Shown here one piece after another: positions 1 through 64,000 of a stretch of DNA of 64,000 bases. The translations under genes and the position numbers were made by a program. Position 1 is the first letter of the stretch, and the number at the start of each line of letters is the position of its first letter. Source of the stretch: Methylotenera versatilis 79 (GTDB taxonomy: Bacteria; Pseudomonadota; Gammaproteobacteria; Burkholderiales; Methylophilaceae); NCBI RefSeq assembly GCF_000384375.1, contig NZ_ARVX01000001.1, forward strand, positions 930,001-994,000. The letters are read 5' to 3'. The notes under the pieces are model-generated. The model saw only the letters and a list, made by a program, of their open reading frames with translations. It ran no database searches and was not told the DNA's origin.

Positions 1-572
1 AAGCGTGCGGCGTCGTCAGTGGTTTGCGCCGCGACTGCCTTTAAGCTTTGCAAACCATTCGTCACTAAATTGCCCAGTTTTGCATAACCTTTAGCGGATT
101 TCTCTGAAAGACGCGCATTTAATAACAGCAATGGAATATCACGCTTTTTACACGTGGCGATCAAGTTAAACCAAAGCTCGGTTTCCATTAATAAACCAAT
201 TTTAGGTTGAAAATGCTTTAAAAAACGCTTCACCGCAAACCGTAAATCGTAGGGCAAATAAACGCGTAGCACACTATCCGCAAATAATTGCTCACTGGCG
301 TCGCGCCCAGTTGGCGTGGTGTGGGAAAGCAAAATCTGGTGATTCGGATACGCCAATAATAAGGCTTTAATTAATGGCTCTGCAGCTCGCGTTTCGCCAA
401 CAGAAACGCAGTGCAGCCAAATAACAGACTTAACACTTTTAAATCGATAAAAACCAAAACGCTCTGCCCAATGCTGACGATAAGCGGGCTGCTTAATACC
501 GCGCCACCATAATTTAAGCGGTACGAATGGCAACACTAAATACAGCAAGAGATTGTAAATAAATTGAGACAT
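1..572 (-). CDS. waaA: 3-deoxy-D-manno-octulosonic acid transferase, 5' part only
   Basis: The gene runs off the left edge, so only the N-terminal ~190 residues are present. It begins at an ATG whose complement ends at 572. WaaA (KdtA) adds Kdo from CMP-Kdo to lipid A precursor at the inner membrane. Visible family features are the membrane-anchoring N-terminus with the LPLKLWWRG segment, the HCVSVGE motif (the conserved Glu of GT30 enzymes), LLSHTTPTGR, and GLLMETELWFNL followed by LLLNARLSEKS. These match the N-terminal Rossmann half of WaaA along its whole length. It is divergent from the carrier-protein cluster that starts at 808. There is no sign of frame disruption. Confidence 0.95.
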   Translation of the reverse strand, partial: MSQFIYNLLLYLVLPFVPLKLWWRGIKQPAYRQHWAERFGFYRFKSVKSVIWLHCVSVGETRAAEPLIKALLLAYPNHQILLSHTTPTGRDASEQLFADSVLRVYLPYDLRFAVKRFLKHFQPKIGLLMETELWFNLIATCKKRDIPLLLLNARLSEKSAKGYAKLGNLVTNGLQSLKAVAAQTTDDAAR

Positions 573-807
573 ACTTTATTTTCTCACGAAAGTGGCCCAG
601 TTTTTGCGTTGTATGAAATACGATTTCAACTGATTACATAATTTTAAGCAATTGAATTCTGAGTAAGTGGACTTATTGGATGAAAAATATACGTTATCTG
701 ATAGCCCATTTAGGTGATAGATTTATTTAATAAAGTGATTACAATGGATTAATTGTAAATAATTGTAACAAATTTGAACTTAAACAATTTTACTAAGGTT
801 AATTAAC

Positions 808-1065
808 ATGCAAAATATGACAACAGAAGTTTATGTGCGCGTTAAGGCAGTATTGGCATCACAAGCGGAGCTTAATCAAGACGCTGGCAATCTCGATTTA
901 GACGATGATTTGTTTGCAGCGGGAATGAGTTCACGTGCAACGGTGGGGGTAATGTTGGGGCTTGAGTCAGAATTTGATCTTGAGTTTCCCGATGCGATGC
1001 TGCGCCGCGATGTTTTCGAAAGCGTACGTGCGATTAGCAATGCCATTACTAGCTTGCAAGCTTAG
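808..1065 (+). CDS. acyl/aminoacyl carrier protein
   Basis: An 85-residue acidic protein with the carrier-protein fold signature DDDLFAAGMSSRATVGVM. By alignment with the canonical GxDS motif, Ser42 is the expected 4'-phosphopantetheine site; the usual Asp before it is replaced by Ser41. The last helix (FPDAMLRRDVFESVRAISNAI) is typical of the family. AAGG lies about 8 bases before the ATG. It is followed after 2 bp by an acyl-CoA-dehydrogenase-like gene and then by an amino acid:carrier protein ligase, so it is most likely the dedicated carrier that receives an activated amino acid rather than the fatty-acid ACP. The cognate amino acid cannot be read from the sequence. Confidence 0.88.
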   Translation: MQNMTTEVYVRVKAVLASQAELNQDAGNLDLDDDLFAAGMSSRATVGVMLGLESEFDLEFPDAMLRRDVFESVRAISNAITSLQA

Positions 1066-1067
1066 AG

Positions 1068-2240
1068 ATGCTAGCCAATCAGGCTCAGGTTGACGCGCGA
1101 CTTGCAGACATAGAACGTATTGGCCGCGAGATTGCTAGCGTCAATGCGGTTGATGTTGATGCGAACAGCCGCTTTCCGATTGAGGCTATCACGGCGTTAC
1201 GCGCAACGGGTATTTTTGCAGCACCGATTTCTGTCGAGTTTGGTGGCGTAGGCGCAGATGCTATTGAATTAGCGCGTGGCTGCTGGATTTTAGGACAATA
1301 TTGTTCGGCTACTGCATCAATCGTAGCGATGCATCACACACAAATTTTGTCGGTTGTGCATCACGCTAATGATAATGTTCAGCTGCAAGATTATTTACGT
1401 CGAGTCGCACGTGATAATCGCATTATCGCCTCGGTCACTTCTGAAGTAGGGCCTGGTGGCGATATGCGCAGTAGTAATTGCGCGGTAGAGGTTGAAGGCG
1501 ATAGTTACACGCTGACCAAAAAAGCGACTACCGTTTCTTATGGTAGTTATGCCGATGACTTAATGATTACCGCACGTAAAAATGTGGATGCAGCTAGTGG
1601 CGATCAAGTGTTAGTGATTGCTGAAAAAGGCCAATTTCAATTACAAGATCAAGGCGTGTGGGATACTTTAGGCATGCGTGGCACTTGCAGCCCGCCGGCC
1701 ACTATTGTTGCAAAAGGCGCTGCCTGGCAAGTGATATCCACACCATTTGCAGATATAGCCACCTATACAATGGTGCCAACATCGCATATTTTTTGGTCTT
1801 CATGGTGGTTAGGTTTAGCGACAGATGCGGTAAGTAAAGCGCGCGAATTATTTCGTGCCAAAGGCCGCTCTAATCCAGGTGTAACGCCAATGGGCGCACA
1901 TCGTGTGGCCGATTTAGACGCCGAGCTGCAAAAAATGGAATACGAAGTATTTGGTTTAGCGCGCGAATACGCAGAAGCATTAGCCGTTAAAGACCTGCAA
2001 AAACTATCCAGTTTGGCATTTTCATTGCGGATTAATACACTTAAGTTGAATAGCTCACGTGCTGTGGTGGCAATTGTGAGTGAAGCTTTAAGTGTATGTG
2101 GTATTCAGGCTTACAAGAATAATGGGCCATTTTCATTAGGGCGGCATCTGCGCGATGCGCATTCGTCCGTGATGATGGTGCATAACGACCGCATCCAATT
2201 AACTAATGCGGCAATGTTGCTGGTGCATAAAGGCAATTAA
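1068..2240 (+). CDS. acyl-CoA dehydrogenase-like flavoprotein
   Basis: 390 residues with acyl-CoA dehydrogenase architecture: N-terminal helical domain, central beta domain (around IIASVTSEVGPGGDMRSSN and DTLGMRGTCSPP) and C-terminal four-helix domain. It starts 2 bp after the carrier protein stop, so the two are almost surely co-translated. The C-terminal stretch LGRHLRDAHSSVMMVHNDRI resembles carrier-protein-associated members and group D flavin monooxygenases rather than mitochondrial-type fatty acyl-CoA dehydrogenases. Family knowledge allows either FAD-dependent alpha,beta-desaturation of a thioester or flavin-dependent oxygenation. From context the substrate is probably the aminoacyl thioester on the adjacent carrier; this is inference. 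Confidence 0.8.
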   Translation: MLANQAQVDARLADIERIGREIASVNAVDVDANSRFPIEAITALRATGIFAAPISVEFGGVGADAIELARGCWILGQYCSATASIVAMHHTQILSVVHHANDNVQLQDYLRRVARDNRIIASVTSEVGPGGDMRSSNCAVEVEGDSYTLTKKATTVSYGSYADDLMITARKNVDAASGDQVLVIAEKGQFQLQDQGVWDTLGMRGTCSPPATIVAKGAAWQVISTPFADIATYTMVPTSHIFWSSWWLGLATDAVSKARELFRAKGRSNPGVTPMGAHRVADLDAELQKMEYEVFGLAREYAEALAVKDLQKLSSLAFSLRINTLKLNSSRAVVAIVSEALSVCGIQAYKNNGPFSLGRHLRDAHSSVMMVHNDRIQLTNAAMLLVHKGN

Positions 2241-2302
2241 AAATAGTCTTAAGTTAAGTCGTCATAAAATAATAATTAAGCGGCAAATTAAAGGGGACAA
2301 AA

Positions 2303-3217
2303 TTGGATAAACTTGATGATGCGCATTTGGCATTTAAAGCACAGCTTTTTCAACACAAACTACTACTAGATAGCGGCGTAAAAGGCATTGTTGGTCGCGC
2401 AGCGCCTCTAGTCGAATTGGTGAGCAGCTTGCAAAGCATGATTGATCGCGAATCCAAAAAAGATGGTGCGGTAAAAGCTTGCTTTCCGCCAGTCGTACCA
2501 CGCGAATTGCTGCGTAAAGTGGGTTATATGGAAAATTTCCCTAACTTATGTGGCTCTATCAGTACTTTTTCTGGAGGCGATAAAGAGCAACTTACGTTAG
2601 TTGAAACGGTGAAAAGTGGCGGCGATTGGTCACCGCATTTAGTGCAAACTGAAGTGACTCTAACACCTGCCAGCTGTTATCCCTTATACCCAACGCTTGC
2701 AGGTACGCTACCAGATGGCGGCGTATTATTCGATTTAAATTGCTACTGTTTTCGACATGAACCATCCAATGATCCTGCACGTTTGATGAGTTTTGAAATA
2801 CGTGAAAATGTCCGTGCCGGTTCGCCAGCAGATGTTCAAAAATGGCGTAGCGATTGGCTTAATCGAGGTCAGGGATTGATTGAGTCATTGGGGTTACCTG
2901 TATTTTTAGATACTGCTAGTGATCCTTTTTTTGGCCGTGGCGGCCGAATGATGAAAGCCAGCCAAAAAGAGTTAGAGCTTAAATTTGAATTGTTAGTGCC
3001 GATCTGGGGTGAAGATTCACCCACTGCTGTGGCTTCATTTAATTATCATCAAGACCACTTCGCCCATATATTCGGCATTCATACTGCAGATGGAAAAGGT
3101 GCACACACGGCTTGTTTGGGTTTTGGTATTGATAGGTTAGTTATTGGTTTGCTTAAAACACATGGTTTTGACATGAAAGCTTGGCCTGCCAGCGTACGCC
3201 AAACTTTGATGATGTGA
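2303..3217 (+). CDS. amino acid:carrier protein ligase (class II aaRS-like)
   Basis: 304 residues resembling the catalytic core of atypical seryl-tRNA synthetase without the tRNA-binding arm. Known members activate a small amino acid (Gly or Ala) with ATP and load it on the phosphopantetheine of a carrier protein instead of tRNA. Motif 2 is visible as CFRHEPSNDPARLMSFEIRE (about 148-168) and motif 3 as CLGFGIDRLVIGLL (271-284). Cys125, a Glu at 165 or 168, and Cys271 fall where the family's Zn ligands lie. The start is TTG, preceded by AAAGGGGAC at good spacing; no ATG fits better. The carrier protein gene two positions upstream is the natural partner. Confidence 0.88.
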   Translation: MDKLDDAHLAFKAQLFQHKLLLDSGVKGIVGRAAPLVELVSSLQSMIDRESKKDGAVKACFPPVVPRELLRKVGYMENFPNLCGSISTFSGGDKEQLTLVETVKSGGDWSPHLVQTEVTLTPASCYPLYPTLAGTLPDGGVLFDLNCYCFRHEPSNDPARLMSFEIRENVRAGSPADVQKWRSDWLNRGQGLIESLGLPVFLDTASDPFFGRGGRMMKASQKELELKFELLVPIWGEDSPTAVASFNYHQDHFAHIFGIHTADGKGAHTACLGFGIDRLVIGLLKTHGFDMKAWPASVRQTLMM

Positions 3218-3223
3218 GTCTGT

Positions 3224-4207
3224 TTGATGAGCGCGCAACAGCAATTATTTAATTTAACACCCGCGATGTTTAGTCCACATACGCTGCACGGTTTTAATCA
3301 AAATTTTCGTGAAACCAACTGTTATGGTGATTTGATTATTGAGTTAGTTTACAGCTTAGGGCTTGAGCCAACAGCTTGCTTAGCCTATACATTGGCAGTC
3401 GATTTTGAGGGTGATCAGTGGACTTTCGGCAAGCCATCAGGTCACGATTTAATGCAGCTATATGGTATCCGCATAGAAGAACTATCGCTGTATCGCTTAC
3501 TAATCGATCAAATTGTGACGCAAATACAGCGCGGATCCGTGCCTTTGCTTGAAGCAGATGCATATCATTTGCCCGACACCGCAGGAATCGATTATCTGGT
3601 TAACCATGTTAAAACCACCATAGCAATCACGCATATTGATGTCGAAAATAAAGTGTTACGTTATTTTCATAATGCAGCATTTGCTGAGCTAAATGGTGAG
3701 GATTTTGACGGTGTTTTGCGGCCGTTAATCAGCGCTCAAAAGGGATATTTACCCCCTTACTGTGAGTTGGTGAAGCTTGATATGCTAAAAGTATTATCCC
3801 AAGATGAACTACGCGCACTGGCATTTACCAGCGCAAAATTTCACCTTAAAAAGCGACCACGTCGCAATCCTATTGAGCAACACGGCTTGGTAATGGCTGA
3901 GCATCAGCAAAATATGATTTCAGGTGGACAAGCGTTTTATCATGCCTATACATTTGTGGCTTTACGGCAATTGGGTGCGGCACATCAATTAGGCGCGCAT
4001 TTTTTGCGCTGGTTAAATGCTGATGATGAGAATCTAAAAGCTTCTGCAAACGCATTTGAGCAAATCTCTGCTGCCGCTAAAATGCTGGTATTAAAGCTTG
4101 CTCGTGTCAGCTATAGCGCCAAGCCGACTGATTTAACGGCAATATTCGTAGAAATGGCGGCACAATATGAGTTAGCAAGCCAACATTTGGATGTGGCATT
4201 TTCTTAA
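3224..4207 (+). CDS. DUF1839 family protein, possible aminoacyl transferase
   Basis: 327 residues that I recognise as DUF1839. Conserved-looking blocks are the N-terminal ETNCYGDLIIELVYSLGLEP, then AYTLAVDFEGDQWTFGKPS, LEADAYHLPDTAG and the HVKTTIAI strand. An early Cys, with a later Asp and His in the DAYHLPDTAG block, resembles the papain-like N-terminal domain of BtrH, which moves an aminoacyl group from a carrier protein to an amine. Transfer of the amino acid loaded by the upstream ligase is therefore a reasonable but unproven role. It starts 6 bp after the ligase stop. An ATG one codon later is equally possible. There is no signal peptide, so it is cytoplasmic. Confidence 0.75.
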   Translation: MMSAQQQLFNLTPAMFSPHTLHGFNQNFRETNCYGDLIIELVYSLGLEPTACLAYTLAVDFEGDQWTFGKPSGHDLMQLYGIRIEELSLYRLLIDQIVTQIQRGSVPLLEADAYHLPDTAGIDYLVNHVKTTIAITHIDVENKVLRYFHNAAFAELNGEDFDGVLRPLISAQKGYLPPYCELVKLDMLKVLSQDELRALAFTSAKFHLKKRPRRNPIEQHGLVMAEHQQNMISGGQAFYHAYTFVALRQLGAAHQLGAHFLRWLNADDENLKASANAFEQISAAAKMLVLKLARVSYSAKPTDLTAIFVEMAAQYELASQHLDVAFS

Positions 4208-4212
4208 ATGTC

Positions 4213-6744
4213 ATGACAGTGTCTGACGCCAATTCTGCAATACCACACGCCTTTTTATCATTAGCGGGTGAAACAGTTGAAACTCTAAATACGCAGGCAG
4301 GTTACCAGTTTTCTTATCTAACAACTGAGGATGGCGTTTACGAAATACCTGCTGATATTCCAAAAGATGCAATTTTTAATGTAACAACTGTACCTGGCAC
4401 CATCACAAGCAACGATGTACAGAAAGACGCACAATTAGATCAGTATGATCATTGGGTATGTATTAGCTTTAACGCGACTACTCATTCAAATACGGTAAAT
4501 TTTTTACAATTTGATGGGCTTCTTACGCACGCAGATGTATTTTTAAACGGCAATCTAATTGTGCAATCGCGGAACGCTTTCCAGACACACTTGGTGAATG
4601 TGAGCGCACACTTACAAGCGAACAATCAGCTATATATTTGTTTCAGAGCAATCGCGCCTTTATTAGCGAAAAAACAAGCACGGGGCCGTCACTCAACAAA
4701 ATTGGTGAATGAGCGACACTTACGCTTTATTCGCACGCCAACGCTGGGTTATATGCTGGGTTTTGCCTCGGCAACTAAACTAATCGGTGCTTACAGGCCA
4801 ATATCATTAGTTACTCAACAACAGTTTTTGGTGCAATCCTCACAAATAGATACGCATTTATCGCTGCCGAATACAGGTGTTTTTACACTGAATTTACAGC
4901 TAAAAAGTTTGGTTAAGTCGCCAGAAAGCGTCATTTTGTTAGTGATAGATGAATCGACTCAAACACAGGTCGCCCATTACCCAGTTAATATTAGTCAGCA
5001 ACAAGACATGATTTATATTAAGGCAAGTGGCGATGTACAAAATGTCGCTGCGTATTGGCCGCATACACACGGTAAGCCACAACGTTATTTATTTAAATTG
5101 GTATTAGATACAGATTGTGAAATACAGCTAGGTCTTTATGGTTTTAGGCAGTTTTCGCGAGTAGACAACCAAATTAATATGAACGGCACACCAATTTTTT
5201 TACGTGGTGCATGTTGGACACCGATGAGCCCAGCCAATTTGCAAACATCCGCAGAAGATTTACGTGAACGTTTGAATCTACTCAAGCGAGCGGGTATTAA
5301 TATGTTGCGTATTCCTGGCAATATGCCGTACGAATGTGATGATTTTTACCAACTGTGCGATGCGCTCGGCATACTGATTTTTCAAGATTTTGCCTTTACC
5401 AATTTTGATTATCCTGATACCGATACGGATTTTGTGGCTAGCGTGACGGTTGAGGCAACTCAGTTTTTAAACAAACACGGTAACCGTGCCTGTTTAAGTA
5501 TTTTGGCGGGCAATAGCGAAGTAGCGCAACAAGCATCTATGATGGGGTTAGATTTAAATCAACTAGGAAATCCTATTTTTGATGATGTGTTGAAGGGTTT
5601 ATCAGCACAATTCGCGCCCAACGTAACCTATATCAGCTCTAGCCCAATGTCAGACACGATTCCGTTTCATGTAGGTAATAATAATGGCAGTTCACATTAC
5701 TACGGCGTTGGTGGTTATATGCGTGATTTTGACGATGCACGTTTATTTAAAGGCCAGCTTATTGCTGAATGCTTAGCATTTTCGCATGTGCCAGAAGAAT
5801 CCAGTTTGATTCAATTTTTTAATCAAGAGTTGTTACCAACCCATCATCCGCACTGGAAAGAAGGTGTACCAAGAGACAATGGCGCAGGTTGGGATTTTGC
5901 TGACATTACTGATTATTACGTTGAGCAATTGTTTGGTGTTAACGTTAAATCGCTGCGCGCTACGCAACCGCAACGCTATTTAGATTTATGCCGCGCAGCA
6001 AGCTGTGAGGTAGTTGAACGAACCATGGCAATATTTCGGTCAAATGCGCCGAAAGGCCGCGCCGCTTTGGTGTGGCTGCTACACGATTTAAAACCTGGCG
6101 CAGGTTGGGGTTATATTGATAGCTTTGGTGTACCAAAATCGCCGTTTTACGGCTTAGCGCGCGCGTCACAACCTATCACAGTTTTATTTGTAGACGAAGG
6201 TTTGGAAGGCCTTGCCGTTTACTTGGCAAATGATAGTGCGGAATTGTTAGATTATCAGCTTGAAATCGCTTTGATCACAGCAGAAGGCTCTTTATTTGAG
6301 CGTGCTACACAAGCCTGTCAATTAACGCCGCGCAGTGTTAAGCGTATTAGCGTTGATGCATTCTTGGGACGATTTGTAGACTCGAGTTATGCCTACCGCT
6401 TTGGTGCGCGCGGCTTTGTGGCAACGGTGGCTAAACTCACCAATTTAGATGGTGAAATCATTAGTCAAAAAGTGTTTGTAGAACCAAGTTTAACACTAGA
6501 AAATCGCCAAGATGTTGATATTGTGGCTACATTGAAGCAAGTAGAAATTGACTGTTATTGCCTGAGTTTAAGCACAAATAAACCTGCGTTTTTCGTCACA
6601 ATTGATGTACCCAATTGCACTTTAAGCGATAATTATTTTCACTTGATGCCAAGCTACTCTATGCAAATTACGCTTACAAGTCGTGATCTTAAGTTGCATG
6701 GGCGTGTACGGGCATTAAATACCCAAGCGGTTGCAATAAAATAG
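4213..6744 (+). CDS. glycoside hydrolase family 2 protein, beta-mannosidase-like
   Basis: 843 residues. It has an N-terminal jelly-roll sugar-binding domain (FDGLLTHADVFLNGNLI, about 98-114), an Ig-like region, then a TIM-barrel starting near INMNGTPIFLRGACWTPMSP. Glu436 in AGNSEVAQQ fits the GH2 acid/base (an Asn usually precedes it; here NSE). Glu519 in LIAECLAFSHVPE fits the nucleophile, so the enzyme is probably active. There is no signal peptide, so it would act on an intracellular glycoside. It sits 5 bp after the DUF1839 gene and abuts the thioesterase, pointing to one operon. A glycosidase in a carrier-protein pathway is unusual; the sugar substrate is unknown. Confidence 0.82.
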   Translation: MTVSDANSAIPHAFLSLAGETVETLNTQAGYQFSYLTTEDGVYEIPADIPKDAIFNVTTVPGTITSNDVQKDAQLDQYDHWVCISFNATTHSNTVNFLQFDGLLTHADVFLNGNLIVQSRNAFQTHLVNVSAHLQANNQLYICFRAIAPLLAKKQARGRHSTKLVNERHLRFIRTPTLGYMLGFASATKLIGAYRPISLVTQQQFLVQSSQIDTHLSLPNTGVFTLNLQLKSLVKSPESVILLVIDESTQTQVAHYPVNISQQQDMIYIKASGDVQNVAAYWPHTHGKPQRYLFKLVLDTDCEIQLGLYGFRQFSRVDNQINMNGTPIFLRGACWTPMSPANLQTSAEDLRERLNLLKRAGINMLRIPGNMPYECDDFYQLCDALGILIFQDFAFTNFDYPDTDTDFVASVTVEATQFLNKHGNRACLSILAGNSEVAQQASMMGLDLNQLGNPIFDDVLKGLSAQFAPNVTYISSSPMSDTIPFHVGNNNGSSHYYGVGGYMRDFDDARLFKGQLIAECLAFSHVPEESSLIQFFNQELLPTHHPHWKEGVPRDNGAGWDFADITDYYVEQLFGVNVKSLRATQPQRYLDLCRAASCEVVERTMAIFRSNAPKGRAALVWLLHDLKPGAGWGYIDSFGVPKSPFYGLARASQPITVLFVDEGLEGLAVYLANDSAELLDYQLEIALITAEGSLFERATQACQLTPRSVKRISVDAFLGRFVDSSYAYRFGARGFVATVAKLTNLDGEIISQKVFVEPSLTLENRQDVDIVATLKQVEIDCYCLSLSTNKPAFFVTIDVPNCTLSDNYFHLMPSYSMQITLTSRDLKLHGRVRALNTQAVAIK

Positions 6745-7635
6745 ATGGAATATAGTGAAACTATGCCTCAAGATGCATCAATATTAATGAATACGCTACC
6801 ACCTAAATTATATCGCGGCTTGCTCATGCTTACCTCTTCATGGGTGGGGGAGCGTGTCAATGAGAAATCTTTACTGATTAAAGTCCACGATGTACCAAAT
6901 GCAACAAAATTACCGTTAATTTGGTGTGGCGGTCCGCCAGAAATGGGCACAATTATTAGTATTTTCGGTAAAGAGCGCACGATTTATGGCCTGCGTGGTA
7001 CGTACGATTTTGTAGAGCCAACACATGATGTGATTACTGCCTTAAGCCAATATTATGCAGATGAAATTGAGCGCACGATTCCGTCACAAACTTATTTAAT
7101 TGCAGGCTACTGTGCCGCTGCTTACATTTCGATAGAAGTAGCTAACTTGCTAATGCAACGCGGCTACAAAATTGGTTTTTTAGGATTAGTTGATCGCGAT
7201 GTCACTGAAAAAACGAAGATGCTACGTGTGTTTAGAAAGCTATTTGATTGGACAGACAGGCTTGGTGCTAAAGCTTATGCATTAAGAGATGCGATTAAAC
7301 AACAAGATACCCGTTTTAAAATAACTAACACGCTGAAAGTTATTAACACTGGTTCAAACAAACCAGTCGAAGATCCGCGTAATCGTATTAAATATGTCAA
7401 AAAACCTGCTGAAGCGATGTATGAACTTAAGCCTTATTCAGGCAAAGTAAATTTGTTTTTCATCCGCTGGGGCGTGTTTGGTTATTATCAATTAGGCTTT
7501 TTTAGACGTTACTGGCGCAAAATTGCCAAGGGTGGTTTGCAAGTAGAGTTTGTACCAGGATATTCCCATAAATATCCATCATGGCCACTTATTATTCGCA
7601 TGTTGCATAATCGATTAAATGAGACTGGCTATTAG
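6745..7635 (+). CDS. alpha/beta-hydrolase thioesterase with Cys nucleophile
   Basis: 296 residues with the fold of NRPS/PKS-type thioesterases. The nucleophile elbow reads AGYCAAAYISIEVA, so Cys123 takes the place of the usual Ser. The Asp of GLVDRD and the His of PGYSHKYPSW are plausible triad partners. A thioesterase at the end of a carrier-protein operon would release or transfer the product from the carrier; Cys-type domains in related enzymes often act as acyltransferases. The start codon follows the GH2 stop directly with no spacer. A second in-frame ATG lies at 6763, and neither has a clear ribosome-binding site. It is the last gene of the run. Confidence 0.75.
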   Translation: MEYSETMPQDASILMNTLPPKLYRGLLMLTSSWVGERVNEKSLLIKVHDVPNATKLPLIWCGGPPEMGTIISIFGKERTIYGLRGTYDFVEPTHDVITALSQYYADEIERTIPSQTYLIAGYCAAAYISIEVANLLMQRGYKIGFLGLVDRDVTEKTKMLRVFRKLFDWTDRLGAKAYALRDAIKQQDTRFKITNTLKVINTGSNKPVEDPRNRIKYVKKPAEAMYELKPYSGKVNLFFIRWGVFGYYQLGFFRRYWRKIAKGGLQVEFVPGYSHKYPSWPLIIRMLHNRLNETGY

Positions 7636-8107
7636 TTTTTAAATGCTCGAAATTGACATATTTTAGAATTTTGGGTTAATCTTTATTGATAAAAAAATTC
7701 TTAATTAAGTTTTGCTAGTAATGCAGAATATAGTTATCTAGCAGGTCGTTACAGTCATTTTTTGGATTGCATTGCCTTCATCGCAAGATGTAGATACCTG
7801 ACTGAACGAGTCATCAAATACACACATTCATATGCATGAAATTATTATTTCAATTGCATCTACGGTTAGATTGTTTAATACGCAAAAAGACCAGCGTTTA
7901 TCACCATTGAACTTAATTCTAATATTTTCATTTTTCAACTTACGCTCTGACAACCACCGCATACACAAACCATTTATTTAAGCGAGAAATTTATTTTTTA
8001 AATTTAATGTGCTGTAAGTAATCACTCACCTTAACTCAATGCAAATACTGGCCTTGTTTAATGACTTAACACACCAAAATGGTGCAAAATTAACTTTAAA
8101 ATTAGTA

Positions 8108-8136
8108 TTGACGTACACAAAATAAAGGCCTAAATT
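8108..8136 (+). promoter_or_regulatory. candidate sigma70 promoter of nrdJa
   Basis: TTGACG (8108-8113), a 17-bp spacer and TAAATT (8131-8136). The predicted start of transcription is near 8143, just in front of the NrdR-like palindromes, about 140 bp before the coding start. This is a pattern match only. Confidence 0.4.
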
Positions 8137-8146
8137 TCCATTCAAG

Positions 8147-8193
8147 ACACAACATGTTGTGTTAAAGCAGTTTTTTTACACAAAAATTTTGTG
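8147..8193. promoter_or_regulatory. tandem NrdR-box-like palindromes
   Basis: Box 1 is the perfect 16-bp palindrome ACACAACATGTTGTGT (8147-8162). Box 2 is ACACAAAAATTTTGTG (8178-8193), palindromic about its central A. The ACAC starts are 31 bp apart, three helical turns. The NrdR consensus is ACAC-N8-GTGT, and known pairs are spaced by about three turns in front of ribonucleotide reductase genes. Position, sequence and spacing all fit NrdR repression of nrdJ. Box 2 is one base longer than the consensus in its right half. Confidence 0.72.
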
Positions 8194-8284
8194 ATTATTA
8201 ATATAAATCACATAGTTAGCATTCATTCAGGTTAAAGCATCATTAGTTATACATTGAGTCAGAGATAAATCAGGGGAGTAAGCC

Positions 8285-10462
8285 ATGTTAAAGGCAGTAG
8301 AAACAGCAAAAAAAGTAGGCGAAAATATGCAGAATGAAACCGCAAAGGAAATCCCTATTCAAGCGGTTTCACTGGATATTTGGGATAAAAAATATCGATT
8401 AAAAGCCAAAAATGGCGACCACGTTGATCAGAATATAGATGATTCTTACTCACGCGTGGCGCGTGCGCTGGCCGATGTAGAAACAACGGATGATAAACGC
8501 CATGAATGGCATGAGAAATTTCTATGGGCATTGCGCCGTGGCGCGATTCCAGCTGGCCGCATCACCTCTAACGCGGGTGCGTTAGAGCATAAACCAGCCA
8601 CTTCAACTATCAATTGCACGGTGTCTGGCGTGGTTGAAGACAGCATGGACAATATTTTAGGCAAAGTACATGAAGCTGGCTTAACCCTAAAGGCGGGTTG
8701 CGGTATCGGTTACGAGTTCTCCACATTGCGTCCAAAAGGCGCATTCGTAGCGGGTGCGGGTGCTTATACCAGCGGCCCATTATCTTTCATGGATATATAC
8801 GACAAAATGTGTTTCACCGTGTCCAGCGCTGGTGGCCGCCGTGGTGCACAAATGGCAACATTTGATATTTCACACCCTGATGTGACGGATTTTATTAAAG
8901 CCAAACGCGAGAATGGCCGTTTACGCCAATTCAACTTAAGCTGCTTGATTACAAAAGAGTTCATGGAAGCGGTAAAAGCGGATGCTGAGTGGAAACTGGC
9001 TTTCCCTGTGACGGAAAAAGAAGCGATTGTTGACGGCTTAAATGTAAACGATGAAGCGCATGTGGTGTGGCGCGAGTGGCCAGTTAAAGGTAAATACTTA
9101 ACGCAAGACCATGGCTTAGACGCAGGAAAAGTCGCTTGCCGCGTTTATAAAACTATCAAAGCACGCCGTTTGTGGGATGTAATTATGTCCAGCACTTACG
9201 ATTTCGCTGAGCCAGGTTTTATCCTGATTGATCGCGTGAATGAAATGAACAATAACTGGTTCTGCGAAAATATTCGCGCGACTAATCCATGTGGTGAGCA
9301 ACCATTGCCGCCTTATGGTGCGTGCTTATTGGGTTCAGTTAACCTGACTAAATTTGTGAAAAAACCATTTACGGATGAAGCGCATTTTGATTGGGCTGAG
9401 TACCGCGAAGTGGTAGCTATTTTCACGCGTATGTTAGATAACGTGGTTGAAATCAATGGCTTACCATTGCAGCAACAACGCGATGAAATCGCACGCAAAC
9501 GCCGTCACGGTATGGGTTATTTGGGTTTAGGCTCATCACTCACCATGATGAAAATGAAATACGGCGAAGAAGATTCAATCAAGTTCACCGATGAAGTGAC
9601 GCGCGTGATGGCAGAAGTGGGCTGGGAAATCGGCGTGCAATTGGCCGATGAAAAAGGCGCTGCGCCTATCATGGAAGAGAAGTTTGAAGTAACCGCAGAC
9701 ATGCTAGCGAAACGCCCAGAAATGGCGGCGGATGGCATTAAAGTCGGCAGCAAAGTGGCAGGTAAAGTGTTGTTGGGCAAATATAGCCGCTATATGCAGC
9801 AATTCCCAGAAGGCTTGCGTAACCAAATCGCTACTAAAGGTGTGCGTTTTACGCACCATAGCTCAATCGCGCCAACTGGCACTATTTCACTTTCATTGGC
9901 TAACAACGCCAGCAACGGTATCGAGCCATCTTTTGCGCATCATTACAATCGCAATGTGATTCGCGAAGGCAAAAAATCAAAAGAGAAAGTTGATGTATTC
10001 TCTTACGAATTATTGGCATATCGCGAGTTAATTAACCCAAAAGCGATGCCGTTTAGCGATAAAGAAGATGAAAAGTTACCCGATTACTTCCTAGACTCAT
10101 CAACTATCATGGCAAAAGCGCATGTGGATATTCAAGCTGCGTCACAAAAATGGATTGATAGTTCTATCTCAAAAACCATTAACGTGCCAACCGATTATGA
10201 CTTTGAAGATTTCAAAAGCATCTATCTCTACGCTTACGATAAAGGCCTAAAAGGTTGCACCACTTTCAGGTTTAATCCAGAGGCATTCCAAGGCGTGCTG
10301 GTGACTGAAAAAGATCTGGAAAATACCACTTACAAATTCACGCTAGATGACGGCACTGAGTTAGAAGTAAAAGGTAATGAAGAGATTGAATATGATGGTG
10401 AGATTCATAGCGCGGCGAATTTATACGATGCGCTTAAAGAAGGTTACTACGGGAAGTTTTAG
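8285..10462 (+). CDS. nrdJa: class II (adenosylcobalamin-dependent) ribonucleotide reductase, large part
   Basis: 725 residues of the B12-dependent reductase that makes deoxyribonucleotides with or without oxygen. Cys111 (STINCTVSG) and Cys658 (KGCTTF) are the active-site redox pair, and Cys336 in ATNPCGEQPL is the thiyl-radical cysteine. The TLKAGCGIGYEFSTLRPKG and SAGGRRGAQM blocks are diagnostic. The zinc-binding C-terminal tail of one-chain NrdJ is missing and is encoded by the next gene, as in the split NrdJa/NrdJb of Pseudomonas aeruginosa. A strong AGGGGAG site precedes the ATG. Two candidate NrdR boxes upstream suggest repression when deoxynucleotides are plentiful. Confidence 0.95.
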   Translation: MLKAVETAKKVGENMQNETAKEIPIQAVSLDIWDKKYRLKAKNGDHVDQNIDDSYSRVARALADVETTDDKRHEWHEKFLWALRRGAIPAGRITSNAGALEHKPATSTINCTVSGVVEDSMDNILGKVHEAGLTLKAGCGIGYEFSTLRPKGAFVAGAGAYTSGPLSFMDIYDKMCFTVSSAGGRRGAQMATFDISHPDVTDFIKAKRENGRLRQFNLSCLITKEFMEAVKADAEWKLAFPVTEKEAIVDGLNVNDEAHVVWREWPVKGKYLTQDHGLDAGKVACRVYKTIKARRLWDVIMSSTYDFAEPGFILIDRVNEMNNNWFCENIRATNPCGEQPLPPYGACLLGSVNLTKFVKKPFTDEAHFDWAEYREVVAIFTRMLDNVVEINGLPLQQQRDEIARKRRHGMGYLGLGSSLTMMKMKYGEEDSIKFTDEVTRVMAEVGWEIGVQLADEKGAAPIMEEKFEVTADMLAKRPEMAADGIKVGSKVAGKVLLGKYSRYMQQFPEGLRNQIATKGVRFTHHSSIAPTGTISLSLANNASNGIEPSFAHHYNRNVIREGKKSKEKVDVFSYELLAYRELINPKAMPFSDKEDEKLPDYFLDSSTIMAKAHVDIQAASQKWIDSSISKTINVPTDYDFEDFKSIYLYAYDKGLKGCTTFRFNPEAFQGVLVTEKDLENTTYKFTLDDGTELEVKGNEEIEYDGEIHSAANLYDALKEGYYGKF

Positions 10463-10504
10463 ATTATAGGGAACACGGATTAACAGTCCGTTGCTCTTAG
10501 TAGA

Positions 10505-10578
10505 TTGTCATTCCGTGCTCGACACGGAATCCAGTGATTTATAAAGACACTAGATTCCGACTTTCGTCGGAATGACAA
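10505..10578. repeat. 74-bp imperfect palindromic element between nrdJa and nrdJb
   Basis: The ends are exact inverted copies: TTGTCATTCCG at 10505-10515 and CGGAATGACAA at 10568-10578. Inside, CGGAATCCAGTG and CACTAGATTCCG continue the symmetry, giving a nested cruciform. The GTCATTCCG...GGAATCCAG pattern is a widespread dispersed palindrome type in proteobacteria. I see no second copy in this window. It lies within the nrdJ transcription unit, so its RNA would fold into a long hairpin between the two cistrons. Confidence 0.8.
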
Positions 10579-10595
10579 CATAAAGGAGAAATATC

Positions 10596-11288
10596 ATGGC
10601 AGTTAAAATTGAAAAGAAAATCACTGGCTATGCGCTAGTGAGTGAAGACGACAAAACAAAAACCGCAGAACTTAAAGAAGCGAATGCGAAAATCGTACAA
10701 CTAGGCGAGCCGCTAGACCGCCCAGAAAAAATCACTGGCAGCACCTATAAAGTAAAAACGCCAGTCACAGAGCACGCGCTTTATATCACCATTAACGACG
10801 TAGTGATGAACGAAGGCACGCCGCAAGAGCACCGTCGCCCGTTCGAGATTTTCATCAACTCCAAAAACATGGATCACTTTCAATGGATAGTCGCCCTTAC
10901 CCGTGTGATGTCTGCTGTGTTTCGTAAAGGTGGTGACGTGACGTTTTTGGTGGAAGAACTGAAAAGCGTATTTGAACCAAGCGGCGGCTACTTTAAAAAA
11001 GGCGGCAAATTCGTACCAAGTTTGGTGGCAGAGATTGGCGAAGTCGTAGAGCAACATCTGCAAGAAATTGGCATGCTTAAAAAACCAGGCTTAGACCAAC
11101 ATCAACAAAAATTGGTGGATGAGAAAAAAGCAGAGTATCTAGAAAAACATGCGAAATCAGGCGAAGACATGAACGCGGAAGGCTTTCCAAAAGGCGCACA
11201 ACTGTGCAATAAATGCCAAACCAAAGCGGCGATTATCATGGATGGTTGTTTGACTTGTTTGAATTGTGGTGAGAGTAAGTGTGGGTAA
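10596..11288 (+). CDS. nrdJb: class II ribonucleotide reductase, C-terminal component
   Basis: 230 residues that correspond to the C-terminal part of one-chain NrdJ. The body contains the VEHxLYITIND/RRPFEIFINSKN region typical of NrdJ tails. The end carries C204-x2-C207, C218-x2-C221 and the final C224-x4-C229, i.e. a Zn-binding unit plus the flexible redox Cys pair (CGESKCG) that re-reduces the active site of NrdJa. AAGGAG lies 8 bases before the ATG. The 133-bp gap after nrdJa is mostly occupied by a palindromic element. In P. aeruginosa the equivalent protein is needed for full activity; the same is expected here. Confidence 0.92.
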   Translation: MAVKIEKKITGYALVSEDDKTKTAELKEANAKIVQLGEPLDRPEKITGSTYKVKTPVTEHALYITINDVVMNEGTPQEHRRPFEIFINSKNMDHFQWIVALTRVMSAVFRKGGDVTFLVEELKSVFEPSGGYFKKGGKFVPSLVAEIGEVVEQHLQEIGMLKKPGLDQHQQKLVDEKKAEYLEKHAKSGEDMNAEGFPKGAQLCNKCQTKAAIIMDGCLTCLNCGESKCG

Positions 11289-11387
11289 ACTGATTAAAAT
11301 GAGGTGCGACTGTACTGTTGTGCGACACCCCATAAGCGACTAGTTCAACCTCATAAGTCGCCAGTACCAACCGCATAAAGCACTAGT

Positions 11388-11414
11388 AAAAAGCCTGATA
11401 ATTCAGGCTTTTTT
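11388..11414 (+). terminator. Rho-independent terminator of nrdJab
   Basis: The stem AAAAAGCCTGA / TCAGGCTTTTT closes a 4-base loop and runs into a T tract, 100 bp after the nrdJb stop. The A-rich left side would also allow termination from the other strand. Confidence 0.85.
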
Positions 11415-11495
11415 ATGGGCATATGAGAGTTAACATTGTAAATGTGGCGAAAATGAAAAGCTGGCGAGTTAGTCTAACCTCCAATCAAGTAAATA

Positions 11496-11522
11496 AAATA
11501 GCCGGCATTGCCGGCTATTTTT
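11496..11522. terminator. bidirectional terminator hairpin
   Basis: AAATAGCCGGC, loop ATT, GCCGGCTATTT: a perfect 11-bp stem flanked by A and T runs, between the ends of nrdJb and the TonB receptor gene. It probably stops the receptor transcript on the minus strand. Confidence 0.82.
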
Positions 11523-11649
11523 AATTCAATTTTGATGTCTTGTAGTGGTTCTTAAAGGACATTCACATTTGATATAAATTGCTCGCATTTTAGAGGGTCC
11601 TAACATGCGAGCATTGATAAATAGTTTATTCCATCAAAGATGGGTAAGC

Positions 11650-14211
11650 CTATTTTTTAGCGCCAAACTCATAACGAACGCCAACCCATGCTGAGCGTGG
11701 AGCACCTGGAGCAACAAACGTATCACCAATAGTTGTACTTCTATTCGCTTGCGTTCCTGTACCTAAAGCAACGTTACCGCCTGAGTTGAATGGATCTGCG
11801 CCTAATTGTCCTGCTGTCGCATATTCACGATCGAACAGATTGTTTACACGGCCAAAAAGCTTCCATTCCGGTTGGATTTTATAGCTAGCGACAAGGTTAA
11901 CAAGCGTATAGCCACCTATTTTTCCGCCGCCTTTAAACTCACCTTGCTTCGTTCTGTTTCCGCATGGAGCCGCATTAACTGCACCTGTGTCAGCATTTAC
12001 AGCACCAACACAATTGTAAGTAACGGTGCCAGCTTTGTGGTCATTATTCTCGTTACCGCGTACAAAAGCATCTGAATATATTTGAGCGTCAGCACCTAAC
12101 TCAAATGCTGGTGTAAATTTATAACTACCAAATAATTTGAGTTGATTTCTTGGTAAAAGCGGAATCTTGTCACCTTTTTTAATGCTAACTACTCTACTTA
12201 CAGGCGTTAAGTTAGCACCATTCCCCTCAATAGCTGATACAGGTTGACCAGAGTTATTGTTATTACCGTTAATAGTTTCGCCGCTTTGGTAGGTAGCGTC
12301 TAGAAAGGTATAACTTGCACCATAGCTCAATGCATTGTAATCACCAGAAAGAGCTGCCTCAATACCACGTCTTCTTGTTTCACCGAAGTTTTTAAAGAAG
12401 CCTGCACCTGTGCTACCAGCGCTTACAAATTGAAGGTCATCATAATTGGTTGCAGTAAATACACCTGCGCTCCACTTAATATCATCATTAAAACGACCTC
12501 TCACACCAGCATCCCAGCTTTTTGTGACCACTTGTTTTAGAGGTGGGTCACCAGCGAAAGAGTTCGGTAGACGGCAAGGCGCATCTTCGTTAGCACAACC
12601 TAGCTCAACAGATGTAGGTGCGCGACTACCTTCATTATAGCCACCATAGAAATTAAGGGTTTCTGTATGCGCATAAGTTAACCCAACTGCAGGGTTAATA
12701 CGGTTGAAATGATGTGTACCTGTCAAAGTGCCAGGGTCAGATCTATCCGTAATTAACTGATCGCGGTTTGCAACCCTAACGTGGTTGTAGCGTGCTGAAC
12801 CAGTTAAACTTAACTTATCGTTAAGCGCAAGTGTGTCGGTACCATAAATGCTATACACAACATTTTTGCTGTTTAATTTAGTTCTTCTGTCATCCGGATC
12901 ACCATCAATATCGCCATTGGTACCATCTGCCATATATCCAGTGCCAACTGCAGCGCGGCCAAATATATCAGCAAATTCAGCTGATTGATTAAATTTAATA
13001 CTGCTATATTCCGCACCTGCACCAACTACGAAGGAGTTGTTCAAATCAAACAATTTGTTGACTACACTAACCTGTGAAAACAGACCGAAAGTGTCTGTCA
13101 CTGTGCTGGTACGATTAATCACCCCAGGGCATTTCTCACCAGGCTCGTCTGCCGCTAAAACCTGCGCAAGACAATTATTTGCAGCACTCGCTCCACCATA
13201 ATTGGTGCCCATTGATTGACCTGCGCCACCGGGAACCTCTGGTAGAGACTCATCATTCATATCGCCATTTAATGTGTTAGTTTTCAATTTTTTGTAGTAC
13301 ACATTACCGGATAAATTAACCGCATCGGTAAAGAAGTGATCTAGTTGCAAATTTACAAAGTTAGATTTGTTCTTTGTATTATCAGGCGATGTAAAGACAG
13401 CATCATAATCACGACGATTGAGTGATTTAGGCACTAAGCCGTTACCTGTTAAATCTGTATTTGCATAGGAGTACGTCAATTTAAGATTTGTGTTTTCACC
13501 TTGCCATCCCACTTTACCAAAAAGTTGGCCAAAGTCAGTTGGTGACTTATCTCTCCAGCCGTTTTCATCAAAATAAGTCCCAGCAACAAACCAATCCAAA
13601 CTATCTTGTGAGCCGCCATATTCAAATTCGGCTATTTTTCTATCAAATGATCCATAAGTGAGTTGAAGCGCACCACCTGGTGAGTTGCGCCCATCCTTAG
13701 TTTGAATTGATAGCGCGCCACCTAATGTATTTAATCCAAACAGCGGGTTGGATCCTGGCATTAATTGCATGCCCAAGATTGCATTTTTTGGAATGAGATC
13801 CCAACTGACCACATCGCCAAAGGCCTGATTCATACGTACGCCATCTACGTAAACAGAAAGTCCTTGGGGAGAGCCCAGTAACGGTGAAGCGATAAAGCCG
13901 CGATAGTTAACATCCATCTGCAATGGGTTATTTTGAATATTATTGATATTAATGCCGCTGAAATAACGTGTCATGTAATCAGTAATGTCCAGTGATTGAG
14001 ACTTCTCCAAATCTTTTGCATTAAGCGTTTGTACATTTGATGGGATTTGGTTAATTGGCAAGCCAATTGAAGATAGCGGTGTGGTACTAATAATCTTTAC
14101 TTTTTCAAGGTTAACTGTTTCACTTTTATCTTCAGCGAACACGGTTTGTGACATTGAGTAAGCTGCGATAACTGCGGCCAATATCAATTTTTGTTTTAAT
14201 TTTGTTTTCAT
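11650..14211 (-). CDS. TonB-dependent outer-membrane receptor
   Basis: 853 residues. A Sec signal peptide ends near VFAEDK (about 26). The plug domain follows (about 55-165, including LSVYVDGVRMNQAFGD and FGLNTLGGALSIQTKDG), then a 22-strand beta-barrel ending in WVGVRYEFGAKK with an aromatic in the last strand. The late motif WKLFGRVNNLFDREYATAG is typical of FecA/iron-type receptors. An AGGGGG site precedes the ATG. The ligand is not evident: there is no clear Fur box or cobalamin riboswitch upstream, and no ABC transporter nearby. Proximity to B12-dependent nrdJ makes cobalamin one option, but that is weak evidence. Confidence 0.9.
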   Translation of the reverse strand: MKTKLKQKLILAAVIAAYSMSQTVFAEDKSETVNLEKVKIISTTPLSSIGLPINQIPSNVQTLNAKDLEKSQSLDITDYMTRYFSGININNIQNNPLQMDVNYRGFIASPLLGSPQGLSVYVDGVRMNQAFGDVVSWDLIPKNAILGMQLMPGSNPLFGLNTLGGALSIQTKDGRNSPGGALQLTYGSFDRKIAEFEYGGSQDSLDWFVAGTYFDENGWRDKSPTDFGQLFGKVGWQGENTNLKLTYSYANTDLTGNGLVPKSLNRRDYDAVFTSPDNTKNKSNFVNLQLDHFFTDAVNLSGNVYYKKLKTNTLNGDMNDESLPEVPGGAGQSMGTNYGGASAANNCLAQVLAADEPGEKCPGVINRTSTVTDTFGLFSQVSVVNKLFDLNNSFVVGAGAEYSSIKFNQSAEFADIFGRAAVGTGYMADGTNGDIDGDPDDRRTKLNSKNVVYSIYGTDTLALNDKLSLTGSARYNHVRVANRDQLITDRSDPGTLTGTHHFNRINPAVGLTYAHTETLNFYGGYNEGSRAPTSVELGCANEDAPCRLPNSFAGDPPLKQVVTKSWDAGVRGRFNDDIKWSAGVFTATNYDDLQFVSAGSTGAGFFKNFGETRRRGIEAALSGDYNALSYGASYTFLDATYQSGETINGNNNNSGQPVSAIEGNGANLTPVSRVVSIKKGDKIPLLPRNQLKLFGSYKFTPAFELGADAQIYSDAFVRGNENNDHKAGTVTYNCVGAVNADTGAVNAAPCGNRTKQGEFKGGGKIGGYTLVNLVASYKIQPEWKLFGRVNNLFDREYATAGQLGADPFNSGGNVALGTGTQANRSTTIGDTFVAPGAPRSAWVGVRYEFGAKK

Positions 14212-14754
14212 CTATTTCCCCCTTATATTGTTGAACTGCAAAGGAGGTAGAGCAAAAAATAATCCAACTATTGAATAAATATAAAAACTCAATTAAATCA
14301 ATTGAATAGCATAAAGTTCGATTTGCTGCGACTTAGTTTAAGCTGGAAGTTCGGTTATATGTAGCCGCTGTGGCTCTATGCAACCACCAAGCTTCGATAT
14401 GCCCATCTTTACACCCACAACGCGGCCAACAATAACTTCAGAAATTGCTATGTTATTGCATAAAATTAATGTTAAAAAATACCTTAAAAAAACGGATCTT
14501 AATATTTTATTGGTGGGTAAGTTGTTGATTCTAATGACTGCATTTAAGGAGGTATTAACAAATGGAGCAGAATGTGCATTAGGCTACTTCAATCATTCCG
14601 AGCATCACAAGTACGCTTTGTGCTCTAAGTTGTAGGCCTGTTAAGCGTACAAAGTATCCTTTATTGGTTATTCAAAGTTTTAATTATTAGATAGATATCT
14701 TCAAATATCCATTATTGCGTCTACACTTGGATTTTGATGAGCTTTACATACATC
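14212..14754. other. 543-bp intergenic region
   Basis: It holds the leader and promoter of the TonB receptor (minus strand) and the region beyond the end of the SufR-like regulator gene. One ORF of 85 codons (14378-14635, plus) lacks a ribosome-binding site and resembles nothing I know. I see no Fur box, riboswitch or terminator that I would defend. Confidence 0.5.
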
Positions 14755-15417
14755 CTACTTAGCAATCAGTGTAATTCGATAAACACAGCGTCTAGCGTCA
14801 TAAAGTAGATGCTGCTCGCGTGTTACTTTAGCAACATCTCCAATAACATCTTGAAAGAGTTGTAACTCAGAGCGGCAAAATCCTGAGCATGTGCGGGCTG
14901 CAGCGCAAATTGGGCAATGATCTTCTATTAACAACCAATCATTCCCATCTATTTCAACTCTTGCCATATAGCCTTCGCTCGATCGTATTGCTGCAAGCTG
15001 CTTTAATTTTTCGTGCAAAGATTTACCCGAGCAAGCCTGAAGGTAGCTGTTGCGCGACTCATCTTCACGCTGCAGAATCAAGCGCTCTAAGCCTTCTTCA
15101 CCAAAAAGTTGCCGAATAGATCCTATTAACTGCACCGTTAATTGAGCATGTGTATTGGGAAATCGATTATTACCAGCTTCAGTTAGCACCCAGTTTTGGC
15201 GAGGCCGTCCCACGCCAGAGATCGCCTCCTGCTGACCTTCAATCAACCCTAAGGCAATCAGTTTTTGTACTTGCTGCCGCGCAGCTTCACTGGTCATCTC
15301 TAATGCTTTTGAAAGCGCAGCTGTGGATGTAGGGCCTTTCGATTTGATAAAAAATAAGATGCGGTCTGCAGTGGGTTCCGCATTTAAATTATCAAAGACA
15401 ATGCTTGCATTATTCAT
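14755..15417 (-). CDS. SufR-like Cys-rich winged-helix regulator
   Basis: 220 residues. An N-terminal winged helix (about 15-80: ILFFIKSKGPTSTAALSKAL, wing at SGVGRPRQNW) is joined to a C-terminal sensor domain with C168-x2-C171-x5-C177-x3-C181 and C211 in YDARRCVYRI. This matches the COG2345/SufR group, in which the cysteines bind an iron-sulfur cluster and control DNA binding. It diverges from an MFS transporter gene. The 42-bp perfect palindrome between them covers its own ribosome-binding site, so it probably represses both itself and the transporter. The signal (Fe-S status, redox or a thiol-reactive compound) is inference. Confidence 0.82.
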   Translation of the reverse strand: MNNASIVFDNLNAEPTADRILFFIKSKGPTSTAALSKALEMTSEAARQQVQKLIALGLIEGQQEAISGVGRPRQNWVLTEAGNNRFPNTHAQLTVQLIGSIRQLFGEEGLERLILQREDESRNSYLQACSGKSLHEKLKQLAAIRSSEGYMARVEIDGNDWLLIEDHCPICAAARTCSGFCRSELQLFQDVIGDVAKVTREQHLLYDARRCVYRITLIAK

Positions 15418-15420
15418 ATT

Positions 15421-15462
15421 GTTCCTCTATTATCCAAGCTATTGGTTGGATAATAGAGGAAC
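15421..15462. promoter_or_regulatory. perfect 17-8-17 palindrome, probable operator of the divergent pair
   Basis: GTTCCTCTATTATCCAA (15421-15437) is the exact reverse complement of 15446-15462, with spacer GCTATTGG. Each arm ends with AGAGGAAC reading outward, which doubles as the ribosome-binding site on each side. The core TTATCCAA-N8-TTGGATAA is of the size a dimeric winged-helix protein would bind. The regulator encoded next to it is the obvious candidate. Confidence 0.75.
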
Positions 15463-15481
15463 TTCGCTGTCTTGTCGAGCG

Positions 15482-16930
15482 ATGAAAGGGTTGGATTTGG
15501 AAGAGTTAAGTATCAGAAAAGCAACCCCCTTATCCGCTACCGCGACATGGGGAGACTTGCTTAAAGGTAAAAATGGCTTACTCGCTCTGGCATTAACTGG
15601 TGGTGTAGCACTGCACGCAATTAATGTGCATATCGTTACCACGGTGCTGCCTTCAGTTGTGCAAGAGATTGGTGGGCTAGATTGGTATGCCTGGAACACT
15701 ACGCTTTTTGTGGTGGCTTCCATCATTGGTGCTGCAATGTCAGTTAAATTGTTTTATATATTAGGCGCTCGCCAAGCTTATATATCAGTCTTAATGATAT
15801 TCGCAATAGGTTCAGTGATTTGTGCATTTGCAATATCTATGCCTTTAATGCTCATTGGACGCAGCATACAAGGCTTGGGAGGCGGCATCCTTGCAGCATT
15901 AAGTTATGCACTTATTCGAGTTGTATTTCCTTCGTCTTTATGGTCGCGTGCAGTTGCACTAGTGTCTGGCATGTGGGGAGTTGCAACACTTTGTGGCCCT
16001 GCAGTAGGCGGTTTGTTTGCACAATTAGGTCATTGGCGCTGGGCATTTTGGATATTACTTCCAGTGTCACTACTTCAAGGAATTTTAGTATCTGCTCAAT
16101 TACGTCCTTACACAAAACTCAAATCGCCAAGTAATAAAGCACCGAATATTCCAATGACTCAAATCTTTTTACTCACCTGTTCTGTATTAGCAGTCGCAGC
16201 GGGCAGCATGTCAATGGAAATCATCTGGCAGAGTATTGGCCTTATTAGTGGCTTAATTCTAGGTGGTACTGCAATTATGTGGGACAAACGAACATCTGTA
16301 CGATTGCTGCCTAGCAGCGGCGCAATGATTAACATGCCGTTAGGTGCCACTTATGCAAGCATTGCCTTATTGCTTATTGGTACAACTACTGAAATTTTTG
16401 TGCCTTATTTTTTACAGACTTTACACAATTACACACCCTTAGCCGCAGGGTATTTAACGGCACTTATGGCAGGTGGCTGGAGTTTAGGCTCACTACTTTC
16501 TTCAGGTAACCATCGTGCAAATGCCATGCGTTTATTACGTATAGGCCCAATGCTTTGCACTATTAGCCTACTGGCTTTAGCGTTGGTCATTCCCAATTTC
16601 TTAGCATTAGAACTCAATTTACTAACATTACTCTGCGGTTTGACCCTTTTTAGTGCTGGAGCTGGTGTAGGAATAGGATGGCCACATTTAGTGACTCAGG
16701 TATTAACCCTAGCACCCGCCAACGAAGAAGATATGGCATCAGCGGCCATCACCACCGTTCAATTGTACGGAATGGCAATAGGTGCAGCAGCAGCAGGATT
16801 GGTGGTTAATACGGCAGGTCTGAATAATGGTACTGAAGGCGTGCAATCTGCCGCGGTGTGGTTATTTGGTTCGTTTGCCATCGCGCCTGCCCTGGCAGCC
16901 ATTCTTGCCTACAGAATCATTAAAAATTAA
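15482..16930 (+). CDS. MFS drug-type transporter (DHA2-like)
   Basis: About 482 residues with 12-14 predicted membrane segments. It carries MFS motifs such as LIGRSIQGLGGGILAALSYALI and MWGVATLCGPAVGGLFAQLGHWRWAFWI (motif C-like), typical of EmrB/QacA-type proton-coupled exporters. The longest frame begins at 15323 but overlaps the divergent regulator and its operator, so I reject that start. ATG 15482 lacks a good ribosome-binding site. An in-frame CTG at 15467 lies 6 bases after AGAGGA and may be the true start. Export of a toxic compound sensed by the Cys-rich regulator is the likely role. Confidence 0.85.
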   Translation: MKGLDLEELSIRKATPLSATATWGDLLKGKNGLLALALTGGVALHAINVHIVTTVLPSVVQEIGGLDWYAWNTTLFVVASIIGAAMSVKLFYILGARQAYISVLMIFAIGSVICAFAISMPLMLIGRSIQGLGGGILAALSYALIRVVFPSSLWSRAVALVSGMWGVATLCGPAVGGLFAQLGHWRWAFWILLPVSLLQGILVSAQLRPYTKLKSPSNKAPNIPMTQIFLLTCSVLAVAAGSMSMEIIWQSIGLISGLILGGTAIMWDKRTSVRLLPSSGAMINMPLGATYASIALLLIGTTTEIFVPYFLQTLHNYTPLAAGYLTALMAGGWSLGSLLSSGNHRANAMRLLRIGPMLCTISLLALALVIPNFLALELNLLTLLCGLTLFSAGAGVGIGWPHLVTQVLTLAPANEEDMASAAITTVQLYGMAIGAAAAGLVVNTAGLNNGTEGVQSAAVWLFGSFAIAPALAAILAYRIIKN

Positions 16931-16984
16931 ACAATGCAAAAACTCATGCAGTACAACTAGTTAACCATAGGGCAAGTATCTAAT

Positions 16985-17485
16985 ATGACATTACACACTT
17001 CTATTTGGCTATTTCAGGCAATTCACGCTATCGGGTTGACGGTATGGTTAACTATTGCAATTATTAATAACTATCAGGCTTTCCAAAGCTCAATAGCTGC
17101 TATTGGCAATATCATGTCTATGGCGCCACTTACACTACCACCTGTAATCAATACACCACTTTTAAATCGAGCCCTATCTTTTGTAACCTTACATAAGATT
17201 GGATTGTTATTTATATTGCTACTCCAAATTATTGCAGCCTTATCATTTTGGATAGGAAGTTATAAGCTGGTCATTGCATGCGACCTCACTGCGGCACAAC
17301 CTTGGTTAAATATTGCACTTGCTTCATTTTCTGCTTGTCTTTTTACCATGCATCTAGGTGGTCTGTGGTTCGGTTATTGGATTAAGCAAGAAGGTCTACA
17401 ACTTACTCATATCAGCTTGCTAATTTGGACGCTGGCGGCTTTCTTTCTATTCAATATTTCATGGAATAATATGGGGAGTTATTAA
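16985..17485 (+). CDS. DUF2165 family small membrane protein
   Basis: 166 residues with four predicted membrane segments (roughly 10-30, 68-92, 105-127, 138-160). The late GGLWFGYWIKQEGLQLTHI motif is typical of DUF2165. The function of the family is unknown. It follows the MFS gene by 54 bp on the same strand and is probably co-transcribed with it, which links it to the same efflux or stress response by context only. Confidence 0.8.
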   Translation: MTLHTSIWLFQAIHAIGLTVWLTIAIINNYQAFQSSIAAIGNIMSMAPLTLPPVINTPLLNRALSFVTLHKIGLLFILLLQIIAALSFWIGSYKLVIACDLTAAQPWLNIALASFSACLFTMHLGGLWFGYWIKQEGLQLTHISLLIWTLAAFFLFNISWNNMGSY

Positions 17486-17743
17486 ATGGTTAAGTACTAA
17501 CTTCATTGTACTGATAACCAAGATGCGTTATTAGATGCTTAGCGGCCAAAAACAGGAGCTGTAACTTAAAAAACTCAAAATATTTGAATGAGTTATACAA
17601 AAATCCTTACTACTAATATAGTCTTAATATCCATATTATAGTGCCCTCAAATATTTCCAATGATTCAACTTTATTGAATAAATAGATCATAAATAATCGT
17701 TAACAATCAATGCATCAAAATTAACATAGATAAGAGCAACGTC

Positions 17744-18949
17744 ATGAATGACTTGAATAAATCAATAGTCAAAAGTTTTTCAAATAAATCATTTTTAATA
17801 GCCGTAGGGATACTGCTAATTACAACCATGTTAAATGGATGCGAGAAAAAAGCGAAGGAAGCTCAAGTCGCTCCATTTCCTGAAGTCGATGTTGCAACCG
17901 TTTTATTTCAATCTATCCAACAGTGGGATCAATTTAATGGCCACATAAGTGCAATTGAATCTGTGGATATAAGGCCGCGTGTCAGCGGATATATTCAAAG
18001 AATTGCATTCAAAGAAGGGGATGAAATTCAAAAAGGAGATTTATTGTTTCTCATAGATCAGCGCCCGTACCGAGCTACCTTGAACAGTGCGGCCGCGCGT
18101 CATGAGCGAATGGTTGCTACTGATGCTCTTGCTCAATCACAAAGTAATCGCGCTCAAGTCTTATTGAAAGATAACGCAATTTCAAGAGAGGAAACTGAAG
18201 CTCGTCAAGCGACTCAAGCGCAAACTCAAGCAGATATTAAGGATGCTGAAGCTGCATTGGAAGTAGCTAAGTTGAATTTAGGCTTTACTGAAGTACGAGC
18301 ACCCATCAGCGGGCGTGTCAGTAGAGCTATTTTAACTGTTGGTAATCTCGTTGTTGCCGATCAAACCACTCTAACCACACTCGTTTCACAAAACCCTGTA
18401 TACGTTTATTTTGACCCAGATGAATATAGCTATTTGCGTTACAAGTCAGAAGCACGAAGGAAGAGTAAAAGCGAGGGAGGCGCGCAGGTGCGAGTTGGCT
18501 TGGCTAATGAGCAAGGATTTCCGCACTTAGGTAACGTAGATTTTCTCGACAATCAAATCAATCCTACTACTGGCACCATTCGTGCCCGCGCAAAACTCAA
18601 TAATGCAGATAGGTTATTTACGCCAGGAATGTACGCTCGTGTCCAAATGGCCGGCGATGATGATACTCAGAAGATTCTTCTTGATAACAAAGCGATTCTT
18701 ACTGATCAGGATCGCAACTATGTATATATCTTAGAAGAAGGCAATAAAGCAGTCAGAAAAGATGTGGTGCTTGGCCGAACATGGAACGGACTGAGAGTAA
18801 TCGAATCTGGGCTAGCGCCAGATAACAAAGTAGTTATAGCCGGATTACAAAGAATTTATTTTTCAGGCGCACAAGTGAAACCAAACGTTGTGTCTATGGA
18901 ATTATCTTCTACCAAAGCCGCATCTCCAAATAACTCAATTAATAAATAG
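17744..18949 (+). CDS. RND efflux periplasmic adaptor (AcrA/MexE family)
   Basis: 401 residues. A lipoprotein signal has its lipobox at TMLNGC (Cys33), anchoring the protein in the inner membrane. It has split lipoyl/barrel-sandwich halves (ESVDIRPRVSGYIQRIAFKEGDEIQKGDLLFLID and the APISGRVSRAILTVGNLV return), an alpha-hairpin between them (about 100-170), then beta-barrel and membrane-proximal domains. The adaptor links the RND pump to a TolC-type channel. The pump gene follows after 9 bp; no outer-membrane channel gene is adjacent, so one from elsewhere must serve. Confidence 0.93.
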   Translation: MNDLNKSIVKSFSNKSFLIAVGILLITTMLNGCEKKAKEAQVAPFPEVDVATVLFQSIQQWDQFNGHISAIESVDIRPRVSGYIQRIAFKEGDEIQKGDLLFLIDQRPYRATLNSAAARHERMVATDALAQSQSNRAQVLLKDNAISREETEARQATQAQTQADIKDAEAALEVAKLNLGFTEVRAPISGRVSRAILTVGNLVVADQTTLTTLVSQNPVYVYFDPDEYSYLRYKSEARRKSKSEGGAQVRVGLANEQGFPHLGNVDFLDNQINPTTGTIRARAKLNNADRLFTPGMYARVQMAGDDDTQKILLDNKAILTDQDRNYVYILEEGNKAVRKDVVLGRTWNGLRVIESGLAPDNKVVIAGLQRIYFSGAQVKPNVVSMELSSTKAASPNNSINK

Positions 18950-18958
18950 GAGTCATCA

Positions 18959-21900
18959 ATGGATTTCTCTAAATTTTTCATTGATCGACCGATTTTTGCA
19001 ATTGTATTGTCAATTATCCTGTTCGCTATTGGCCTTATTGCAATCCCTCAATTGCCAGTTAGTGAGTATCCAGAGGTGGTTCCACCGAGTGTCGTGGTCC
19101 GTGCCACCTATCCTGGCGCTAACCCGAAGGAAATTGCAGAATCCGTTGCCATTCCGCTTGAAGAGGCCATAAATGGTGTTGAAGGCATTATTTACATGAA
19201 GTCGGTTGCAGGCTCTGACGGGAGCTTGCAAGTGTTTATTACCTTCAAATCGGATGTGGATCCTGATGTTGCAGCGGTTCGCGTACAAAATAGAGTAAGT
19301 CAGGCCTTAACAAGATTACCAGACCAAGTGCGCCAGTTTGGAGTGACAACCCAAAAACAATCGCCTACCCCGCTGATGTATGTGAGTCTTTTTTCGCCAG
19401 ACAATAGTTACGACTCTCTGTACCTGCGCAATTATTTGCGATTGCACATTAAAGATGAACTCTCAAAATTAAATGGAATCGGTGACGTTGGGCTCTATGG
19501 CTCCGGTGATTACGCAATGCGTATTTGGCTAGATCCAAATAAATTAGCGTCTAGGGAGCTTACGGCTACTGATGCTATCAACGCAATTCGAGAGCAAAAC
19601 GTGCAGGTGTCTGCGGGCCAACTTGGTGCTGAACCCTCTCCTAAAAACACAGACTCGCTCATTTCAATCAATGTGCGTGGTCGACTGGTGACGGAGCAAG
19701 AATTTAGAGACATCATTATAAAAAATGGTATTGATGGCCAAGTTGTTCGTCTTTCAGATGTTGCCAGAGTAGCCCTTGAAGCTGGTGACTATACGCTACG
19801 TGTATATCAGGATGAGAATAACTCAACATCGCTCGGTATCTTTTTAACACCAGGGGCAAATGCACTTGGTGTCGCTGATGAAGTGTATAAAAAATTAGAT
19901 GAGCTAGCAGAAAGATTTCCTAAAGGCGTTGAATATCGTGCTGTATGGGATCCCACTACGTTTGTAAGAGACTCCATTAGTGCAGTTCAACACACATTGT
20001 TTGAAGCAGTCATATTGGTAGTTTTAGTTGTTATTCTATTTCTGCAAAGTTGGAGAGCTTCAATTATCCCACTCATTGCAGTGCCGGTTTCAATAGTAGG
20101 AACATTTGCATTTTTGTATCTATTTGGTTATTCAATTAACACATTGACATTGTTCGGGCTCGTCCTTGCTGTAGGTATTGTTGTAGATGATGCCATTGTA
20201 GTGGTCGAAAACGTAGAGAGAAATATTGAACTTGGTCATAGTGCAAAAGAGGCTGCTCATCTTGCAATGCAGGAAGTTTCAGGTCCTATAATCGCTATCG
20301 CACTTGTGCTTTGTGCTGTTTTTGTGCCAATGGCGTTCATGTCAGGAGTAACTGGCCAGTTCTACAAACAGTTTGCCGTCACTATCGCAATTTCAACGGT
20401 CATATCAGCTGTTAACTCATTAACTTTGTCACCTGCATTGGCGGCAATGTTGTTAAGAGGACATGACGCTCCCAAAGATGCTTTATCGCGTGGAATTGAA
20501 TTTGCATTTGGCTGGATTTTCAATCCTTTTAATAGATTCTTTAAGCGTAGCTCAAAAGGATATCAAACGATTGTTTCGCGCACATTTAGTAATCGGGGAC
20601 CAGTGTTTGCTGTATATGCTATTTTGTTGATTGTAACCGCTTTTTTGTTTCATACAGTACCGGGCGGATTTATACCTACTCAAGACAAGCTGTACCTCTT
20701 TGCCGGCTCTCAATTGCCAGAAGGTGCATCTTTATCAAGAACTGATGACGTGACACGCAAAATGGTAGCTATTGCTAAGCAAGTCGAGGGAGTAGAGATG
20801 GTCAATGCATACTCTGGTTTAAATGCCTTACAGTCAGTGAATACGCCCAACTTCACCACCTCATACGTTATTCTAAAACCTTTCAATGAGCGTAGCAGGA
20901 GTGCAGCAGCGATTAATGATGAGCTAAATAGCAAGTTTGCTGAAATTAAGTCCGGCTTTTCTTACGCTTTGTTACCGCCACCTATTCAAGGGCTTGGCAA
21001 TGGTTCGGGATACTCACTCTATTTGGAAGATAGAGCAGGTCTAGGTTATGGCGCACTTCAAAATGCACTTAAGGCTTTTCAAGCTGAAATAGCGAATACG
21101 CCAGGTATGACATACCCAGTCAGTTCATATCAATCTAATATTCCACAGTTGGAAGTGAAGGTAGATAGAGAGAAAGCAAAAGCTCAAGGCGTCTCTATGA
21201 CAGATATCTTTGACACCATGCAAATCTATCTTGGATCTGCCTATGTAAATGACTTTAATATATTCGGTCGTGTAAACAGAGTCATGGTTCAGGCGGATAC
21301 TGAATTTCGCCAGCAACCTGAAGATATCACTAATTTACGTACCCGTAATGCTAATGGAGAAATGGTGCCGATTGGATCAATGGTGACGGTAGTACCAACT
21401 TTTGGGCCTGATCCTGTCGTTCGTTATAATGGCTATCCAGCAGCTGATGTTATTGGTGATTCAGACCCCAAAATTCTATCGTCATCTGAAGTTATTTCTA
21501 AACTAAAGGAGATAGCAAAGAAGACGCTACCCCCAGGAATCGTGATGGAATGGACAGATCTTAGTTACCAGCAGGTTTCTCAAAGCAATACCGCGGCAGT
21601 CGTGTTTCCACTGTCTGTCATGCTAGCTTTTCTAGTGCTAGCTGCCCTATATGAAAGTTGGACACTACCTCTCGCCGTCATTCTAATTGTTCCTGTTTGT
21701 ATGTGTTCAGCGCTATTCGGAGTATGGCTCACAGGAGGTGACAACAACGTGTTCGTACAGGTCGGCCTTGTAGTACTAATGGGCTTGGCATGCAAAAATG
21801 CGATACTGATTGTTGAATTTGCGCGTGAGTTGGAACTTCAAGGCATGGGCATCATAGAAGCAGCACTTGAGGCATGCCACTTGAGGTTGCGCCCAATCAT

Positions 21901-22081
21901 CATGACTTCTGTTGCTTTTATTGCAGGCTCTGTCCCATTGCTCTTAGGACATGGCGCAGGCAGTGAAGTTAGGGAGGCTACGGGTATCACTGTATTTGGG
22001 GGCATGCTTGGTGTAACGCTATTTGGATTGTTTCTAACGCCTGTTTTCTATGTGGTACTAAGGAAACTAGCTGCAAGATGA
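18959..22081 (+). CDS. HAE1-type RND multidrug efflux pump (MexF/AcrB family)
   Basis: 1040 residues, the full length for AcrB homologues. The N-terminus MDFSKFFIDRPIFAIVLSI leads TM1, followed by the first periplasmic porter domain, TM2-6, the second porter domain and TM8-12. The proton-relay pair Asp-Asp is in GIVVDDAIVVVENVERN of TM4, and VSGPIIAIALVLCAVFVPMA follows. AGGAG overlaps the adaptor stop and drives translation. The sequence is closer to MexF than to AcrB in its opening blocks (my recollection). Substrates are probably hydrophobic toxicants. No local repressor is encoded directly upstream; the LysR gene downstream is convergent and may not be related. Confidence 0.93.
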   Translation: MDFSKFFIDRPIFAIVLSIILFAIGLIAIPQLPVSEYPEVVPPSVVVRATYPGANPKEIAESVAIPLEEAINGVEGIIYMKSVAGSDGSLQVFITFKSDVDPDVAAVRVQNRVSQALTRLPDQVRQFGVTTQKQSPTPLMYVSLFSPDNSYDSLYLRNYLRLHIKDELSKLNGIGDVGLYGSGDYAMRIWLDPNKLASRELTATDAINAIREQNVQVSAGQLGAEPSPKNTDSLISINVRGRLVTEQEFRDIIIKNGIDGQVVRLSDVARVALEAGDYTLRVYQDENNSTSLGIFLTPGANALGVADEVYKKLDELAERFPKGVEYRAVWDPTTFVRDSISAVQHTLFEAVILVVLVVILFLQSWRASIIPLIAVPVSIVGTFAFLYLFGYSINTLTLFGLVLAVGIVVDDAIVVVENVERNIELGHSAKEAAHLAMQEVSGPIIAIALVLCAVFVPMAFMSGVTGQFYKQFAVTIAISTVISAVNSLTLSPALAAMLLRGHDAPKDALSRGIEFAFGWIFNPFNRFFKRSSKGYQTIVSRTFSNRGPVFAVYAILLIVTAFLFHTVPGGFIPTQDKLYLFAGSQLPEGASLSRTDDVTRKMVAIAKQVEGVEMVNAYSGLNALQSVNTPNFTTSYVILKPFNERSRSAAAINDELNSKFAEIKSGFSYALLPPPIQGLGNGSGYSLYLEDRAGLGYGALQNALKAFQAEIANTPGMTYPVSSYQSNIPQLEVKVDREKAKAQGVSMTDIFDTMQIYLGSAYVNDFNIFGRVNRVMVQADTEFRQQPEDITNLRTRNANGEMVPIGSMVTVVPTFGPDPVVRYNGYPAADVIGDSDPKILSSSEVISKLKEIAKKTLPPGIVMEWTDLSYQQVSQSNTAAVVFPLSVMLAFLVLAALYESWTLPLAVILIVPVCMCSALFGVWLTGGDNNVFVQVGLVVLMGLACKNAILIVEFARELELQGMGIIEAALEACHLRLRPIIMTSVAFIAGSVPLLLGHGAGSEVREATGITVFGGMLGVTLFGLFLTPVFYVVLRKLAAR

Positions 22082-22168
22082 TGCGCCGTAAACTCTGTAT
22101 ATGGCTAATTAGTAAAATTCTAAATTAATTTATGCAACATATCGAAAATACAGTGGACCGACCGACTA

Positions 22169-22214
22169 CTTACAACCCTATATAAATTTAAATCAATTTA
22201 TATAGGGTTGTAAG
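22169..22214. terminator. 20-bp perfect inverted repeat downstream of RND pump gene
   Basis: CTTACAACCCTATATAAATT (22169-22188) is repeated exactly in reverse complement at 22195-22214 around a 6-base loop. It lies between the convergent pump and LysR genes. The stem is long but no T run follows on either side, so it may be a transcription barrier or the scar of a mobile element rather than a classic terminator. Confidence 0.6.
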
Positions 22215-22318
22215 CACGGTGCTATTTATCAATGTCTGCTTTGGGCCGCTTATTGTCTTTAGTAAGCTGGCATAGGTCGGCCCGAAACGGACGTATCTTT
22301 TGCCCGTTTATTGAAGAC

Positions 22319-23239
22319 TCAGTTGGTGCTTGGTAGCGTCAATCCTGCGGCGAGCGCCCCTAGTAAAACACTGACCTTGGGAAGAGCTTGACGACTTTTG
22401 AGCCAGACAAGGTTCAGTATCAGGCCATCCGTTGCCAAGTTTGGAAGAACTTCTACTATTGTGCCTTTTTCGATCTCGTGCTTGACCAACCATGTTGGTA
22501 ACTGAGCGATTCCATGTCCGGCTATTGCCGCAACTAACTCACCCTCACCATCACCTATAGCAATCCGCGCTGGCATTACTCGGCGTTCAGTGTATCCAGT
22601 CTTAGTTTCGGAAAAGTACCAAGGACTCACCATGCCTTGACCTTCGCCATATACAATACAACTGTGATGTTCTAAATCTAGCTCATTTAAGGGTTCGCCA
22701 TATTTGCTTAGATACGTGGGTGAAGCACAAAATATATTTCGAGCCTTGCCTAAATAGTGATGTCCTAAGACATTAGGCCAGACGTCAGAGCCACCGATTC
22801 GCACGACAATGTCGATATCTGCTTCAACAAGGTCGACGAATCGGTCAGAGAACGTAATGTGCGGTATTAGCAATGGATACTCTTCTATACATTTCAGAAT
22901 GACCGGTAGTACATGCAAGCGCCCATATGACGCAGGTAGGTCAATACGAACCTTTCCACGAGGCTCTGTGTTTTCCAAATGAAGAGACGACTCAACCTCT
23001 TTAAGATCTGCCAATACTCCTGTACACGTGCGATAGAACTCCGTTCCAGCGTCAGTCAGCGACAGACGTCGTGTAGTTCTATTGAATAAGCGTGTTTGAA
23101 GTCTGCCTTCTAATCGGGCGATGCCCTTGCTTACAGCAGAACTAGTTAGGTTCATCCGTGCAGCCGCTGCTGTAAAGCTGCCCATATCTGCAACGCAGAC
23201 AAACACATCTATGCCTTTCAAACGCTCCGAAGAATACAT
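22319..23239 (-). CDS. LysR family transcriptional regulator
   Basis: 306 residues from the ATG that follows AGGAGG by four bases; the frame could open one codon earlier at TTG, but the spacing is too short. The winged-helix N-terminus (LKGIDVFVCVADMGSFTAAAARMNLTSSAVSKGI) and the periplasmic-binding-like effector domain are complete. It is divergent from an NmrA-like oxidoreductase gene 168 bp away, the usual arrangement for a LysR protein that controls its neighbour. Its codon use looks less AT-biased than most of the window, which suggests transfer together with that neighbour. Confidence 0.9.
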   Translation of the reverse strand: MYSSERLKGIDVFVCVADMGSFTAAAARMNLTSSAVSKGIARLEGRLQTRLFNRTTRRLSLTDAGTEFYRTCTGVLADLKEVESSLHLENTEPRGKVRIDLPASYGRLHVLPVILKCIEEYPLLIPHITFSDRFVDLVEADIDIVVRIGGSDVWPNVLGHHYLGKARNIFCASPTYLSKYGEPLNELDLEHHSCIVYGEGQGMVSPWYFSETKTGYTERRVMPARIAIGDGEGELVAAIAGHGIAQLPTWLVKHEIEKGTIVEVLPNLATDGLILNLVWLKSRQALPKVSVLLGALAAGLTLPSTN

Positions 23240-23406
23240 CAAGCCTCCTATTAATGAATTAAATTCTCATTTAATAGTAAAATATACCATTAATCTGAAA
23301 TAAATTTTATAGTAAGCTTGTGCTTTCAAGCTGCGCCGAGCATGTGACCAAGTCGAGAAGGGCTCAGCAGCCAGACATTACATCCACCATAGAATAGGAT
23401 TTACAG

Positions 23407-24294
23407 ATGAACAATCAGAAACCAACCGTTCTCGTTACTGGCGCTACCGGTCAAATTGGCGGCGACACACTTCGCTTCCTTCAAGCCGATGACTCCATCA
23501 CGTTAGTGGCCGCAGCACGTTCACCCGCCAAGGCCAAAGCTTTCGAAACGCAAGGTATTCGTACGGTCATCCTCGACTTTGATAAAGAGGAGACCTTGGC
23601 ACCCGCGTTACAAGGAATCGACAGAGTCTTCCTTGTGACTGGTTATTCAGTAGACATGCTGCGCCAGAGCAAAGCATTTTTGGACAAAGCCAAGCTGGCC
23701 GGTGTGCAGCATATTGTGCATCTCGGTGCTTGCGGACGTGACGACACGACGATTGGGCACTGGGCATGGCATCAGTTTGTGGAGCGGTACATTGAGTGGT
23801 CAGGTTTCTCATTCACGCACTTGCGACCGGAAGCCTTCATGCAAAATTTACTCAGCTACGATGGCACGAAGGCGGTGAATAATGGCGTCATCCAGCAATT
23901 CACCGGAGATGCTCCGTTTAGCTGGGTCGATGGCGAGGATGTTGCCTTAGTCGCTGCACAAACGCTTTTACACCCAGACAAACATGCCGGTAAAACGTAT
24001 CGCTTAGGTTATGACGCCAAATCATACGGCGACATCACGGTTATTATGTCCGAAGTGTTAGGGCAGCCGTTCCGCTACGAGTCCTTATCTCCAGAGATTT
24101 TTCTGGAGAACATGCGGGTAGCCGGTGCCGAAATGGCTTATATGAACTGCGTGTGCGATAACTTCAAACGCATTGCCGCCTATGCCATTCCCGGCGTGGA
24201 CGAGACATTCGACAATTTTTCAGGCATTACTGGTAAAGAACCCGTACGGTGGGAAGCGTTCGTGAAGAAACACCAGGCAGCTTTCGCTTATTGA
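23407..24294 (+). CDS. NmrA-like NAD(P)-binding oxidoreductase
   Basis: 295 residues of the atypical short-chain dehydrogenase class. The dinucleotide-binding motif GATGQIGGDTLRFL lies at about 17-30, and IVHLGACGRDD and HWAWHQFVERYIEWSG follow. The usual Tyr-x3-Lys catalytic pair is not obvious, as in NmrA/quinone-reductase-like sensors (QorB type). It may reduce a quinone or aldehyde, or sense NADP(H). It is divergent from a LysR regulator that probably controls it. GC at third positions seems clearly higher than in the flanking genes, suggesting recent acquisition. Confidence 0.83.
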   Translation: MNNQKPTVLVTGATGQIGGDTLRFLQADDSITLVAAARSPAKAKAFETQGIRTVILDFDKEETLAPALQGIDRVFLVTGYSVDMLRQSKAFLDKAKLAGVQHIVHLGACGRDDTTIGHWAWHQFVERYIEWSGFSFTHLRPEAFMQNLLSYDGTKAVNNGVIQQFTGDAPFSWVDGEDVALVAAQTLLHPDKHAGKTYRLGYDAKSYGDITVIMSEVLGQPFRYESLSPEIFLENMRVAGAEMAYMNCVCDNFKRIAAYAIPGVDETFDNFSGITGKEPVRWEAFVKKHQAAFAY

Positions 24295-24484
24295 TCTTCT
24301 TCCAGCGGATGAATTTAGTTAAGATGGGGTCGCTAGACTGAGCGTCCGTTTAGAGCCGTTAATGTCGCAGTTTTTCGGCCCATACATAGCGGACATTCAA
24401 AATCTGAGTCGAAGGGTGACTACGGCAATCTGTTTGAAAGAATATCAACTGTCACTTGTAAGAATTTCTGAGTTAAAGTGTTAT

Positions 24485-25660
24485 TCATACGCTATCTGAT
24501 GCCGAGTAAAAAACCACTTTGTTTCTACCATATTGCTTGGCTTTATAGAGTGCTCGGTCTGCTGCACCAATTAGATTTCTGGACTCTAAACCAATTTTAG
24601 AAGAATCAGTAATTCCGATACTAATCGAACTTTTCATAACTTCTCCTCCGAATTCAAAAGTAGTCGAGGCATATGCTTCTCTTAAGCGGTCAGCTACGAT
24701 AAGAGCTTTGTCAGTTGATGTTGAGGGAAGTAGAATACAGAACTCATCTCCCCCATAACGCGCAAAATAATCCTCAACCCGTATGGTTGCAATTGCTATA
24801 TTGGTTAATCTGCGCAAGACTTCATCGCCATTGGGGTGCCCATAGTTATCGTTAATGAATTTGAAATTATCTACATCTATTAGCATTAAAGAGAATTTAT
24901 CGCCTGTACGTTCAAAGCGCGACTGTAACCGTACTATCTCTTGTTCAAGCTGACGTCGATTGAAAGCTCCTGTTAATGTATCCCTAGAAGCTATTTTTTC
25001 AATTTCTGCTATGAATTGATGGTTCAACATTAACATGAAGCCAAACGCAACACACACCTGAAGTACGCAACTGATAACAAAAGTAATCGGATTAATCGGA
25101 GTATTTGAATAAAGACTATAAACCTCTAAAGAGTGCGCGATTACAATTGCCCTTATCAGCATGACTACTGATAGCAAGGCAAACGACAAACCAGTAAACC
25201 ATAAGACTGCTCTAAGTGGAGGTTTAGTGTTACGCAAAAGCAGGCTGGCACATGCTGCGTACCCTATAGACAACAAAAGTGAGTTCGCAATAGAACGAGC
25301 GCTAATATCTATTTGTATAAATTCAAACCAATAAGTCTGAAGTATAGTCACAGCGACATAGGAAATAGCTAATCCCTTGTAAATGCGGCTCAGCTTGAAA
25401 GATTGTATCCCAGTGAATTGCAAAGCTACACCAGAGGCCACTAGTGCTGAGCCAACGACAACAGCTAATTTAGCGCTAGGTGTTACTGTTCTGAAAAAAT
25501 AAGCAGACCCTAAGCCCAAACCAATGCATAAGCTAGCAATTGACCATTGTTTTATGCTAGTAAAACTTCGTGTACGAAGACCGGCTAGTAGTATTAAACC
25601 CGAAATCATGATGGACAGCATTGCGAGTAGCACCATGGTTGTACGCACATCAAGCTTCAT
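24485..25660 (-). CDS. membrane-bound diguanylate cyclase (GGDEF)
   Basis: 391 residues. The first ~215 form about seven hydrophobic helices (roughly 8-27, 38-56, 64-82, 95-112, 123-142, 150-172, 190-212), a membrane sensor of unknown ligand. The GGDEF domain follows (about 225-385), with the active loop YGGDEF at 302-307 intact, so c-di-GMP synthesis is expected. The inhibitory I-site RVED (294-297) stands exactly five residues before it, so product feedback is likely. It is a single-gene unit; neighbours do not reveal the input. Confidence 0.93.
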   Translation of the reverse strand: MKLDVRTTMVLLAMLSIMISGLILLAGLRTRSFTSIKQWSIASLCIGLGLGSAYFFRTVTPSAKLAVVVGSALVASGVALQFTGIQSFKLSRIYKGLAISYVAVTILQTYWFEFIQIDISARSIANSLLLSIGYAACASLLLRNTKPPLRAVLWFTGLSFALLSVVMLIRAIVIAHSLEVYSLYSNTPINPITFVISCVLQVCVAFGFMLMLNHQFIAEIEKIASRDTLTGAFNRRQLEQEIVRLQSRFERTGDKFSLMLIDVDNFKFINDNYGHPNGDEVLRRLTNIAIATIRVEDYFARYGGDEFCILLPSTSTDKALIVADRLREAYASTTFEFGGEVMKSSISIGITDSSKIGLESRNLIGAADRALYKAKQYGRNKVVFYSASDSV

Positions 25661-26108
25661 TCCACACCTAAATTTTTATTATAGTGAAACCATATTACTT
25701 GAGTTTTACTAGGTTTTGTAGGTTCCAATCAACACAACTGAAACTTGGTCAATCTCGTACATATATTACAGCAACTACATTGGTAGATAGGGCCGTTTAG
25801 AAACTTTTTATAGATACATGGAGCGAAGGCGGACAACCAAAAAGTACTAATTTAGTTTCTGACCAAGAACCGTTAGTAAGAAAATCGTGCGATATCTACT
25901 GTTATTTCGATAATGATATAAAAGTGAAGCACCTTTCGATGCGCACAAACTTTTAAAACGGTTGAATTTGGAATCTGGACTGGTTGAATTTGATTGGTCT
26001 CATGCAAATGATCCAAGAGAACTTAACCTTACTAAAGCAGGAAATAAAGGTGATTTTTAACTTTATTACATTTATGATTAAAAACTAGATAGCTTGCTAA
26101 TAGGTAAA
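25661..26108. other. 448-bp region between the diguanylate cyclase and tag genes
   Basis: The right part (25801-26060) is the degraded end of a DUF72 gene, listed separately. The left 140 bp is the leader of the diguanylate cyclase gene (minus strand) and shows nothing further that I can name. Confidence 0.6.
25801..26060 (+). pseudogene. C-terminal remnant of a DUF72 (YecE-like) gene
   Basis: Reading from 25801 gives VRKSCDIYCYFDNDIKVK, the hallmark C-terminal strand of DUF72 proteins. The frame then breaks near 25930; skipping to the next frame restores PFDAHKLLKRLNLESG and runs to TAA at 26058-26060. An in-frame stop ends the left side at 25798, and the N-terminal ~200 residues of the family are absent. 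So this is a truncated, single-base-frameshifted relic. The identification rests on the YFDND and PFDA motifs; no start codon or ribosome-binding site is present. Confidence 0.72.
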
Positions 26109-26702
26109 ATGAGTCCAAATATATCTTCAAAAGAAGTAAGTACGCGCAAACGCTGTGTTTGGGCAGAAAGCAATGCGCTGATGCAAGCCTATCATGATAG
26201 TGAGTGGGGAGTTCCGCAGCGTGATTCACGTATGCTTTGGGAAATGCTAATGCTGGAAGGATTTCAAGCGGGGCTTGCTTGGATTATCGTGCTTAAAAAG
26301 CGTGAGGCGTTTCGCAAAGCATTTGCTAATTTTGATCCAGTAAAAGTAGCAAAATTCGATGAAAAAGACATAGAGCATTTGATGAATGACGAAGGAATTA
26401 TTCGCGCTCGCGCCAAAATTGAGGCAACCATCAAAGGTGCAAAAATCTATTGCGATATGCTGGAAAGAGGTGAGGATTTCAGTGAGTTTTGCTGGTCTTT
26501 TACAAAAGGCAAAGTATTAAAAGGCGATGGCTCACATGTGTCTGTCACAACGCCACTTTCTGAAGAGATTTCAAAAGAATTTAAACGCCGCGGTTTTAAA
26601 TTCGTAGGCCCAACCATTGTTTATGCTTGGATGCAGGCGGTTGGAATTGTGAATGACCATGCATCAGATTGTTTCTGTTCAACAGCAGCTGTGCACATTT
26701 AG
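26109..26702 (+). CDS. tag: DNA-3-methyladenine glycosylase I
   Basis: 197 residues from the ATG at 26109; the frame could also open at TTG 26094. Tag excises 3-methyladenine from alkylated DNA. Family marks are RCVWAESNALMQAYHDSEWGVP at the start, LMLEGFQAGLAWIIVLKKREAFRKAF (helix-hairpin region with the substrate-binding Glu), and the C-terminal VGPTIVYAWMQAVGIVNDH with DCFC. The early Cys and the C-terminal His and Cys match the zinc site of E. coli Tag. It stands alone, 196 bp before msrB. It may serve general repair of methylation damage. Confidence 0.95.
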   Translation: MSPNISSKEVSTRKRCVWAESNALMQAYHDSEWGVPQRDSRMLWEMLMLEGFQAGLAWIIVLKKREAFRKAFANFDPVKVAKFDEKDIEHLMNDEGIIRARAKIEATIKGAKIYCDMLERGEDFSEFCWSFTKGKVLKGDGSHVSVTTPLSEEISKEFKRRGFKFVGPTIVYAWMQAVGIVNDHASDCFCSTAAVHI

Positions 26703-26900
26703 CTCACCGTTACTTAACGCTCAATTAATAATAATTTCAATCATTCACCTCTAAAAAATGAGTAGAAAGAATACTGCTTTTAATCTCACTTTTTAGTGTT
26801 CATGTAGAATACGGCATAATTTTTACGTAATTAAAATCATGCAACTAAATCAAGTTTAGTTAGCTCAGATAAGTATAAAAATTCAATCAGGAGAAGCAGT

Positions 26901-27341
26901 ATGCTGACATGGAATGATGTATTGGGTTTTGCCCGTGAAGGCAATCTTAAGCCAGAAAAGAAGGTAGTTAAAACAGAAGCAGAATGGCGTCAGCAATTGA
27001 GTGACGAGGAATATTGGGTCACGCGAGAAGCGGGAACTGAAAGAGCATTTAGTTCTGAATTATGCTCAGTATTAGAGTCAGGCATTTACGCTTGCAGATG
27101 CTGTGATAATTTGCTGTTTGATGCTTCAGAAAAGTTTGATTCCAGAACAGGCTGGCCTTCTTTTAGCCAACCGATTCAAGAAAACGCGATCGCTTATCAT
27201 TTGGATAACGCACATGGCATGACGCGTGTGGAAACTACCTGTAATACTTGCGATGCGCACTTAGGCCATGTGTTCCCAGATGGTCCGGGCAAAGGTGGTT
27301 TGCGTTACTGTATGAACGCAATCGCGCTTTTAAAGAAATAA
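26901..27341 (+). CDS. msrB: peptide-methionine (R)-S-oxide reductase
   Basis: 146 residues, the usual single-domain MsrB length. It reduces methionine-R-sulfoxide in proteins. Zinc ligands are C65-x2-C68 (CRCC) and C114-x2-C117 (CNTC), the catalytic Cys is C137 in RYCMNAIAL, and the substrate-binding TGWPSF and AHLGHVFPDGP blocks are intact. CAGGAG precedes the ATG at the right distance. The N-terminal ~35 residues are a short lead without a signal peptide, so the enzyme is cytoplasmic. It converges on the TetR gene. Confidence 0.96.
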   Translation: MLTWNDVLGFAREGNLKPEKKVVKTEAEWRQQLSDEEYWVTREAGTERAFSSELCSVLESGIYACRCCDNLLFDASEKFDSRTGWPSFSQPIQENAIAYHLDNAHGMTRVETTCNTCDAHLGHVFPDGPGKGGLRYCMNAIALLKK

Positions 27342-27382
27342 CTAGAAATAGTTCGGCGAAAGAAAAATTCAGCTTTTTACTT

Positions 27383-27940
27383 TTATACAGATGCTTTAAT
27401 TAAGGTGATGGCTGCATTTTTCGCGCGTTCAGCGGCACCTAAACCTGGGCTTAGTCTTTCCAATAATGCCGCGCCTTCAAATAAAATAGTGAGTTGCTGG
27501 CTAAGTGCTTCTGGATCCTTTGCCCCCGCCGTTTCTGCAATCTTGGTTAAATAACCTTGTAATTCAACAGCCAATACTGCGGAATATTGATTGATCGGAT
27601 GCTCTGGATCTGGAAATTCCACAGATGCGATGTGAAACGGCAATCCATGAAACTTAGGCGTCACAATCCATATTTCCACCAATTCACATAGTGAGATCAG
27701 TATATCAATCGAGTTAGCTTTTTTTGATACCAGTCTTGCATTCAACCACTCATAAAACTTATCCGATTTATCCCTTAAGTAAGCGGTAATCAGCAGATTC
27801 TTACTCGGAAAGTATTTGTAAAGCGTCGCTTTTGCAATGCCAGCTTCTGCAATAATCGTATCAATACCGGAGGCTTGAATGCCTCTAGATTCAAAAAGCA
27901 TGGTTGCTGTTGCGAGTATTTTTTCATTCATGTTCATCAT
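27383..27940 (-). CDS. TetR/AcrR family repressor
   Basis: 185 residues. The N-terminal helix-turn-helix reads ILATATMLFESRGIQASGIDTIIAEAGIAKATLYKYFPSK (about 7-46), followed by an all-helical ligand domain. Two ATG codons stand in tandem; the second has better spacing from AAGGAA. It begins 6 bp after the stop of the unknown 265-residue protein gene, so the two form an operon divergent from mxaR. A CAGAC-CT-GTCTG palindrome in the divergent promoter (28824-28835) is the kind of site such repressors bind. The inducer is unknown. Confidence 0.9.
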   Translation of the reverse strand: MMNMNEKILATATMLFESRGIQASGIDTIIAEAGIAKATLYKYFPSKNLLITAYLRDKSDKFYEWLNARLVSKKANSIDILISLCELVEIWIVTPKFHGLPFHIASVEFPDPEHPINQYSAVLAVELQGYLTKIAETAGAKDPEALSQQLTILFEGAALLERLSPGLGAAERAKNAAITLIKASV

Positions 27941-27946
27941 ATTTCC

Positions 27947-28744
27947 TTATAACCTATTTCCAATGGAGGGCGATGGATGCATCAGCTCTTGTGGATAGAG
28001 GCAATTAACATAATTGATAGCAAGTCTAAGATTTTCTACATGCTGCACTTCAACCACACCTTTGTTTATAAACAATAAAAAAGCGTGTCTTTGTTCAGGC
28101 GGCAACATGGCTGCCTGCGGTAATTGGCAAGTGCCACTTTGCATTTTGTGATACGTCAGTTTTAGCATGCTCAGGGTCACAGGGTCGGCATCACTTTTGA
28201 CTGGTTCGCTTATTCCAAACACTTCAAGCGGAGATTGTGGAACATCGTGATGGCTATCTAATTTTTTAACATTGTTCACACTGGTGATATACACACACAT
28301 CACAATAGCCGTGATTAAAAATCCAATCGCAAAAAAGCGTTTTTCTTTTTGTGAGTTCAAATGGTTAACGATGGATTGATTGACTAATCTCCATGCTTTA
28401 TCGGAGCTGGTTTGCGATTGTATCTGTATGGCGCCAACTGTTAAAAATAGCAGTTGGTCAGACATTACTTCTGGATACTTAATCAACGCTTTGTTAATGG
28501 CAACATGAATCATTTTTTTAATGGCATTCACGTCTTCCAGCGTTAAATCGTGCGGTAATTGATTGGCGGTTTTTTTAGAAATACGGTCAATATTCCAATA
28601 CTTAAGCTCAGCGCAAAGTTTTAGCAGCTGCGCATTAGAAGGCCTAATTAGCGCGCTCAAATACTCAACAAAATCCAATGAAAACAGACGACTGAAGTTC
28701 AAGTGCTTCAGACTTTCCATATAAAAACTTCGTACCTGGTTCAA
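27947..28744 (-). CDS. unrecognised single-span membrane protein
   Basis: 265 residues that I cannot place in a family. The N-terminal ~130 residues are helical and polar (SLDFVEYLSALIRPSNAQLL...). One clear membrane segment follows at about 137-155 (FFAIGFLITAIVMCVYITS), then a ~110-residue C-terminal part with two Cys (GTCQLP, VNCLYP). The TTG start follows AGGGG by nine bases; an in-frame ATG seven codons later has no such site. It is co-transcribed with the TetR gene and divergent from mxaR, so a role linked to methanol oxidation or its regulation is possible. No catalytic motif is visible. Confidence 0.6.
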   Translation of the reverse strand: MNQVRSFYMESLKHLNFSRLFSLDFVEYLSALIRPSNAQLLKLCAELKYWNIDRISKKTANQLPHDLTLEDVNAIKKMIHVAINKALIKYPEVMSDQLLFLTVGAIQIQSQTSSDKAWRLVNQSIVNHLNSQKEKRFFAIGFLITAIVMCVYITSVNNVKKLDSHHDVPQSPLEVFGISEPVKSDADPVTLSMLKLTYHKMQSGTCQLPQAAMLPPEQRHAFLLFINKGVVEVQHVENLRLAINYVNCLYPQELMHPSPSIGNRL

Positions 28745-28823
28745 TGTAAATTACCCCTAAAAATATACTGACAAAATCCCTTGCAATTTCTAGAACTCTT
28801 GAAGTAGACTGTAAATAAGTGAA

Positions 28824-28835
28824 CAGACCTGTCTG
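28824..28835. promoter_or_regulatory. candidate TetR operator in the divergent mxaR promoter region
   Basis: CAGAC-CT-GTCTG is a 5+5 bp palindrome at the middle of the 208-bp gap between the unknown gene (minus) and mxaR (plus). The form is common for TetR-family operators, and the TetR gene is in the flanking operon. Confidence 0.4.
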
Positions 28836-28952
28836 CATACTACTACAAAAGTCCAGTGAAAACAACTTTAAGCATAACAACTTTTAGTAATCTAGCTTTA
28901 GCTGACTTTGTATTTATATTTTGTACTTTATATTTTTTTAAATAGGAAATCT

Positions 28953-29990
28953 ATGAATATTGCATCTACCGATGTTCAGCTTACCGACTGGCGCAGTCAC
29001 GCACTGAAACTTGAGAACGAAGTAAAGAAAGTCATTGTTGGCCAAGATAAAGCTATTCGACTGATGAATACGGCCATTTTTGCTCGCGGCCACGTATTGC
29101 TCGAAGGTGGTGTTGGCGTTGGTAAAACCACTTTGCTGCAATCAATCGCCCGCTGTATTGGCGGCGCTTACGAGCGTATTGAAGGCACTGTCGACTTAAT
29201 GCCGAATGATTTGATTTACCACACCTATTTGGGCGAAGACGGTCGCCCAAAGATTGATGAAGGTCCGCTATTACGCGCAGGTGAGAACCTATCCGTGTTC
29301 TTTTTCAACGAAATCAATCGCGCCAGACCGCAAGTGCATGCTTTGATGCTACGCGTGATGGCAGAGCGCCATATCAGTGCTTTCAAAAAAGAATATCGTT
29401 TACCGCACATGGTGGTATTTGCTGATAGAAACCAAGTCGAAAAAAACGAAACCTTTGAAATTCCTTCAGCCGCCCGCGATCGCTTTATGATGGAAATCCC
29501 GATTGATATTCCTGCCGACCGCGAGCTTAGAAAATCACTCATGTTCAACTTAAAGTTCCAACATGCAGAAAGCCTGACTAAACAGGTGGAATCCAATGTA
29601 TTGCAATTTGATCAGTTGAATGCTTTTTCTGACATTTTGCAACGCCACATCAAAGCCAGTAGCACGATGGAAGATTATGCGCTGGACTTATGGGAATCGA
29701 CCCAATCGCCAGAAAAATACGGTGTTAAGTTGGATAGTGTCGATGTGAACAGACTGATTCACACCGGCGCCAGCCCAAGAGGCATGGGCATGTTGCTGAA
29801 AGCCGCGCGCGTAAATGCTTGGCTACACAATCGCGATAATTTGTATCCTGAAGATATTCATGCAGTGTTTCATGAGTTGATTGCACATCGATTAGTATTT
29901 AACGCCATGTATGAAAACCGCAGAACACAACTGGCGCGTGAGTTGACATCACAAATATTAAACACAGTCGCTGTACCAGCAAAAGCTTAA
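28953..29990 (+). CDS. mxaR: MoxR-family AAA ATPase
   Basis: 345 residues from the ATG that follows AGGAAATCT; the longer frame from 28908 has no ribosome-binding site. Walker A is GGVGVGKTT (52-60), Walker B is FFFNEINRARP, and sensor/arginine-finger region SAARDRFMMEIPI follows, then the C-terminal lid. MxaR works as a chaperone-like ATPase with the vWA proteins MxaS, MxaC and MxaL in assembling or metallating PQQ methanol dehydrogenase. It heads six tightly packed genes, 16 bp before mxaS. MoxR proteins exist in many settings; the assignment rests on the gene order. Confidence 0.92.
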   Translation: MNIASTDVQLTDWRSHALKLENEVKKVIVGQDKAIRLMNTAIFARGHVLLEGGVGVGKTTLLQSIARCIGGAYERIEGTVDLMPNDLIYHTYLGEDGRPKIDEGPLLRAGENLSVFFFNEINRARPQVHALMLRVMAERHISAFKKEYRLPHMVVFADRNQVEKNETFEIPSAARDRFMMEIPIDIPADRELRKSLMFNLKFQHAESLTKQVESNVLQFDQLNAFSDILQRHIKASSTMEDYALDLWESTQSPEKYGVKLDSVDVNRLIHTGASPRGMGMLLKAARVNAWLHNRDNLYPEDIHAVFHELIAHRLVFNAMYENRRTQLARELTSQILNTVAVPAKA

Positions 29991-30006
29991 CGTCAGGATT
30001 CCACGC

Positions 30007-30870
30007 ATGATCCCAAATTACGCCAAGATTTTTACCTATCTGGTTCCTTGGAAATCCAACAGCGTCCATTTCGGTGGGCATAAAGGTTTGCAACGCGGCT
30101 TGGGGTTTGAGTATAAAAGCAACGTTTCGCTGATTGATTATCCAGATGCCAGACGCATGGATTTACGCCAGACGCTACGCGACCCTTACGAGCAAGTGCA
30201 GGTGCGCATATTTAACCAAGACAACACAACGCCTATTTTCGCGGTGTGTGATCTGTCTAGCTCGATGCAGTATCGCGGCAATGTGCGCAAGCTAGATCAA
30301 GCCAAAGAAATCGCTGCATCGATTGCTTATTCCGCGTCAGAAACCGGCGATTTGTTCAGCTTTATTGCCTATAACGAGCATGTGATAGAAGAGCTCACGT
30401 TGCCTTTAAGCCACCATTTGCATCTCGCATTTGAAACGATAGCGCAATTAGACGATTACGAAAAAATGCGTGTGAGTTCCGAAGGTATTTTGGATGTGCC
30501 GCAATATTTAAGCCAAAACAAGTCAATGGTATTTTGGCTGTCTGATTTTCATATGCCGAACCATTTGATCGAGCAAGCATTTAACGCGATGTCAGCACAC
30601 CAAATTGTGCCTATCGTGTTGTGGGATGAGCACGAATACAAAAAACTGCCTAAGTTTGGTTTCGGCAATATGATCGATCCCGAAACAGGCGCTAGCAGAA
30701 CGCTATTTTTTAGAGATTCGGTCAGAAAACAGTTAGAAGGCGCATTTGCGGAAAGAAAAGAAGCGCTTGAAACTCTGTTTTCTCGTTTCGATACCCAAGC
30801 GATTTACATCAGCGGTAAATTTGATGCAGATGCGATGTCACATTATTTTGAAGAATATATGAGCCTATGA
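30007..30870 (+). CDS. mxaS: DUF58/vWA protein MxaS
   Basis: 287 residues. The DUF58 signature DARRMDLRQTLRDPYEQVQVR (about 50-70) precedes a von Willebrand A domain with the MIDAS motif CDLSSSM. DUF58 proteins pair with MoxR ATPases; here that partner is directly upstream. There is no signal peptide or membrane segment, so it should be cytoplasmic. Its stop overlaps the mxaA start (ATGA), showing translational coupling. Family knowledge places it in maturation of methanol dehydrogenase, but its exact step is not known. Confidence 0.88.
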   Translation: MIPNYAKIFTYLVPWKSNSVHFGGHKGLQRGLGFEYKSNVSLIDYPDARRMDLRQTLRDPYEQVQVRIFNQDNTTPIFAVCDLSSSMQYRGNVRKLDQAKEIAASIAYSASETGDLFSFIAYNEHVIEELTLPLSHHLHLAFETIAQLDDYEKMRVSSEGILDVPQYLSQNKSMVFWLSDFHMPNHLIEQAFNAMSAHQIVPIVLWDEHEYKKLPKFGFGNMIDPETGASRTLFFRDSVRKQLEGAFAERKEALETLFSRFDTQAIYISGKFDADAMSHYFEEYMSL

Positions 30871-31808
30871 AAAATATAATCCATAAACCGCTGTGCTTTA
30901 AATTGCTGTATTTGATGATGACTTTTGGTGCAATCGCTTTCAGCAATGTAAGTTGGGCTGCGCAAGAATCCAGTGCCAAAATAGTTAACACTATAAATCC
31001 ATCAAAAAGTGTCGGCATTCAAATTGGGGATTTACTCAATAGAGAAATAGAGATTGAAGTATCAAAGCCGTATCAAATCAGCAAGAACGCATTTCCAGTG
31101 AAAGGTGCGAATCAGGACGGCGTTGAGCTAAATGATATTAAAGTAGAAACCAAGAAAAGTGATCAAAAAACCACCTATAAAATTAGGTTAACTTATCAAG
31201 TATTCGGCTATTCCGCTAAACCAACTGTGATGCAATTGCCAGCAGAGCACATTGCAGTGTCTGGCAATAATCAGACGGCATTTTCTGTCGATATTCCTGC
31301 ATGGCGTTTTTGGCAGGCATCGCTGGTGCCAACTGGAATCAAGAATGCCAAAGACAATGTTCAGCCGCAATACAAGCCCACATTAATCGATTTGCGTCAG
31401 CATCAGATTAAGCTGATTACATTGTTTAGCATGTTGATTGTCGGTGCGATTGGGTTGATATATATCAATGCAGATAAACAATGGCTGCCATTTATGAACG
31501 GCGCTTTTGCGCAAGCGCATCGCAAAATTAAAAAACTCAATAAAGACAAAGCGAGCGAACAAAAAGCTTTGCTTTATATGCATCAAGCTTTTAATAAAAT
31601 TCATGGTGCGAATTTATTTGCCAGCGATGTAAAGGCGTTTATTTTGGCAAATCCTGCTTATGCTTCAATGCAAACAGAGATTATCAATTTCTTTGAGCGC
31701 TCAAATGCGGCGCTGTTCTCTGACCAAAACGAAAATAGCGCAACACATATCAATGCATTAATCACGTTAAGTAAGGCACTCAGAAACTGTGAAAGAGGCG
31801 TTAAATGA
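30867..31808 (+). CDS. mxaA: methanol dehydrogenase maturation protein MxaA
   Basis: 313 residues. The N-terminal signal (LLYLMMTFGAIAFSNVSWAAQ) ends near 33. A ~150-residue periplasmic beta-rich domain follows, then one membrane span at about 188-206 (ITLFSMLIVGAIGLIYI) and a cytoplasmic tail. MxaA is required, with MxaK and MxaL, for calcium insertion into methanol dehydrogenase in Methylobacterium (established for that system). Both ends overlap neighbours by 4 bp. The assignment is by position, topology and length; there is no short catalytic motif to confirm it. Confidence 0.82.
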   Translation: MKNIIHKPLCFKLLYLMMTFGAIAFSNVSWAAQESSAKIVNTINPSKSVGIQIGDLLNREIEIEVSKPYQISKNAFPVKGANQDGVELNDIKVETKKSDQKTTYKIRLTYQVFGYSAKPTVMQLPAEHIAVSGNNQTAFSVDIPAWRFWQASLVPTGIKNAKDNVQPQYKPTLIDLRQHQIKLITLFSMLIVGAIGLIYINADKQWLPFMNGAFAQAHRKIKKLNKDKASEQKALLYMHQAFNKIHGANLFASDVKAFILANPAYASMQTEIINFFERSNAALFSDQNENSATHINALITLSKALRNCERGVK

Positions 31809-32776
31809 CGCTTTTGCATCCATGGGTATTATTTTTACTGCCACTTGTATTCGTTCCATTTTGGTTTAAAAGCCATCAAGGCCAACTGTATTCCTGGCTG
31901 CCGATCATTCCGGTAGACAGGCCGTCAGACATTGCGAATTACGTGGTGAAGACAATGATCGCCACCATCATATTGAGCCTTATTTTGGCGCTGGCTTCAC
32001 CGCAAGGCGCAAGCAAAAAAGTGCTGAAAGTGGGCAAAGGCGCACAAACGGTTTTTGTGATTGATCGTAGCGTGAGTATGGATCATCCGTTCGCCGGCCA
32101 ATCAAATAGTGGTCGTGCCGCTGAGATTAAATCTGCTGCTGCTAGGCGCTTGATTACGCAATTTATCGACTCACGCCCAGATGACATGATGGGCGTAGTT
32201 GGTTTCACTAACTCATCTTTATATGGCATGAAAATCACTACCAATATCGATGCGATTCATTCCGCCATCAATGCAGCGACTGGCCCAGCAATTAATCAAA
32301 CCAATATTGGCGCTGGCGTAACAGAGGCAGTCACTCTTTTTGATAATATTCAGAGTTCTGGCTCGCGCGCCATTATTTTATTGTCTGATGGTGCAGGCAA
32401 GTTGAGCCCGCGCGTTAAGCGAAAAATCACTGAAGAGTTAAGTGGTAAAAAATTAAATTTCTACTGGATCGTGCTGCGTGAGCCAGATGACATTAGTATT
32501 TTTACTAAACAAGTTTATCCTGCTGACAGCGTGCCTGATGCGATTGCTTTGGATAAATTCTTTAAATCCATCAAAATAAAATACAAAGCTTTTGAAGCCG
32601 ATAATCCAGCTACTTTGCAATCTGCGTTGCAATATATTGATTCAAAAGAAAAAAATATCATTCAATACTCTGTGAATATTCCAGGGCATGATTACTCACG
32701 TGATTTGATTATTTTTGCACTGGTATTCGGCGTTTTTATATTGATCTTCAAAAACTTAAAGGTGTATTCATGGTAA
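31805..32776 (+). CDS. mxaC: vWA-domain membrane protein MxaC
   Basis: 323 residues in the Batf/BatA-like layout: an N-terminal span (LLHPWVLFLLPLVFVPFWF), a second at about 47-66, a periplasmic vWA domain with MIDAS motif VFVIDRSVSMDHPF and its Thr/Asp partners (TNQTNIGAGV, LLSDGAG), and a C-terminal span (DLIIFALVFGVFILIF). It overlaps mxaA by 4 bp and mxaK by 7 bp. MxaC is part of the MxaACKL assembly machinery for PQQ methanol dehydrogenase. Its place in the cluster decides the name. Confidence 0.85.
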   Translation: MTLLHPWVLFLLPLVFVPFWFKSHQGQLYSWLPIIPVDRPSDIANYVVKTMIATIILSLILALASPQGASKKVLKVGKGAQTVFVIDRSVSMDHPFAGQSNSGRAAEIKSAAARRLITQFIDSRPDDMMGVVGFTNSSLYGMKITTNIDAIHSAINAATGPAINQTNIGAGVTEAVTLFDNIQSSGSRAIILLSDGAGKLSPRVKRKITEELSGKKLNFYWIVLREPDDISIFTKQVYPADSVPDAIALDKFFKSIKIKYKAFEADNPATLQSALQYIDSKEKNIIQYSVNIPGHDYSRDLIIFALVFGVFILIFKNLKVYSW

Positions 32777-33306
32777 AAAAATTGCATAAAGGTAATCTTG
32801 TTTTTGGATTACTGCTGATAATCGGTTTGATTGGTAGCGTCTATGAGATTGTTAAATACAACAAAATCGTCACAGTGAATCGTGCCATCCAATCTGAACA
32901 GCAGATTACCGATAAATCGTATCCTGAATTGCAAAAATTTGCTGCCGCTTATGGTCAAGGCAAAAAAGGTGATTACAAACACGCGGTGCAGACTTATGGC
33001 CAATTATTAGATACCTCACCAAGCCTAGCCGAACAGGCGAAAATTCAATATAACATTGGTAATAATCTGTTTATTTTTGGCTTGATTCGGCGCATTAATG
33101 ATGACGGCACACTGCAGGACGAAGCGCGTTATGCGTATTCGCAAGCGAAAATTGCCTATGAGCAATCGTTAAGATTGTCCCCGCAATCTTTGCCTGCAAA
33201 ATTCAATTTAAGCTTGTTAAATTCTGTCATGTTTAACAATATGAAAGCGGCGCCTAAAGATCAGTCGACAATGGAATTGAGCAATTTGCCGATTGGTTTG
33301 CCATGA
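32770..33306 (+). CDS. mxaK: MxaK, membrane-anchored TPR-like protein
   Basis: 178 residues. An N-terminal span (GNLVFGLLLIIGLIGSVYEIV, about 8-28) anchors a helical periplasmic domain with two TPR-like repeats (YKHAVQTYGQLLDTSPSLAE and YAYSQAKIAYEQSLRLSPQS). It lies between the two vWA genes mxaC and mxaL and overlaps both, exactly as in methylotroph mxa clusters. MxaK takes part in calcium insertion into methanol dehydrogenase. The sequence itself is weakly conserved, so the name depends on synteny. Confidence 0.82.
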   Translation: MVKKLHKGNLVFGLLLIIGLIGSVYEIVKYNKIVTVNRAIQSEQQITDKSYPELQKFAAAYGQGKKGDYKHAVQTYGQLLDTSPSLAEQAKIQYNIGNNLFIFGLIRRINDDGTLQDEARYAYSQAKIAYEQSLRLSPQSLPAKFNLSLLNSVMFNNMKAAPKDQSTMELSNLPIGLP

Positions 33307-34298
33307 AAAAATTCATCAAATTTGCTAAGAATAACTATGAAACCGCACTTTATATTGGTGTAATTACCTTGCTCACTTTGGCGCTAGTCAAGCCAGAGAT
33401 TCAATTGGAGCAAAAGGTACATAATTATTTATTGGTTGCCGATGTATCGCAAAGCATGAATGCGGAAGATGAGAAACTGAACAATCAGGCGGTGAGTCGA
33501 TTAGCCTATACGCGACAAATGATGAAAAAAATCGTTGAGACTTCTTCATGCGGCACGTATATCAGTGTGGGTATTTTTGCTTCCGATAACGTCGCTTTGC
33601 TGATTACGCCTTTAGAAGTATGCGCGAATTACGACGTGATTACAGACACCATTTCACACTTAGAATGGCGTATGGCTTGGAAGGGTAACAGTCGCCTGAG
33701 TTTTGGTGTAAAGGCTGCTGAAAATGTATTCGACTCATTAAATGTGCCCGCGCAAATGCTATTTTTTACCGATGGCGACGAAGCACCAAGAGTGAATGTC
33801 ACCATTAAACAAGACTTAAGTGGCGTACAAATAGGGAAAAACTTTGTTTTTGTCGGTGTCGGCGGAGCAACAAAAGTAGCTGTGCCGCGCTTCAACTCGG
33901 CTAATAAGCGAGTAGGCTATTGGCCAATTAATGATAACAACAATTCGGGTGCAGTTGGCGTCACTTATTCTGATGCTAGTCAAGATGAACCTGATCCGCC
34001 AATCGCAAGTGCCGAATATGACCAATTTCTATCTCAGCTCGAGGATGATTATCTCAAGTCGCTTGCGGGCGATATAAAAGCAAAATATATCAAAGGACAA
34101 GACACGCCAGAGTTTTATGCCTTTGTGCAACAGCAAAAGCCAGCAGCAAGTTTTGTGACGGCATATTCAATCCGTTGGATGTATCTAGTATGCGCGTTAG
34201 TATTGGTTTTGCTGACTTTTTTACCCAATATTATTCTGAAATCTTTTAAATCTAAAGGTGCTTTAGTCAGTAAAACGCCGCGCAAAAGCACAATATAA
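33303..34298 (+). CDS. mxaL: vWA-domain membrane protein MxaL
   Basis: 331 residues. A span near the N-terminus (ALYIGVITLLTLALVKPEI), then a periplasmic vWA domain with MIDAS motif LLVADVSQSMNAED and FFTDGDEAP, and a C-terminal span (MYLVCALVLVLLTFLPNII). With MxaA and MxaK it is needed to load calcium into methanol dehydrogenase. It is the last gene of the cluster: a strong terminator stands 120 bp downstream. The mxaD/E/H genes that follow in some methylotrophs are not present here. Confidence 0.86.
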   Translation: MKKFIKFAKNNYETALYIGVITLLTLALVKPEIQLEQKVHNYLLVADVSQSMNAEDEKLNNQAVSRLAYTRQMMKKIVETSSCGTYISVGIFASDNVALLITPLEVCANYDVITDTISHLEWRMAWKGNSRLSFGVKAAENVFDSLNVPAQMLFFTDGDEAPRVNVTIKQDLSGVQIGKNFVFVGVGGATKVAVPRFNSANKRVGYWPINDNNNSGAVGVTYSDASQDEPDPPIASAEYDQFLSQLEDDYLKSLAGDIKAKYIKGQDTPEFYAFVQQQKPAASFVTAYSIRWMYLVCALVLVLLTFLPNIILKSFKSKGALVSKTPRKSTI

Positions 34299-34417
34299 GC
34301 GTGTGAAATAAAATCTAAAAAGTATGTTTAAGCACCAGTTATATGAGCATTTGTTCTATTGAGCAATTGCGGCAGAAATATCAAGTTAACACTTAAAAAT
34401 ACGTCAATTTAAATCTA

Positions 34418-34456
34418 AACGACTAAACAATTTATCTAATTGTTTAGTCGTTTTTT
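34418..34456 (+). terminator. Rho-independent terminator of the mxa cluster
   Basis: AACGACTAAACAA (34418-34430) pairs perfectly over 13 bp with 34440-34452 around a 9-base loop and runs into six T residues. Confidence 0.9.
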
Positions 34457-34521
34457 CTTGATTACCATTTGCTGCGCGTGAATGACGATGATTTATCCGT
34501 CAAGATTTAACCATCAATCAT

Positions 34522-34541
34522 CTGTCAGAATTTACTGACAG
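34522..34541. promoter_or_regulatory. CTGTCAG-N6-CTGACAG palindrome upstream of the hemerythrin gene
   Basis: A 7-bp perfect inverted repeat with a 6-bp spacer, about 80 bp before the hemerythrin-like start. It could be a dimeric regulator site; it does not match NsrR or Fnr consensus well. Confidence 0.3.
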
Positions 34542-34619
34542 CAGAATCCACTTTATGCTGATAAGTGATTGCACTAATTAAAAGGATAATTCGCTTCGTA
34601 AAAAATTATTGAGTTAAAC

Positions 34620-35219
34620 ATGTTAACAATTTCAAATAATAACAAAAGCTTTAAAAGTAGCGTTATTCAAAATATGGAGTGCATTGATTTGGAACAATTT
34701 ATTACTTTTCAGCATTCCATTACGCAGGACTCAAAATCTACAGATGCAATCACTTTATTAACGGCCGATCATGATTATTTAACCCATTTATTTTTAGATT
34801 ACAACAACGCGGAAACCACCTCAGTAAAAGAGCGTTTGGCTTTAGAAATATGCACAGAATTGTTGGTGCATACTCAAGTGGAAGAAGAGATTTTTTACCC
34901 GTTAGTTAAAACCATATTAGACAAAGGCGCTACATTACCAGAGCCGATTATTGAATATGAAGGTTTGAAAGCTTTAATAGCGGATATTGAAGCTATTTAT
35001 TTGCCAGGAAACTGCTTTGACGACCAAATAAAATTTTTGGCAGAATATGTGAAACATCACGTTAAAGAAGATCATGAGCAAATATTCCCCAAATTAAGAT
35101 TAAGCAATATTGATTTAAAAGCACTAGGGCAAGAAATCGCTTTGAGAAAGTTAGCGCTAACTCGAGATCGTCATGCGTTGATTTCTGCTAGAAATAAAAA
35201 ACCAAAAGACATTAGCTAG
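34620..35219 (+). CDS. hemerythrin HHE-domain protein
   Basis: 199 residues. After a ~40-residue lead, the four-helix hemerythrin fold shows the di-iron ligands in LTADHDYL, LLVHTQVEEEIFYPL and VKHHVKEDHEQIFPKL. Such proteins bind oxygen or nitric oxide, sense iron or oxygen, or help repair iron centres. There is no signal peptide. The ribosome-binding site is weak, and an internal ATG at residue 19 is an alternative. It precedes the AsmA-like gene by 10 bp and may share its transcript. The specific role is not visible. Confidence 0.88.
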   Translation: MLTISNNNKSFKSSVIQNMECIDLEQFITFQHSITQDSKSTDAITLLTADHDYLTHLFLDYNNAETTSVKERLALEICTELLVHTQVEEEIFYPLVKTILDKGATLPEPIIEYEGLKALIADIEAIYLPGNCFDDQIKFLAEYVKHHVKEDHEQIFPKLRLSNIDLKALGQEIALRKLALTRDRHALISARNKKPKDIS

Positions 35220-35229
35220 CATTGGCCAA

Positions 35230-37107
35230 ATGTCTGCCTTTTCATCATTCAAGATAAAAGACGCTTTAATTCACTATAAAGTACCATTAATCATATTTGC
35301 GGTTTTAATTGTTTTCATCACATTTTTGGCTACGTTTAACTGGAATTGGTTTCGACCATTTCTTGTTAGTTATGTCAGCCAAAAGTCAGAACGTGACATT
35401 AAGATAGGCAAGCTAGATGTGGATTTTTCAGGGTTTTTAAATCCAACTATTCAGCTTGAAAACCTATACATTCCTAATGCATCGTGGGCGGATAAGCGAC
35501 CATTAATTTCGGCCAAAAAAATTTCTTTCAGGTTTAATGCGTTGCAATTTTTACTAAACCCAAAAGCTAGAATCGTTCATGTGACACTGTCTGATAGTGA
35601 AGTGAATCTGGAAAGATTGAACGATGGATTACGTAATTGGCGTTTGTTAGATCCTAATTACAAGGGTTTAGGAAAGTATCTTGTGCTTTCGCTAACGGTT
35701 CAACGTAGTGTCATCCGTGTTAAAAATCATGCTTTAGATTTAGACTTAATTGCCAAAATAGACCCTAATCCTAACTCCAATCTAAAATCGCAAAAAATGT
35801 CAAACAGCGTTACGTTTTCAGGCAATTATCTGAAAGCGCCTTTTAACGGCAAACTATTGACGGATGCCAAAGTGACTTTTCAGCAAACCAATGCGCTCTT
35901 TAATGTGGATGGTTTTGTGAATCAAGGTAAAAATAAAGTCAGCATAATCGGTAAATTAGGTGACGTTCTTAAAGATCCTTTAATTGATGCTGACATGAAG
36001 ATTTCCGGAAATTTATTTTCTTTAGTTAATATCGTCAGTAAGGATAAATTAGCAGGACAAGATGCTTTTAATGTGTCTACGCATATCGTTAAATCGAAAA
36101 ATAAATACCAAGTGAATCATTTTATTGGGAGTATTAATGGGTCGGATTTAAAGGGGAATTTCAGTTATTTGGATGACAAAGATACGCCTCAAATAAAAGG
36201 TGATTTCACTAGCGAAGCAATCAATTTTAAAGGCTTACTTAACCTATTCAAACAGCTAAAAAAATCTGACGCACATTCAGCTCATTCTAATTTACCCAAA
36301 GCCAATTCACTAAAACTCGGCTCAACAAATCAATCTTCCATAATAGAAAATCTAAAAAAATCACAGTTGAGTTTGGTGTTGAAAATTAAAAAAGTAGCGC
36401 ATTTAAACAAGATTACGCTTAGTAACTTAACCTTAAAAGCGAACGGAAATGCGAGAAAATTCGATTTAAAAATTCAGGATGGTTTAATCAATGGCGGCAA
36501 ACTTTCAGCTAATGCTACCTTAAATGTAAACAAAGATTTACCTGAGTTTCAAAGCGATATTATTGTTAATAAGCTTAAAATTGAAAGTTTATTAGCTAAT
36601 GAAAATTTGGAAAACCAAGTATCTGCGCCGTTAAATGTAACAGTGAATGCTCACTCAAAAGGAAATTCATTAGCCGAAATCACTAATAATATGTTTGGTC
36701 ATGCAAATGTAACAATTGGGAAAGGTGTGATTTCAAACAAGCTAGATGCTAAGTTGGGTTTGGACTTCGGCAAGCTATTTTGGCTATCATTGCGCGGTGA
36801 TAAAAATATCACTTTAAATTGTGGCAAATTCGGGTTTGATATCAAAGATGGCATAGCAACTTCGAATGTATTTTGGGTGAACACGCAGCAAACTGTTATT
36901 CAGGGTGATGCAAATATTAACTTGATTAATAAGCAGGTTAATGTGCTTTTGGACTCGCAACCTAAAGACCCAAGTTTATTCGTGAATAATAAATCCATTC
37001 AAGTAGCTGGTCAGTTTGATGAGGCTAATTACGCCATCAATACTACGGATAATCAACTGAAAAAATCTGCTAAAAATGCGTCACATCAGCAGTGTAATCA
37101 GCACTAA
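35230..37107 (+). CDS. AsmA family protein
   Basis: 625 residues. One N-terminal membrane span (about 17-37) is followed by the AsmA N-domain (FLVSYVSQKSERDIKIGKLDVDFSGFLNPTIQLENLYIPN) and a long repeating beta-strand region, ending in the C-terminal AsmA block (FWVNTQQTVIQGDANINLINKQVNVLLDSQPKDPSLF). AsmA-like proteins sit in the inner membrane with a periplasmic beta-groove and are tied to phospholipid transport and outer-membrane homeostasis. It follows the hemerythrin gene by 10 bp. An early ATG with a weak ribosome-binding site suggests coupling to that gene. Confidence 0.88.
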   Translation: MSAFSSFKIKDALIHYKVPLIIFAVLIVFITFLATFNWNWFRPFLVSYVSQKSERDIKIGKLDVDFSGFLNPTIQLENLYIPNASWADKRPLISAKKISFRFNALQFLLNPKARIVHVTLSDSEVNLERLNDGLRNWRLLDPNYKGLGKYLVLSLTVQRSVIRVKNHALDLDLIAKIDPNPNSNLKSQKMSNSVTFSGNYLKAPFNGKLLTDAKVTFQQTNALFNVDGFVNQGKNKVSIIGKLGDVLKDPLIDADMKISGNLFSLVNIVSKDKLAGQDAFNVSTHIVKSKNKYQVNHFIGSINGSDLKGNFSYLDDKDTPQIKGDFTSEAINFKGLLNLFKQLKKSDAHSAHSNLPKANSLKLGSTNQSSIIENLKKSQLSLVLKIKKVAHLNKITLSNLTLKANGNARKFDLKIQDGLINGGKLSANATLNVNKDLPEFQSDIIVNKLKIESLLANENLENQVSAPLNVTVNAHSKGNSLAEITNNMFGHANVTIGKGVISNKLDAKLGLDFGKLFWLSLRGDKNITLNCGKFGFDIKDGIATSNVFWVNTQQTVIQGDANINLINKQVNVLLDSQPKDPSLFVNNKSIQVAGQFDEANYAINTTDNQLKKSAKNASHQQCNQH

Positions 37108-37213
37108 ATCAAAGTGTTTAGAGGCTTCGTTTCCTAACTGGATTGTCAACTGAATAACCGCTAACAGCAACAAATTTAGCCTGCATATTACGGATCAGTT
37201 AAAACCATAAAAC

Positions 37214-37969
37214 CTACGTTTTTTGCACCGCACGTTGGGGATAGACATTTAGCAAAACTACAATGATGATAATCATTAAAGCGCTGATAGTGTATCGACT
37301 TAATGCTAAACCGCCAGCAGCAATTGGCTTGTCTAAATAATCGCCAACAACGGCGCCTAGTGGACGCGTTAGTACAAAAGCGGACCAAAATAATAGGGTT
37401 TTAGATATCTTTGTCCAAAAATACAGCGCGGCCACTATTAATAGCAGCGTTGCAAAAATAGTTGCGGCACCCACATAACCCAGCCCTGCAGAATCTGCCG
37501 TCCAATCACCCAGCGCAGTGCCAAGCGTTTGAGAAAATAGAATGGTTACCCAGTAAAAAACTTCAGCTTTGGGTGTGTGAATGCTGGATATGGCAATGGT
37601 GCCGATTGAGCGATACCAAATAAATAATGAAGTAATCAGCAGCGAAAATAAAAGTGTCGTTCCGCCAGCATAGCCGATGCCGAGCGAGCGATCAGCGAAA
37701 TCAGCTAAAGTCGTACCCAATGTGGTGGTTGCGATAATCGTCACCCAATAAAGTGCTGGATTAAAGCGAGTTGCCCTAATTTGCGCGACAACTGCGACTA
37801 TAAAAATAGCTGAAAAAATAAACGAGCTAACCAGATAGCCCAACTGCATCGACATAGATAAGGCATCGCCGCCTGTTTCACCCAAAGTGGTAGCGATGAT
37901 TTTGATGATCCAAAATGTCAGCGTTACTTCAGCTACTTTGCTTACCGTGTCTTGTATAGATTTAGTCAT
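37214..37969 (-). CDS. COG4705-type membrane protein with four internal repeats
   Basis: 251 residues with about eight membrane helices. Four copies of a motif occur near 20-37, 74-91, 137-154 and 194-212: FWIIKIIATTLGETGGD, YWVTIIATTTLGTTLADF, YWVTILFSQTLGTALGDW and FWSAFVLTRPLGAVVGDYLD. The repeat unit is one TLG-x2-x-x-D helix plus its partner, so the protein arose by duplication. The family (COG4705, uncharacterized membrane-anchored) has no known function; the conserved Thr-Leu-Gly and Asp in each repeat suggest a four-fold transport or ion site. It is the last gene of a closely spaced minus-strand run with eamA and eptA. Confidence 0.82.
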   Translation of the reverse strand: MTKSIQDTVSKVAEVTLTFWIIKIIATTLGETGGDALSMSMQLGYLVSSFIFSAIFIVAVVAQIRATRFNPALYWVTIIATTTLGTTLADFADRSLGIGYAGGTTLLFSLLITSLFIWYRSIGTIAISSIHTPKAEVFYWVTILFSQTLGTALGDWTADSAGLGYVGAATIFATLLLIVAALYFWTKISKTLLFWSAFVLTRPLGAVVGDYLDKPIAAGGLALSRYTISALMIIIIVVLLNVYPQRAVQKT

Positions 37970-38019
37970 CTAAGCGTCGTTAACTTTTCAAAAATGTAAT
38001 GATCATAAACAATATGGGT

Positions 38020-38442
38020 TTATTTTTTTGATATCACTAAAACCCCAATGACGATGAGCAGAGCACCAATAATCATGCGCAACGTAATCACTTCTTTAAA
38101 TATCCACCATGCCAACAAAATGGAAACCACAACGCTACCTTTATCAATGAGCGCAACCGTGGCTACATCGCCCATTTTGAGTGCTTTGTAATAAAAAATC
38201 CAAGAGCCAGCGGTTGTTAATGCAGAAAGTGCCAGCCATATATAGTTGGCTTTTTGAAGTGACTTTATTTCGGCAGGCGCAACGGCTAATAGGCCAAAAA
38301 TAATGATAAATATGCAGACAAAAGCCGTTCTTACCGTTAAGCCTAATTCAGCGGAAATGCCAATCAATCCTTGCTTGGCAATCACCGCAGTAAAGCCAGC
38401 AAAAAGCATTGAAATCAGTGCGTATAAAATCCAACGTTCCAT
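38020..38442 (-). CDS. half-size EamA/DMT transporter
   Basis: 140 residues: one EamA domain with five membrane helices (YALISMLFAGFTAVIAKQGL, then the TTAGSWIFYYKALKMGDVATVALIDKGSVVVSILLAWWIFKE block typical of the family, ending in MIIGALLIVIGVLVIS). Full-size EamA proteins carry two such domains; single-domain ones act as dimers, sometimes in lipid-carrier flipping (ArnE/F-like). It begins 30 bp after the eptA stop, so a role near lipid A or lipid-linked amino-sugar handling is possible but unproven. The frame is complete. Confidence 0.85.
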   Translation of the reverse strand: MERWILYALISMLFAGFTAVIAKQGLIGISAELGLTVRTAFVCIFIIIFGLLAVAPAEIKSLQKANYIWLALSALTTAGSWIFYYKALKMGDVATVALIDKGSVVVSILLAWWIFKEVITLRMIIGALLIVIGVLVISKK

Positions 38443-38472
38443 AGGTGGTTAATCCGCCAGCTAATCCATGAG

Positions 38473-40164
38473 TTAATCTAATTTTTGATCTAAAACTTCT
38501 CTTGTCGCGCTGTAAAGTTTTACATTACTATTTTTACTCAGCATGCTATTTTTGCCTTCACACGCTTTTGAGCTAAGCTCATAAGCCCCCAATATTGTGC
38601 AAAATAAATAATCATGGCTCAGTGGCGCATCTTTGTATGGCTGGATATCTTGTAATTTGTAATCAAAGTTTTGACCAGTCCATGCGATGACGGGTATATG
38701 CGTTTGCTCCTTAGGTGCAATTGCGTAAGGCGCAGCATGTAAATAAATGCCATGCTCTCCCAATGATTCTCCATGATCTGAACCATATAACATCGCCGTT
38801 TCGTAATGATTGTCATATTTCTTCAAAAAGTTAATCACTTCAGATAAGAAATAGTCGGTATATAAAACAGCATTGTCGTAAGCATTATCAATTTCTTGTT
38901 GCGTACAATCTCTCAATTCCCCTGTTTGGCAAGCGGGTTTAAAGCGCTCAAACTCTTTTGGATAGCGGCGATAATATTCTGGACCATGGTTGCCCATTTG
39001 GTGCAACACAATCAGCATGTCTTTATCTTTGTGTGCCGCAATATACGCATCCAGACCACTTAACATGCCAATATCTCTACATTCGCCTTTACACAAAGGG
39101 TTGTGTGTTGGCGTTTTAAAGTCCTCATAGTCTATGCGCGTTGCAACACCTTTCGAGTCGGAGTTATTGTCTCGCCATAATACGGCAATGCCATTTTTAT
39201 GTAATACATCTAAGGCGTTTTCCTGCTCTAGTGCTTTTTCTTTGTCATATTTTTCGCGCCCTAAGGACGAAAACATGCAAGGCACAGAAACGCTAGTCGA
39301 TGTACCACAAGAACTGACATTGCTAAAGCTGACAACATCTTGTTTAGATAGTAATGGATTGGTTTCGCGTTTATAGCCATTCAAAGAAAATCTATCTGCT
39401 CGCGCTGTTTCGCCCACCACCAAGATAATCAACTCTTTTTTGCTAGTGGGTGGGTCTAGTAAAACGGCATCATCTGCAATTTTATTTAAGGGAATATGAT
39501 GAGAAGAAATACTGGATTGTTGCGTTACATACTTAATGACTGAATAGGCCGAATAAGTGGGATTTGCATAGAATCGAACGATTTTATGCTCGCGAATAAA
39601 TGAACTGTAATCGGCTGTAAATGGCAGTATTAACAACACGATTGCCAGTAAAAATAATAATACATGACGTAATTTAGATTTTAATTCTGATTGAATAGTG
39701 CCAGGTTTTGGACAATATTTTAAGACGAAATAAGCCGGGATGATGCCTAAAAAAATGGTTTTGGCAACCAAACTTAACGTGATTAAACTGGCAAATTCGC
39801 TACTGTTGGTTTGCATGATATTGTCTATCATGACCGTATCGATAATCACCCCTAAATAGTCCATGTAATAAGCGGATTGTGACGCGACGATTAAAAATAA
39901 AGCGAGTGTCCAACGCGTTAATTTTCCATAGCAAATCAGCAAGAAAAAGATGGCGGTGAGCGAAGTGAAAAATAATGCCAGCGAAATCAGAAAAGGCACG
40001 TTTGCAATAGTAAGTGGATAAATATTCAAGATGCCATGAAACAGTGAATAGTTACCCGTCAGCATAATGAACACGACGACCAGTAAAATAGTCCGCGTTT
40101 GTGTTTTAAGCACACCTTGAAGTAGCATAGATTTGTACCTAGCATTTATAATTATTGAGGACAT
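38473..40164 (-). CDS. eptA: lipid A phosphoethanolamine transferase
   Basis: 563 residues of the EptA/PmrC/MCR family. Five N-terminal membrane helices (about 22-180) precede a periplasmic sulfatase-like domain. The nucleophile Thr253 follows metal ligand Glu252 in VVGETARADRFS, and the other metal ligands lie in LYGSDHGESLGEHGIYLHAAPY. Cys pairs (CGTSTSVSVPC, CKGEC, CQTGELRDC) form the family disulfides. It adds phosphoethanolamine to lipid A, lowering negative charge. It starts 35 bp after the RND pump stop and is probably in the same transcript, whose promoter carries PmrA/QseB-like boxes. Confidence 0.93.
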   Translation of the reverse strand: MSSIIINARYKSMLLQGVLKTQTRTILLVVVFIMLTGNYSLFHGILNIYPLTIANVPFLISLALFFTSLTAIFFLLICYGKLTRWTLALFLIVASQSAYYMDYLGVIIDTVMIDNIMQTNSSEFASLITLSLVAKTIFLGIIPAYFVLKYCPKPGTIQSELKSKLRHVLLFLLAIVLLILPFTADYSSFIREHKIVRFYANPTYSAYSVIKYVTQQSSISSHHIPLNKIADDAVLLDPPTSKKELIILVVGETARADRFSLNGYKRETNPLLSKQDVVSFSNVSSCGTSTSVSVPCMFSSLGREKYDKEKALEQENALDVLHKNGIAVLWRDNNSDSKGVATRIDYEDFKTPTHNPLCKGECRDIGMLSGLDAYIAAHKDKDMLIVLHQMGNHGPEYYRRYPKEFERFKPACQTGELRDCTQQEIDNAYDNAVLYTDYFLSEVINFLKKYDNHYETAMLYGSDHGESLGEHGIYLHAAPYAIAPKEQTHIPVIAWTGQNFDYKLQDIQPYKDAPLSHDYLFCTILGAYELSSKACEGKNSMLSKNSNVKLYSATREVLDQKLD

Positions 40165-40199
40165 AATATAGGGTTTCCAGTGGGTATAGGGACTAACTT

Positions 40200-43100
40200 T
40201 TAAGATTGCTTTATCAATTGTCTTAACGGTTGTTTTAAAGGTGCTTTTAAAGGCCGTTCTAAAGTCTGCGCATTACCGCCGCCAAATCTTAAGAAAATAG
40301 CGGGTAGTAAAATAAGATTTAATACAGTGGAGGTTAAAAGTCCGCTGACCACTACAACTGCAAGTGGATATTCAATCTCATAACCCGAGATTGGACCTTT
40401 GATGACAATAGGCAGCAATGCCAGTGTGGTCGCTAGCGCAGTCATTAAGATCGGGATAAGTCTTTCATTTGAGCCGCGCTTAATCAGCTCAATGCCGTAT
40501 TGAAGTTTTTCATCAATCGCTAAATGTCGGTAATGACTAATCAGCAAAATGCCGTTTCTGGCAGCGATACCCAACACTGCAATAAAGCCCACAATTGAAC
40601 CCAACGAAACAACGCCGCCAGAAATAAATACGCCCATCACGCCGCCAACAATTGCAAAAGGTAGTGAGAGTAAAAATACCAGCGTGTGTCGATACGATTT
40701 AAAATCGATATACACGATAAAAATAATGGTCAGCAACACCACCAACGACAGACTTAACAACTTATTTGCCGCATCTTTTTGCGCGATATGTTCACCCAGA
40801 AATTGCGGATAGTAGCCACTTGGAAATGACATCGCAGACACCTTTTGTTGTACTTCTGCGGCAACAGAACCTAAATCTCTACCCTTTGCATTGGCTAACA
40901 CATCAATACGACGTGATACCGCTTCACGTTTAATTTCATTTGGCATGCCGATAAAATAAACGTCTGCTACATCTTTAATTCTTAATTGCGTGCCGAAAGC
41001 GGTATCTATGGCTAGATTTTGGATGGCAGATAAATCTAATTTGGTTTCAGCGCTACCTAGAACCACAACGTCTACTTTTTGTTGGGATTCATATATTTCA
41101 CCTACTTTTGTGCCTTTTAAAATAGGGCTGGTGACTTTGCGAATGTCATTGGTATTAATGCCGTAACGTTGTGCGACGTCATGTTTAAGGCGAATCTCAA
41201 TTTGTGGAATCAGAACCTGTGGTTCTACTTTTAAATCTGAAATACCATCCACAGACTGCATCGTCTGTTTGATTGCTTCAGCTTGTTTACGCAATACATC
41301 CAAATCTGGCCCAAATAAACGCACCACAATGCTGGCGCTGGTACCAGACAACACTTCTTTGCTGCGTTCTTTTAAATAGGTTTGCACATCAGTAAAAATA
41401 CCTGAATAGCCGTGCATCGCATGTTGAATCGCAGCAACAGTTTTTTGGTAATCCACTTTCGGGTCAATACTCACCCACAGTTCGGTAAAGTTCGGACCAA
41501 CCACTTCATCTGCCGCTTCTGCCCGCCCAATATGCGCACCAAAATTGTTAACGCCAGGTATCGCAAGCAAATCATGACTTGCGCGCACACTCATTTTTTT
41601 CATCTGCTCAATCGATGCACCAGGACGTTCCAGAAAGTGCATCAAAAAATCAGTCTCTTTAAAATCTGGCAAAAATTCTGAGCCTAAAAAAAGGCTGCCG
41701 AATCCCGTCGTCAGAAACACAATCGCCGTTGCGATAAATATCTTTTTAGGTCTTGCTAAAACAATATCGAGTGTTCGGGCATATTGCTGACGTAGCCAAA
41801 GCACAACAGGCATTTCTTGGCTGTGCGTTTCGCCATCTAGCAATAGATAGGAAAGTGCAGGCGTGACGATTAACGCAACTAGTAGCGAAGCAAAAATGGC
41901 TAATAAATAGGCCATGGCTAACGGTCTAAAAAATGCGCCAGCGATTCCGTCTAAAAACAGCACAGGAAGAAAAACCACCATCACAATCATCGTGGCGTAT
42001 ACCACAGCACTTCTGACTTCTAATGACGCACTAACGATGACACTGAGCTTAGATTTGGGTGACGCTAACTGTTTGTTCAAATTTAATCGCCGAATAATAT
42101 TTTCGACATCAATAATCGCGTCATCCACCACTTCTCCAAGCGCGATAACTAAGCCTGCAATCACCATAGTATTGATGCTGATATTGAGTGCAGTTAACAC
42201 TAAAACTGCGGTAATTAATGACAGCGGAATGGCACAAATACTAATCAGCGCAGCGCGTTTATTGCGTAAAAATACCATCAGAATAAGCGCAACTAATACT
42301 GCGCCTATCAGTAAGGCTTTTTGCAGGTTTTGAATGGCGCGCTCAATAAATGTTGCGGGTCTGAATATTGTCGAATCAATTTCTAATCCTGTTAACGCAG
42401 GTTTGAGTTCTGCGAGTGCAGATTCCAGATTTTTTGTCACTTCAATCGTATTGGCATTGGGGTGCTTTTCTACAATCAGCAATAATCCATCGCCTTGATT
42501 AATCACCGCATCGCCAATCGGCGGCGGGCTGCCAACTGTAATATCGGCAATATCGCCTAATCGAATCGGTGCACCATTTTTAAAATCAACTACTGTTGCT
42601 GCTAACTCTGTTGGCTTCGCTGTCAGGTTTGTGTGGCGTATAGCAATACGTTGATTCGGCGTATCAACAAATCCGCCCGATTCAATACTGGCCGCGTCAC
42701 CCGAAGCTTTAATCACTTGTTGCAAACTGACGCCAGAAGCGCGCAGACGGTCTGGGTTAATCAATATTTGCAATTGTTTATCGCGCTGCCCCCAAACGGC
42801 AACATTCGCAACGCCAGGCACAGACATCAATCGCGGCCTAATCGTCCACATGGTCAACGCGCTAATATCCATTTGCGAAAGCGTTTTAGACGAAATGCCG
42901 ATTTTCAATACGCGGGAAAGTGAAGACAAAGGTGGCATTAAAACAGGTGGTCTTGCGACTGATGGCAATTTAGAAGCGGCCAAGGTGAGACGTTCTTGAA
43001 CAAACTGTCTGGCTTGATTAATATCAGTGCCATCTTCAAAAATCAGTACAACAGAAGATAATCCCAACACAGATTTTGAGCGCAGTGTTTTAAGCTTCGG

Positions 43101-43328
43101 CGTGCCGTTAAGTGCTTGTTCCAAAGGCATGCTGATCAGTTGCTCAGCTTCTAAGGTTGAAAGTCCAGGTGCTTCTGTCTGAATCTCAACCTTCACTGGC
43201 GCGAATTCTGGAAATACATCGAGAGGCGCTTTTTTAATCGTGTTAATGCCAATTGCGATAAGAAGTGCGGACAAAAACAACACAAGCAAACGTGCTTTAA
43301 CTGCCGAATGGATTAATTTGTTGAGCAT
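40200..43328 (-). CDS. HME-like RND efflux pump (CzcA/CusA branch)
   Basis: 1042 residues with twelve membrane segments and two large periplasmic loops. The N-terminus ([53 protein letters not shown]) has the FPEF-xPVxVxIxTEAPG pattern of the heavy-metal-exporting branch. TM4 carries [17 protein letters not shown] with acidic residues for the proton path. The later block [23 protein letters not shown] matches CzcA-like pumps. The metal or other substrate is not decided by sequence, and the association with eptA and a PmrA-like system suggests envelope-active compounds as an alternative to metals. The adaptor gene ends 18 bp upstream. Confidence 0.9.
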
Positions 43329-43346
43329 ATTAAGTGCCTATTCGGG

Positions 43347-44666
43347 TTAGTGGGCAAAGCCAGTTTCAATGCCAAATAGTTCCAAAGCGCCATTGGTCAC
43401 GACTTGCGTGCCGATCTCTGGGCCTTGGCTAATCACGGCAGTTGCACCGTTTACGCGTTCTAAAAACACTCTTTTTCGCGCATAAATGGTTTGCGAAGTT
43501 TGTGCGTACACCCAACTGCCGCCATAGACATCAAACACGATTGAAGACCAAGGCACAGTCATTGCATCTTGGTTTGAATGTTCGGTTGAGTTTTGGGTTG
43601 GTTTTTGAATCACGTCTTGCAGATTTTTTCGCGTGCTTAAAGTGACAGTTACACGCTGCGCAGGGCTTAAGTGCGCTTGTTGATTAGCCACTGCATAAAA
43701 CACATGCACGGTGCCGGTTAATGGGTCTGCTGAAGGTGGTGTTTTGACTGGTTTTGCAGTGAGTGGTATTGCATTTGCACTAACAGATAAGGGCGTGATT
43801 TTTGCGTCTGCCAGCAGGTTAACTTCATCAAGTTCACCTGCTGGAACTGGCGCGCGCACCCAAAGTGTATCCAACTTAGAGATTTCAATGATGGGATTTC
43901 CGCTAGAAACCAGCTGATCTGAAACCGCTAAAATATTGCTGATGATGCCAGATTGCGGCGCTTTGATTTCCATCGGCGCGATGGTGCCGATATTCACTAC
44001 TTGATCTAATACGTCTCTTTTGGTTTTTGCAGCGTCTAAGTTTTTTAACACAAACTGATAGTTCGCATTCGCTTCATCTACATTGCGTTGGCTACCAACC
44101 AGTTCATCCAGTAATTTTTTTGCACGAACCAGCGCGATATCAGCCGCTTCTAGCTGCGCCTTTGTCGTGTTCACCAAGCTTTCGGCATCGGCTAACGCAC
44201 TCAACATATTGACGCGTGCATCGGGTGTTAACAATGGCTGAATAAAATAAAGCACCTCGCCTGCTTTTACCTGCGCCCCAGGTTGTAACGCGTGAGTTAA
44301 CCCATTTTTTTGAGCAAAAACCAATTTGCCCGCAATGGGCGCTGTAACGGTGACTTTTTCGCCGGTGGGAATAACCAGCTCGCCTGCGTAAGTTTTTGTT
44401 GCCGTCACGCGTTCACGTTTCAGCGCGGCAGTTTGAATACCTAATTTTCGATAGGCATCTTCAGTAATCTGCACTTGATTCAGATCATTTTCAGAAACCG
44501 TTTTGGGCTGAGCAATATTTTTAGACATTAAACTTTCGTTTGGCTTGGCGATTAAGGCCGAACAAACCAGCAAAACGGATACAGTGAGTGCGCTGGTGGC
44601 CGCGATAATCAAAACAGTACGATTCATCTTTTTAAATTTCATTTGTAATTTGTTTAAATCCATCAT
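43347..44666 (-). CDS. RND efflux periplasmic adaptor (CzcB/CusB-like)
   Basis: 439 residues from the ATG that overlaps the tolC stop as TGATG; the frame extends 16 codons further into tolC but that start is unlikely. One N-terminal anchor span (about 16-38: LIIAATSALTVSVLLVCSALIA), then a barrel-sandwich domain (VTVTAPIAGKLVFAQ... with return IKAPQSGIISNILAVSDQLV), an alpha-hairpin between, and a C-terminal domain with VTNGALELFGIE. It bridges the RND pump and the TolC protein in the same operon. Coupled translation with tolC fits a stoichiometric tripartite system. Confidence 0.9.
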   Translation of the reverse strand: MMDLNKLQMKFKKMNRTVLIIAATSALTVSVLLVCSALIAKPNESLMSKNIAQPKTVSENDLNQVQITEDAYRKLGIQTAALKRERVTATKTYAGELVIPTGEKVTVTAPIAGKLVFAQKNGLTHALQPGAQVKAGEVLYFIQPLLTPDARVNMLSALADAESLVNTTKAQLEAADIALVRAKKLLDELVGSQRNVDEANANYQFVLKNLDAAKTKRDVLDQVVNIGTIAPMEIKAPQSGIISNILAVSDQLVSSGNPIIEISKLDTLWVRAPVPAGELDEVNLLADAKITPLSVSANAIPLTAKPVKTPPSADPLTGTVHVFYAVANQQAHLSPAQRVTVTLSTRKNLQDVIQKPTQNSTEHSNQDAMTVPWSSIVFDVYGGSWVYAQTSQTIYARKRVFLERVNGATAVISQGPEIGTQVVTNGALELFGIETGFAH

Positions 44667-46018
44667 CAACTCGCACTCAGTTTTGGCCCGATATTGCGCA
44701 TTAATTCTGCCCATTTGCCAATAAGCTCGGCCTTCAACTGAATCTGCCGCATTTGCGCATCAACCAATTGGCGATTTGCTTCTAGTGTTTGCAAATAGGA
44801 AATGTCACCTTCTGCGTAGGCTTGTTGTGTTAATTGCATGGTTTCTAATATCGAAGGCATTAATTCATCCTGCAGCACATTCCAGTCGTGGCAAGATTGT
44901 TGATATTGAAGGTGCGCAGTTCTAGTTTCTAATAAGGCCTGTTGCTTCAATACTTCAAGGTTCAGTTCTGCACGTTCTAACTCCGCTTCTGCCCGACTAA
45001 TCTCGCCTTGATTTTGATTGAGCGCTGGAATAGTGGTGCGGATGGTCGGGCCAAGAACGTGCCCATTTTGACCACTTGTCGCATCCGCAGTACCGGTCAA
45101 CTTAAACCAGCTTATATTGGATAATTTCAGTTTCTCTTTATTGGCATCGATTGAAAATTGTGAGGCGATAATGTCTGGACGTTGCGCTAGCGATTGAGTG
45201 AGCAAGTGGTCAATATCAACTGCTTGGCAGGCAGGAATAACATTAGGCGATAATTGAATATTGCGATTTTTTTGTGCTGTATCTAAACTATTTACACCAA
45301 GCAGATTAAGCAGAATCTCCGTTTTCAATTGCACATCATATTGCGCAAGATCCCAATCGCGCTTGGTGATAATCGCATCATTTTTTGCGATGAGAATGTC
45401 TTTGCCATTCATATCGCCTGCTTCAAGACGTTTGTTAGAAAGCGTATAAATTTTTTGGCGTAATTGGTACGATGATTCGCTCACTTGCAATTTTTCTTGT
45501 GCCAACACGCGTTGCGCGTAGGCAACTCGTACCTCTTTAATCAGATTTAGCCCCGATTGCGTCAGGCGATTCGCAGTCGCATCCGCTTCATTTTTCATGG
45601 CGCGCAGTTTTATCGGACGCAACCACAGCGCCTCTAAAGGCAAATCTATCGCGTATTTATAGGGTTTGTTGATTGTGCCAAAGGCATACAATAAATCGGG
45701 GTTTGGCAGCAAGCCTGCAGTGGTTAAATCGGCTTTGGCTAACTTTAAATCGATTAATAGTGACTTAAAAGCAGCATTATTGTTTAATGCCAACAAGACT
45801 GCCTCTGTTTCAGTGAGTGTTTTTTGCTGACTTAATTTCGCTGCTGCAGATTCAGTTTCAGCAGATGCGCTGGCCGTTAATGCTTGATCGTATGCGATTA
45901 TTTTGTTTAAAACAGCCGCTTTATCCGCTGTTTGAGGAACAGACTGGCAACCAGCCATAAAAATAATGGCTGATAAACATAAACAGTTTTTAGTAATAGA
46001 GACAAACCTGCGGTGCAT
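44666..46018 (-). CDS. TolC-family outer-membrane efflux channel
   Basis: 450 residues. The lipoprotein signal ends at lipobox MAGC (Cys24). The body is two OEP repeats of long helices (PNPDLLYAFGTINKPYKYAIDL and EISRAEAELERAELNLEVLKQQALLETRTAHLQY), the standard layout of CusC/OprM-type channels. It is the first gene of the tolC-adaptor-pump-eptA run and ends in a TGATG overlap with the adaptor gene. The promoter region (46019-46295) is shared with a divergent two-component system and holds two PmrA/QseB-type boxes. Confidence 0.9.
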   Translation of the reverse strand: MHRRFVSITKNCLCLSAIIFMAGCQSVPQTADKAAVLNKIIAYDQALTASASAETESAAAKLSQQKTLTETEAVLLALNNNAAFKSLLIDLKLAKADLTTAGLLPNPDLLYAFGTINKPYKYAIDLPLEALWLRPIKLRAMKNEADATANRLTQSGLNLIKEVRVAYAQRVLAQEKLQVSESSYQLRQKIYTLSNKRLEAGDMNGKDILIAKNDAIITKRDWDLAQYDVQLKTEILLNLLGVNSLDTAQKNRNIQLSPNVIPACQAVDIDHLLTQSLAQRPDIIASQFSIDANKEKLKLSNISWFKLTGTADATSGQNGHVLGPTIRTTIPALNQNQGEISRAEAELERAELNLEVLKQQALLETRTAHLQYQQSCHDWNVLQDELMPSILETMQLTQQAYAEGDISYLQTLEANRQLVDAQMRQIQLKAELIGKWAELMRNIGPKLSAS

Positions 46019-46065
46019 TTTTTAAGTCAGAGACGATTAAGTAGTGCGAAATATAGAGCGCCAAA

Positions 46066-46082
46066 CTTAATGGAAACTTAAA
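46066..46082 (+). promoter_or_regulatory. PmrA/QseB-type box 1
   Basis: CTTAAT-GGAAA-CTTAAA: two half-sites 11 bp apart with a 5-bp spacer, as in the PmrA/QseB consensus YTTAAK-N5-YTTAAK. It lies 48 bp before the tolC start, in the gap shared with the response regulator gene. Confidence 0.65.
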
Positions 46083-46151
46083 AGACTTAACGATTAAAAA
46101 GCTTGAATACTGAAAGCGTTAATCTGGAATTTAAATTCACTCAAAATAAGT

Positions 46152-46168
46152 GTTAAGTTTCCATTAAG
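46152..46168 (-). promoter_or_regulatory. PmrA/QseB-type box 2
   Basis: On the minus strand this reads CTTAAT-GGAAA-CTTAAC, almost the same as box 1. Sixteen bases (46153-46168) are the exact inverted copy of 46066-46081, 71 bp away. Confidence 0.65.
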
Positions 46169-46295
46169 TAATCGCTATCAATATATCGTTCTGTATCAAT
46201 CAAGCGTATTTGCTAAGCTTGGTGATATGAGTAATCAGTAAAACTTAACCACTTAAAATCTTTAAAAAACCTTTAATTATTTTGGAAAAACTTTT

Positions 46296-46961
46296 GTGCG
46301 CTTACTATTAATTGAAGATGATGTGATGATTGGTCAAAGCTTACAAAAAGCATTGAAGCATCATACGATCAATTGGGTGCAAGACACTTTTGCTGCCGAT
46401 TTAACCTTAAGTGTTGAAGCCTATGATTTGATTCTGTTAGATTTGGGTTTGCCTAAGCGTTCTGGTATCGATTTTTTAATCAGTTTACGCAGCAGAGGAG
46501 AGGTGCTGCCAGTGCTGATTATTACAGCAAAAGATAGTATTGAAGATCGTGTAAAAGGTTTGGATAGTGGTGCGGATGATTATCTGCTTAAACCGTTTGC
46601 GGTGGATGAATTAGAAGCGAGAATCAGAGCGCTGACAAGACGCAAACAAGATCGAAGCGATCCGTTGATTCAATACGGCGGCGCCATTTTAAACCCAGCT
46701 ACTTATACCTTAACTTTTAAAGGCATTACAGAACGTTTATCTGTTAAAGCTTTTGCGATAATGACGGTTTTGTTAGAAAACCCAGGCGTGATTTTTTCTA
46801 GAAATCAATTGGAAGAAAAAATCTACGGCTGGACAGATGAAATTGAAAGCAATGCAGTCGAGGTGCATATTCATACCATTAGACGCAAATTTGGCGCTGA
46901 AATCATTGTGAACGTACGCGGCGTTGGTTATACCTTTGTTAAGGAATCCACCTCAAAATGA
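46296..46961 (+). CDS. OmpR-family response regulator (PmrA/QseB-like)
   Basis: 221 residues. Receiver domain with acidic pocket Glu7/Asp8/Asp9, phospho-acceptor Asp49 (LILLDLGLP), Thr of IITAKDS and Lys of LLKPF; winged-helix DNA-binding domain with EIESNAVEVHIHTIRRKFG and the VRGVGYTF end. The ESNAVEVHIH block is characteristic of the PmrA/QseB subgroup. The start is GTG with a weak GGA site; no ATG fits. It overlaps the kinase gene by ATGA. It is divergent from the efflux/eptA run, and boxes of the type this subgroup binds are in the gap, so it probably controls both sides. Confidence 0.92.
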   Translation: MRLLLIEDDVMIGQSLQKALKHHTINWVQDTFAADLTLSVEAYDLILLDLGLPKRSGIDFLISLRSRGEVLPVLIITAKDSIEDRVKGLDSGADDYLLKPFAVDELEARIRALTRRKQDRSDPLIQYGGAILNPATYTLTFKGITERLSVKAFAIMTVLLENPGVIFSRNQLEEKIYGWTDEIESNAVEVHIHTIRRKFGAEIIVNVRGVGYTFVKESTSK

Positions 46962-48319
46962 CGCATTCAATTAAGCGCTTTTTATTCGTTAATATTACGT
47001 TAGCCATTATTGTCATTTACGCATTGATTAGCGTTGTTTCGTACATGACGAGCAAGAGTGAGCTAGATGAATTATATGATGCAAACTTAGAGCAGGTTGC
47101 CAATACCATTGCGGCGCGACATGTAACGTTGCGCGATACTGCAACAAATGATGTTGACGCGCAGAAGGATAAAAATACGTTAGGCGCGGGCGGGAAAATT
47201 CAACGTGAGCAAGAATTTTATGTGCGCATCATCGATAATCAGGACCATATTTTATATGTTTCTCACGCCAAAGAAAAAGTGCCCGCAACGGCAATGGAGG
47301 GATTTTCTACCCAAGCTTATAAAAATAAAAAGTGGCGTCTATTTACCATCAAAGTGAATGAAGAGACCATTCAAGTCGCACAGTCATTAAAATTACGAAA
47401 CGCAACCATCACCGAAACAGCGCTTAGTTTATTGGCGCCTCAACTGTTATTTATACCTGTGTTGGTCTTAATTATCTTTTTTGCGATTAAAAAAGCGTTA
47501 ACTCCTTTAACGACGTTATCTCAAGCGATTCAAAGTCGTCAAAGTATTGATTTGCAACCTTTTTCACAAGATAAAACGCCTGCGGAAATCAAACCTTTGG
47601 TACACGCGCTTAATTTATTTATGGTTAGAGTTTCTGACATGATTGGCGTATTAAAACGATTCACATCAGATGCGGCACATGAGCTTCGCACACCCATCAC
47701 GGCGCTTAAACTACAACTCACTTTAATTGAGCAAGCGAAAAATAAATCGGAGCGCGATCAAGCGATTGATGCGCTTAGAGGCGGGATTGATCGCTCTGAA
47801 CAACTGGTGAGCCAGTTATTGACCTTGGCTAAAATTGAGCCGAATAGCCAGATTCGAGAGCTGGAAACTATTGATTTGCTGAAACTTGTTAAAGAAAGCA
47901 TAGGGGAATTACTGCCGCTCGCGCTAGCCAAATCGATTGACGTTGGTTTAATCACATCGAATGCTGCTTACATTCATGCTGTTCGTCATGAAATTAAAAT
48001 ATTGATTAATAATATTATTGATAACGCCATTCGCTATTCGCCAATCAACGCCAAAGTGGATATTTCTGTCATCCAAAAGAATGAACAGGTCATTTTAGAA
48101 ATAAATGACTCAGGAGAAGGTATTTTTACTGAAGATTTTGAACGCGTGTTTGAACGGTTTTACAGAGGTCAAAACAAAGATGCTAAAGGATCTGGATTAG
48201 GTTTATCTATCGTGAAAGAAATTGCAGATCAGCATGATGCCAAGATTGTAATTAAAAATCTAAACTCTGGGTTAAACCGTGGGTTTAGTTTTAGCGTTAT
48301 TTTTACTGGGAAAATATAA
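46958..48319 (+). CDS. sensor histidine kinase (PmrB/QseC-like)
   Basis: 453 residues. TM1 (about 8-29), a periplasmic sensor of ~125 residues rich in charged residues, TM2 (about 158-177), HAMP, then HisKA with phospho-acceptor His241 in DAAHELRTPITAL and a HATPase domain with N-box NIIDNAIRYSP, G1 NDSGEG and G2 GSGLGLSIVKEI. The full catalytic set is present. The start overlaps the response regulator stop (ATGA). The periplasmic domain shows no EXXE iron motif like that of Salmonella PmrB, so its signal is unknown. Confidence 0.92.
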   Translation: MTHSIKRFLFVNITLAIIVIYALISVVSYMTSKSELDELYDANLEQVANTIAARHVTLRDTATNDVDAQKDKNTLGAGGKIQREQEFYVRIIDNQDHILYVSHAKEKVPATAMEGFSTQAYKNKKWRLFTIKVNEETIQVAQSLKLRNATITETALSLLAPQLLFIPVLVLIIFFAIKKALTPLTTLSQAIQSRQSIDLQPFSQDKTPAEIKPLVHALNLFMVRVSDMIGVLKRFTSDAAHELRTPITALKLQLTLIEQAKNKSERDQAIDALRGGIDRSEQLVSQLLTLAKIEPNSQIRELETIDLLKLVKESIGELLPLALAKSIDVGLITSNAAYIHAVRHEIKILINNIIDNAIRYSPINAKVDISVIQKNEQVILEINDSGEGIFTEDFERVFERFYRGQNKDAKGSGLGLSIVKEIADQHDAKIVIKNLNSGLNRGFSFSVIFTGKI

Positions 48320-48350
48320 ATTAATATAGAAAATATTGATGTAAATTGAT

Positions 48351-48381
48351 GGTTAAGTCATGTTTTCTTAATGACTTAACC
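48351..48381. terminator. inverted repeat between convergent kinase and HU genes
   Basis: GGTTAAGTCAT (48351-48361) and ATGACTTAACC (48371-48381) form a perfect 11-bp stem with a 9-base loop between the two converging genes. No strong T run follows, so termination is plausible rather than certain. Confidence 0.5.
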
Positions 48382-48420
48382 CAATGATTACATCAATAAA
48401 TTCTATAAGCGCTAAGAAAA

Positions 48421-48693
48421 TTAATTCACAGCGTCTTTTAATGTTTTACCTGCTGAAAAGCCAGGTGCTGTACGTGCAGCGATTTTAAGCTCTGCGCCAG
48501 TACGAGGATTGCGGCCAGTACGTGCAGCACGTTTTGTTACTTTAAATGTACCGAAACCAACTAATGTTACTGCGTCACCTTTAGCAAGTGCAGCTGTGAT
48601 TGCCGCTGTAACCGCATCAATAGCACGGCCTGCATCGGCTTTGGTCAATTCTGCACTCGCTGCAACTTCAGCAATCAATTCAGTTTTATTCAT
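48421..48693 (-). CDS. hupB: HU-family nucleoid protein
   Basis: 90 residues, exactly the HU size. It starts [28 protein letters not shown] and contains the beta-arm region [26 protein letters not shown] with the DNA-intercalating proline (RNP), ending [12 protein letters not shown] bends DNA non-specifically and compacts the chromosome. HU-beta and HU-alpha cannot be separated safely; the sequence is the HupB-like type usual in betaproteobacteria. AAAGGAT lies before the ATG. Confidence 0.95.
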
Positions 48694-48862
48694 ACTTTTT
48701 ATCCTTTTATATAGTGGTTGAGTTAAACAGAGCCCTTACTTTGCTGATTTATCCATGGCGTGTCAACAATTGATGACGGTAAAGGCTGAAATTATGCTGT
48801 TTTAGTAGCCTAAAAACTTTTTCTGTTGATTTATAGCCCAAAAATAAACCAAAGTACCCGTG

Positions 48863-48887
48863 AAAAAAGCCGGCATTGCCGACTTTT
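48863..48887 (-). terminator. terminator of the PQQ-type dehydrogenase gene
   Basis: Read on the minus strand, AAAAGTCGGC and GCCGGCTTTT pair with one U-G wobble around a 5-base region and continue into T6, just after the stop at 48899. Confidence 0.8.
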
Positions 48888-48898
48888 AATTCAGACGA

Positions 48899-50857
48899 TT
48901 ATTTGATTTGTAATGGAACCAGCGTGCCTGCTTTCATATCTGGCATCAAGATAGTTTGACCATCGATTGACAATGAGATGTCTGCCGATGATTGATGACC
49001 TTCTGATATCAACTGTGGCGTGGCTTTAGGTTCGCTTAAACGCCAGACCTTTCCGCCTGCCCAATCGCTCACGTAAAGCACGCCATCGGCATCTCTTACT
49101 AAGCCATCTGCAGCGCCAAAGCCACTATTTAGCAATACGATTTTAGCTTTAGCTTTACTAGACTCGCCATCAAAGCTTACTTGAAACAGCTTGCCAGTAC
49201 CAAAATCTGCAACTAATAGTTTGTTAGGACCATCCATCAACAAGCCATTCGGACGCTTAATACCTGATTTGTCGTTGATAATCTGCGTGATTTTTCCAGC
49301 AGGCGTTATTTTATAGATTGCCGCATGCTTGCCTTTATCATCACCGCTATCGGATACATAGACATTGCCTAAACCATCAATCTCAATATCGTTTAGAAAG
49401 GCAGGAACAGCTGGAAAATCGGTCGGTTTAGCGATGACAGTCTTTTTACCATCAAGGTCGATACGCACTACTTGATTCATATCGGCCACATACAGTTGGT
49501 TATTAAAAAGATCGATGCCTTTAGGATCATTCAAACCATCTGCTAGCGTTTTGGTAGAGCCATCCGTATTTAATACGGTCACTTTACCGTCACCATCTTT
49601 ACCATAGCCACCAATCTCAGTGATGAAAATGCGTCCATCAGGATGAGCGATTGATGATTCTGGCATCTGCAAACCAGTGAGAGTTTTGGCAGAAGTTACG
49701 GCTGCTTTAGCTGCAGGTTTTGTTGCTTGCTCGCCATAACTCACACGGTAAATAACATCATTGTAATCATCAGATACTAATAGTGAACCATCTGGCAATT
49801 GCAATACATCAGTTGGACGACCCCAGATTTCACCATCAGCTAACCAGCCATCGATAAATACTTCAGTGCTTTTTACCTGATGCTTTTCATCGAAAGTGAC
49901 ACGCACTAACTGATAACCAACAGGTTTGCTGCGGTTCCATGAACCATGTTGGGCAATGATCGCGCTGTTCTGATATTCCGTTGGAAACTGTTTGCCCGTG
50001 TAGAATTTGAAGCCTAAATTGGCGCTGTGCGCTTGAAACTCAGCAACTGGGTAAGCGACATTCTTGGGAGGCGTTTTGTCCTTCCATTCTGCTTGCCGCG
50101 CATTGCCGCCTGCAAAGAATGGGAAACCAAAATGTAAATCTTTTTTAGGTGCCGCATTTAGTTCGTCATGCGGAATATCGTCGCCCATCATGTCAACGCC
50201 GTTATCGGTAAAAAACAGTGTGTTTGTGCCTGGCTGGAAATCCATACCCACTGAATTTCTCACGCCTTTGGCAAAGGTTTCCACATTGCTACCATCAGGA
50301 TTCATGCGAATGATACTGGCTTCTATGCCTTGAGGATCACAGATATTACAAGGTGCGCCAATTGTTACGTAGAGCTTATTGTCAGGTCCAAATGTCATAT
50401 AGCGCCAGCCATGATGGGCTTTATCTGGAAGCTGGTTATAGATTACTTCACGCATTTGCATGAATGGAAGATTCAAATCGAAATCTGGTGCTGGCACACG
50501 CGTAATGCGGTTTTGTTCAGCCACATAAAGATTGCCGTTGTACATCGCCACACCATTGCCAACTTTTAGGTCATCCATCAGGGTTAACACTTGGTCTGCC
50601 TTACGGTCTTTGTTCTTGTCGACTACCGCGTAGAGTTTGTTACCACGCGTGCCAACATACACATTGCCGTTTGTTCCCAAAGTCATCTGACGCGCGCCTG
50701 GCACTTCAGCATAAACTTCCACTTTAAAACCTGGCGGCATATGTAGTTTACTTAAGTTGGCCTCAACATCAGCGATTCCTGCCAAGCTGGAAATCGCATG
50801 TAACCCTAATGTTGCAAATACGAATGCATTCGCTATTTTGTATCTGATTTTCATCAT
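48899..50857 (-). CDS. PQQ-type sugar (sorbosone) dehydrogenase-like two-propeller protein
   Basis: 652 residues. A signal peptide (FVFATLGLHAISSLAG, cut near 27) sends it to the periplasm. The first part (about 35-385) is a beta-propeller of the glucose/sorbosone dehydrogenase type: PPGFKVEVYAEVPGARQM, PCNICDPQGIEASIIRMNPDGS, GVRNSVGMDFQPGTNTLFFTDNG. The second part (about 395-650) is an NHL/SMP-30-like propeller (GLLMDGPNKLLVADFGTGKLF, GVLYVSDWAGGKVWRL). PQQ-dependent oxidation of a sugar or alcohol is expected for the first domain; substrate and electron acceptor are unknown. It is divergent from an AraC regulator. Confidence 0.83.
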   Translation of the reverse strand: MMKIRYKIANAFVFATLGLHAISSLAGIADVEANLSKLHMPPGFKVEVYAEVPGARQMTLGTNGNVYVGTRGNKLYAVVDKNKDRKADQVLTLMDDLKVGNGVAMYNGNLYVAEQNRITRVPAPDFDLNLPFMQMREVIYNQLPDKAHHGWRYMTFGPDNKLYVTIGAPCNICDPQGIEASIIRMNPDGSNVETFAKGVRNSVGMDFQPGTNTLFFTDNGVDMMGDDIPHDELNAAPKKDLHFGFPFFAGGNARQAEWKDKTPPKNVAYPVAEFQAHSANLGFKFYTGKQFPTEYQNSAIIAQHGSWNRSKPVGYQLVRVTFDEKHQVKSTEVFIDGWLADGEIWGRPTDVLQLPDGSLLVSDDYNDVIYRVSYGEQATKPAAKAAVTSAKTLTGLQMPESSIAHPDGRIFITEIGGYGKDGDGKVTVLNTDGSTKTLADGLNDPKGIDLFNNQLYVADMNQVVRIDLDGKKTVIAKPTDFPAVPAFLNDIEIDGLGNVYVSDSGDDKGKHAAIYKITPAGKITQIINDKSGIKRPNGLLMDGPNKLLVADFGTGKLFQVSFDGESSKAKAKIVLLNSGFGAADGLVRDADGVLYVSDWAGGKVWRLSEPKATPQLISEGHQSSADISLSIDGQTILMPDMKAGTLVPLQIK

Positions 50858-51073
50858 GTCCTCTTTTCAATCAATGATTCGAATGCTCATTTACCTATAA
50901 ATTTTTCATTGCAAAACAGGTTCAGAACGTTAAGCAAGTTTAGGTTTATATGCTGAATAATAAAATGCCTAAAATTCTTTATGTATTGCCTATTCCTATT
51001 TTAGTATGGACATTAAAGTTAGATTAATGCCTAATATGCTGCATATTTATGACAATGTTCATTTGGAAAAACC

Positions 51074-52000
51074 ATGATGAAAAAGCAGTTAATGATTGAA
51101 TTACTGTTAAAACTCGCCCCTAATGAGGGTTACACATTGTCTATTCTGGATGGCGTGAAACTGATGCGCGCCAACCGATACATGCCAAGAATGCCCGTGC
51201 TGTATGAGCCGAGTATCGTTGTTGTCTTGCAGGGAAAAAAAGTGGGCTACTTGGGCAATCAAATATTCCAATATGACCCGCAACAGTTTTTAGTGTTGTC
51301 CCTGCCGTTGCCTTTTGAAAGTGAGACTATTGGCACGCCAGAAGAGCCAATGTTGGCTGTTTCTATCCGCATTAACCTTGCAGTAGTTGCAGAATTGGTT
51401 CTATCTTTAGACTCAAATAATCAACCAGCGGGATTGCCGCAACTGGGTATGGTTTCTACCGCCATGGATGACAAATTGTCTGACGCTGTGGTCAGATTGC
51501 TGGAAGTACTTGCCTCGCCACAAGAGAGCCAAATACTGGGCAATGCTATTATGCGGGAAATTTATTACCGCGTATTAACGGGTGAACAAGGCGCTGCCAT
51601 TCGTGAAACGTTGATGCATCAAGGCCATTTCAGTAAGATTGGCAAAGCGTTGAAACGCATACACGCTGATTTCGCAGGTGGCTTAGATGTGGCGATTTTG
51701 GCCAAAGAAGCCAATATGAGTGTGGCGGCTTTTCATGCGAATTTCAAAGCGCTCACCGCCACATCGCCCATGCAATATCTTAAAACCGCGCGGCTTCACA
51801 AAGCGCGGTTGCATATGATGCAAGATGGAATGAGCGCATCAACAGCGTCAAGAAAAGTCGGATATATCAGCATTTCGCAATTCAGCAGAGAGTTCAAACG
51901 TTTCTTTGGCAGAACGCCAATGGATGAAGTGGCCGAAATGAAACACTCGCTAATTGAAATGCCACCCGAAAATCTAAGCAAATATGTCACGGTGAATTAG
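51074..52000 (+). CDS. AraC family transcriptional regulator
   Basis: 308 residues. The N-terminal AraC_N-type cupin (MRANRYMPRMPVLYEPSIVVVLQGKK) is followed by a C-terminal pair of helix-turn-helix motifs (VAILAKEANMSVAAFHANFKALTATSPMQYLKTARLHKAR and ASRKVGYISISQFSREFKRFFGRTP). ATG 51074 is followed by a second ATG; either may be used. It diverges from the PQQ-type dehydrogenase gene (216-bp gap), which is the most likely target. The inducer would be a small hydrophobic or sugar-like compound; unknown. Confidence 0.92.
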   Translation: MMKKQLMIELLLKLAPNEGYTLSILDGVKLMRANRYMPRMPVLYEPSIVVVLQGKKVGYLGNQIFQYDPQQFLVLSLPLPFESETIGTPEEPMLAVSIRINLAVVAELVLSLDSNNQPAGLPQLGMVSTAMDDKLSDAVVRLLEVLASPQESQILGNAIMREIYYRVLTGEQGAAIRETLMHQGHFSKIGKALKRIHADFAGGLDVAILAKEANMSVAAFHANFKALTATSPMQYLKTARLHKARLHMMQDGMSASTASRKVGYISISQFSREFKRFFGRTPMDEVAEMKHSLIEMPPENLSKYVTVN

Positions 52001-52146
52001 CTTTTTATAAAAGATAACATTTATAAAAACATCGCGGAATTGCTTGTAAATGAATTTTTGTTAATGATGAAAAGAATATGGGATATTTAAAACACCCAGT
52101 AACTGATTGGTACTTTGATTCAAGTTAACAAAAATGTTGACAATAT

Positions 52147-52170
52147 TTCTATATTTATGGAAATATAGAA
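52147..52170. promoter_or_regulatory. ArsR operator-like inverted repeat
   Basis: TTCTATATTT (52147-52156) and AAATATAGAA (52161-52170) form perfect 10-bp arms around ATGG. TTGACA at 52137-52142 is a likely -35 element next to it. The repeat ends 3 bp before the arsR start. Confidence 0.7.
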
Positions 52171-52173
52171 TGT

Positions 52174-52497
52174 ATGGACATTCAATCAGCCGTATTACAA
52201 CTCTCATCTATCGCCCAAGAAGCGCGTCTGCAAATATTCAGGCTGCTTGTTCAGGTTGGACAAGATGGGCTACCAGCAGGAAATATTGGCGAAACACTTC
52301 AAATTCCAGCCAGTACGCTTTCATTTCATCTTAAAGAGTTAAGTCGTGCTGGATTGATCCATTCACGTCAGGTGAGCCGCTTTATTTTTTACTCAGCTAA
52401 TTACGAAGCAATGAATGGCTTACTTACTTATCTCACTGAGAATTGTTGTGCAGGTACTAAAAATTGCCCCCCCGTAACAGCCTGCAAACCAAAATAG
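52174..52497 (+). CDS. arsR: ArsR family arsenite-responsive repressor
   Basis: 107 residues. Winged helix with recognition region LQIPASTLSFHLKELSRAGLIHSRQ (about 42-66). Cys91-Cys92 in ENCCAG with Cys98 and Cys104 near the C-terminus fit the arsenite site of the C-terminal-Cys type of ArsR. The ATG has no clear ribosome-binding site and stands right after the operator, so translation may be nearly leaderless. First gene of a four-gene arsenic operon; 16 bp before acr3. Confidence 0.92.
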   Translation: MDIQSAVLQLSSIAQEARLQIFRLLVQVGQDGLPAGNIGETLQIPASTLSFHLKELSRAGLIHSRQVSRFIFYSANYEAMNGLLTYLTENCCAGTKNCPPVTACKPK

Positions 52498-52513
52498 AAA
52501 ACTATAGAAAATA

Positions 52514-53563
52514 ATGAAGACAGATAAAACGACAAAAGCAACAATTGGAACTTTTGAGCGTAATCTTACATGGTGGGTGCTTGGCTGTATTGTAGTGGGT
52601 ATTGCTTTGGGAAAAGCCTTTCCTAGTTTCTTTCAAGCGATTGGAAATCTCAAGATTGCAGAGGTGAATTTACCTGTAGCGGTTTTAATATGGCTGATGA
52701 TCATTCCAATGTTGCTTAAAATTGACTTTAGCGCAATGAAAGAGGTGCTTACACATAGTAAGGGAATTGGCATTACGCTGTTTATTAATTGGGTAGTTAA
52801 ACCTTTCTCTATGGCATTGCTTGCTTGGATATTCATACGCCATCTATTTGCTGGTTTATTACCAGTAGAACAAATCGACAGTTATATTGCTGGGCTGATT
52901 TTGCTTGCAGCCGCACCGTGTACTGCTATGGTCTTCGTGTGGAGTAATCTATGTGGAGGCGAACCGAAATTTACGCTATCTCAAGTAGCGATTAATGATG
53001 CCATTATGTTGTTTGCTTTTGCACCATTAGTCGCTTTATTACTTGGGCTATCAAGCATTACCGTGCCTTGGGCTACGCTGTTTTTATCTGTTGCTTTGTT
53101 TATTGTAGTGCCAGTATTGATTAGTCAAATCTTACGTAAACTGTTGTTATCAAAAAGCAGTAATGCTTTAGAAAATGCACTTAAAGTTTTGCATCCAATT
53201 TCACTTATAGCATTGTTGGCGACACTGGTTTTGCTGTTTGCCTTTCAAGGTCAACAAATCCTTGCCCAACCTATCATCATTGGTTTATTAGCAATTCCAA
53301 TCATTATTCAGGTGTACTTCAACTCAATGTTGGCTTATTGGCTGAATAAGAAATTCAAAGTTGCCCATTGTGTCGCTGGTCCATCTGCTCTAATCGGCGC
53401 ATCGAATTTCTTCGAGTTAGCTGTTGCTACCGCAATTGCCTTATTTGGATTTAACTCAGGTGCGGCACTGGCTACGGTTGTGGGCGTATTGATTGAGGTG
53501 CCAGTCATGTTATCAGTGGTGACTATAGTTAACCGCAGCAAAAATTGGTATGAATCTAATTAG
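52514..53563 (+). CDS. acr3: ACR3-type arsenite efflux permease
   Basis: 349 residues with ten predicted membrane segments. The APCTAMVFVWSNL segment holds the conserved membrane Cys needed for arsenite transport, and the late LIGASNFFELAVATAIALFGFNSGAALATVVGVLIEVPVML block is diagnostic of ACR3. It exports As(III) (and possibly Sb(III)) using the proton gradient. It lies between arsR and arsC, so it completes the As(V)-to-As(III) export route. Confidence 0.95.
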   Translation: MKTDKTTKATIGTFERNLTWWVLGCIVVGIALGKAFPSFFQAIGNLKIAEVNLPVAVLIWLMIIPMLLKIDFSAMKEVLTHSKGIGITLFINWVVKPFSMALLAWIFIRHLFAGLLPVEQIDSYIAGLILLAAAPCTAMVFVWSNLCGGEPKFTLSQVAINDAIMLFAFAPLVALLLGLSSITVPWATLFLSVALFIVVPVLISQILRKLLLSKSSNALENALKVLHPISLIALLATLVLLFAFQGQQILAQPIIIGLLAIPIIIQVYFNSMLAYWLNKKFKVAHCVAGPSALIGASNFFELAVATAIALFGFNSGAALATVVGVLIEVPVMLSVVTIVNRSKNWYESN

Positions 53564-53579
53564 TTATTGCGAATAATCA

Positions 53580-54059
53580 ATGAACATTTTATTTTTATGC
53601 ACGGGCAACTCCTGCCGTTCTATCTTAGCTGAAGCCACGTTTAATGCATTAGCACCTGCTGGAATGAAAGCTGAAAGCGCAGGCAGTCAGCCTGCTGGTT
53701 TCGTGCATCCGAAATCCATCGCTTTGTTAATATCCAAAGGTATTGCAACTGAAGGCTATTTTAGTAAGTCATGGGATAGTTTGCCGACTACGCCAGATAT
53801 TGTAATTACAGTCTGTGGTAATGCTGCAGATGAAACGTGTCCAGCTTATTTAGGGAAAGTGATCAGGGCGCATTGGGGTGTTGAAGACCCTGCAAAAGTA
53901 ACAGGGGCCGATGCTGGAATTGATGCGGCTTTTGAAATGACTTATTCAATCCTGCGTAAACGAATAGAAGCATTTTTGAAGTTGCCACCCGCTCTTTTTG
54001 AAGTTGAAAATAAAGATCAACTTCAGGTTCAGCTTAATGCCATTGGTGACGTTACTTAA
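53580..54059 (+). CDS. arsC: arsenate reductase, thioredoxin-coupled type
   Basis: 159 residues of the low-molecular-weight phosphatase fold. Cys7 in the P-loop CTGNSCRS attacks arsenate; Cys79 (VCGN) and Cys87 (TCPAY) form the relay disulfide, giving the triad of the thioredoxin-dependent class (pI258 ArsC type), not the glutaredoxin class. It reduces As(V) to As(III) for export by Acr3. It starts 16 bp after acr3, and a thioredoxin-like gene follows 28 bp later, which fits its need for a thiol donor. Confidence 0.95.
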   Translation: MNILFLCTGNSCRSILAEATFNALAPAGMKAESAGSQPAGFVHPKSIALLISKGIATEGYFSKSWDSLPTTPDIVITVCGNAADETCPAYLGKVIRAHWGVEDPAKVTGADAGIDAAFEMTYSILRKRIEAFLKLPPALFEVENKDQLQVQLNAIGDVT

Positions 54060-54087
54060 GCGTGCTAACTAACAATTGATTTAACAT

Positions 54088-54405
54088 ATGAATACACAAC
54101 TTACATCTGAACCATCACGCGAAGAAATTGATCGATTATCAGGTGCTGTGATGTTGGAGTTCGGTGCAGTATGGTGCCAGTATTGCCAAGCGGCGCAAAG
54201 CATTATTTCATCTGAGCTTGCCATATATCCCAATATTCGCCATATCAAGATCGAAGATGGTAAAGGTCGCAGACTGGGCAGGACATTTACCATTAAACTT
54301 TGGCCAACTTTGATTTTTATGAAAGACGGGGTTGAGTTGAAGCGCTTAGTGAGGCAGTTTAGCGCGGAAGAAATCAGGGCGGCTCTGAGTTTAATTTCTG
54401 ATTAA
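54088..54405 (+). CDS. thioredoxin-like protein of the ars operon
   Basis: 105 residues of thioredoxin fold with active site WCQYC and the cis-proline segment LWPTLIFM. The active-site CQYC differs from the CGPC of housekeeping thioredoxin. It has no signal peptide. It follows arsC by 28 bp and is likely the dedicated reductant that resets the arsC disulfide, though a general thiol role is possible. It is the last gene of the operon; no terminator hairpin is clear before the convergent DUF2789 gene. Confidence 0.88.
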   Translation: MNTQLTSEPSREEIDRLSGAVMLEFGAVWCQYCQAAQSIISSELAIYPNIRHIKIEDGKGRRLGRTFTIKLWPTLIFMKDGVELKRLVRQFSAEEIRAALSLISD

Positions 54406-54443
54406 CTAATCTTACTGAAATTAATTGAGATGTTTTAATATTT

Positions 54444-54677
54444 CTACTGATGTAATCTAGCGTTCAATTGGTCAATTACTTCTGCCCAATCCGCATCTTT
54501 TAAAATCTCTTCCCGTAAAAACGCAGCCTGTGCGGTCGACCAAAATGGCGCTTCTGAAAGTGTTAAGTTGCCTGCTAAATGCTGATGCGAGTTGATGAAG
54601 CTTTCTATTGCCGCATCGTCTGAAGCCAAGCCAAGCTGTGCGAATAGATTGTTGAGCGTGTGAATTGAAGATTCCAT
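54444..54677 (-). CDS. DUF2789 family protein
   Basis: 77 residues. The opening HTLNNLFAQLGLASDDAAIESFINSH and the late FWSTAQAAFLREEILKDADWAEVIDQLN match DUF2789, small acidic helical proteins of unknown function common in beta- and gammaproteobacteria. There is no signal peptide or metal motif. It is followed by the MOSC gene on the same strand after a 90-bp gap and converges on the ars operon. Confidence 0.82.
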   Translation of the reverse strand: MESSIHTLNNLFAQLGLASDDAAIESFINSHQHLAGNLTLSEAPFWSTAQAAFLREEILKDADWAEVIDQLNARLHQ

Positions 54678-54768
54678 CTAGTACCTCGATTGTGATTTCA
54701 ATTTGTATGACATCATTGATTATACATCCAGCATTTCACATGAGTATGACTAGATTAATCGCATTTAA

Positions 54769-55425
54769 TCAAACTTTACTCGCCAGTCGCTGCTCAAATA
54801 TTTGCCTTAATAAAGGGGTTAATGATGTCACCGTAAGCGCGCGTTTTAATAGTTCAGCATCGCCTTCATCCAGTTTTTGCATGCCCAGTGTAGTGCGTAT
54901 ATTAATCGCTTGTGGGTCGCGCTCTAATATCGTGATGCTGTCACCGGCAACTACTTCACCCGTTTGAATGACACGCAAATAGAAACCACTTTTGCCGCTA
55001 CGCAAAAACTCATCCAAAATGTCTGGAAAACCTATTTTGTCGCCAAACTTAAAACAAGGAATACGCGGCATGGTCACTTGTACTTTTACACCTGTTTTGG
55101 CATCGCCAATTTGCAAAATATCACCGATGCAAATGTCTTCTTCTAACAAGCCTGAAATAGTGAAGTTTTCACCAAAGGTGCCATGCGGTAAATTAATCAG
55201 ATTCAGGCGATTTTGCCAATAGGCATAGTGTTCGAAAGGGTAGCAATAAGCGGCTTGATGCTCACCACCATGCACGCCGGCATCTGCTTGGCCATCGCCA
55301 ACCAAAGTTAATCTGGTCAACCAAACGCGGCCTTTTACTGGCGTTTTGTAAATGCCAGTAAACACATTTTTGCCATCAATTTCAACCAGTTTTGGTAGTG
55401 CGACATTAACAGAAAGTAGTTTCAC
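54769..55425 (-). CDS. MOSC-domain protein (YiiM-like)
   Basis: 218 residues from GTG at 55425, giving the family's usual opening (V/M)KLLSVNVALPK; the open frame extends 31 codons further upstream with a sequence unlike the family. Motifs: GQADAGVHGGEHQAAYCYPFEHYAYW, HGTFGENFTISGLLEEDICIGD, and the conserved Cys in MPRIPCFKFG that in MOSC proteins can bind the molybdenum cofactor. YiiM-type proteins reduce N-hydroxylated compounds such as hydroxylaminopurine. It is not adjacent to the xdh/ior genes but shares the cofactor. Confidence 0.88.
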   Translation of the reverse strand: MKLLSVNVALPKLVEIDGKNVFTGIYKTPVKGRVWLTRLTLVGDGQADAGVHGGEHQAAYCYPFEHYAYWQNRLNLINLPHGTFGENFTISGLLEEDICIGDILQIGDAKTGVKVQVTMPRIPCFKFGDKIGFPDILDEFLRSGKSGFYLRVIQTGEVVAGDSITILERDPQAINIRTTLGMQKLDEGDAELLKRALTVTSLTPLLRQIFEQRLASKV

Positions 55426-55562
55426 AATTATATTTCTCAAACAAATGTATTTGAGTATATTATCGGTATCAATTGATATAAAAAATACGTGATATGACGT
55501 ACAAAATGGACAATCCATTCATCAATCATTTGGACGTATTTTTAAAGTCGCAAATAATTTCC

Positions 55563-56468
55563 TCACGACGTGTACTCGGCATCATTCGTAGGAATAGAAA
55601 GATGCTGCTGTATATATTCAACCAATAACTTGGTTTTTGTGGGTAGATGCCTGCGTGATGGATAAACTGCATATAAGGTTTGATCTCTGCCGGGCGTAAA
55701 TTCGGGCAGCGCTAAAACAAGCTCACCACTTTGCAATTCATTGTGTACCTGCCAATAGCAAATCATACCAATGCCTAAACCATCTTTAACGGCTTCAACC
55801 AGCGCTTCACTATAATTGGTTTGGAAACTGCCTGATACACGTTGATGCATGGTTTTACCTGCGTTTTTAAATTCCCAGTTGTAGTTTTCATTCAGTACGA
55901 CGCAATTGTGCTGGACTAAATCTGCTGGATTATTAAGTGGTGGCGAATTTTCTAGATAAGCCTTAGTTGTGCAAAGCACTTCTGGTGATGGCCCTAGCCT
56001 TTTGGCGACTAAGCTGGAGTCGTGCATTTGTGCGCCACGAATCGCTAAATCAATCCCTTCTGCAACGATATCCAGCACTTTGTCGGACAGCTCAAAACTG
56101 ATTTTAATCTTAGGGTATTTTTTCAAAAATTGCAGCATAATCGGCATTAAGTAGATGCGCGCAAATGAGGCAGAAGCCGTTATGCGGATCAACCCGCTCG
56201 GCTCAGTCTGTTCGCCCCAGTCTTTTTCATAATCATCAATCGTTTCTAATAGATGCTGCGCTTGGGCGTAAAGGCGTTGACCTTCATCGGTTTGCTGGAT
56301 ATTTCTGGTGCTGCGATGAAACAGCCTTGCACCAAACTCTTTTTCAATCTGCGTTAAGCGCTTGCTCATCATGCTGGGCGTGGTCTGGTTCAACTCAGCC
56401 ACCAATGTCAGGCTTTTCTTTTCATAGATTTGCACAAACACACGCAAATCATCAATCGATTTAAACAT
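55563..56468 (-). CDS. LysR family transcriptional regulator
   Basis: 301 residues from the ATG that follows GGGG by five bases; the frame opens two codons earlier at GTG. N-terminal winged helix (IDDLRVFVQIYEKKSLTLVAELNQTTPSMMSKRLTQIEKEFGARLFHRSTRN) and a complete effector domain. It diverges from the NTF2-like gene at 56576; the gap has an imperfect TTATTC-N8-GAATAA repeat of the T-N11-A type that LysR proteins bind. The likely target is that neighbour and the PPOX-family gene beyond. Confidence 0.92.
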   Translation of the reverse strand: MFKSIDDLRVFVQIYEKKSLTLVAELNQTTPSMMSKRLTQIEKEFGARLFHRSTRNIQQTDEGQRLYAQAQHLLETIDDYEKDWGEQTEPSGLIRITASASFARIYLMPIMLQFLKKYPKIKISFELSDKVLDIVAEGIDLAIRGAQMHDSSLVAKRLGPSPEVLCTTKAYLENSPPLNNPADLVQHNCVVLNENYNWEFKNAGKTMHQRVSGSFQTNYSEALVEAVKDGLGIGMICYWQVHNELQSGELVLALPEFTPGRDQTLYAVYPSRRHLPTKTKLLVEYIQQHLSIPTNDAEYTS

Positions 56469-56521
56469 ACACACCCCACATTATTTCTTTTTAAGCACAA
56501 ATAATATTCTTAATTAACTAT

Positions 56522-56541
56522 TTATTCCAACTATTGAATAA
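56522..56541. promoter_or_regulatory. LysR-type inverted repeat
   Basis: TTATTC-CAACTATT-GAATAA: 6-bp arms with an 8-bp spacer, 35 bp before the NTF2-like start and 54 bp before the divergent LysR start. It contains the ATTC-N-GAAT core usual for LysR sites. Confidence 0.4.
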
Positions 56542-56575
56542 GTCAATATGAGCAAAATTGTTTGAGGAGAATCAT

Positions 56576-56944
56576 ATGTCAGCCAATAATATTCAGGATT
56601 ACGATGCGATTACGCAGTTGATACAACATTACATTTTTGGTGCAAAATCTGGCAAGGGCAGCGATATGAAGCCAGCCTTTCATGATGATGCGACTATTTA
56701 TGGTTACGTCGGTACTGATTTATTTGCAGGGCCTATTCAAGGTTTATACGATTGGAACGATGCTAATGGGCCTGCTAAAGAGTTAGTCGCCAGAATCGTC
56801 AATATCGATATTGTGGGCACAGTCGCCAGTGTTCGGCTAGAATCAGATAATTGGACAGGACATCGTTTTACGGATTTTTTCAATGTTTTAAAAGTAGATG
56901 GGCAATGGAAAATCATGAATAAGATTTTCCATTTACATGATTGA
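56576..56944 (+). CDS. NTF2-like nuclear-transport-factor-fold protein
   Basis: 122 residues from ATG 56576, which follows GAGGAG at proper spacing; the frame opens 18 bases earlier without such a site. Sequence features are an N-terminal helix (YDAITQLIQHYIFGAKSGKG), then the curved sheet (FHDDATIYGYVGTDLFAGPIQGLYDW, VRLESDNWTGHRFTDFFNVLKVDGQWKIMNKIF). This resembles the lumazine-binding/SnoaL-like group. The cavity suggests a small-molecule binder or enzyme; function is unknown. It is divergent from a LysR gene and precedes the PPOX-family gene. Confidence 0.8.
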   Translation: MSANNIQDYDAITQLIQHYIFGAKSGKGSDMKPAFHDDATIYGYVGTDLFAGPIQGLYDWNDANGPAKELVARIVNIDIVGTVASVRLESDNWTGHRFTDFFNVLKVDGQWKIMNKIFHLHD

Positions 56945-57029
56945 TTTAAAAGGCTAAAAATCTATAGCTGGATTTATATAATTAAGTTAAATAATTAGGA
57001 TTAAGTTAACCCAATTTTGGAGGCAAAAA

Positions 57030-57683
57030 ATGGCATCTTTATATTCACCACAACATCGCGCATTACAAGAGGAATTCAATACGACCAAACTGGCAGACTT
57101 ACTGGATAATGGTTGGATACACGAAACGATTGCTGAGGAAGAAAAGAAATTTATTAGCACGCGTGATATGTTTTTTCTGTCCACTGTCGATCCAGAAGGC
57201 ATGCCGACGGTTTCATATAAAGGCGGCGGCGTTGGCTTTGTAAAAGTGTTGGATGAAAACACGCTGGTGTTCCCCGGCTTTGACGGCAATGGCATGTTCT
57301 ATTCAGTCGGCAATATCGATGCGCAAGGCAAAGTGGGCTTACTTTTTATCGATTTTGAAACTCCACATAGAGTACGTGTACAAGGTACGGCAAAACTGGT
57401 GCGTGAGCATGCCTTAATGGCGGAATATACCGAAGCCAAATACTTGATTATGGTGACGGTGACAAAAATATGGGTGAATTGCCCACGCTATATTCATAAA
57501 TACCAGAAAATCGATCAATCTAAATATGTACCAGAACCCTGTAAAGTGACGCCAATCCCAACCTGGAAGCGCCTAGACATGGTGCAGGACGCGATTACGC
57601 CAGAAGAAAAAGCCATTGCTGAATCGCAAGGGCTGGTGGATATTGCAGAATATGAAGCAAAAGTGAAGCGCGGCGAAGGTTAA
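57030..57683 (+). CDS. PPOX-family flavoprotein
   Basis: 217 residues with the split-barrel FMN-binding fold of pyridoxamine-5'-phosphate-oxidase-like proteins: MFFLSTVDPEGMPTVSYKGGGVGFVKVLDENTLVFPGFDGNGMFYSVGNI, then GLLFIDFETPHRVRVQGTAKLV and a C-terminal TKIWVNCPRYIHKYQKI. It is longer than classic PPOX and lacks the PNPOx C-terminal domain, so vitamin B6 oxidation is unlikely; a general flavin reductase is more probable. GGAGG precedes the ATG. It is 85 bp after the NTF2-like gene and 8 bp before the MocA-like gene. Confidence 0.85.
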   Translation: MASLYSPQHRALQEEFNTTKLADLLDNGWIHETIAEEEKKFISTRDMFFLSTVDPEGMPTVSYKGGGVGFVKVLDENTLVFPGFDGNGMFYSVGNIDAQGKVGLLFIDFETPHRVRVQGTAKLVREHALMAEYTEAKYLIMVTVTKIWVNCPRYIHKYQKIDQSKYVPEPCKVTPIPTWKRLDMVQDAITPEEKAIAESQGLVDIAEYEAKVKRGEG

Positions 57684-57691
57684 TAAATAAA

Positions 57692-58297
57692 GTGGTCGGT
57701 ATTTTGTTAGCAGCAGGTTTTTCGCGCCGATTCGGTTCGGCAGATAAGCTTTTACAGCTTCTGCCAGATGGTCGGCCAATTGCATTGGCATCTGCTGAGC
57801 ATTTGATTCAAGCGATTCCAAATAGTATTGCAGTGCTTAGGGCAGAAAATAAAACGCTGGCGACATTGCTGCTTAATGCTGGTTTAAAGGTGATTTTTTG
57901 CAATGAAAATGAGCATGAAATGGCGGATAGTTTGACTGCTGGAATTCGGTTTTCAGCTAGTCTTTTTTCAACTGGTCTTGAAGTAGCGAATGATGGATTT
58001 GTGATCGCGCTGGCGGATATGCCTTACATTCAACCTGAAACCATTCGTGCGGTAGCGAATAAAGTGGCTGATGGTGCTTCAATCGTGATTCCCACATATC
58101 AAAACCAGCGTGGGCATCCAGTTGGTTTTTTAGAAAAATTCCGTAATGAGTTAGAAAATCTGCAAGGTAATGAAGGCGCGCGTTCTATTATTAAACGCTA
58201 CGCCGATGAAGTTTATTTACTGCCAACGGATGATGCTGGCATTTTGGCGGATATTGATACGCCCGCAGATTTGGCAGTCAGCGATTTGAAAAACTAA
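57692..58297 (+). CDS. MocA-like molybdenum cofactor nucleotidyltransferase
   Basis: 201 residues starting at GTG. The N-terminus VGILLAAGFSRRFGSADKLLQLL is the NTP-transferase loop that binds the nucleotide (LAAGxSxRxG). FVIALADMPYIQPETI is the metal-binding Asp region and NQRGHPVGFLEKF follows. MocA adds CMP to the molybdenum cofactor for xanthine-oxidase-family enzymes. It converges on xdhC with a 4-bp overlap of the stops, and the ior genes on the other side need exactly this cofactor form. A GTP-type (MobA) role is less likely given the context. Confidence 0.88.
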   Translation: MVGILLAAGFSRRFGSADKLLQLLPDGRPIALASAEHLIQAIPNSIAVLRAENKTLATLLLNAGLKVIFCNENEHEMADSLTAGIRFSASLFSTGLEVANDGFVIALADMPYIQPETIRAVANKVADGASIVIPTYQNQRGHPVGFLEKFRNELENLQGNEGARSIIKRYADEVYLLPTDDAGILADIDTPADLAVSDLKN

Positions 58298-59295
58298 GCT
58301 TGGCAGCGAGTTTCACTTAAATCGCTCATATCACTGATAAAACCAGTGCCCATTTTTAGCTGTTGCGCTCTAACTTGAATAAGCTCGGCAAGGATGGCGA
58401 TAGCGATTTCAGCAGGCGTGCGGCTACCGATTTGCAAGCCCACAGGCCCGCGCATGGTGGAAATTTCTAATTCATTCAAATCAAACATACGCAAACGCTC
58501 GCGCCGCTTTTCCTGATTTTTATGTGAGCCAAGCGCCCCGACATAAAACGCATCCGATTTAAGCGCTTCAAGCAAAGCCATATCGTCCAGTTTAGGGTCA
58601 TGCGTCACCGCCACAATTGCCGTATGTGCATCTGCTTGGATTTCCAGTACTACATCATCCGGCATGCCTTCAATCCAAGTTACACCTTCCACGTGCCACT
58701 CGTCACGAATCTCTTGGCGTGGTTCGCAAATCAGCACATCAAAATCCAGCACTTGCGCCATGCTCGCCAACATAGAACCCAATTGATTGGCACCAATAAT
58801 CAGCAAGCGCCATTGCGGCCCAAAATAGGTGTGGAACCAATCGCCATCGATTTTTGGCAAACCTTCAGGCAAAACCTGCAATAACTTGATCTGCCCAGTA
58901 TTCAAATTCACAGAGCGTTTGATTAATTTTCTATCCTGCAAACTAGCGAGTAGCGGCCGCAATTGTTCTGCAGCATTCAGTGGTTCTACAAATATCTGCA
59001 AACGGCCACCACAAGGAATACGGAAGCGTTGCGCATCATCTCGGCTAATGCCGTACTCCATAAGGGATGGCGTTTTGGGCAATGCTTGATCGCGCGCTTT
59101 ATCGGCCAAATCATCTTCAATGCAGCCACCAGAAACTGAGCCGATCAAATGTCCATCTTCGCGCACGACCAAGATTGCGCCAGGTAAACGCGGGGCGGAA
59201 CCCCAAGTTTGCACAACGGTGAACAAATGCGCTTTATAGCCGCTTTCCAGCCATTCCAGCGCGCGAGTTAACACTTCTAAATCAGCAGATTTCAT
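58294..59295 (-). CDS. XdhC-family cofactor-insertion protein
   Basis: 333 residues. The N-terminal XdhC/CoxI domain shows TWGSAPRLPGAILVVREDGHLIGSVSGGCIEDDL; the C-terminal Rossmann domain shows LLIIGANQLGSMLASMAQVLDFDVLICEPR. XdhC binds the molybdenum cofactor, helps its sulfuration and hands it to xanthine-oxidase-type enzymes. It follows iorB by 16 bp and is co-transcribed with iorA and iorB, so it is their dedicated chaperone. Confidence 0.93.
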   Translation of the reverse strand: MKSADLEVLTRALEWLESGYKAHLFTVVQTWGSAPRLPGAILVVREDGHLIGSVSGGCIEDDLADKARDQALPKTPSLMEYGISRDDAQRFRIPCGGRLQIFVEPLNAAEQLRPLLASLQDRKLIKRSVNLNTGQIKLLQVLPEGLPKIDGDWFHTYFGPQWRLLIIGANQLGSMLASMAQVLDFDVLICEPRQEIRDEWHVEGVTWIEGMPDDVVLEIQADAHTAIVAVTHDPKLDDMALLEALKSDAFYVGALGSHKNQEKRRERLRMFDLNELEISTMRGPVGLQIGSRTPAEIAIAILAELIQVRAQQLKMGTGFISDMSDLSETRCQA

Positions 59296-59311
59296 ATTGC
59301 CTCTTTAATGC

Positions 59312-61510
59312 TTAAGCCAATTGATTCCCAATCGGCAGCGTACGAATACGCTTACCCGTTGCCGCGAAAATCGCATTGGTCACCGCAGGCGCGACAGGTG
59401 GTAAACCTGGCTCACCAACGCCGCCCATTTTTTCAGTGCTTTGCACGATATACACCTCTACTTTAGGCATATTGCCCATACGCATCACTTGATAATCGTG
59501 GAAGTTAGATTGCTCAACCATGCCATCTTTAAAAGTGATTTCGCTTTGCAGAGCAGCGCCTAAACCAAATGAAACAGATGATTCGATCTGTGCTTTCAGA
59601 GAGTCTGGGTTTACTGCAAGGCCGCAATCAATGGCAGAAACCATACGATGTACTTTAACTTCGCCTTCATTGACAGAAACTTCTGCAATCTGTGCCACAA
59701 AACTGCCAAACGATTCATGCACAGCAACGCCGCGGAATACGCCTTTTGGCAGTGGTTTATTCCAATCGGCTTTTTCAGCGGCTAAATTAAGTGCCGCTAA
59801 ATGGCGTGGATGACCTTTTAGCAATTCACGGCGATAATCTAGCGGGTCTTTTTTCACTGTATGTGCAAGTTCATCAATCAAACTTTCCATCACAAACGCA
59901 GTATGGCTGTGGCCAACTGAACGCCACCAGAGTACAGGTACTTTAGTTTTGGCAGTGTGCAAGCTCACTTGATAATTAGGGATGTTTTTTAAATAAGGCG
60001 AATCCGCAGTGCCTTCTACAGACGTCGCATCAATGCCATCTTTAATTTGAAACGCTTCAAACGGTGTACCTAACATAATGGATTGGCCGACAGCTACATG
60101 CTCCCAAGCAGACGGCATGCCATTTGTATCCAATGCTATTTTGGCTTTGTGTACAAACATAGGGCGGTAATAACCGCCTTTCACATCATCTTCGCGGCTC
60201 CATACCGTTTTCACAGGTACGCCTGCCGCTTTGGCGACTTGCACAGCTTCTGATACAAAGTCGGCTGCAGGATTGGCGCGGCGGCCAAAACCACCGCCCA
60301 AGAATAAAGTATGGATTTTGACTTGCTCAGGTTTTAAGCCCAATATTTTTGCCGCAGCTGTTTGATCCGTACCTTGCATTTGCGTGCCAGTCCAAATCTC
60401 GCAACCATCTTTTTCAATTTTTACTGAACAGTTCAGCGGCTCCATTGGCGAGTGTGCTAAATAAGGCAATGCGTATTCGGCTTCAACGAATTTTTCTGCT
60501 TTAGCCATAGCGGTTTTATTGTCACCTGCTTTCGCTGCGATTAACCCTGTTGTTGCAGCCATTTTTTTGTATTCTGCCAGCAGAGCTTTTGAATCAAGGC
60601 TGGCATTTTCGCCTAAATCCCAATCTACTTTTAGCGCTTCACGGCCTTTTTTCGCAGCCCAATAATTATCTGCTATTACCGCTACACCAGTCGGCACTTG
60701 CACCACTTGGCGCACACCTTTAATTTGTTTAGCAGCCGTTGCATCAAACGTTTTAACAGTTCCGCCAAATACGGGTGAACGCGCAACCATCGCTGTCATC
60801 AAGCCATCGAACTGAATATCTTGACCGAATATCGCGGTACCATTTATCTTTTCTGGGCCATCTAAACGTTTAGTGGCTTTGCCAATAATCTTCCAATCTT
60901 TAGGCTCTTTCAACGTAATGGCTTTTGGCGTTTCCAGTTTAGCTGCAGCTTCGGCTAAATCACCATAACTGATTTTTTTATCGCCACTAATTGCAAAGCC
61001 ATTCTCCGTTTTAATGCTGTCAGCAGGAACGCCCAATTTCTCAGCCGCAGCGCTGATTAATAGTGCGCGAGTCAGCGCGCCAGCTTGACGGTAACGATCA
61101 AATTCAGACCAAGTGGTAGAAGAGCCACCAGTGATTTGAATGCCATAAGCGGTATGAATATATTCTGGCGCAGCAGAAGCATGTTCCACTTTGATTTTGC
61201 TCCAGTCTGCATCCAGTTCTTCAGCGATCAGCATAGGCAATGTTGTCCAAATGCCTTGTCCCATCTCGCTGTGTGCAAGCATGACAGTAATCGTGTTGTC
61301 AGTTCCGATACGCAAATAAGCATTTGGCGTGGGTAGTTTTGTCGCATCTTTCGCCGCGTCTGCTGTTGTATCTGCCACAGAGCCTGGCATCAAAAAGCGT
61401 TTGGCATGCGGGATTGAGAAGGCAATCACTAAGCCGCCAACCACCAGCACGCCAGCTTTAATGAAAGTACGTCTTGAAATATTTAACGGAGTTTTTAAAG
61501 GTGCATTCAT
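59312..61510 (-). CDS. iorB: molybdenum hydroxylase large subunit (isoquinoline 1-oxidoreductase beta-type)
   Basis: 732 residues. The Tat signal SRRTFIKAG followed by a hydrophobic stretch sends the protein to the periplasm. The aldehyde-oxidase-type domains follow, with [29 protein letters not shown] and the catalytic Glu of [18 protein letters not shown] near the end. The partner is the [2Fe-2S] subunit encoded upstream; there is no FAD subunit, which is the IorAB arrangement. Substrates in the family are N-heteroaromatics or aldehydes; here unknown. It has no cytochrome c domain, so the electron acceptor must be another protein. Confidence 0.9.
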
Positions 61511-61520
61511 GGTCGGCTCC

Positions 61521-61979
61521 TTAAGCTAACTTGCTTGCAGCATTGTGTATGGCGGCGCGAATGCGCGGATAAGTACCACAACGACAAATATTGCCGCTCA
61601 TCGCTGCATCGATGTCTGCATCAGTCGGTTTTGTATTGGTAGAAAGCAACGCTGTGGCCGACATGATTTGGCCAGACTGACAATAACCACATTGCACAAC
61701 GTCAATCTCTTTCCATGCTGCTTGCACAACTTGGCCGACTTTATCGTTTTGCATCTGTTCAATGGTGGTGATTTTTTTACCAGCCGCTGCGCTAATTGGC
61801 GTGATGCACGAACGTATGGCTTGGCCATCCAGATGCACAGTACAAGCGCCACATTGCGCCATGCCACAGCCGAATTTAGTACCAGTCAGATGTGCGGCAT
61901 CTCTTAATGCCCATAAAATCGGCATATCATCTGACACATCAAGCGATTGGTCTTTGCCGTTAATATTTAAAGTAATCAT
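61521..61979 (-). CDS. iorA: [2Fe-2S] subunit of molybdenum hydroxylase
   Basis: 152 residues. Plant-type ferredoxin cluster ligands C38, C43, C46 and C58 ([11 protein letters not shown] ... SC) and the second cluster ligands C97, C100, C132 and C134 (CGYC ... CRC), the standard two-cluster small subunit of this enzyme class. It carries no own signal and is exported as a complex with the Tat-targeted IorB. It is first in the iorA-iorB-xdhC operon, 10 bp before iorB. GGAGC lies before the ATG. A LysR gene is divergent. Confidence 0.94.
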
Positions 61980-62148
61980 GCTATGTAGCTCCTTGATTTT
62001 TTGTACATCTTAGATTTTTTATGCATTTTATAATTGCATTTTTACTGCTTATTATTGGTTAAGTATTTAAATAAACTCACTTTAAACTTAACTATACTTT
62101 AATGTTAATTAGCATACTCGCATAGTGTTAACCATCATTGTATGAAAT

Positions 62149-62173
62149 AATTTGGAATTGATAATTCCAAATT
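62149..62173. promoter_or_regulatory. 25-bp palindrome in the iorA/LysR divergent promoter
   Basis: AATTTGGAATT (62149-62159), GAT, AATTCCAAATT (62163-62173): perfect 11-bp arms around a 3-bp spacer, ending 16 bp before the LysR start. The T-N11-A core and position fit autoregulation by the LysR protein. Confidence 0.55.
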
Positions 62174-62189
62174 GTAGATTAATGGCAAT

Positions 62190-63092
62190 ATGCAAAATCA
62201 ATTAGAAATGCTACGTATCTTTAAAGTAGTAGCAGAATCGGCAAATTTTAGAGAAGCTTCTGTTCGTTTGGCCATTTCGCCGCAATCTGTCACGCGCGCC
62301 ATTAAAGAGCTTGAAGAGTTGTTAGGCGAACCACTGTTTTATAGAAGTACGCGCAACACAACGATTACCGAATTCGGTAAACAAATGGCGCTTAAAAGTG
62401 AAGGCGTGATTGAGCAAGTGGATGCCTTGTTCGAGTCTAAAAAAAGTCTCAATCCACAGGCAGTAGAGGGCTTGGTTAAAATTACCATGCCCAATTCATT
62501 TGGCCAACAATACTTGCTGCCAGCCTTAACTGACTTTTTAAAAAGTCACCCAGGTATTCAGTTTGATTTAAGATTTTCTAACCTGATTGATAATGTCGTT
62601 GCCGATCAGATGGATATTGGCGTACGTGTCGGTTTTTTTAGTAATAATAGAAACGTTGCAAGGCGCGTAAACGAATTGAAGTTTTATATTGTAGGCACTC
62701 CAGAACTCATTGCAAAAACCGGCGTGCCACAAAAAATAGAGGCGCTTTTTCAAATGCCTTATACAGGGTTAATTGATCAAAATACTGGCAGAATGTGGCC
62801 ATGGAATTTTGCAGATGCGCCCGATTTCGTTCCAATTTCGCCTGCATTTATTACAGATGATCCTAATGCTGAGTTAGATGCGGTGTTAGCTGGTATTGGT
62901 TATGGGCAAATCGCTGATTTCCTGTGCGCAAAGTATCTTCACAGTGGCGAATTGGTATCGGTATTGCAAGACCAGTCGCCTACGCCGTGGGGCATTTATG
63001 TGTATCGGCCACAACGCGGCCCGGTGGCCGAGCGCGTGAGAGTTGTGTTTGATTATTTAGTTAATGTGTTGAGTGATGTCAAATTATTTTAG
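62190..63092 (+). CDS. LysR family transcriptional regulator of the ior operon
   Basis: 300 residues. The N-terminal winged helix reads LEMLRIFKVVAESANFREASVRLAISPQSVTRAIKELEELLGEPLFYRSTRN; the effector-binding domain is complete. It diverges from iorA (210-bp gap) with a 25-bp palindrome just before its own start. It most likely activates or represses the molybdenum hydroxylase operon in response to its substrate. An ATG 9 bases upstream is out of frame. Confidence 0.92.
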   Translation: MQNQLEMLRIFKVVAESANFREASVRLAISPQSVTRAIKELEELLGEPLFYRSTRNTTITEFGKQMALKSEGVIEQVDALFESKKSLNPQAVEGLVKITMPNSFGQQYLLPALTDFLKSHPGIQFDLRFSNLIDNVVADQMDIGVRVGFFSNNRNVARRVNELKFYIVGTPELIAKTGVPQKIEALFQMPYTGLIDQNTGRMWPWNFADAPDFVPISPAFITDDPNAELDAVLAGIGYGQIADFLCAKYLHSGELVSVLQDQSPTPWGIYVYRPQRGPVAERVRVVFDYLVNVLSDVKLF

Positions 63093-63185
63093 TATGATGT
63101 GGCGACTAGAGATTGAATTTGTATTGATTTAAACTGACTTAACCAAAATATTCAATAAACTAATTTAACTAGCAACAATAAAACT

Positions 63186-64000
63186 ATGCAAACCAATTCT
63201 ACAGTTAATCCAAATCCTACTAGCACCATATTAGCCTTAATGCTGGCTGGTTTGGCAATGCTAGGCCCATTTTCTATAGACACTTATTTGCCTGCGTTTC
63301 CTGCAATCGAAGCATCGCTTGGCGCAAGTTTAATAGAAGTGCAGCAAACACTAACAGCGTATATGTTTTCGTTCGCGATTATGATTTTGTGGCACGGTTC
63401 TCTTTCAGATGCATTTGGTCGCCGTAATATCATTTTGATGTCGTTGGCGGTATTTGGCGTGGCTACATTGGGTTGCGCGGCATCGCACACGGTGGAATAT
63501 TTGTGGGCATTCAGAATGTTGCAAGGTTTGTCAGCGGGTGCTGGTGTGGTGGTTGGTCGCGCGATCATTCGTGACCTTTATTCTGATGTGCCGGCCGCGC
63601 GATTGTTGTCGCTAGTGACGATGATATTTTCTATTGCACCTGCGATTGCACCTATTTTCGGTGGCTGGATAGTCAAGCATTACGAATGGAGGACGATTTT
63701 TCTGGCGCTGTTTGTTTATACCGCGTTGTTGCTGTGGTACTGCTACAAAAAATTGCCAGAATCATTACCGATAGAAAAACGCACGCCATTTAACCCACAA
63801 TTTTTGGCTGCCAGTTACAAACAAGTATTTATATCACCGATATTTCAACTAAAAGCTGGCGCAATCGCATTCAATTTTGCAGGTTTGTTTTTATATGTAG
63901 CCGCCGCGCCAGTGTTTATTACCAAGCATTTGGGTCTAGGGCCAGATCAATTCGCTTGGCAGTTTATTCCAGCGGTTGGCGGCATCTTTTTAGGCGCGCT
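63186..64000 (+). CDS. Bcr/CflA-type MFS drug transporter, 5' part
   Basis: The gene runs off the right edge after ~271 codons. The opening STILALMLAGLAMLGPFSIDTYLPAFPAI is the Bcr/CflA signature, followed by MFS motif A (GSLSDAFGRRNIIL) and WAFRMLQGLSAGAGVVVGRAIIRDLY with motif C-like SIAPAIAPIFGGWI. Seven membrane segments are visible. It exports drugs such as bicyclomycin or small metabolites (sulfonamide, cysteine) in the family. The ATG at 63186 lies 93 bp after the LysR stop; link to the regulator is uncertain. Confidence 0.9.
   Translation, partial: MQTNSTVNPNPTSTILALMLAGLAMLGPFSIDTYLPAFPAIEASLGASLIEVQQTLTAYMFSFAIMILWHGSLSDAFGRRNIILMSLAVFGVATLGCAASHTVEYLWAFRMLQGLSAGAGVVVGRAIIRDLYSDVPAARLLSLVTMIFSIAPAIAPIFGGWIVKHYEWRTIFLALFVYTALLLWYCYKKLPESLPIEKRTPFNPQFLAASYKQVFISPIFQLKAGAIAFNFAGLFLYVAAAPVFITKHLGLGPDQFAWQFIPAVGGIFLGA

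Follow-up and report, generated by a model that had tools for sequence, protein, structure and literature searches.

What do six adjacent genes make when they combine a carrier protein, an aminoacyl-tRNA synthetase-like ligase and a glycosidase? This question was raised by positions 808 to 7635 of the window, the whole stretch of 64,000 nucleotides of Methylotenera versatilis 79 DNA that was analysed. The original prediction presented the genes as an undescribed aminoacyl pathway. That novelty was not borne out, since the available part of PMC2922099 (2010, note in proof) already gives the same neighbourhood and predicts that the DUF1839 protein forms an amide of an amino acid with the amine of a surface sugar. 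The gene set is widely conserved, and the pathway proposed for it is of a kind predicted in 2010. The explanation that we favour, at close to even chances, is that the six genes constitute one pathway in which the DUF1839 protein draws on an aminoacyl-carrier protein to form an amide on an amino sugar belonging to an envelope glycan. The families, the key residues and the co-conservation are established by sequence; what each enzyme does (GH2 included), in which order, with which amino acid and acceptor and to what product is our inference.

Gene content of the cluster

Six closely spaced open reading frames had been claimed, and all six were found at their positions on one strand, with intergenic gaps of 2, 62, 6, 5 and 0 bases:

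808..1065, + strand: carrier protein (ACP), Ser42 the 4'-phosphopantetheine site (NF005480, PF00550)
1068..2240, + strand: flavoprotein of the acyl-CoA dehydrogenase (ACAD) fold without the usual catalytic Glu (PF02771, PF00441; alignment of 21)
2303..3217, + strand: amino acid:carrier-protein ligase, class II aaRS-like, without tRNA-binding domain (NF005479, 3mey)
3224..4207, + strand: DUF1839 protein, predicted papain-like carrier-dependent amide-forming transferase; Cys33, His128, Thr132, His149 (PF08893, AF2 model, Foldseek)
4213..6744, + strand: GH2 glycosidase of beta-mannosidase type, catalytic pair Glu436 and Glu519 (profile to 5n6u)
6745..7635, + strand: alpha/beta-hydrolase thioesterase, Cys123 (GYCAAAY) the likely nucleophile (PF00975; aligns with Cys thioesterases)

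The predicted pairing of an aaRS-derived ligase with a dedicated carrier was supported by family scores and by structure. The carrier scored 87 bits with NF005480 (cut-off 72) and also matched PF00550; the positions conserved in 93% or more of its 21 aligned copies include Gly39 and Ser42. With the DltC model it reached 23 bits, below the cut-off of 68. A role of the carrier in nonribosomal peptide or fatty acid synthesis was rejected, as no condensation or ketosynthase domain was found in the six proteins. The ligase scored 381.7 bits with NF005479 (cut-off 357), and its nearest solved structure was that of the Bradyrhizobium amino acid:carrier-protein ligase Bll0957 (3mey, E 2e-78), a member of the same family. 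At 304 aa it covered only residues 221-504 of the 518 of the SerRS model, and the tRNA-binding domain of type-2 SerRS was absent. Cys125, Glu168 and Cys271, kept in 21 of 21 copies, aligned to Cys151, Glu196 and Cys299 of the 3mey chain; we take these three positions, common to both enzymes, to be zinc ligands. The ligase would use ATP to activate a small amino acid and then load the dedicated ACP with it, on the phosphopantetheine arm; studied relatives load Gly or Ala on carriers, as reported in 2010 (PMC5370406, PMC9437257, as available in part). In the available part of the 2022 review (PMC9437257) the biological role of such ligases is still called unknown.

The flavoprotein scored 38.6 bits with PF02771 (cut-off 22.9) and also matched PF00441. 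Val or Ile at position 371 and Ser, Ala or Cys at position 239 were found in all 21 copies, at places read by eye, which we take to be those of the usual ACAD Glu (near the C-terminus and in helix G). The protein was therefore not classed as a normal alpha,beta-dehydrogenating acyl-CoA dehydrogenase, the catalytic Glu being absent at both places. His240 was also present in 21 of 21. The enzyme would act on the ACP-loaded aminoacyl group, probably by oxidation.

For the glycosidase, the GH2 domains PF22666 and PF17753 were both over cut-off, and its profile matched the beta-mannosidase 5n6u with an E-value of 9e-96. Glu436 and Glu519, aligned to the mannosidase motifs, were kept in 18 of 18 aligned copies (3 of 21 were unaligned). 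The residue before the acid/base Glu, the Asn of GNNE, was Ser in 17 of these 18 and Asn in one; Asn at this place presumably has a functional role in GH2. No signal peptide was visible by eye, and the enzyme is probably cytoplasmic, where it might trim or proof-read a beta-glycoside of the same sugar.

The expected Cys thioesterase was likewise supported: the last protein scored 37.5 bits with PF00975 (cut-off 26.4), carries Cys in the Ser place of GxSxG (GYCAAAY), and aligned with Cys thioesterases encoded 3' of GH2 in three other loci. It may clear, or transfer, acyl groups that are incorrect or have stalled on the carrier.

Conservation of the gene set

The census required 8 kb or more of sequence to either side of DUF1839, a condition that admitted 15 of 22 loci from the window's own phylum and 45 of 80 named loci; the window itself was left out because the cluster lies too near its edge. 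The named set was the best 80 of 582 relatives, with many records being MAGs. The ACP, ACAD, ligase, DUF1839 and GH2 genes were kept together in 15/15 own-phylum and 38/45 named loci, which are not independent (L076 and L077 duplicate the genomes of L029 and L030, and Mesorhizobium contributes several of the named loci). With a 5 kb flank the own-phylum figure was 16/17, the exception, L033, being anchored on a second DUF1839 copy. The same five-gene set was present in none of 19 control regions. Chance grouping of the six genes was rejected on these counts, and the retention of the set speaks for the pathway. So does the finding that, among 398 genomes of the phylum, all 16 with DUF1839 had a ligase over the cut-off, as did 28 genomes overall; of the 16 genomes that have weaker ligase homologues, 6 were examined. 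The rarity of the cluster in Methylophilaceae (4 of 150 genomes) counts against it. No viral relatives were found in a single-sequence scan.

The original prediction expected homologous clusters to keep the ligase with DUF1839, GH2 and thioesterase. The first three did stay together, but the thioesterase was often replaced by a fused hydrolase with the Cys in its second half. The Cys alpha/beta-hydrolase family was represented in 34 of 45 named loci, and the recognition of such an enzyme in most of them is new here.

Loci with the ligase only were surveyed over 7 kb (11 of 12 loci). ACAD was present in 11/11, DUF1839 or GH2 in 0/11, which again favours the pathway, and the Cys hydrolase in 0/11. 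The gene 3' of the ligase in these loci looked GNAT-like by eye and had no Pfam or NCBIfam match. DUF1839 and GH2 occurred together in 43/45 named and 15/15 own-phylum loci. This pattern suggests that the cluster splits into a loading and an acceptor module. The flavoprotein step would be part of the loading half, since ligase loci that lack DUF1839 still retain the flavoprotein gene, and the acceptor side appears tied to the glycosidase, since DUF1839 and GH2 co-occur and are both missing from ligase-only loci. Bll0957, to which the ligase-only loci are presumed similar, is adjoined by the acyl-CoA dehydrogenase gene bll0958, judging from locus tags in the available part of PMC10888616.

An AcpS-type phosphopantetheinyl transferase gene was found in 20 of 45 named loci, in favour of the pathway; against it, none was found near the 15 own-phylum loci or in the first 20 kb of the window. 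One cluster, L140, had a nonribosomal peptide synthetase (NRPS) adenylation gene beside the ACP gene in a genome without a ligase match. By sequence the adenylation gene replaces the ligase there, again in keeping with the pathway; inspection by eye gave no reliable amino acid code for it.

Acyl transfer and the candidate acceptor

The DUF1839 protein scored 311 bits with PF08893 (cut-off 22.5), and its start codon is probably the ATG at 3227, which lies in frame a single codon inside the listed TTG open reading frame. A papain-like fold with a C-T/S-H triad has already been given to DUF1839 (PMC10318531, available in part). Foldseek searches with the AF2 model (mean pLDDT 91) matched CtaG (E 2e-7), AziU3 (5e-7) and CcbD (5e-4) with probability 1.0, the matches spanning E 2e-7 to 1e-3. 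This likeness, which rests on a predicted model, is new here and counts for the pathway; TM-scores of about 0.6, identities of 8-14% and the lack of any sequence-level relation to solved proteins count against it. The BtrH-like character claimed earlier was not confirmed directly, as hhalign against nine BtrH_N (PF14399) proteins gave a non-significant alignment (probability 4.4%, E 0.0094), in which Cys33 is placed on the BtrH_N Cys, and no Pfam match to BtrH_N was obtained. The fold link is instead to CtaG, AziU3 and CcbD, and it supports the view that the DUF1839 protein probably moves the aminoacyl group.

Cys33 was kept in 18/20 and both His128 and His149 in 20/20 aligned copies (3 of 23 were unaligned); either His may be the catalytic partner of the Cys. 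Two genomes from the window's order have lost Cys33 in the in-cluster DUF1839 protein and keep it in a second copy; the loss from the in-cluster protein counts against our explanation. CcbD, itself a Cys enzyme, couples proline on its carrier to an amino sugar (PMC12945683, available in part). By analogy, Cys33 would take up the aminoacyl group and hand it on to the amine of an amino sugar, giving an amide. A sugar-linked acceptor, as originally suggested, is plausible and would most likely be an envelope or exopolysaccharide glycan precursor.

Flanking genes bear on this acceptor. Glycosyltransferase group 1 was found in 9 of 122 own-phylum flank genes, and the 122 control genes contained no more than one (122 of 137 and 122 of 191 genes scanned), in support of a glycan product; GNVR (6), ManC-type (3) and ABC transporter (5) genes were also present, and because these flanks come from few families, similar genes were counted more than once. 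For the named loci the nearest 130 of 418 flank genes were scanned (at most three per locus, with L076, L077 and six extra Mesorhizobium loci excluded), and no glycosyltransferase family was among the top 25, which counts against it; Bac_transf (4) and Polysacc_synt_3 (2) were seen there, in a scan without a control run. Own-phylum loci thus show a glycan context that is weak elsewhere. In the window, the divergent upstream gene was confirmed as waaA (NF004386, 550 bits, cut-off 524), and the cluster adjoins waaA and ribonucleotide reductase, not an EPS locus. Three of the four Methylophilaceae copies adjoin waaA and a reductase and not a polysaccharide locus, a further point against. Promoter-like sites (20 versus 21.5 in shuffles) and terminator-like sites (6 versus 7.9) showed no excess and gave no signal either way on whether the six genes share a transcript.

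Because the glycan signal in the named-locus flanks is weak, we hold the envelope-glycan explanation less firmly, and slightly more firmly the alternative that the product is a small diffusible, lincosamide-like aminoacyl-aminoglycoside, with GH2 as an intracellular activating or resistance glycosidase and the glycan neighbours incidental. This is unlikely on balance. The significant fold matches are all to natural-product enzymes, and the waaA and reductase surroundings and the sparse glycan machinery of the named loci fit it; the constant gene set over a wide spread does not, nor do the glycosyltransferase, Wzc-type and ManC-type genes beside own-phylum clusters, and no exporter or resistance family was prominent (none in the named top 25, and ABC transporters only at the own-phylum count above). 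It is quite unlikely that DUF1839 forms an ester, or acts on an amine of a protein or lipid in place of an amino sugar, with GH2 recycling an unrelated glycan: CcbD does accept other amines (PMC12945683, in its available part), but the near-constant pairing of DUF1839 with GH2, and the absence of both from ligase-only loci, argue otherwise. An editing or storage system, in which DUF1839 and the Cys hydrolase only strip aminoacyl groups from the ACP without a product, is highly improbable, for although it accommodates the occurrence, within a single cluster, of two Cys enzymes whose folds are of acyl-transfer or hydrolase type, it leaves GH2, the flavoprotein and the fold match to amide-forming CcbD unexplained.

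Relation to known systems

The Agrobacterium Atu2574-type neighbourhood likewise has an ACP, a redox enzyme, a SerRS-like ligase, a conserved ORF (DUF1839) and a glycosidase, and the chemistry predicted for it is the one proposed for the window cluster (PMC2922099). The window differs in its free-standing Cys thioesterase and in adjoining waaA; the available part of that paper names no thioesterase, phosphopantetheinyl transferase or ORF fold. Lincosamide synthetase (LmbD/CcbD with the carrier LmbN/CcbZ) also uses a Cys enzyme, of the fold predicted for DUF1839, on a carrier-bound amino acid and an amino sugar (PMC12945683, in part). It has an NRPS-type adenylation protein where the window has an aaRS-like ligase, and its product is of another class. 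To our knowledge, that system includes no GH2 enzyme. The Dlt system (DltC, DltA) employs a carrier-bound amino acid for envelope modification, as proposed here for the envelope-glycan pathway; unlike the window cluster, it relies on an ANL enzyme, DltA, and on transfer by a membrane acyltransferase.

A more specific proposal is that the cluster, spread over about seven bacterial phyla judging from record titles, is an analogue of lincosamide synthetase that is driven by an aaRS-type enzyme and needs no tRNA. It would place oxidised glycyl or alanyl groups on surface-glycan amino sugars; the cytoplasmic GH2 would act on the sugar once it is aminoacylated, and the Cys alpha/beta-hydrolase would serve as a second acyltransferase, not an editor. 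In all its parts together this is doubtful. If the pathway exists, it would be a route to aminoacylated sugars that requires no tRNA and, in most cases, no NRPS adenylation domain. The steady partners, the DUF1839 fold and the split between loading and acceptor modules reduce the question of the ligase's role to a few direct assays.

All three of the relatives' fused hydrolases that were tested matched the models of exosortase A system hydrolases 1 and 2 (TIGR03100, TIGR03101), each below its cut-off, whereas the single PF00975-type Cys enzyme of the window matched neither. Also new are the phosphopantetheinyl transferase genes that 20 of 45 named loci carry as their own, the ligase-only split and the replacement of the ligase by NRPS adenylation.

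Gene organization and distribution of the cluster

The original prediction described six closely spaced genes, and this run was borne out by the reading frames, the short gaps and the family matches.

808-7635, + strand: six open reading frames separated by intergenic gaps of 2, 62, 6, 5 and 0 bases
808-7635, + strand: in gene order, matches to a carrier protein (ACP), an acyl-CoA-dehydrogenase-fold flavoprotein (ACAD), an amino acid:carrier-protein ligase, a DUF1839 protein, a GH2 glycosidase and a thioesterase

The pathway had been put forward as a candidate undescribed one, which did not hold. PMC2922099 has a note in proof with the same ligase neighbourhood, in which Atu2574 is the predicted amide-forming enzyme; there the redox enzyme is a modifier, probably acting by monooxygenation, and a cell-surface sugar is predicted to accept the group through its amine. 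The cluster is thus a further example of a system that so far stands as a prediction. In two other papers, the role of the ligase is given as unknown (PMC9437257), and DUF1839 is assigned a papain-like fold with suggested glycan processing at the cell wall (PMC10318531, the sole paper naming DUF1839 found in our literature search). To this the present analysis adds the census, the split into two modules, the ligase replacement, the association with AcpS and with a Cys hydrolase, and the fold match of DUF1839.

DUF1839 was detected in 16 of 398 genomes of the phylum, all of them among the 28 with a ligase above the cut-off. We inspected the DNA around own-phylum hits and around 80 named loci, the best of 582 relatives obtained by scanning bacterial and archaeal genomes. 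Loci were counted if each flank of DUF1839 was 8 kb or longer, and partners were sought within 8 kb; the window's own cluster lay too near the edge of the stretch to be counted. The proposed check, co-occurrence of the cluster families, came out in favour of the cluster: ligase, DUF1839 and GH2, together with ACP and ACAD, were present in 15/15 own-phylum and 38/45 named loci. Individually, ACP, ACAD and GH2 were each found in 43 of the named loci and the ligase in 42. None of the five families was found in 19 arbitrary control regions of cluster-bearing genomes, which gave a single acpS match. Judged by record titles, many of them of MAGs, five-gene loci occurred in genera that we take to belong to Pseudomonadota, Myxococcota, Acidobacteriota, Gemmatimonadota, Actinomycetota, Chloroflexota and Planctomycetota. 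A Brevibacillus locus had ACP, ACAD, ligase and DUF1839, with GH2 as a mere piece more than 8 kb off. The gene set was broken into two divergent runs in many loci titled as Burkholderiales genera, and the cluster was rare in the family of the window (4 of 150 genomes).

Loading and acceptor modules

Twelve genomes carried a ligase above the cut-off without DUF1839. In the 11 such loci with enough flank, ACAD (11/11) and a recognisable ACP (9/11) stood beside the ligase, and neither DUF1839 nor GH2 was found within 7 kb (0/11). This points to two modules, so that, judged by gene content, ACP, ACAD and ligase would form a loading module and DUF1839 and GH2 an acceptor module. Weaker ligase homologues had no cluster partner alongside in the 6 genomes inspected (of 16). 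A 291-aa gene following the ligase (L160:10041-10916), with no Pfam or NCBIfam match, recurred in 6 of the 12 ligase-only loci and is a candidate acceptor-side partner.

Three loci (L140, L143 and L149) had ACP, ACAD, DUF1839 and GH2 and no ligase in the cluster, nor was a ligase matched in any of their genomes (0/3), two of which are MAGs and maybe incomplete. In L140, from a MAG titled Gammaproteobacteria, an NRPS-type amino acid adenylation gene (5904-7445; TIGR01733, 361 bits, cut-off 317) lay directly upstream of ACP on the same strand. L149 had an adenylation domain about 10 kb from ACP on the other strand (267 bits, below the cut-off, truncated where the locus ends). In L143 the candidate was a CoA-type, AMP-forming ligase 3.5 kb away; both are weak cases for ligase substitution. 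Three further loci (L078, L080 and L081) had no ligase nearby, yet each genome had one elsewhere (3/3).

Conserved residues of the cluster enzymes

The AF2 model of DUF1839 (mean pLDDT 91) gave 14 matches at E of 0.001 or below, all to CtaG, AziU3 with AziU2, or CcbD, with TM-scores near 0.6. According to a review (PMC12945683), CcbD and LmbD load a carrier-bound amino acid onto a Cys and then hand it to a thiooctose, at its amino group. Of the BtrH-like Cys/His features proposed before, the Cys residues of DUF1839 and BtrH_N coincided in alignment, although the sequence comparison was not significant. Cys33 was present in 18 of 20 aligned copies, and His128 and His149 in all 20. The two exceptions were the cluster copies of G664 and G736, genomes of the window's order whose second DUF1839 retains Cys33; each possibly forms a pseudo-enzyme pair with that copy. 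The G736 copies (L033:7401-8381 and L033:12232-13344) lie about 4 kb apart, and those of G664 (L025:8935-9921 and L032:88-1188) on separate contigs.

In the window thioesterase, Cys replaces Ser (GYCAAAY). Many relatives carry a protein of about 600 aa in its place; three that were tested gave a tandem match to exosortase A hydrolases 2 and 1, both below the cut-off, and the second half has motifs such as GLCSGAY. Cys was found in 63 of 66 matched segments, in which some genomes were counted twice; the remaining three were cut or fragmented. In three loci titled as Ktedonobacteria genera (L115, L137 and L150) the enzyme after GH2 had GFCSG, GFCNG or GYCNG, that of L137 matching PF00975. The predicted Cys thioesterase thus stood for the window, but as a cluster member either form was found in only 34/45 named and 10/15 own-phylum loci, indicating that the Cys hydrolase is common, not constant. 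A SAM methyltransferase followed the fused hydrolase in two loci (L027:7758-8528 and L028:12367-13134).

The GH2 profile aligned with a beta-mannosidase over positions 37-804 of 829 (E 9e-96). Both catalytic Glu residues were kept in 18/18 aligned copies, and the Asn preceding the acid/base was replaced by Ser in 17/18. In related glycosidases this Asn contacts the sugar 2-hydroxyl; its replacement might therefore fit a sugar with a 2-amino or 2-acylamino group. One GH2 gene (L029:6174-8782, same genome as L076) was split over two frames, by a real break or an assembly error. The flavoprotein had no Glu at either of what we take to be the usual catalytic places of the ACAD fold, and His240 was invariant.

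Genes surrounding the cluster

An AcpS-type phosphopantetheinyl transferase gene was near the cluster in 20/45 named loci, and PF01648 matched 24 of the 130 nearest flanking genes. Every member of one BLAST family of 22 AcpS-type genes lay within about 110 bases of ACP. No such gene was found near the 15 own-phylum loci or in the first 20 kb of the window.

Of 122 own-phylum flanking genes, which are not independent because few families lie behind these loci, 9 matched glycosyltransferase group 1, 6 matched GNVR (Wzc type) and 3 had ManC-type domains. Each occurred at most once in 122 control genes, since none was among the top 25 of 196 families there. No glycosyltransferase family was among the top 25 for the 130 nearest named-locus genes, where the raw counts were 4 for Bac_transf, 2 for Polysacc_synt_3 and 7 for methyltransferases. 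Given the own-phylum enrichment and the weak named-locus signal, the link of the cluster to glycan genes is moderate.

In the window, waaA is the upstream, divergent neighbour and a B12-type ribonucleotide reductase lies downstream. waaA adjoined the cluster in 3 of 4 loci of the family, the window included; the fourth (L030) had glycosyltransferase 2 nearby and a flippase match slightly below its cut-off.

EpmA, the EF-P lysine ligase, was encoded a few kb from one cluster (L034:4423-5442; TIGR00462, 385 bits), and EpmA-like genes were seen by eye in L036, L038 and L040; PF00152 matched 4 and EF-P 3 of the 122 own-phylum genes. EpmA is a second aaRS paralogue near the cluster, perhaps adjacent by chance. 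In a genome of the same order, the cluster adjoined the gene of a VpsR-domain sigma-54 activator (L042:4999-6390).
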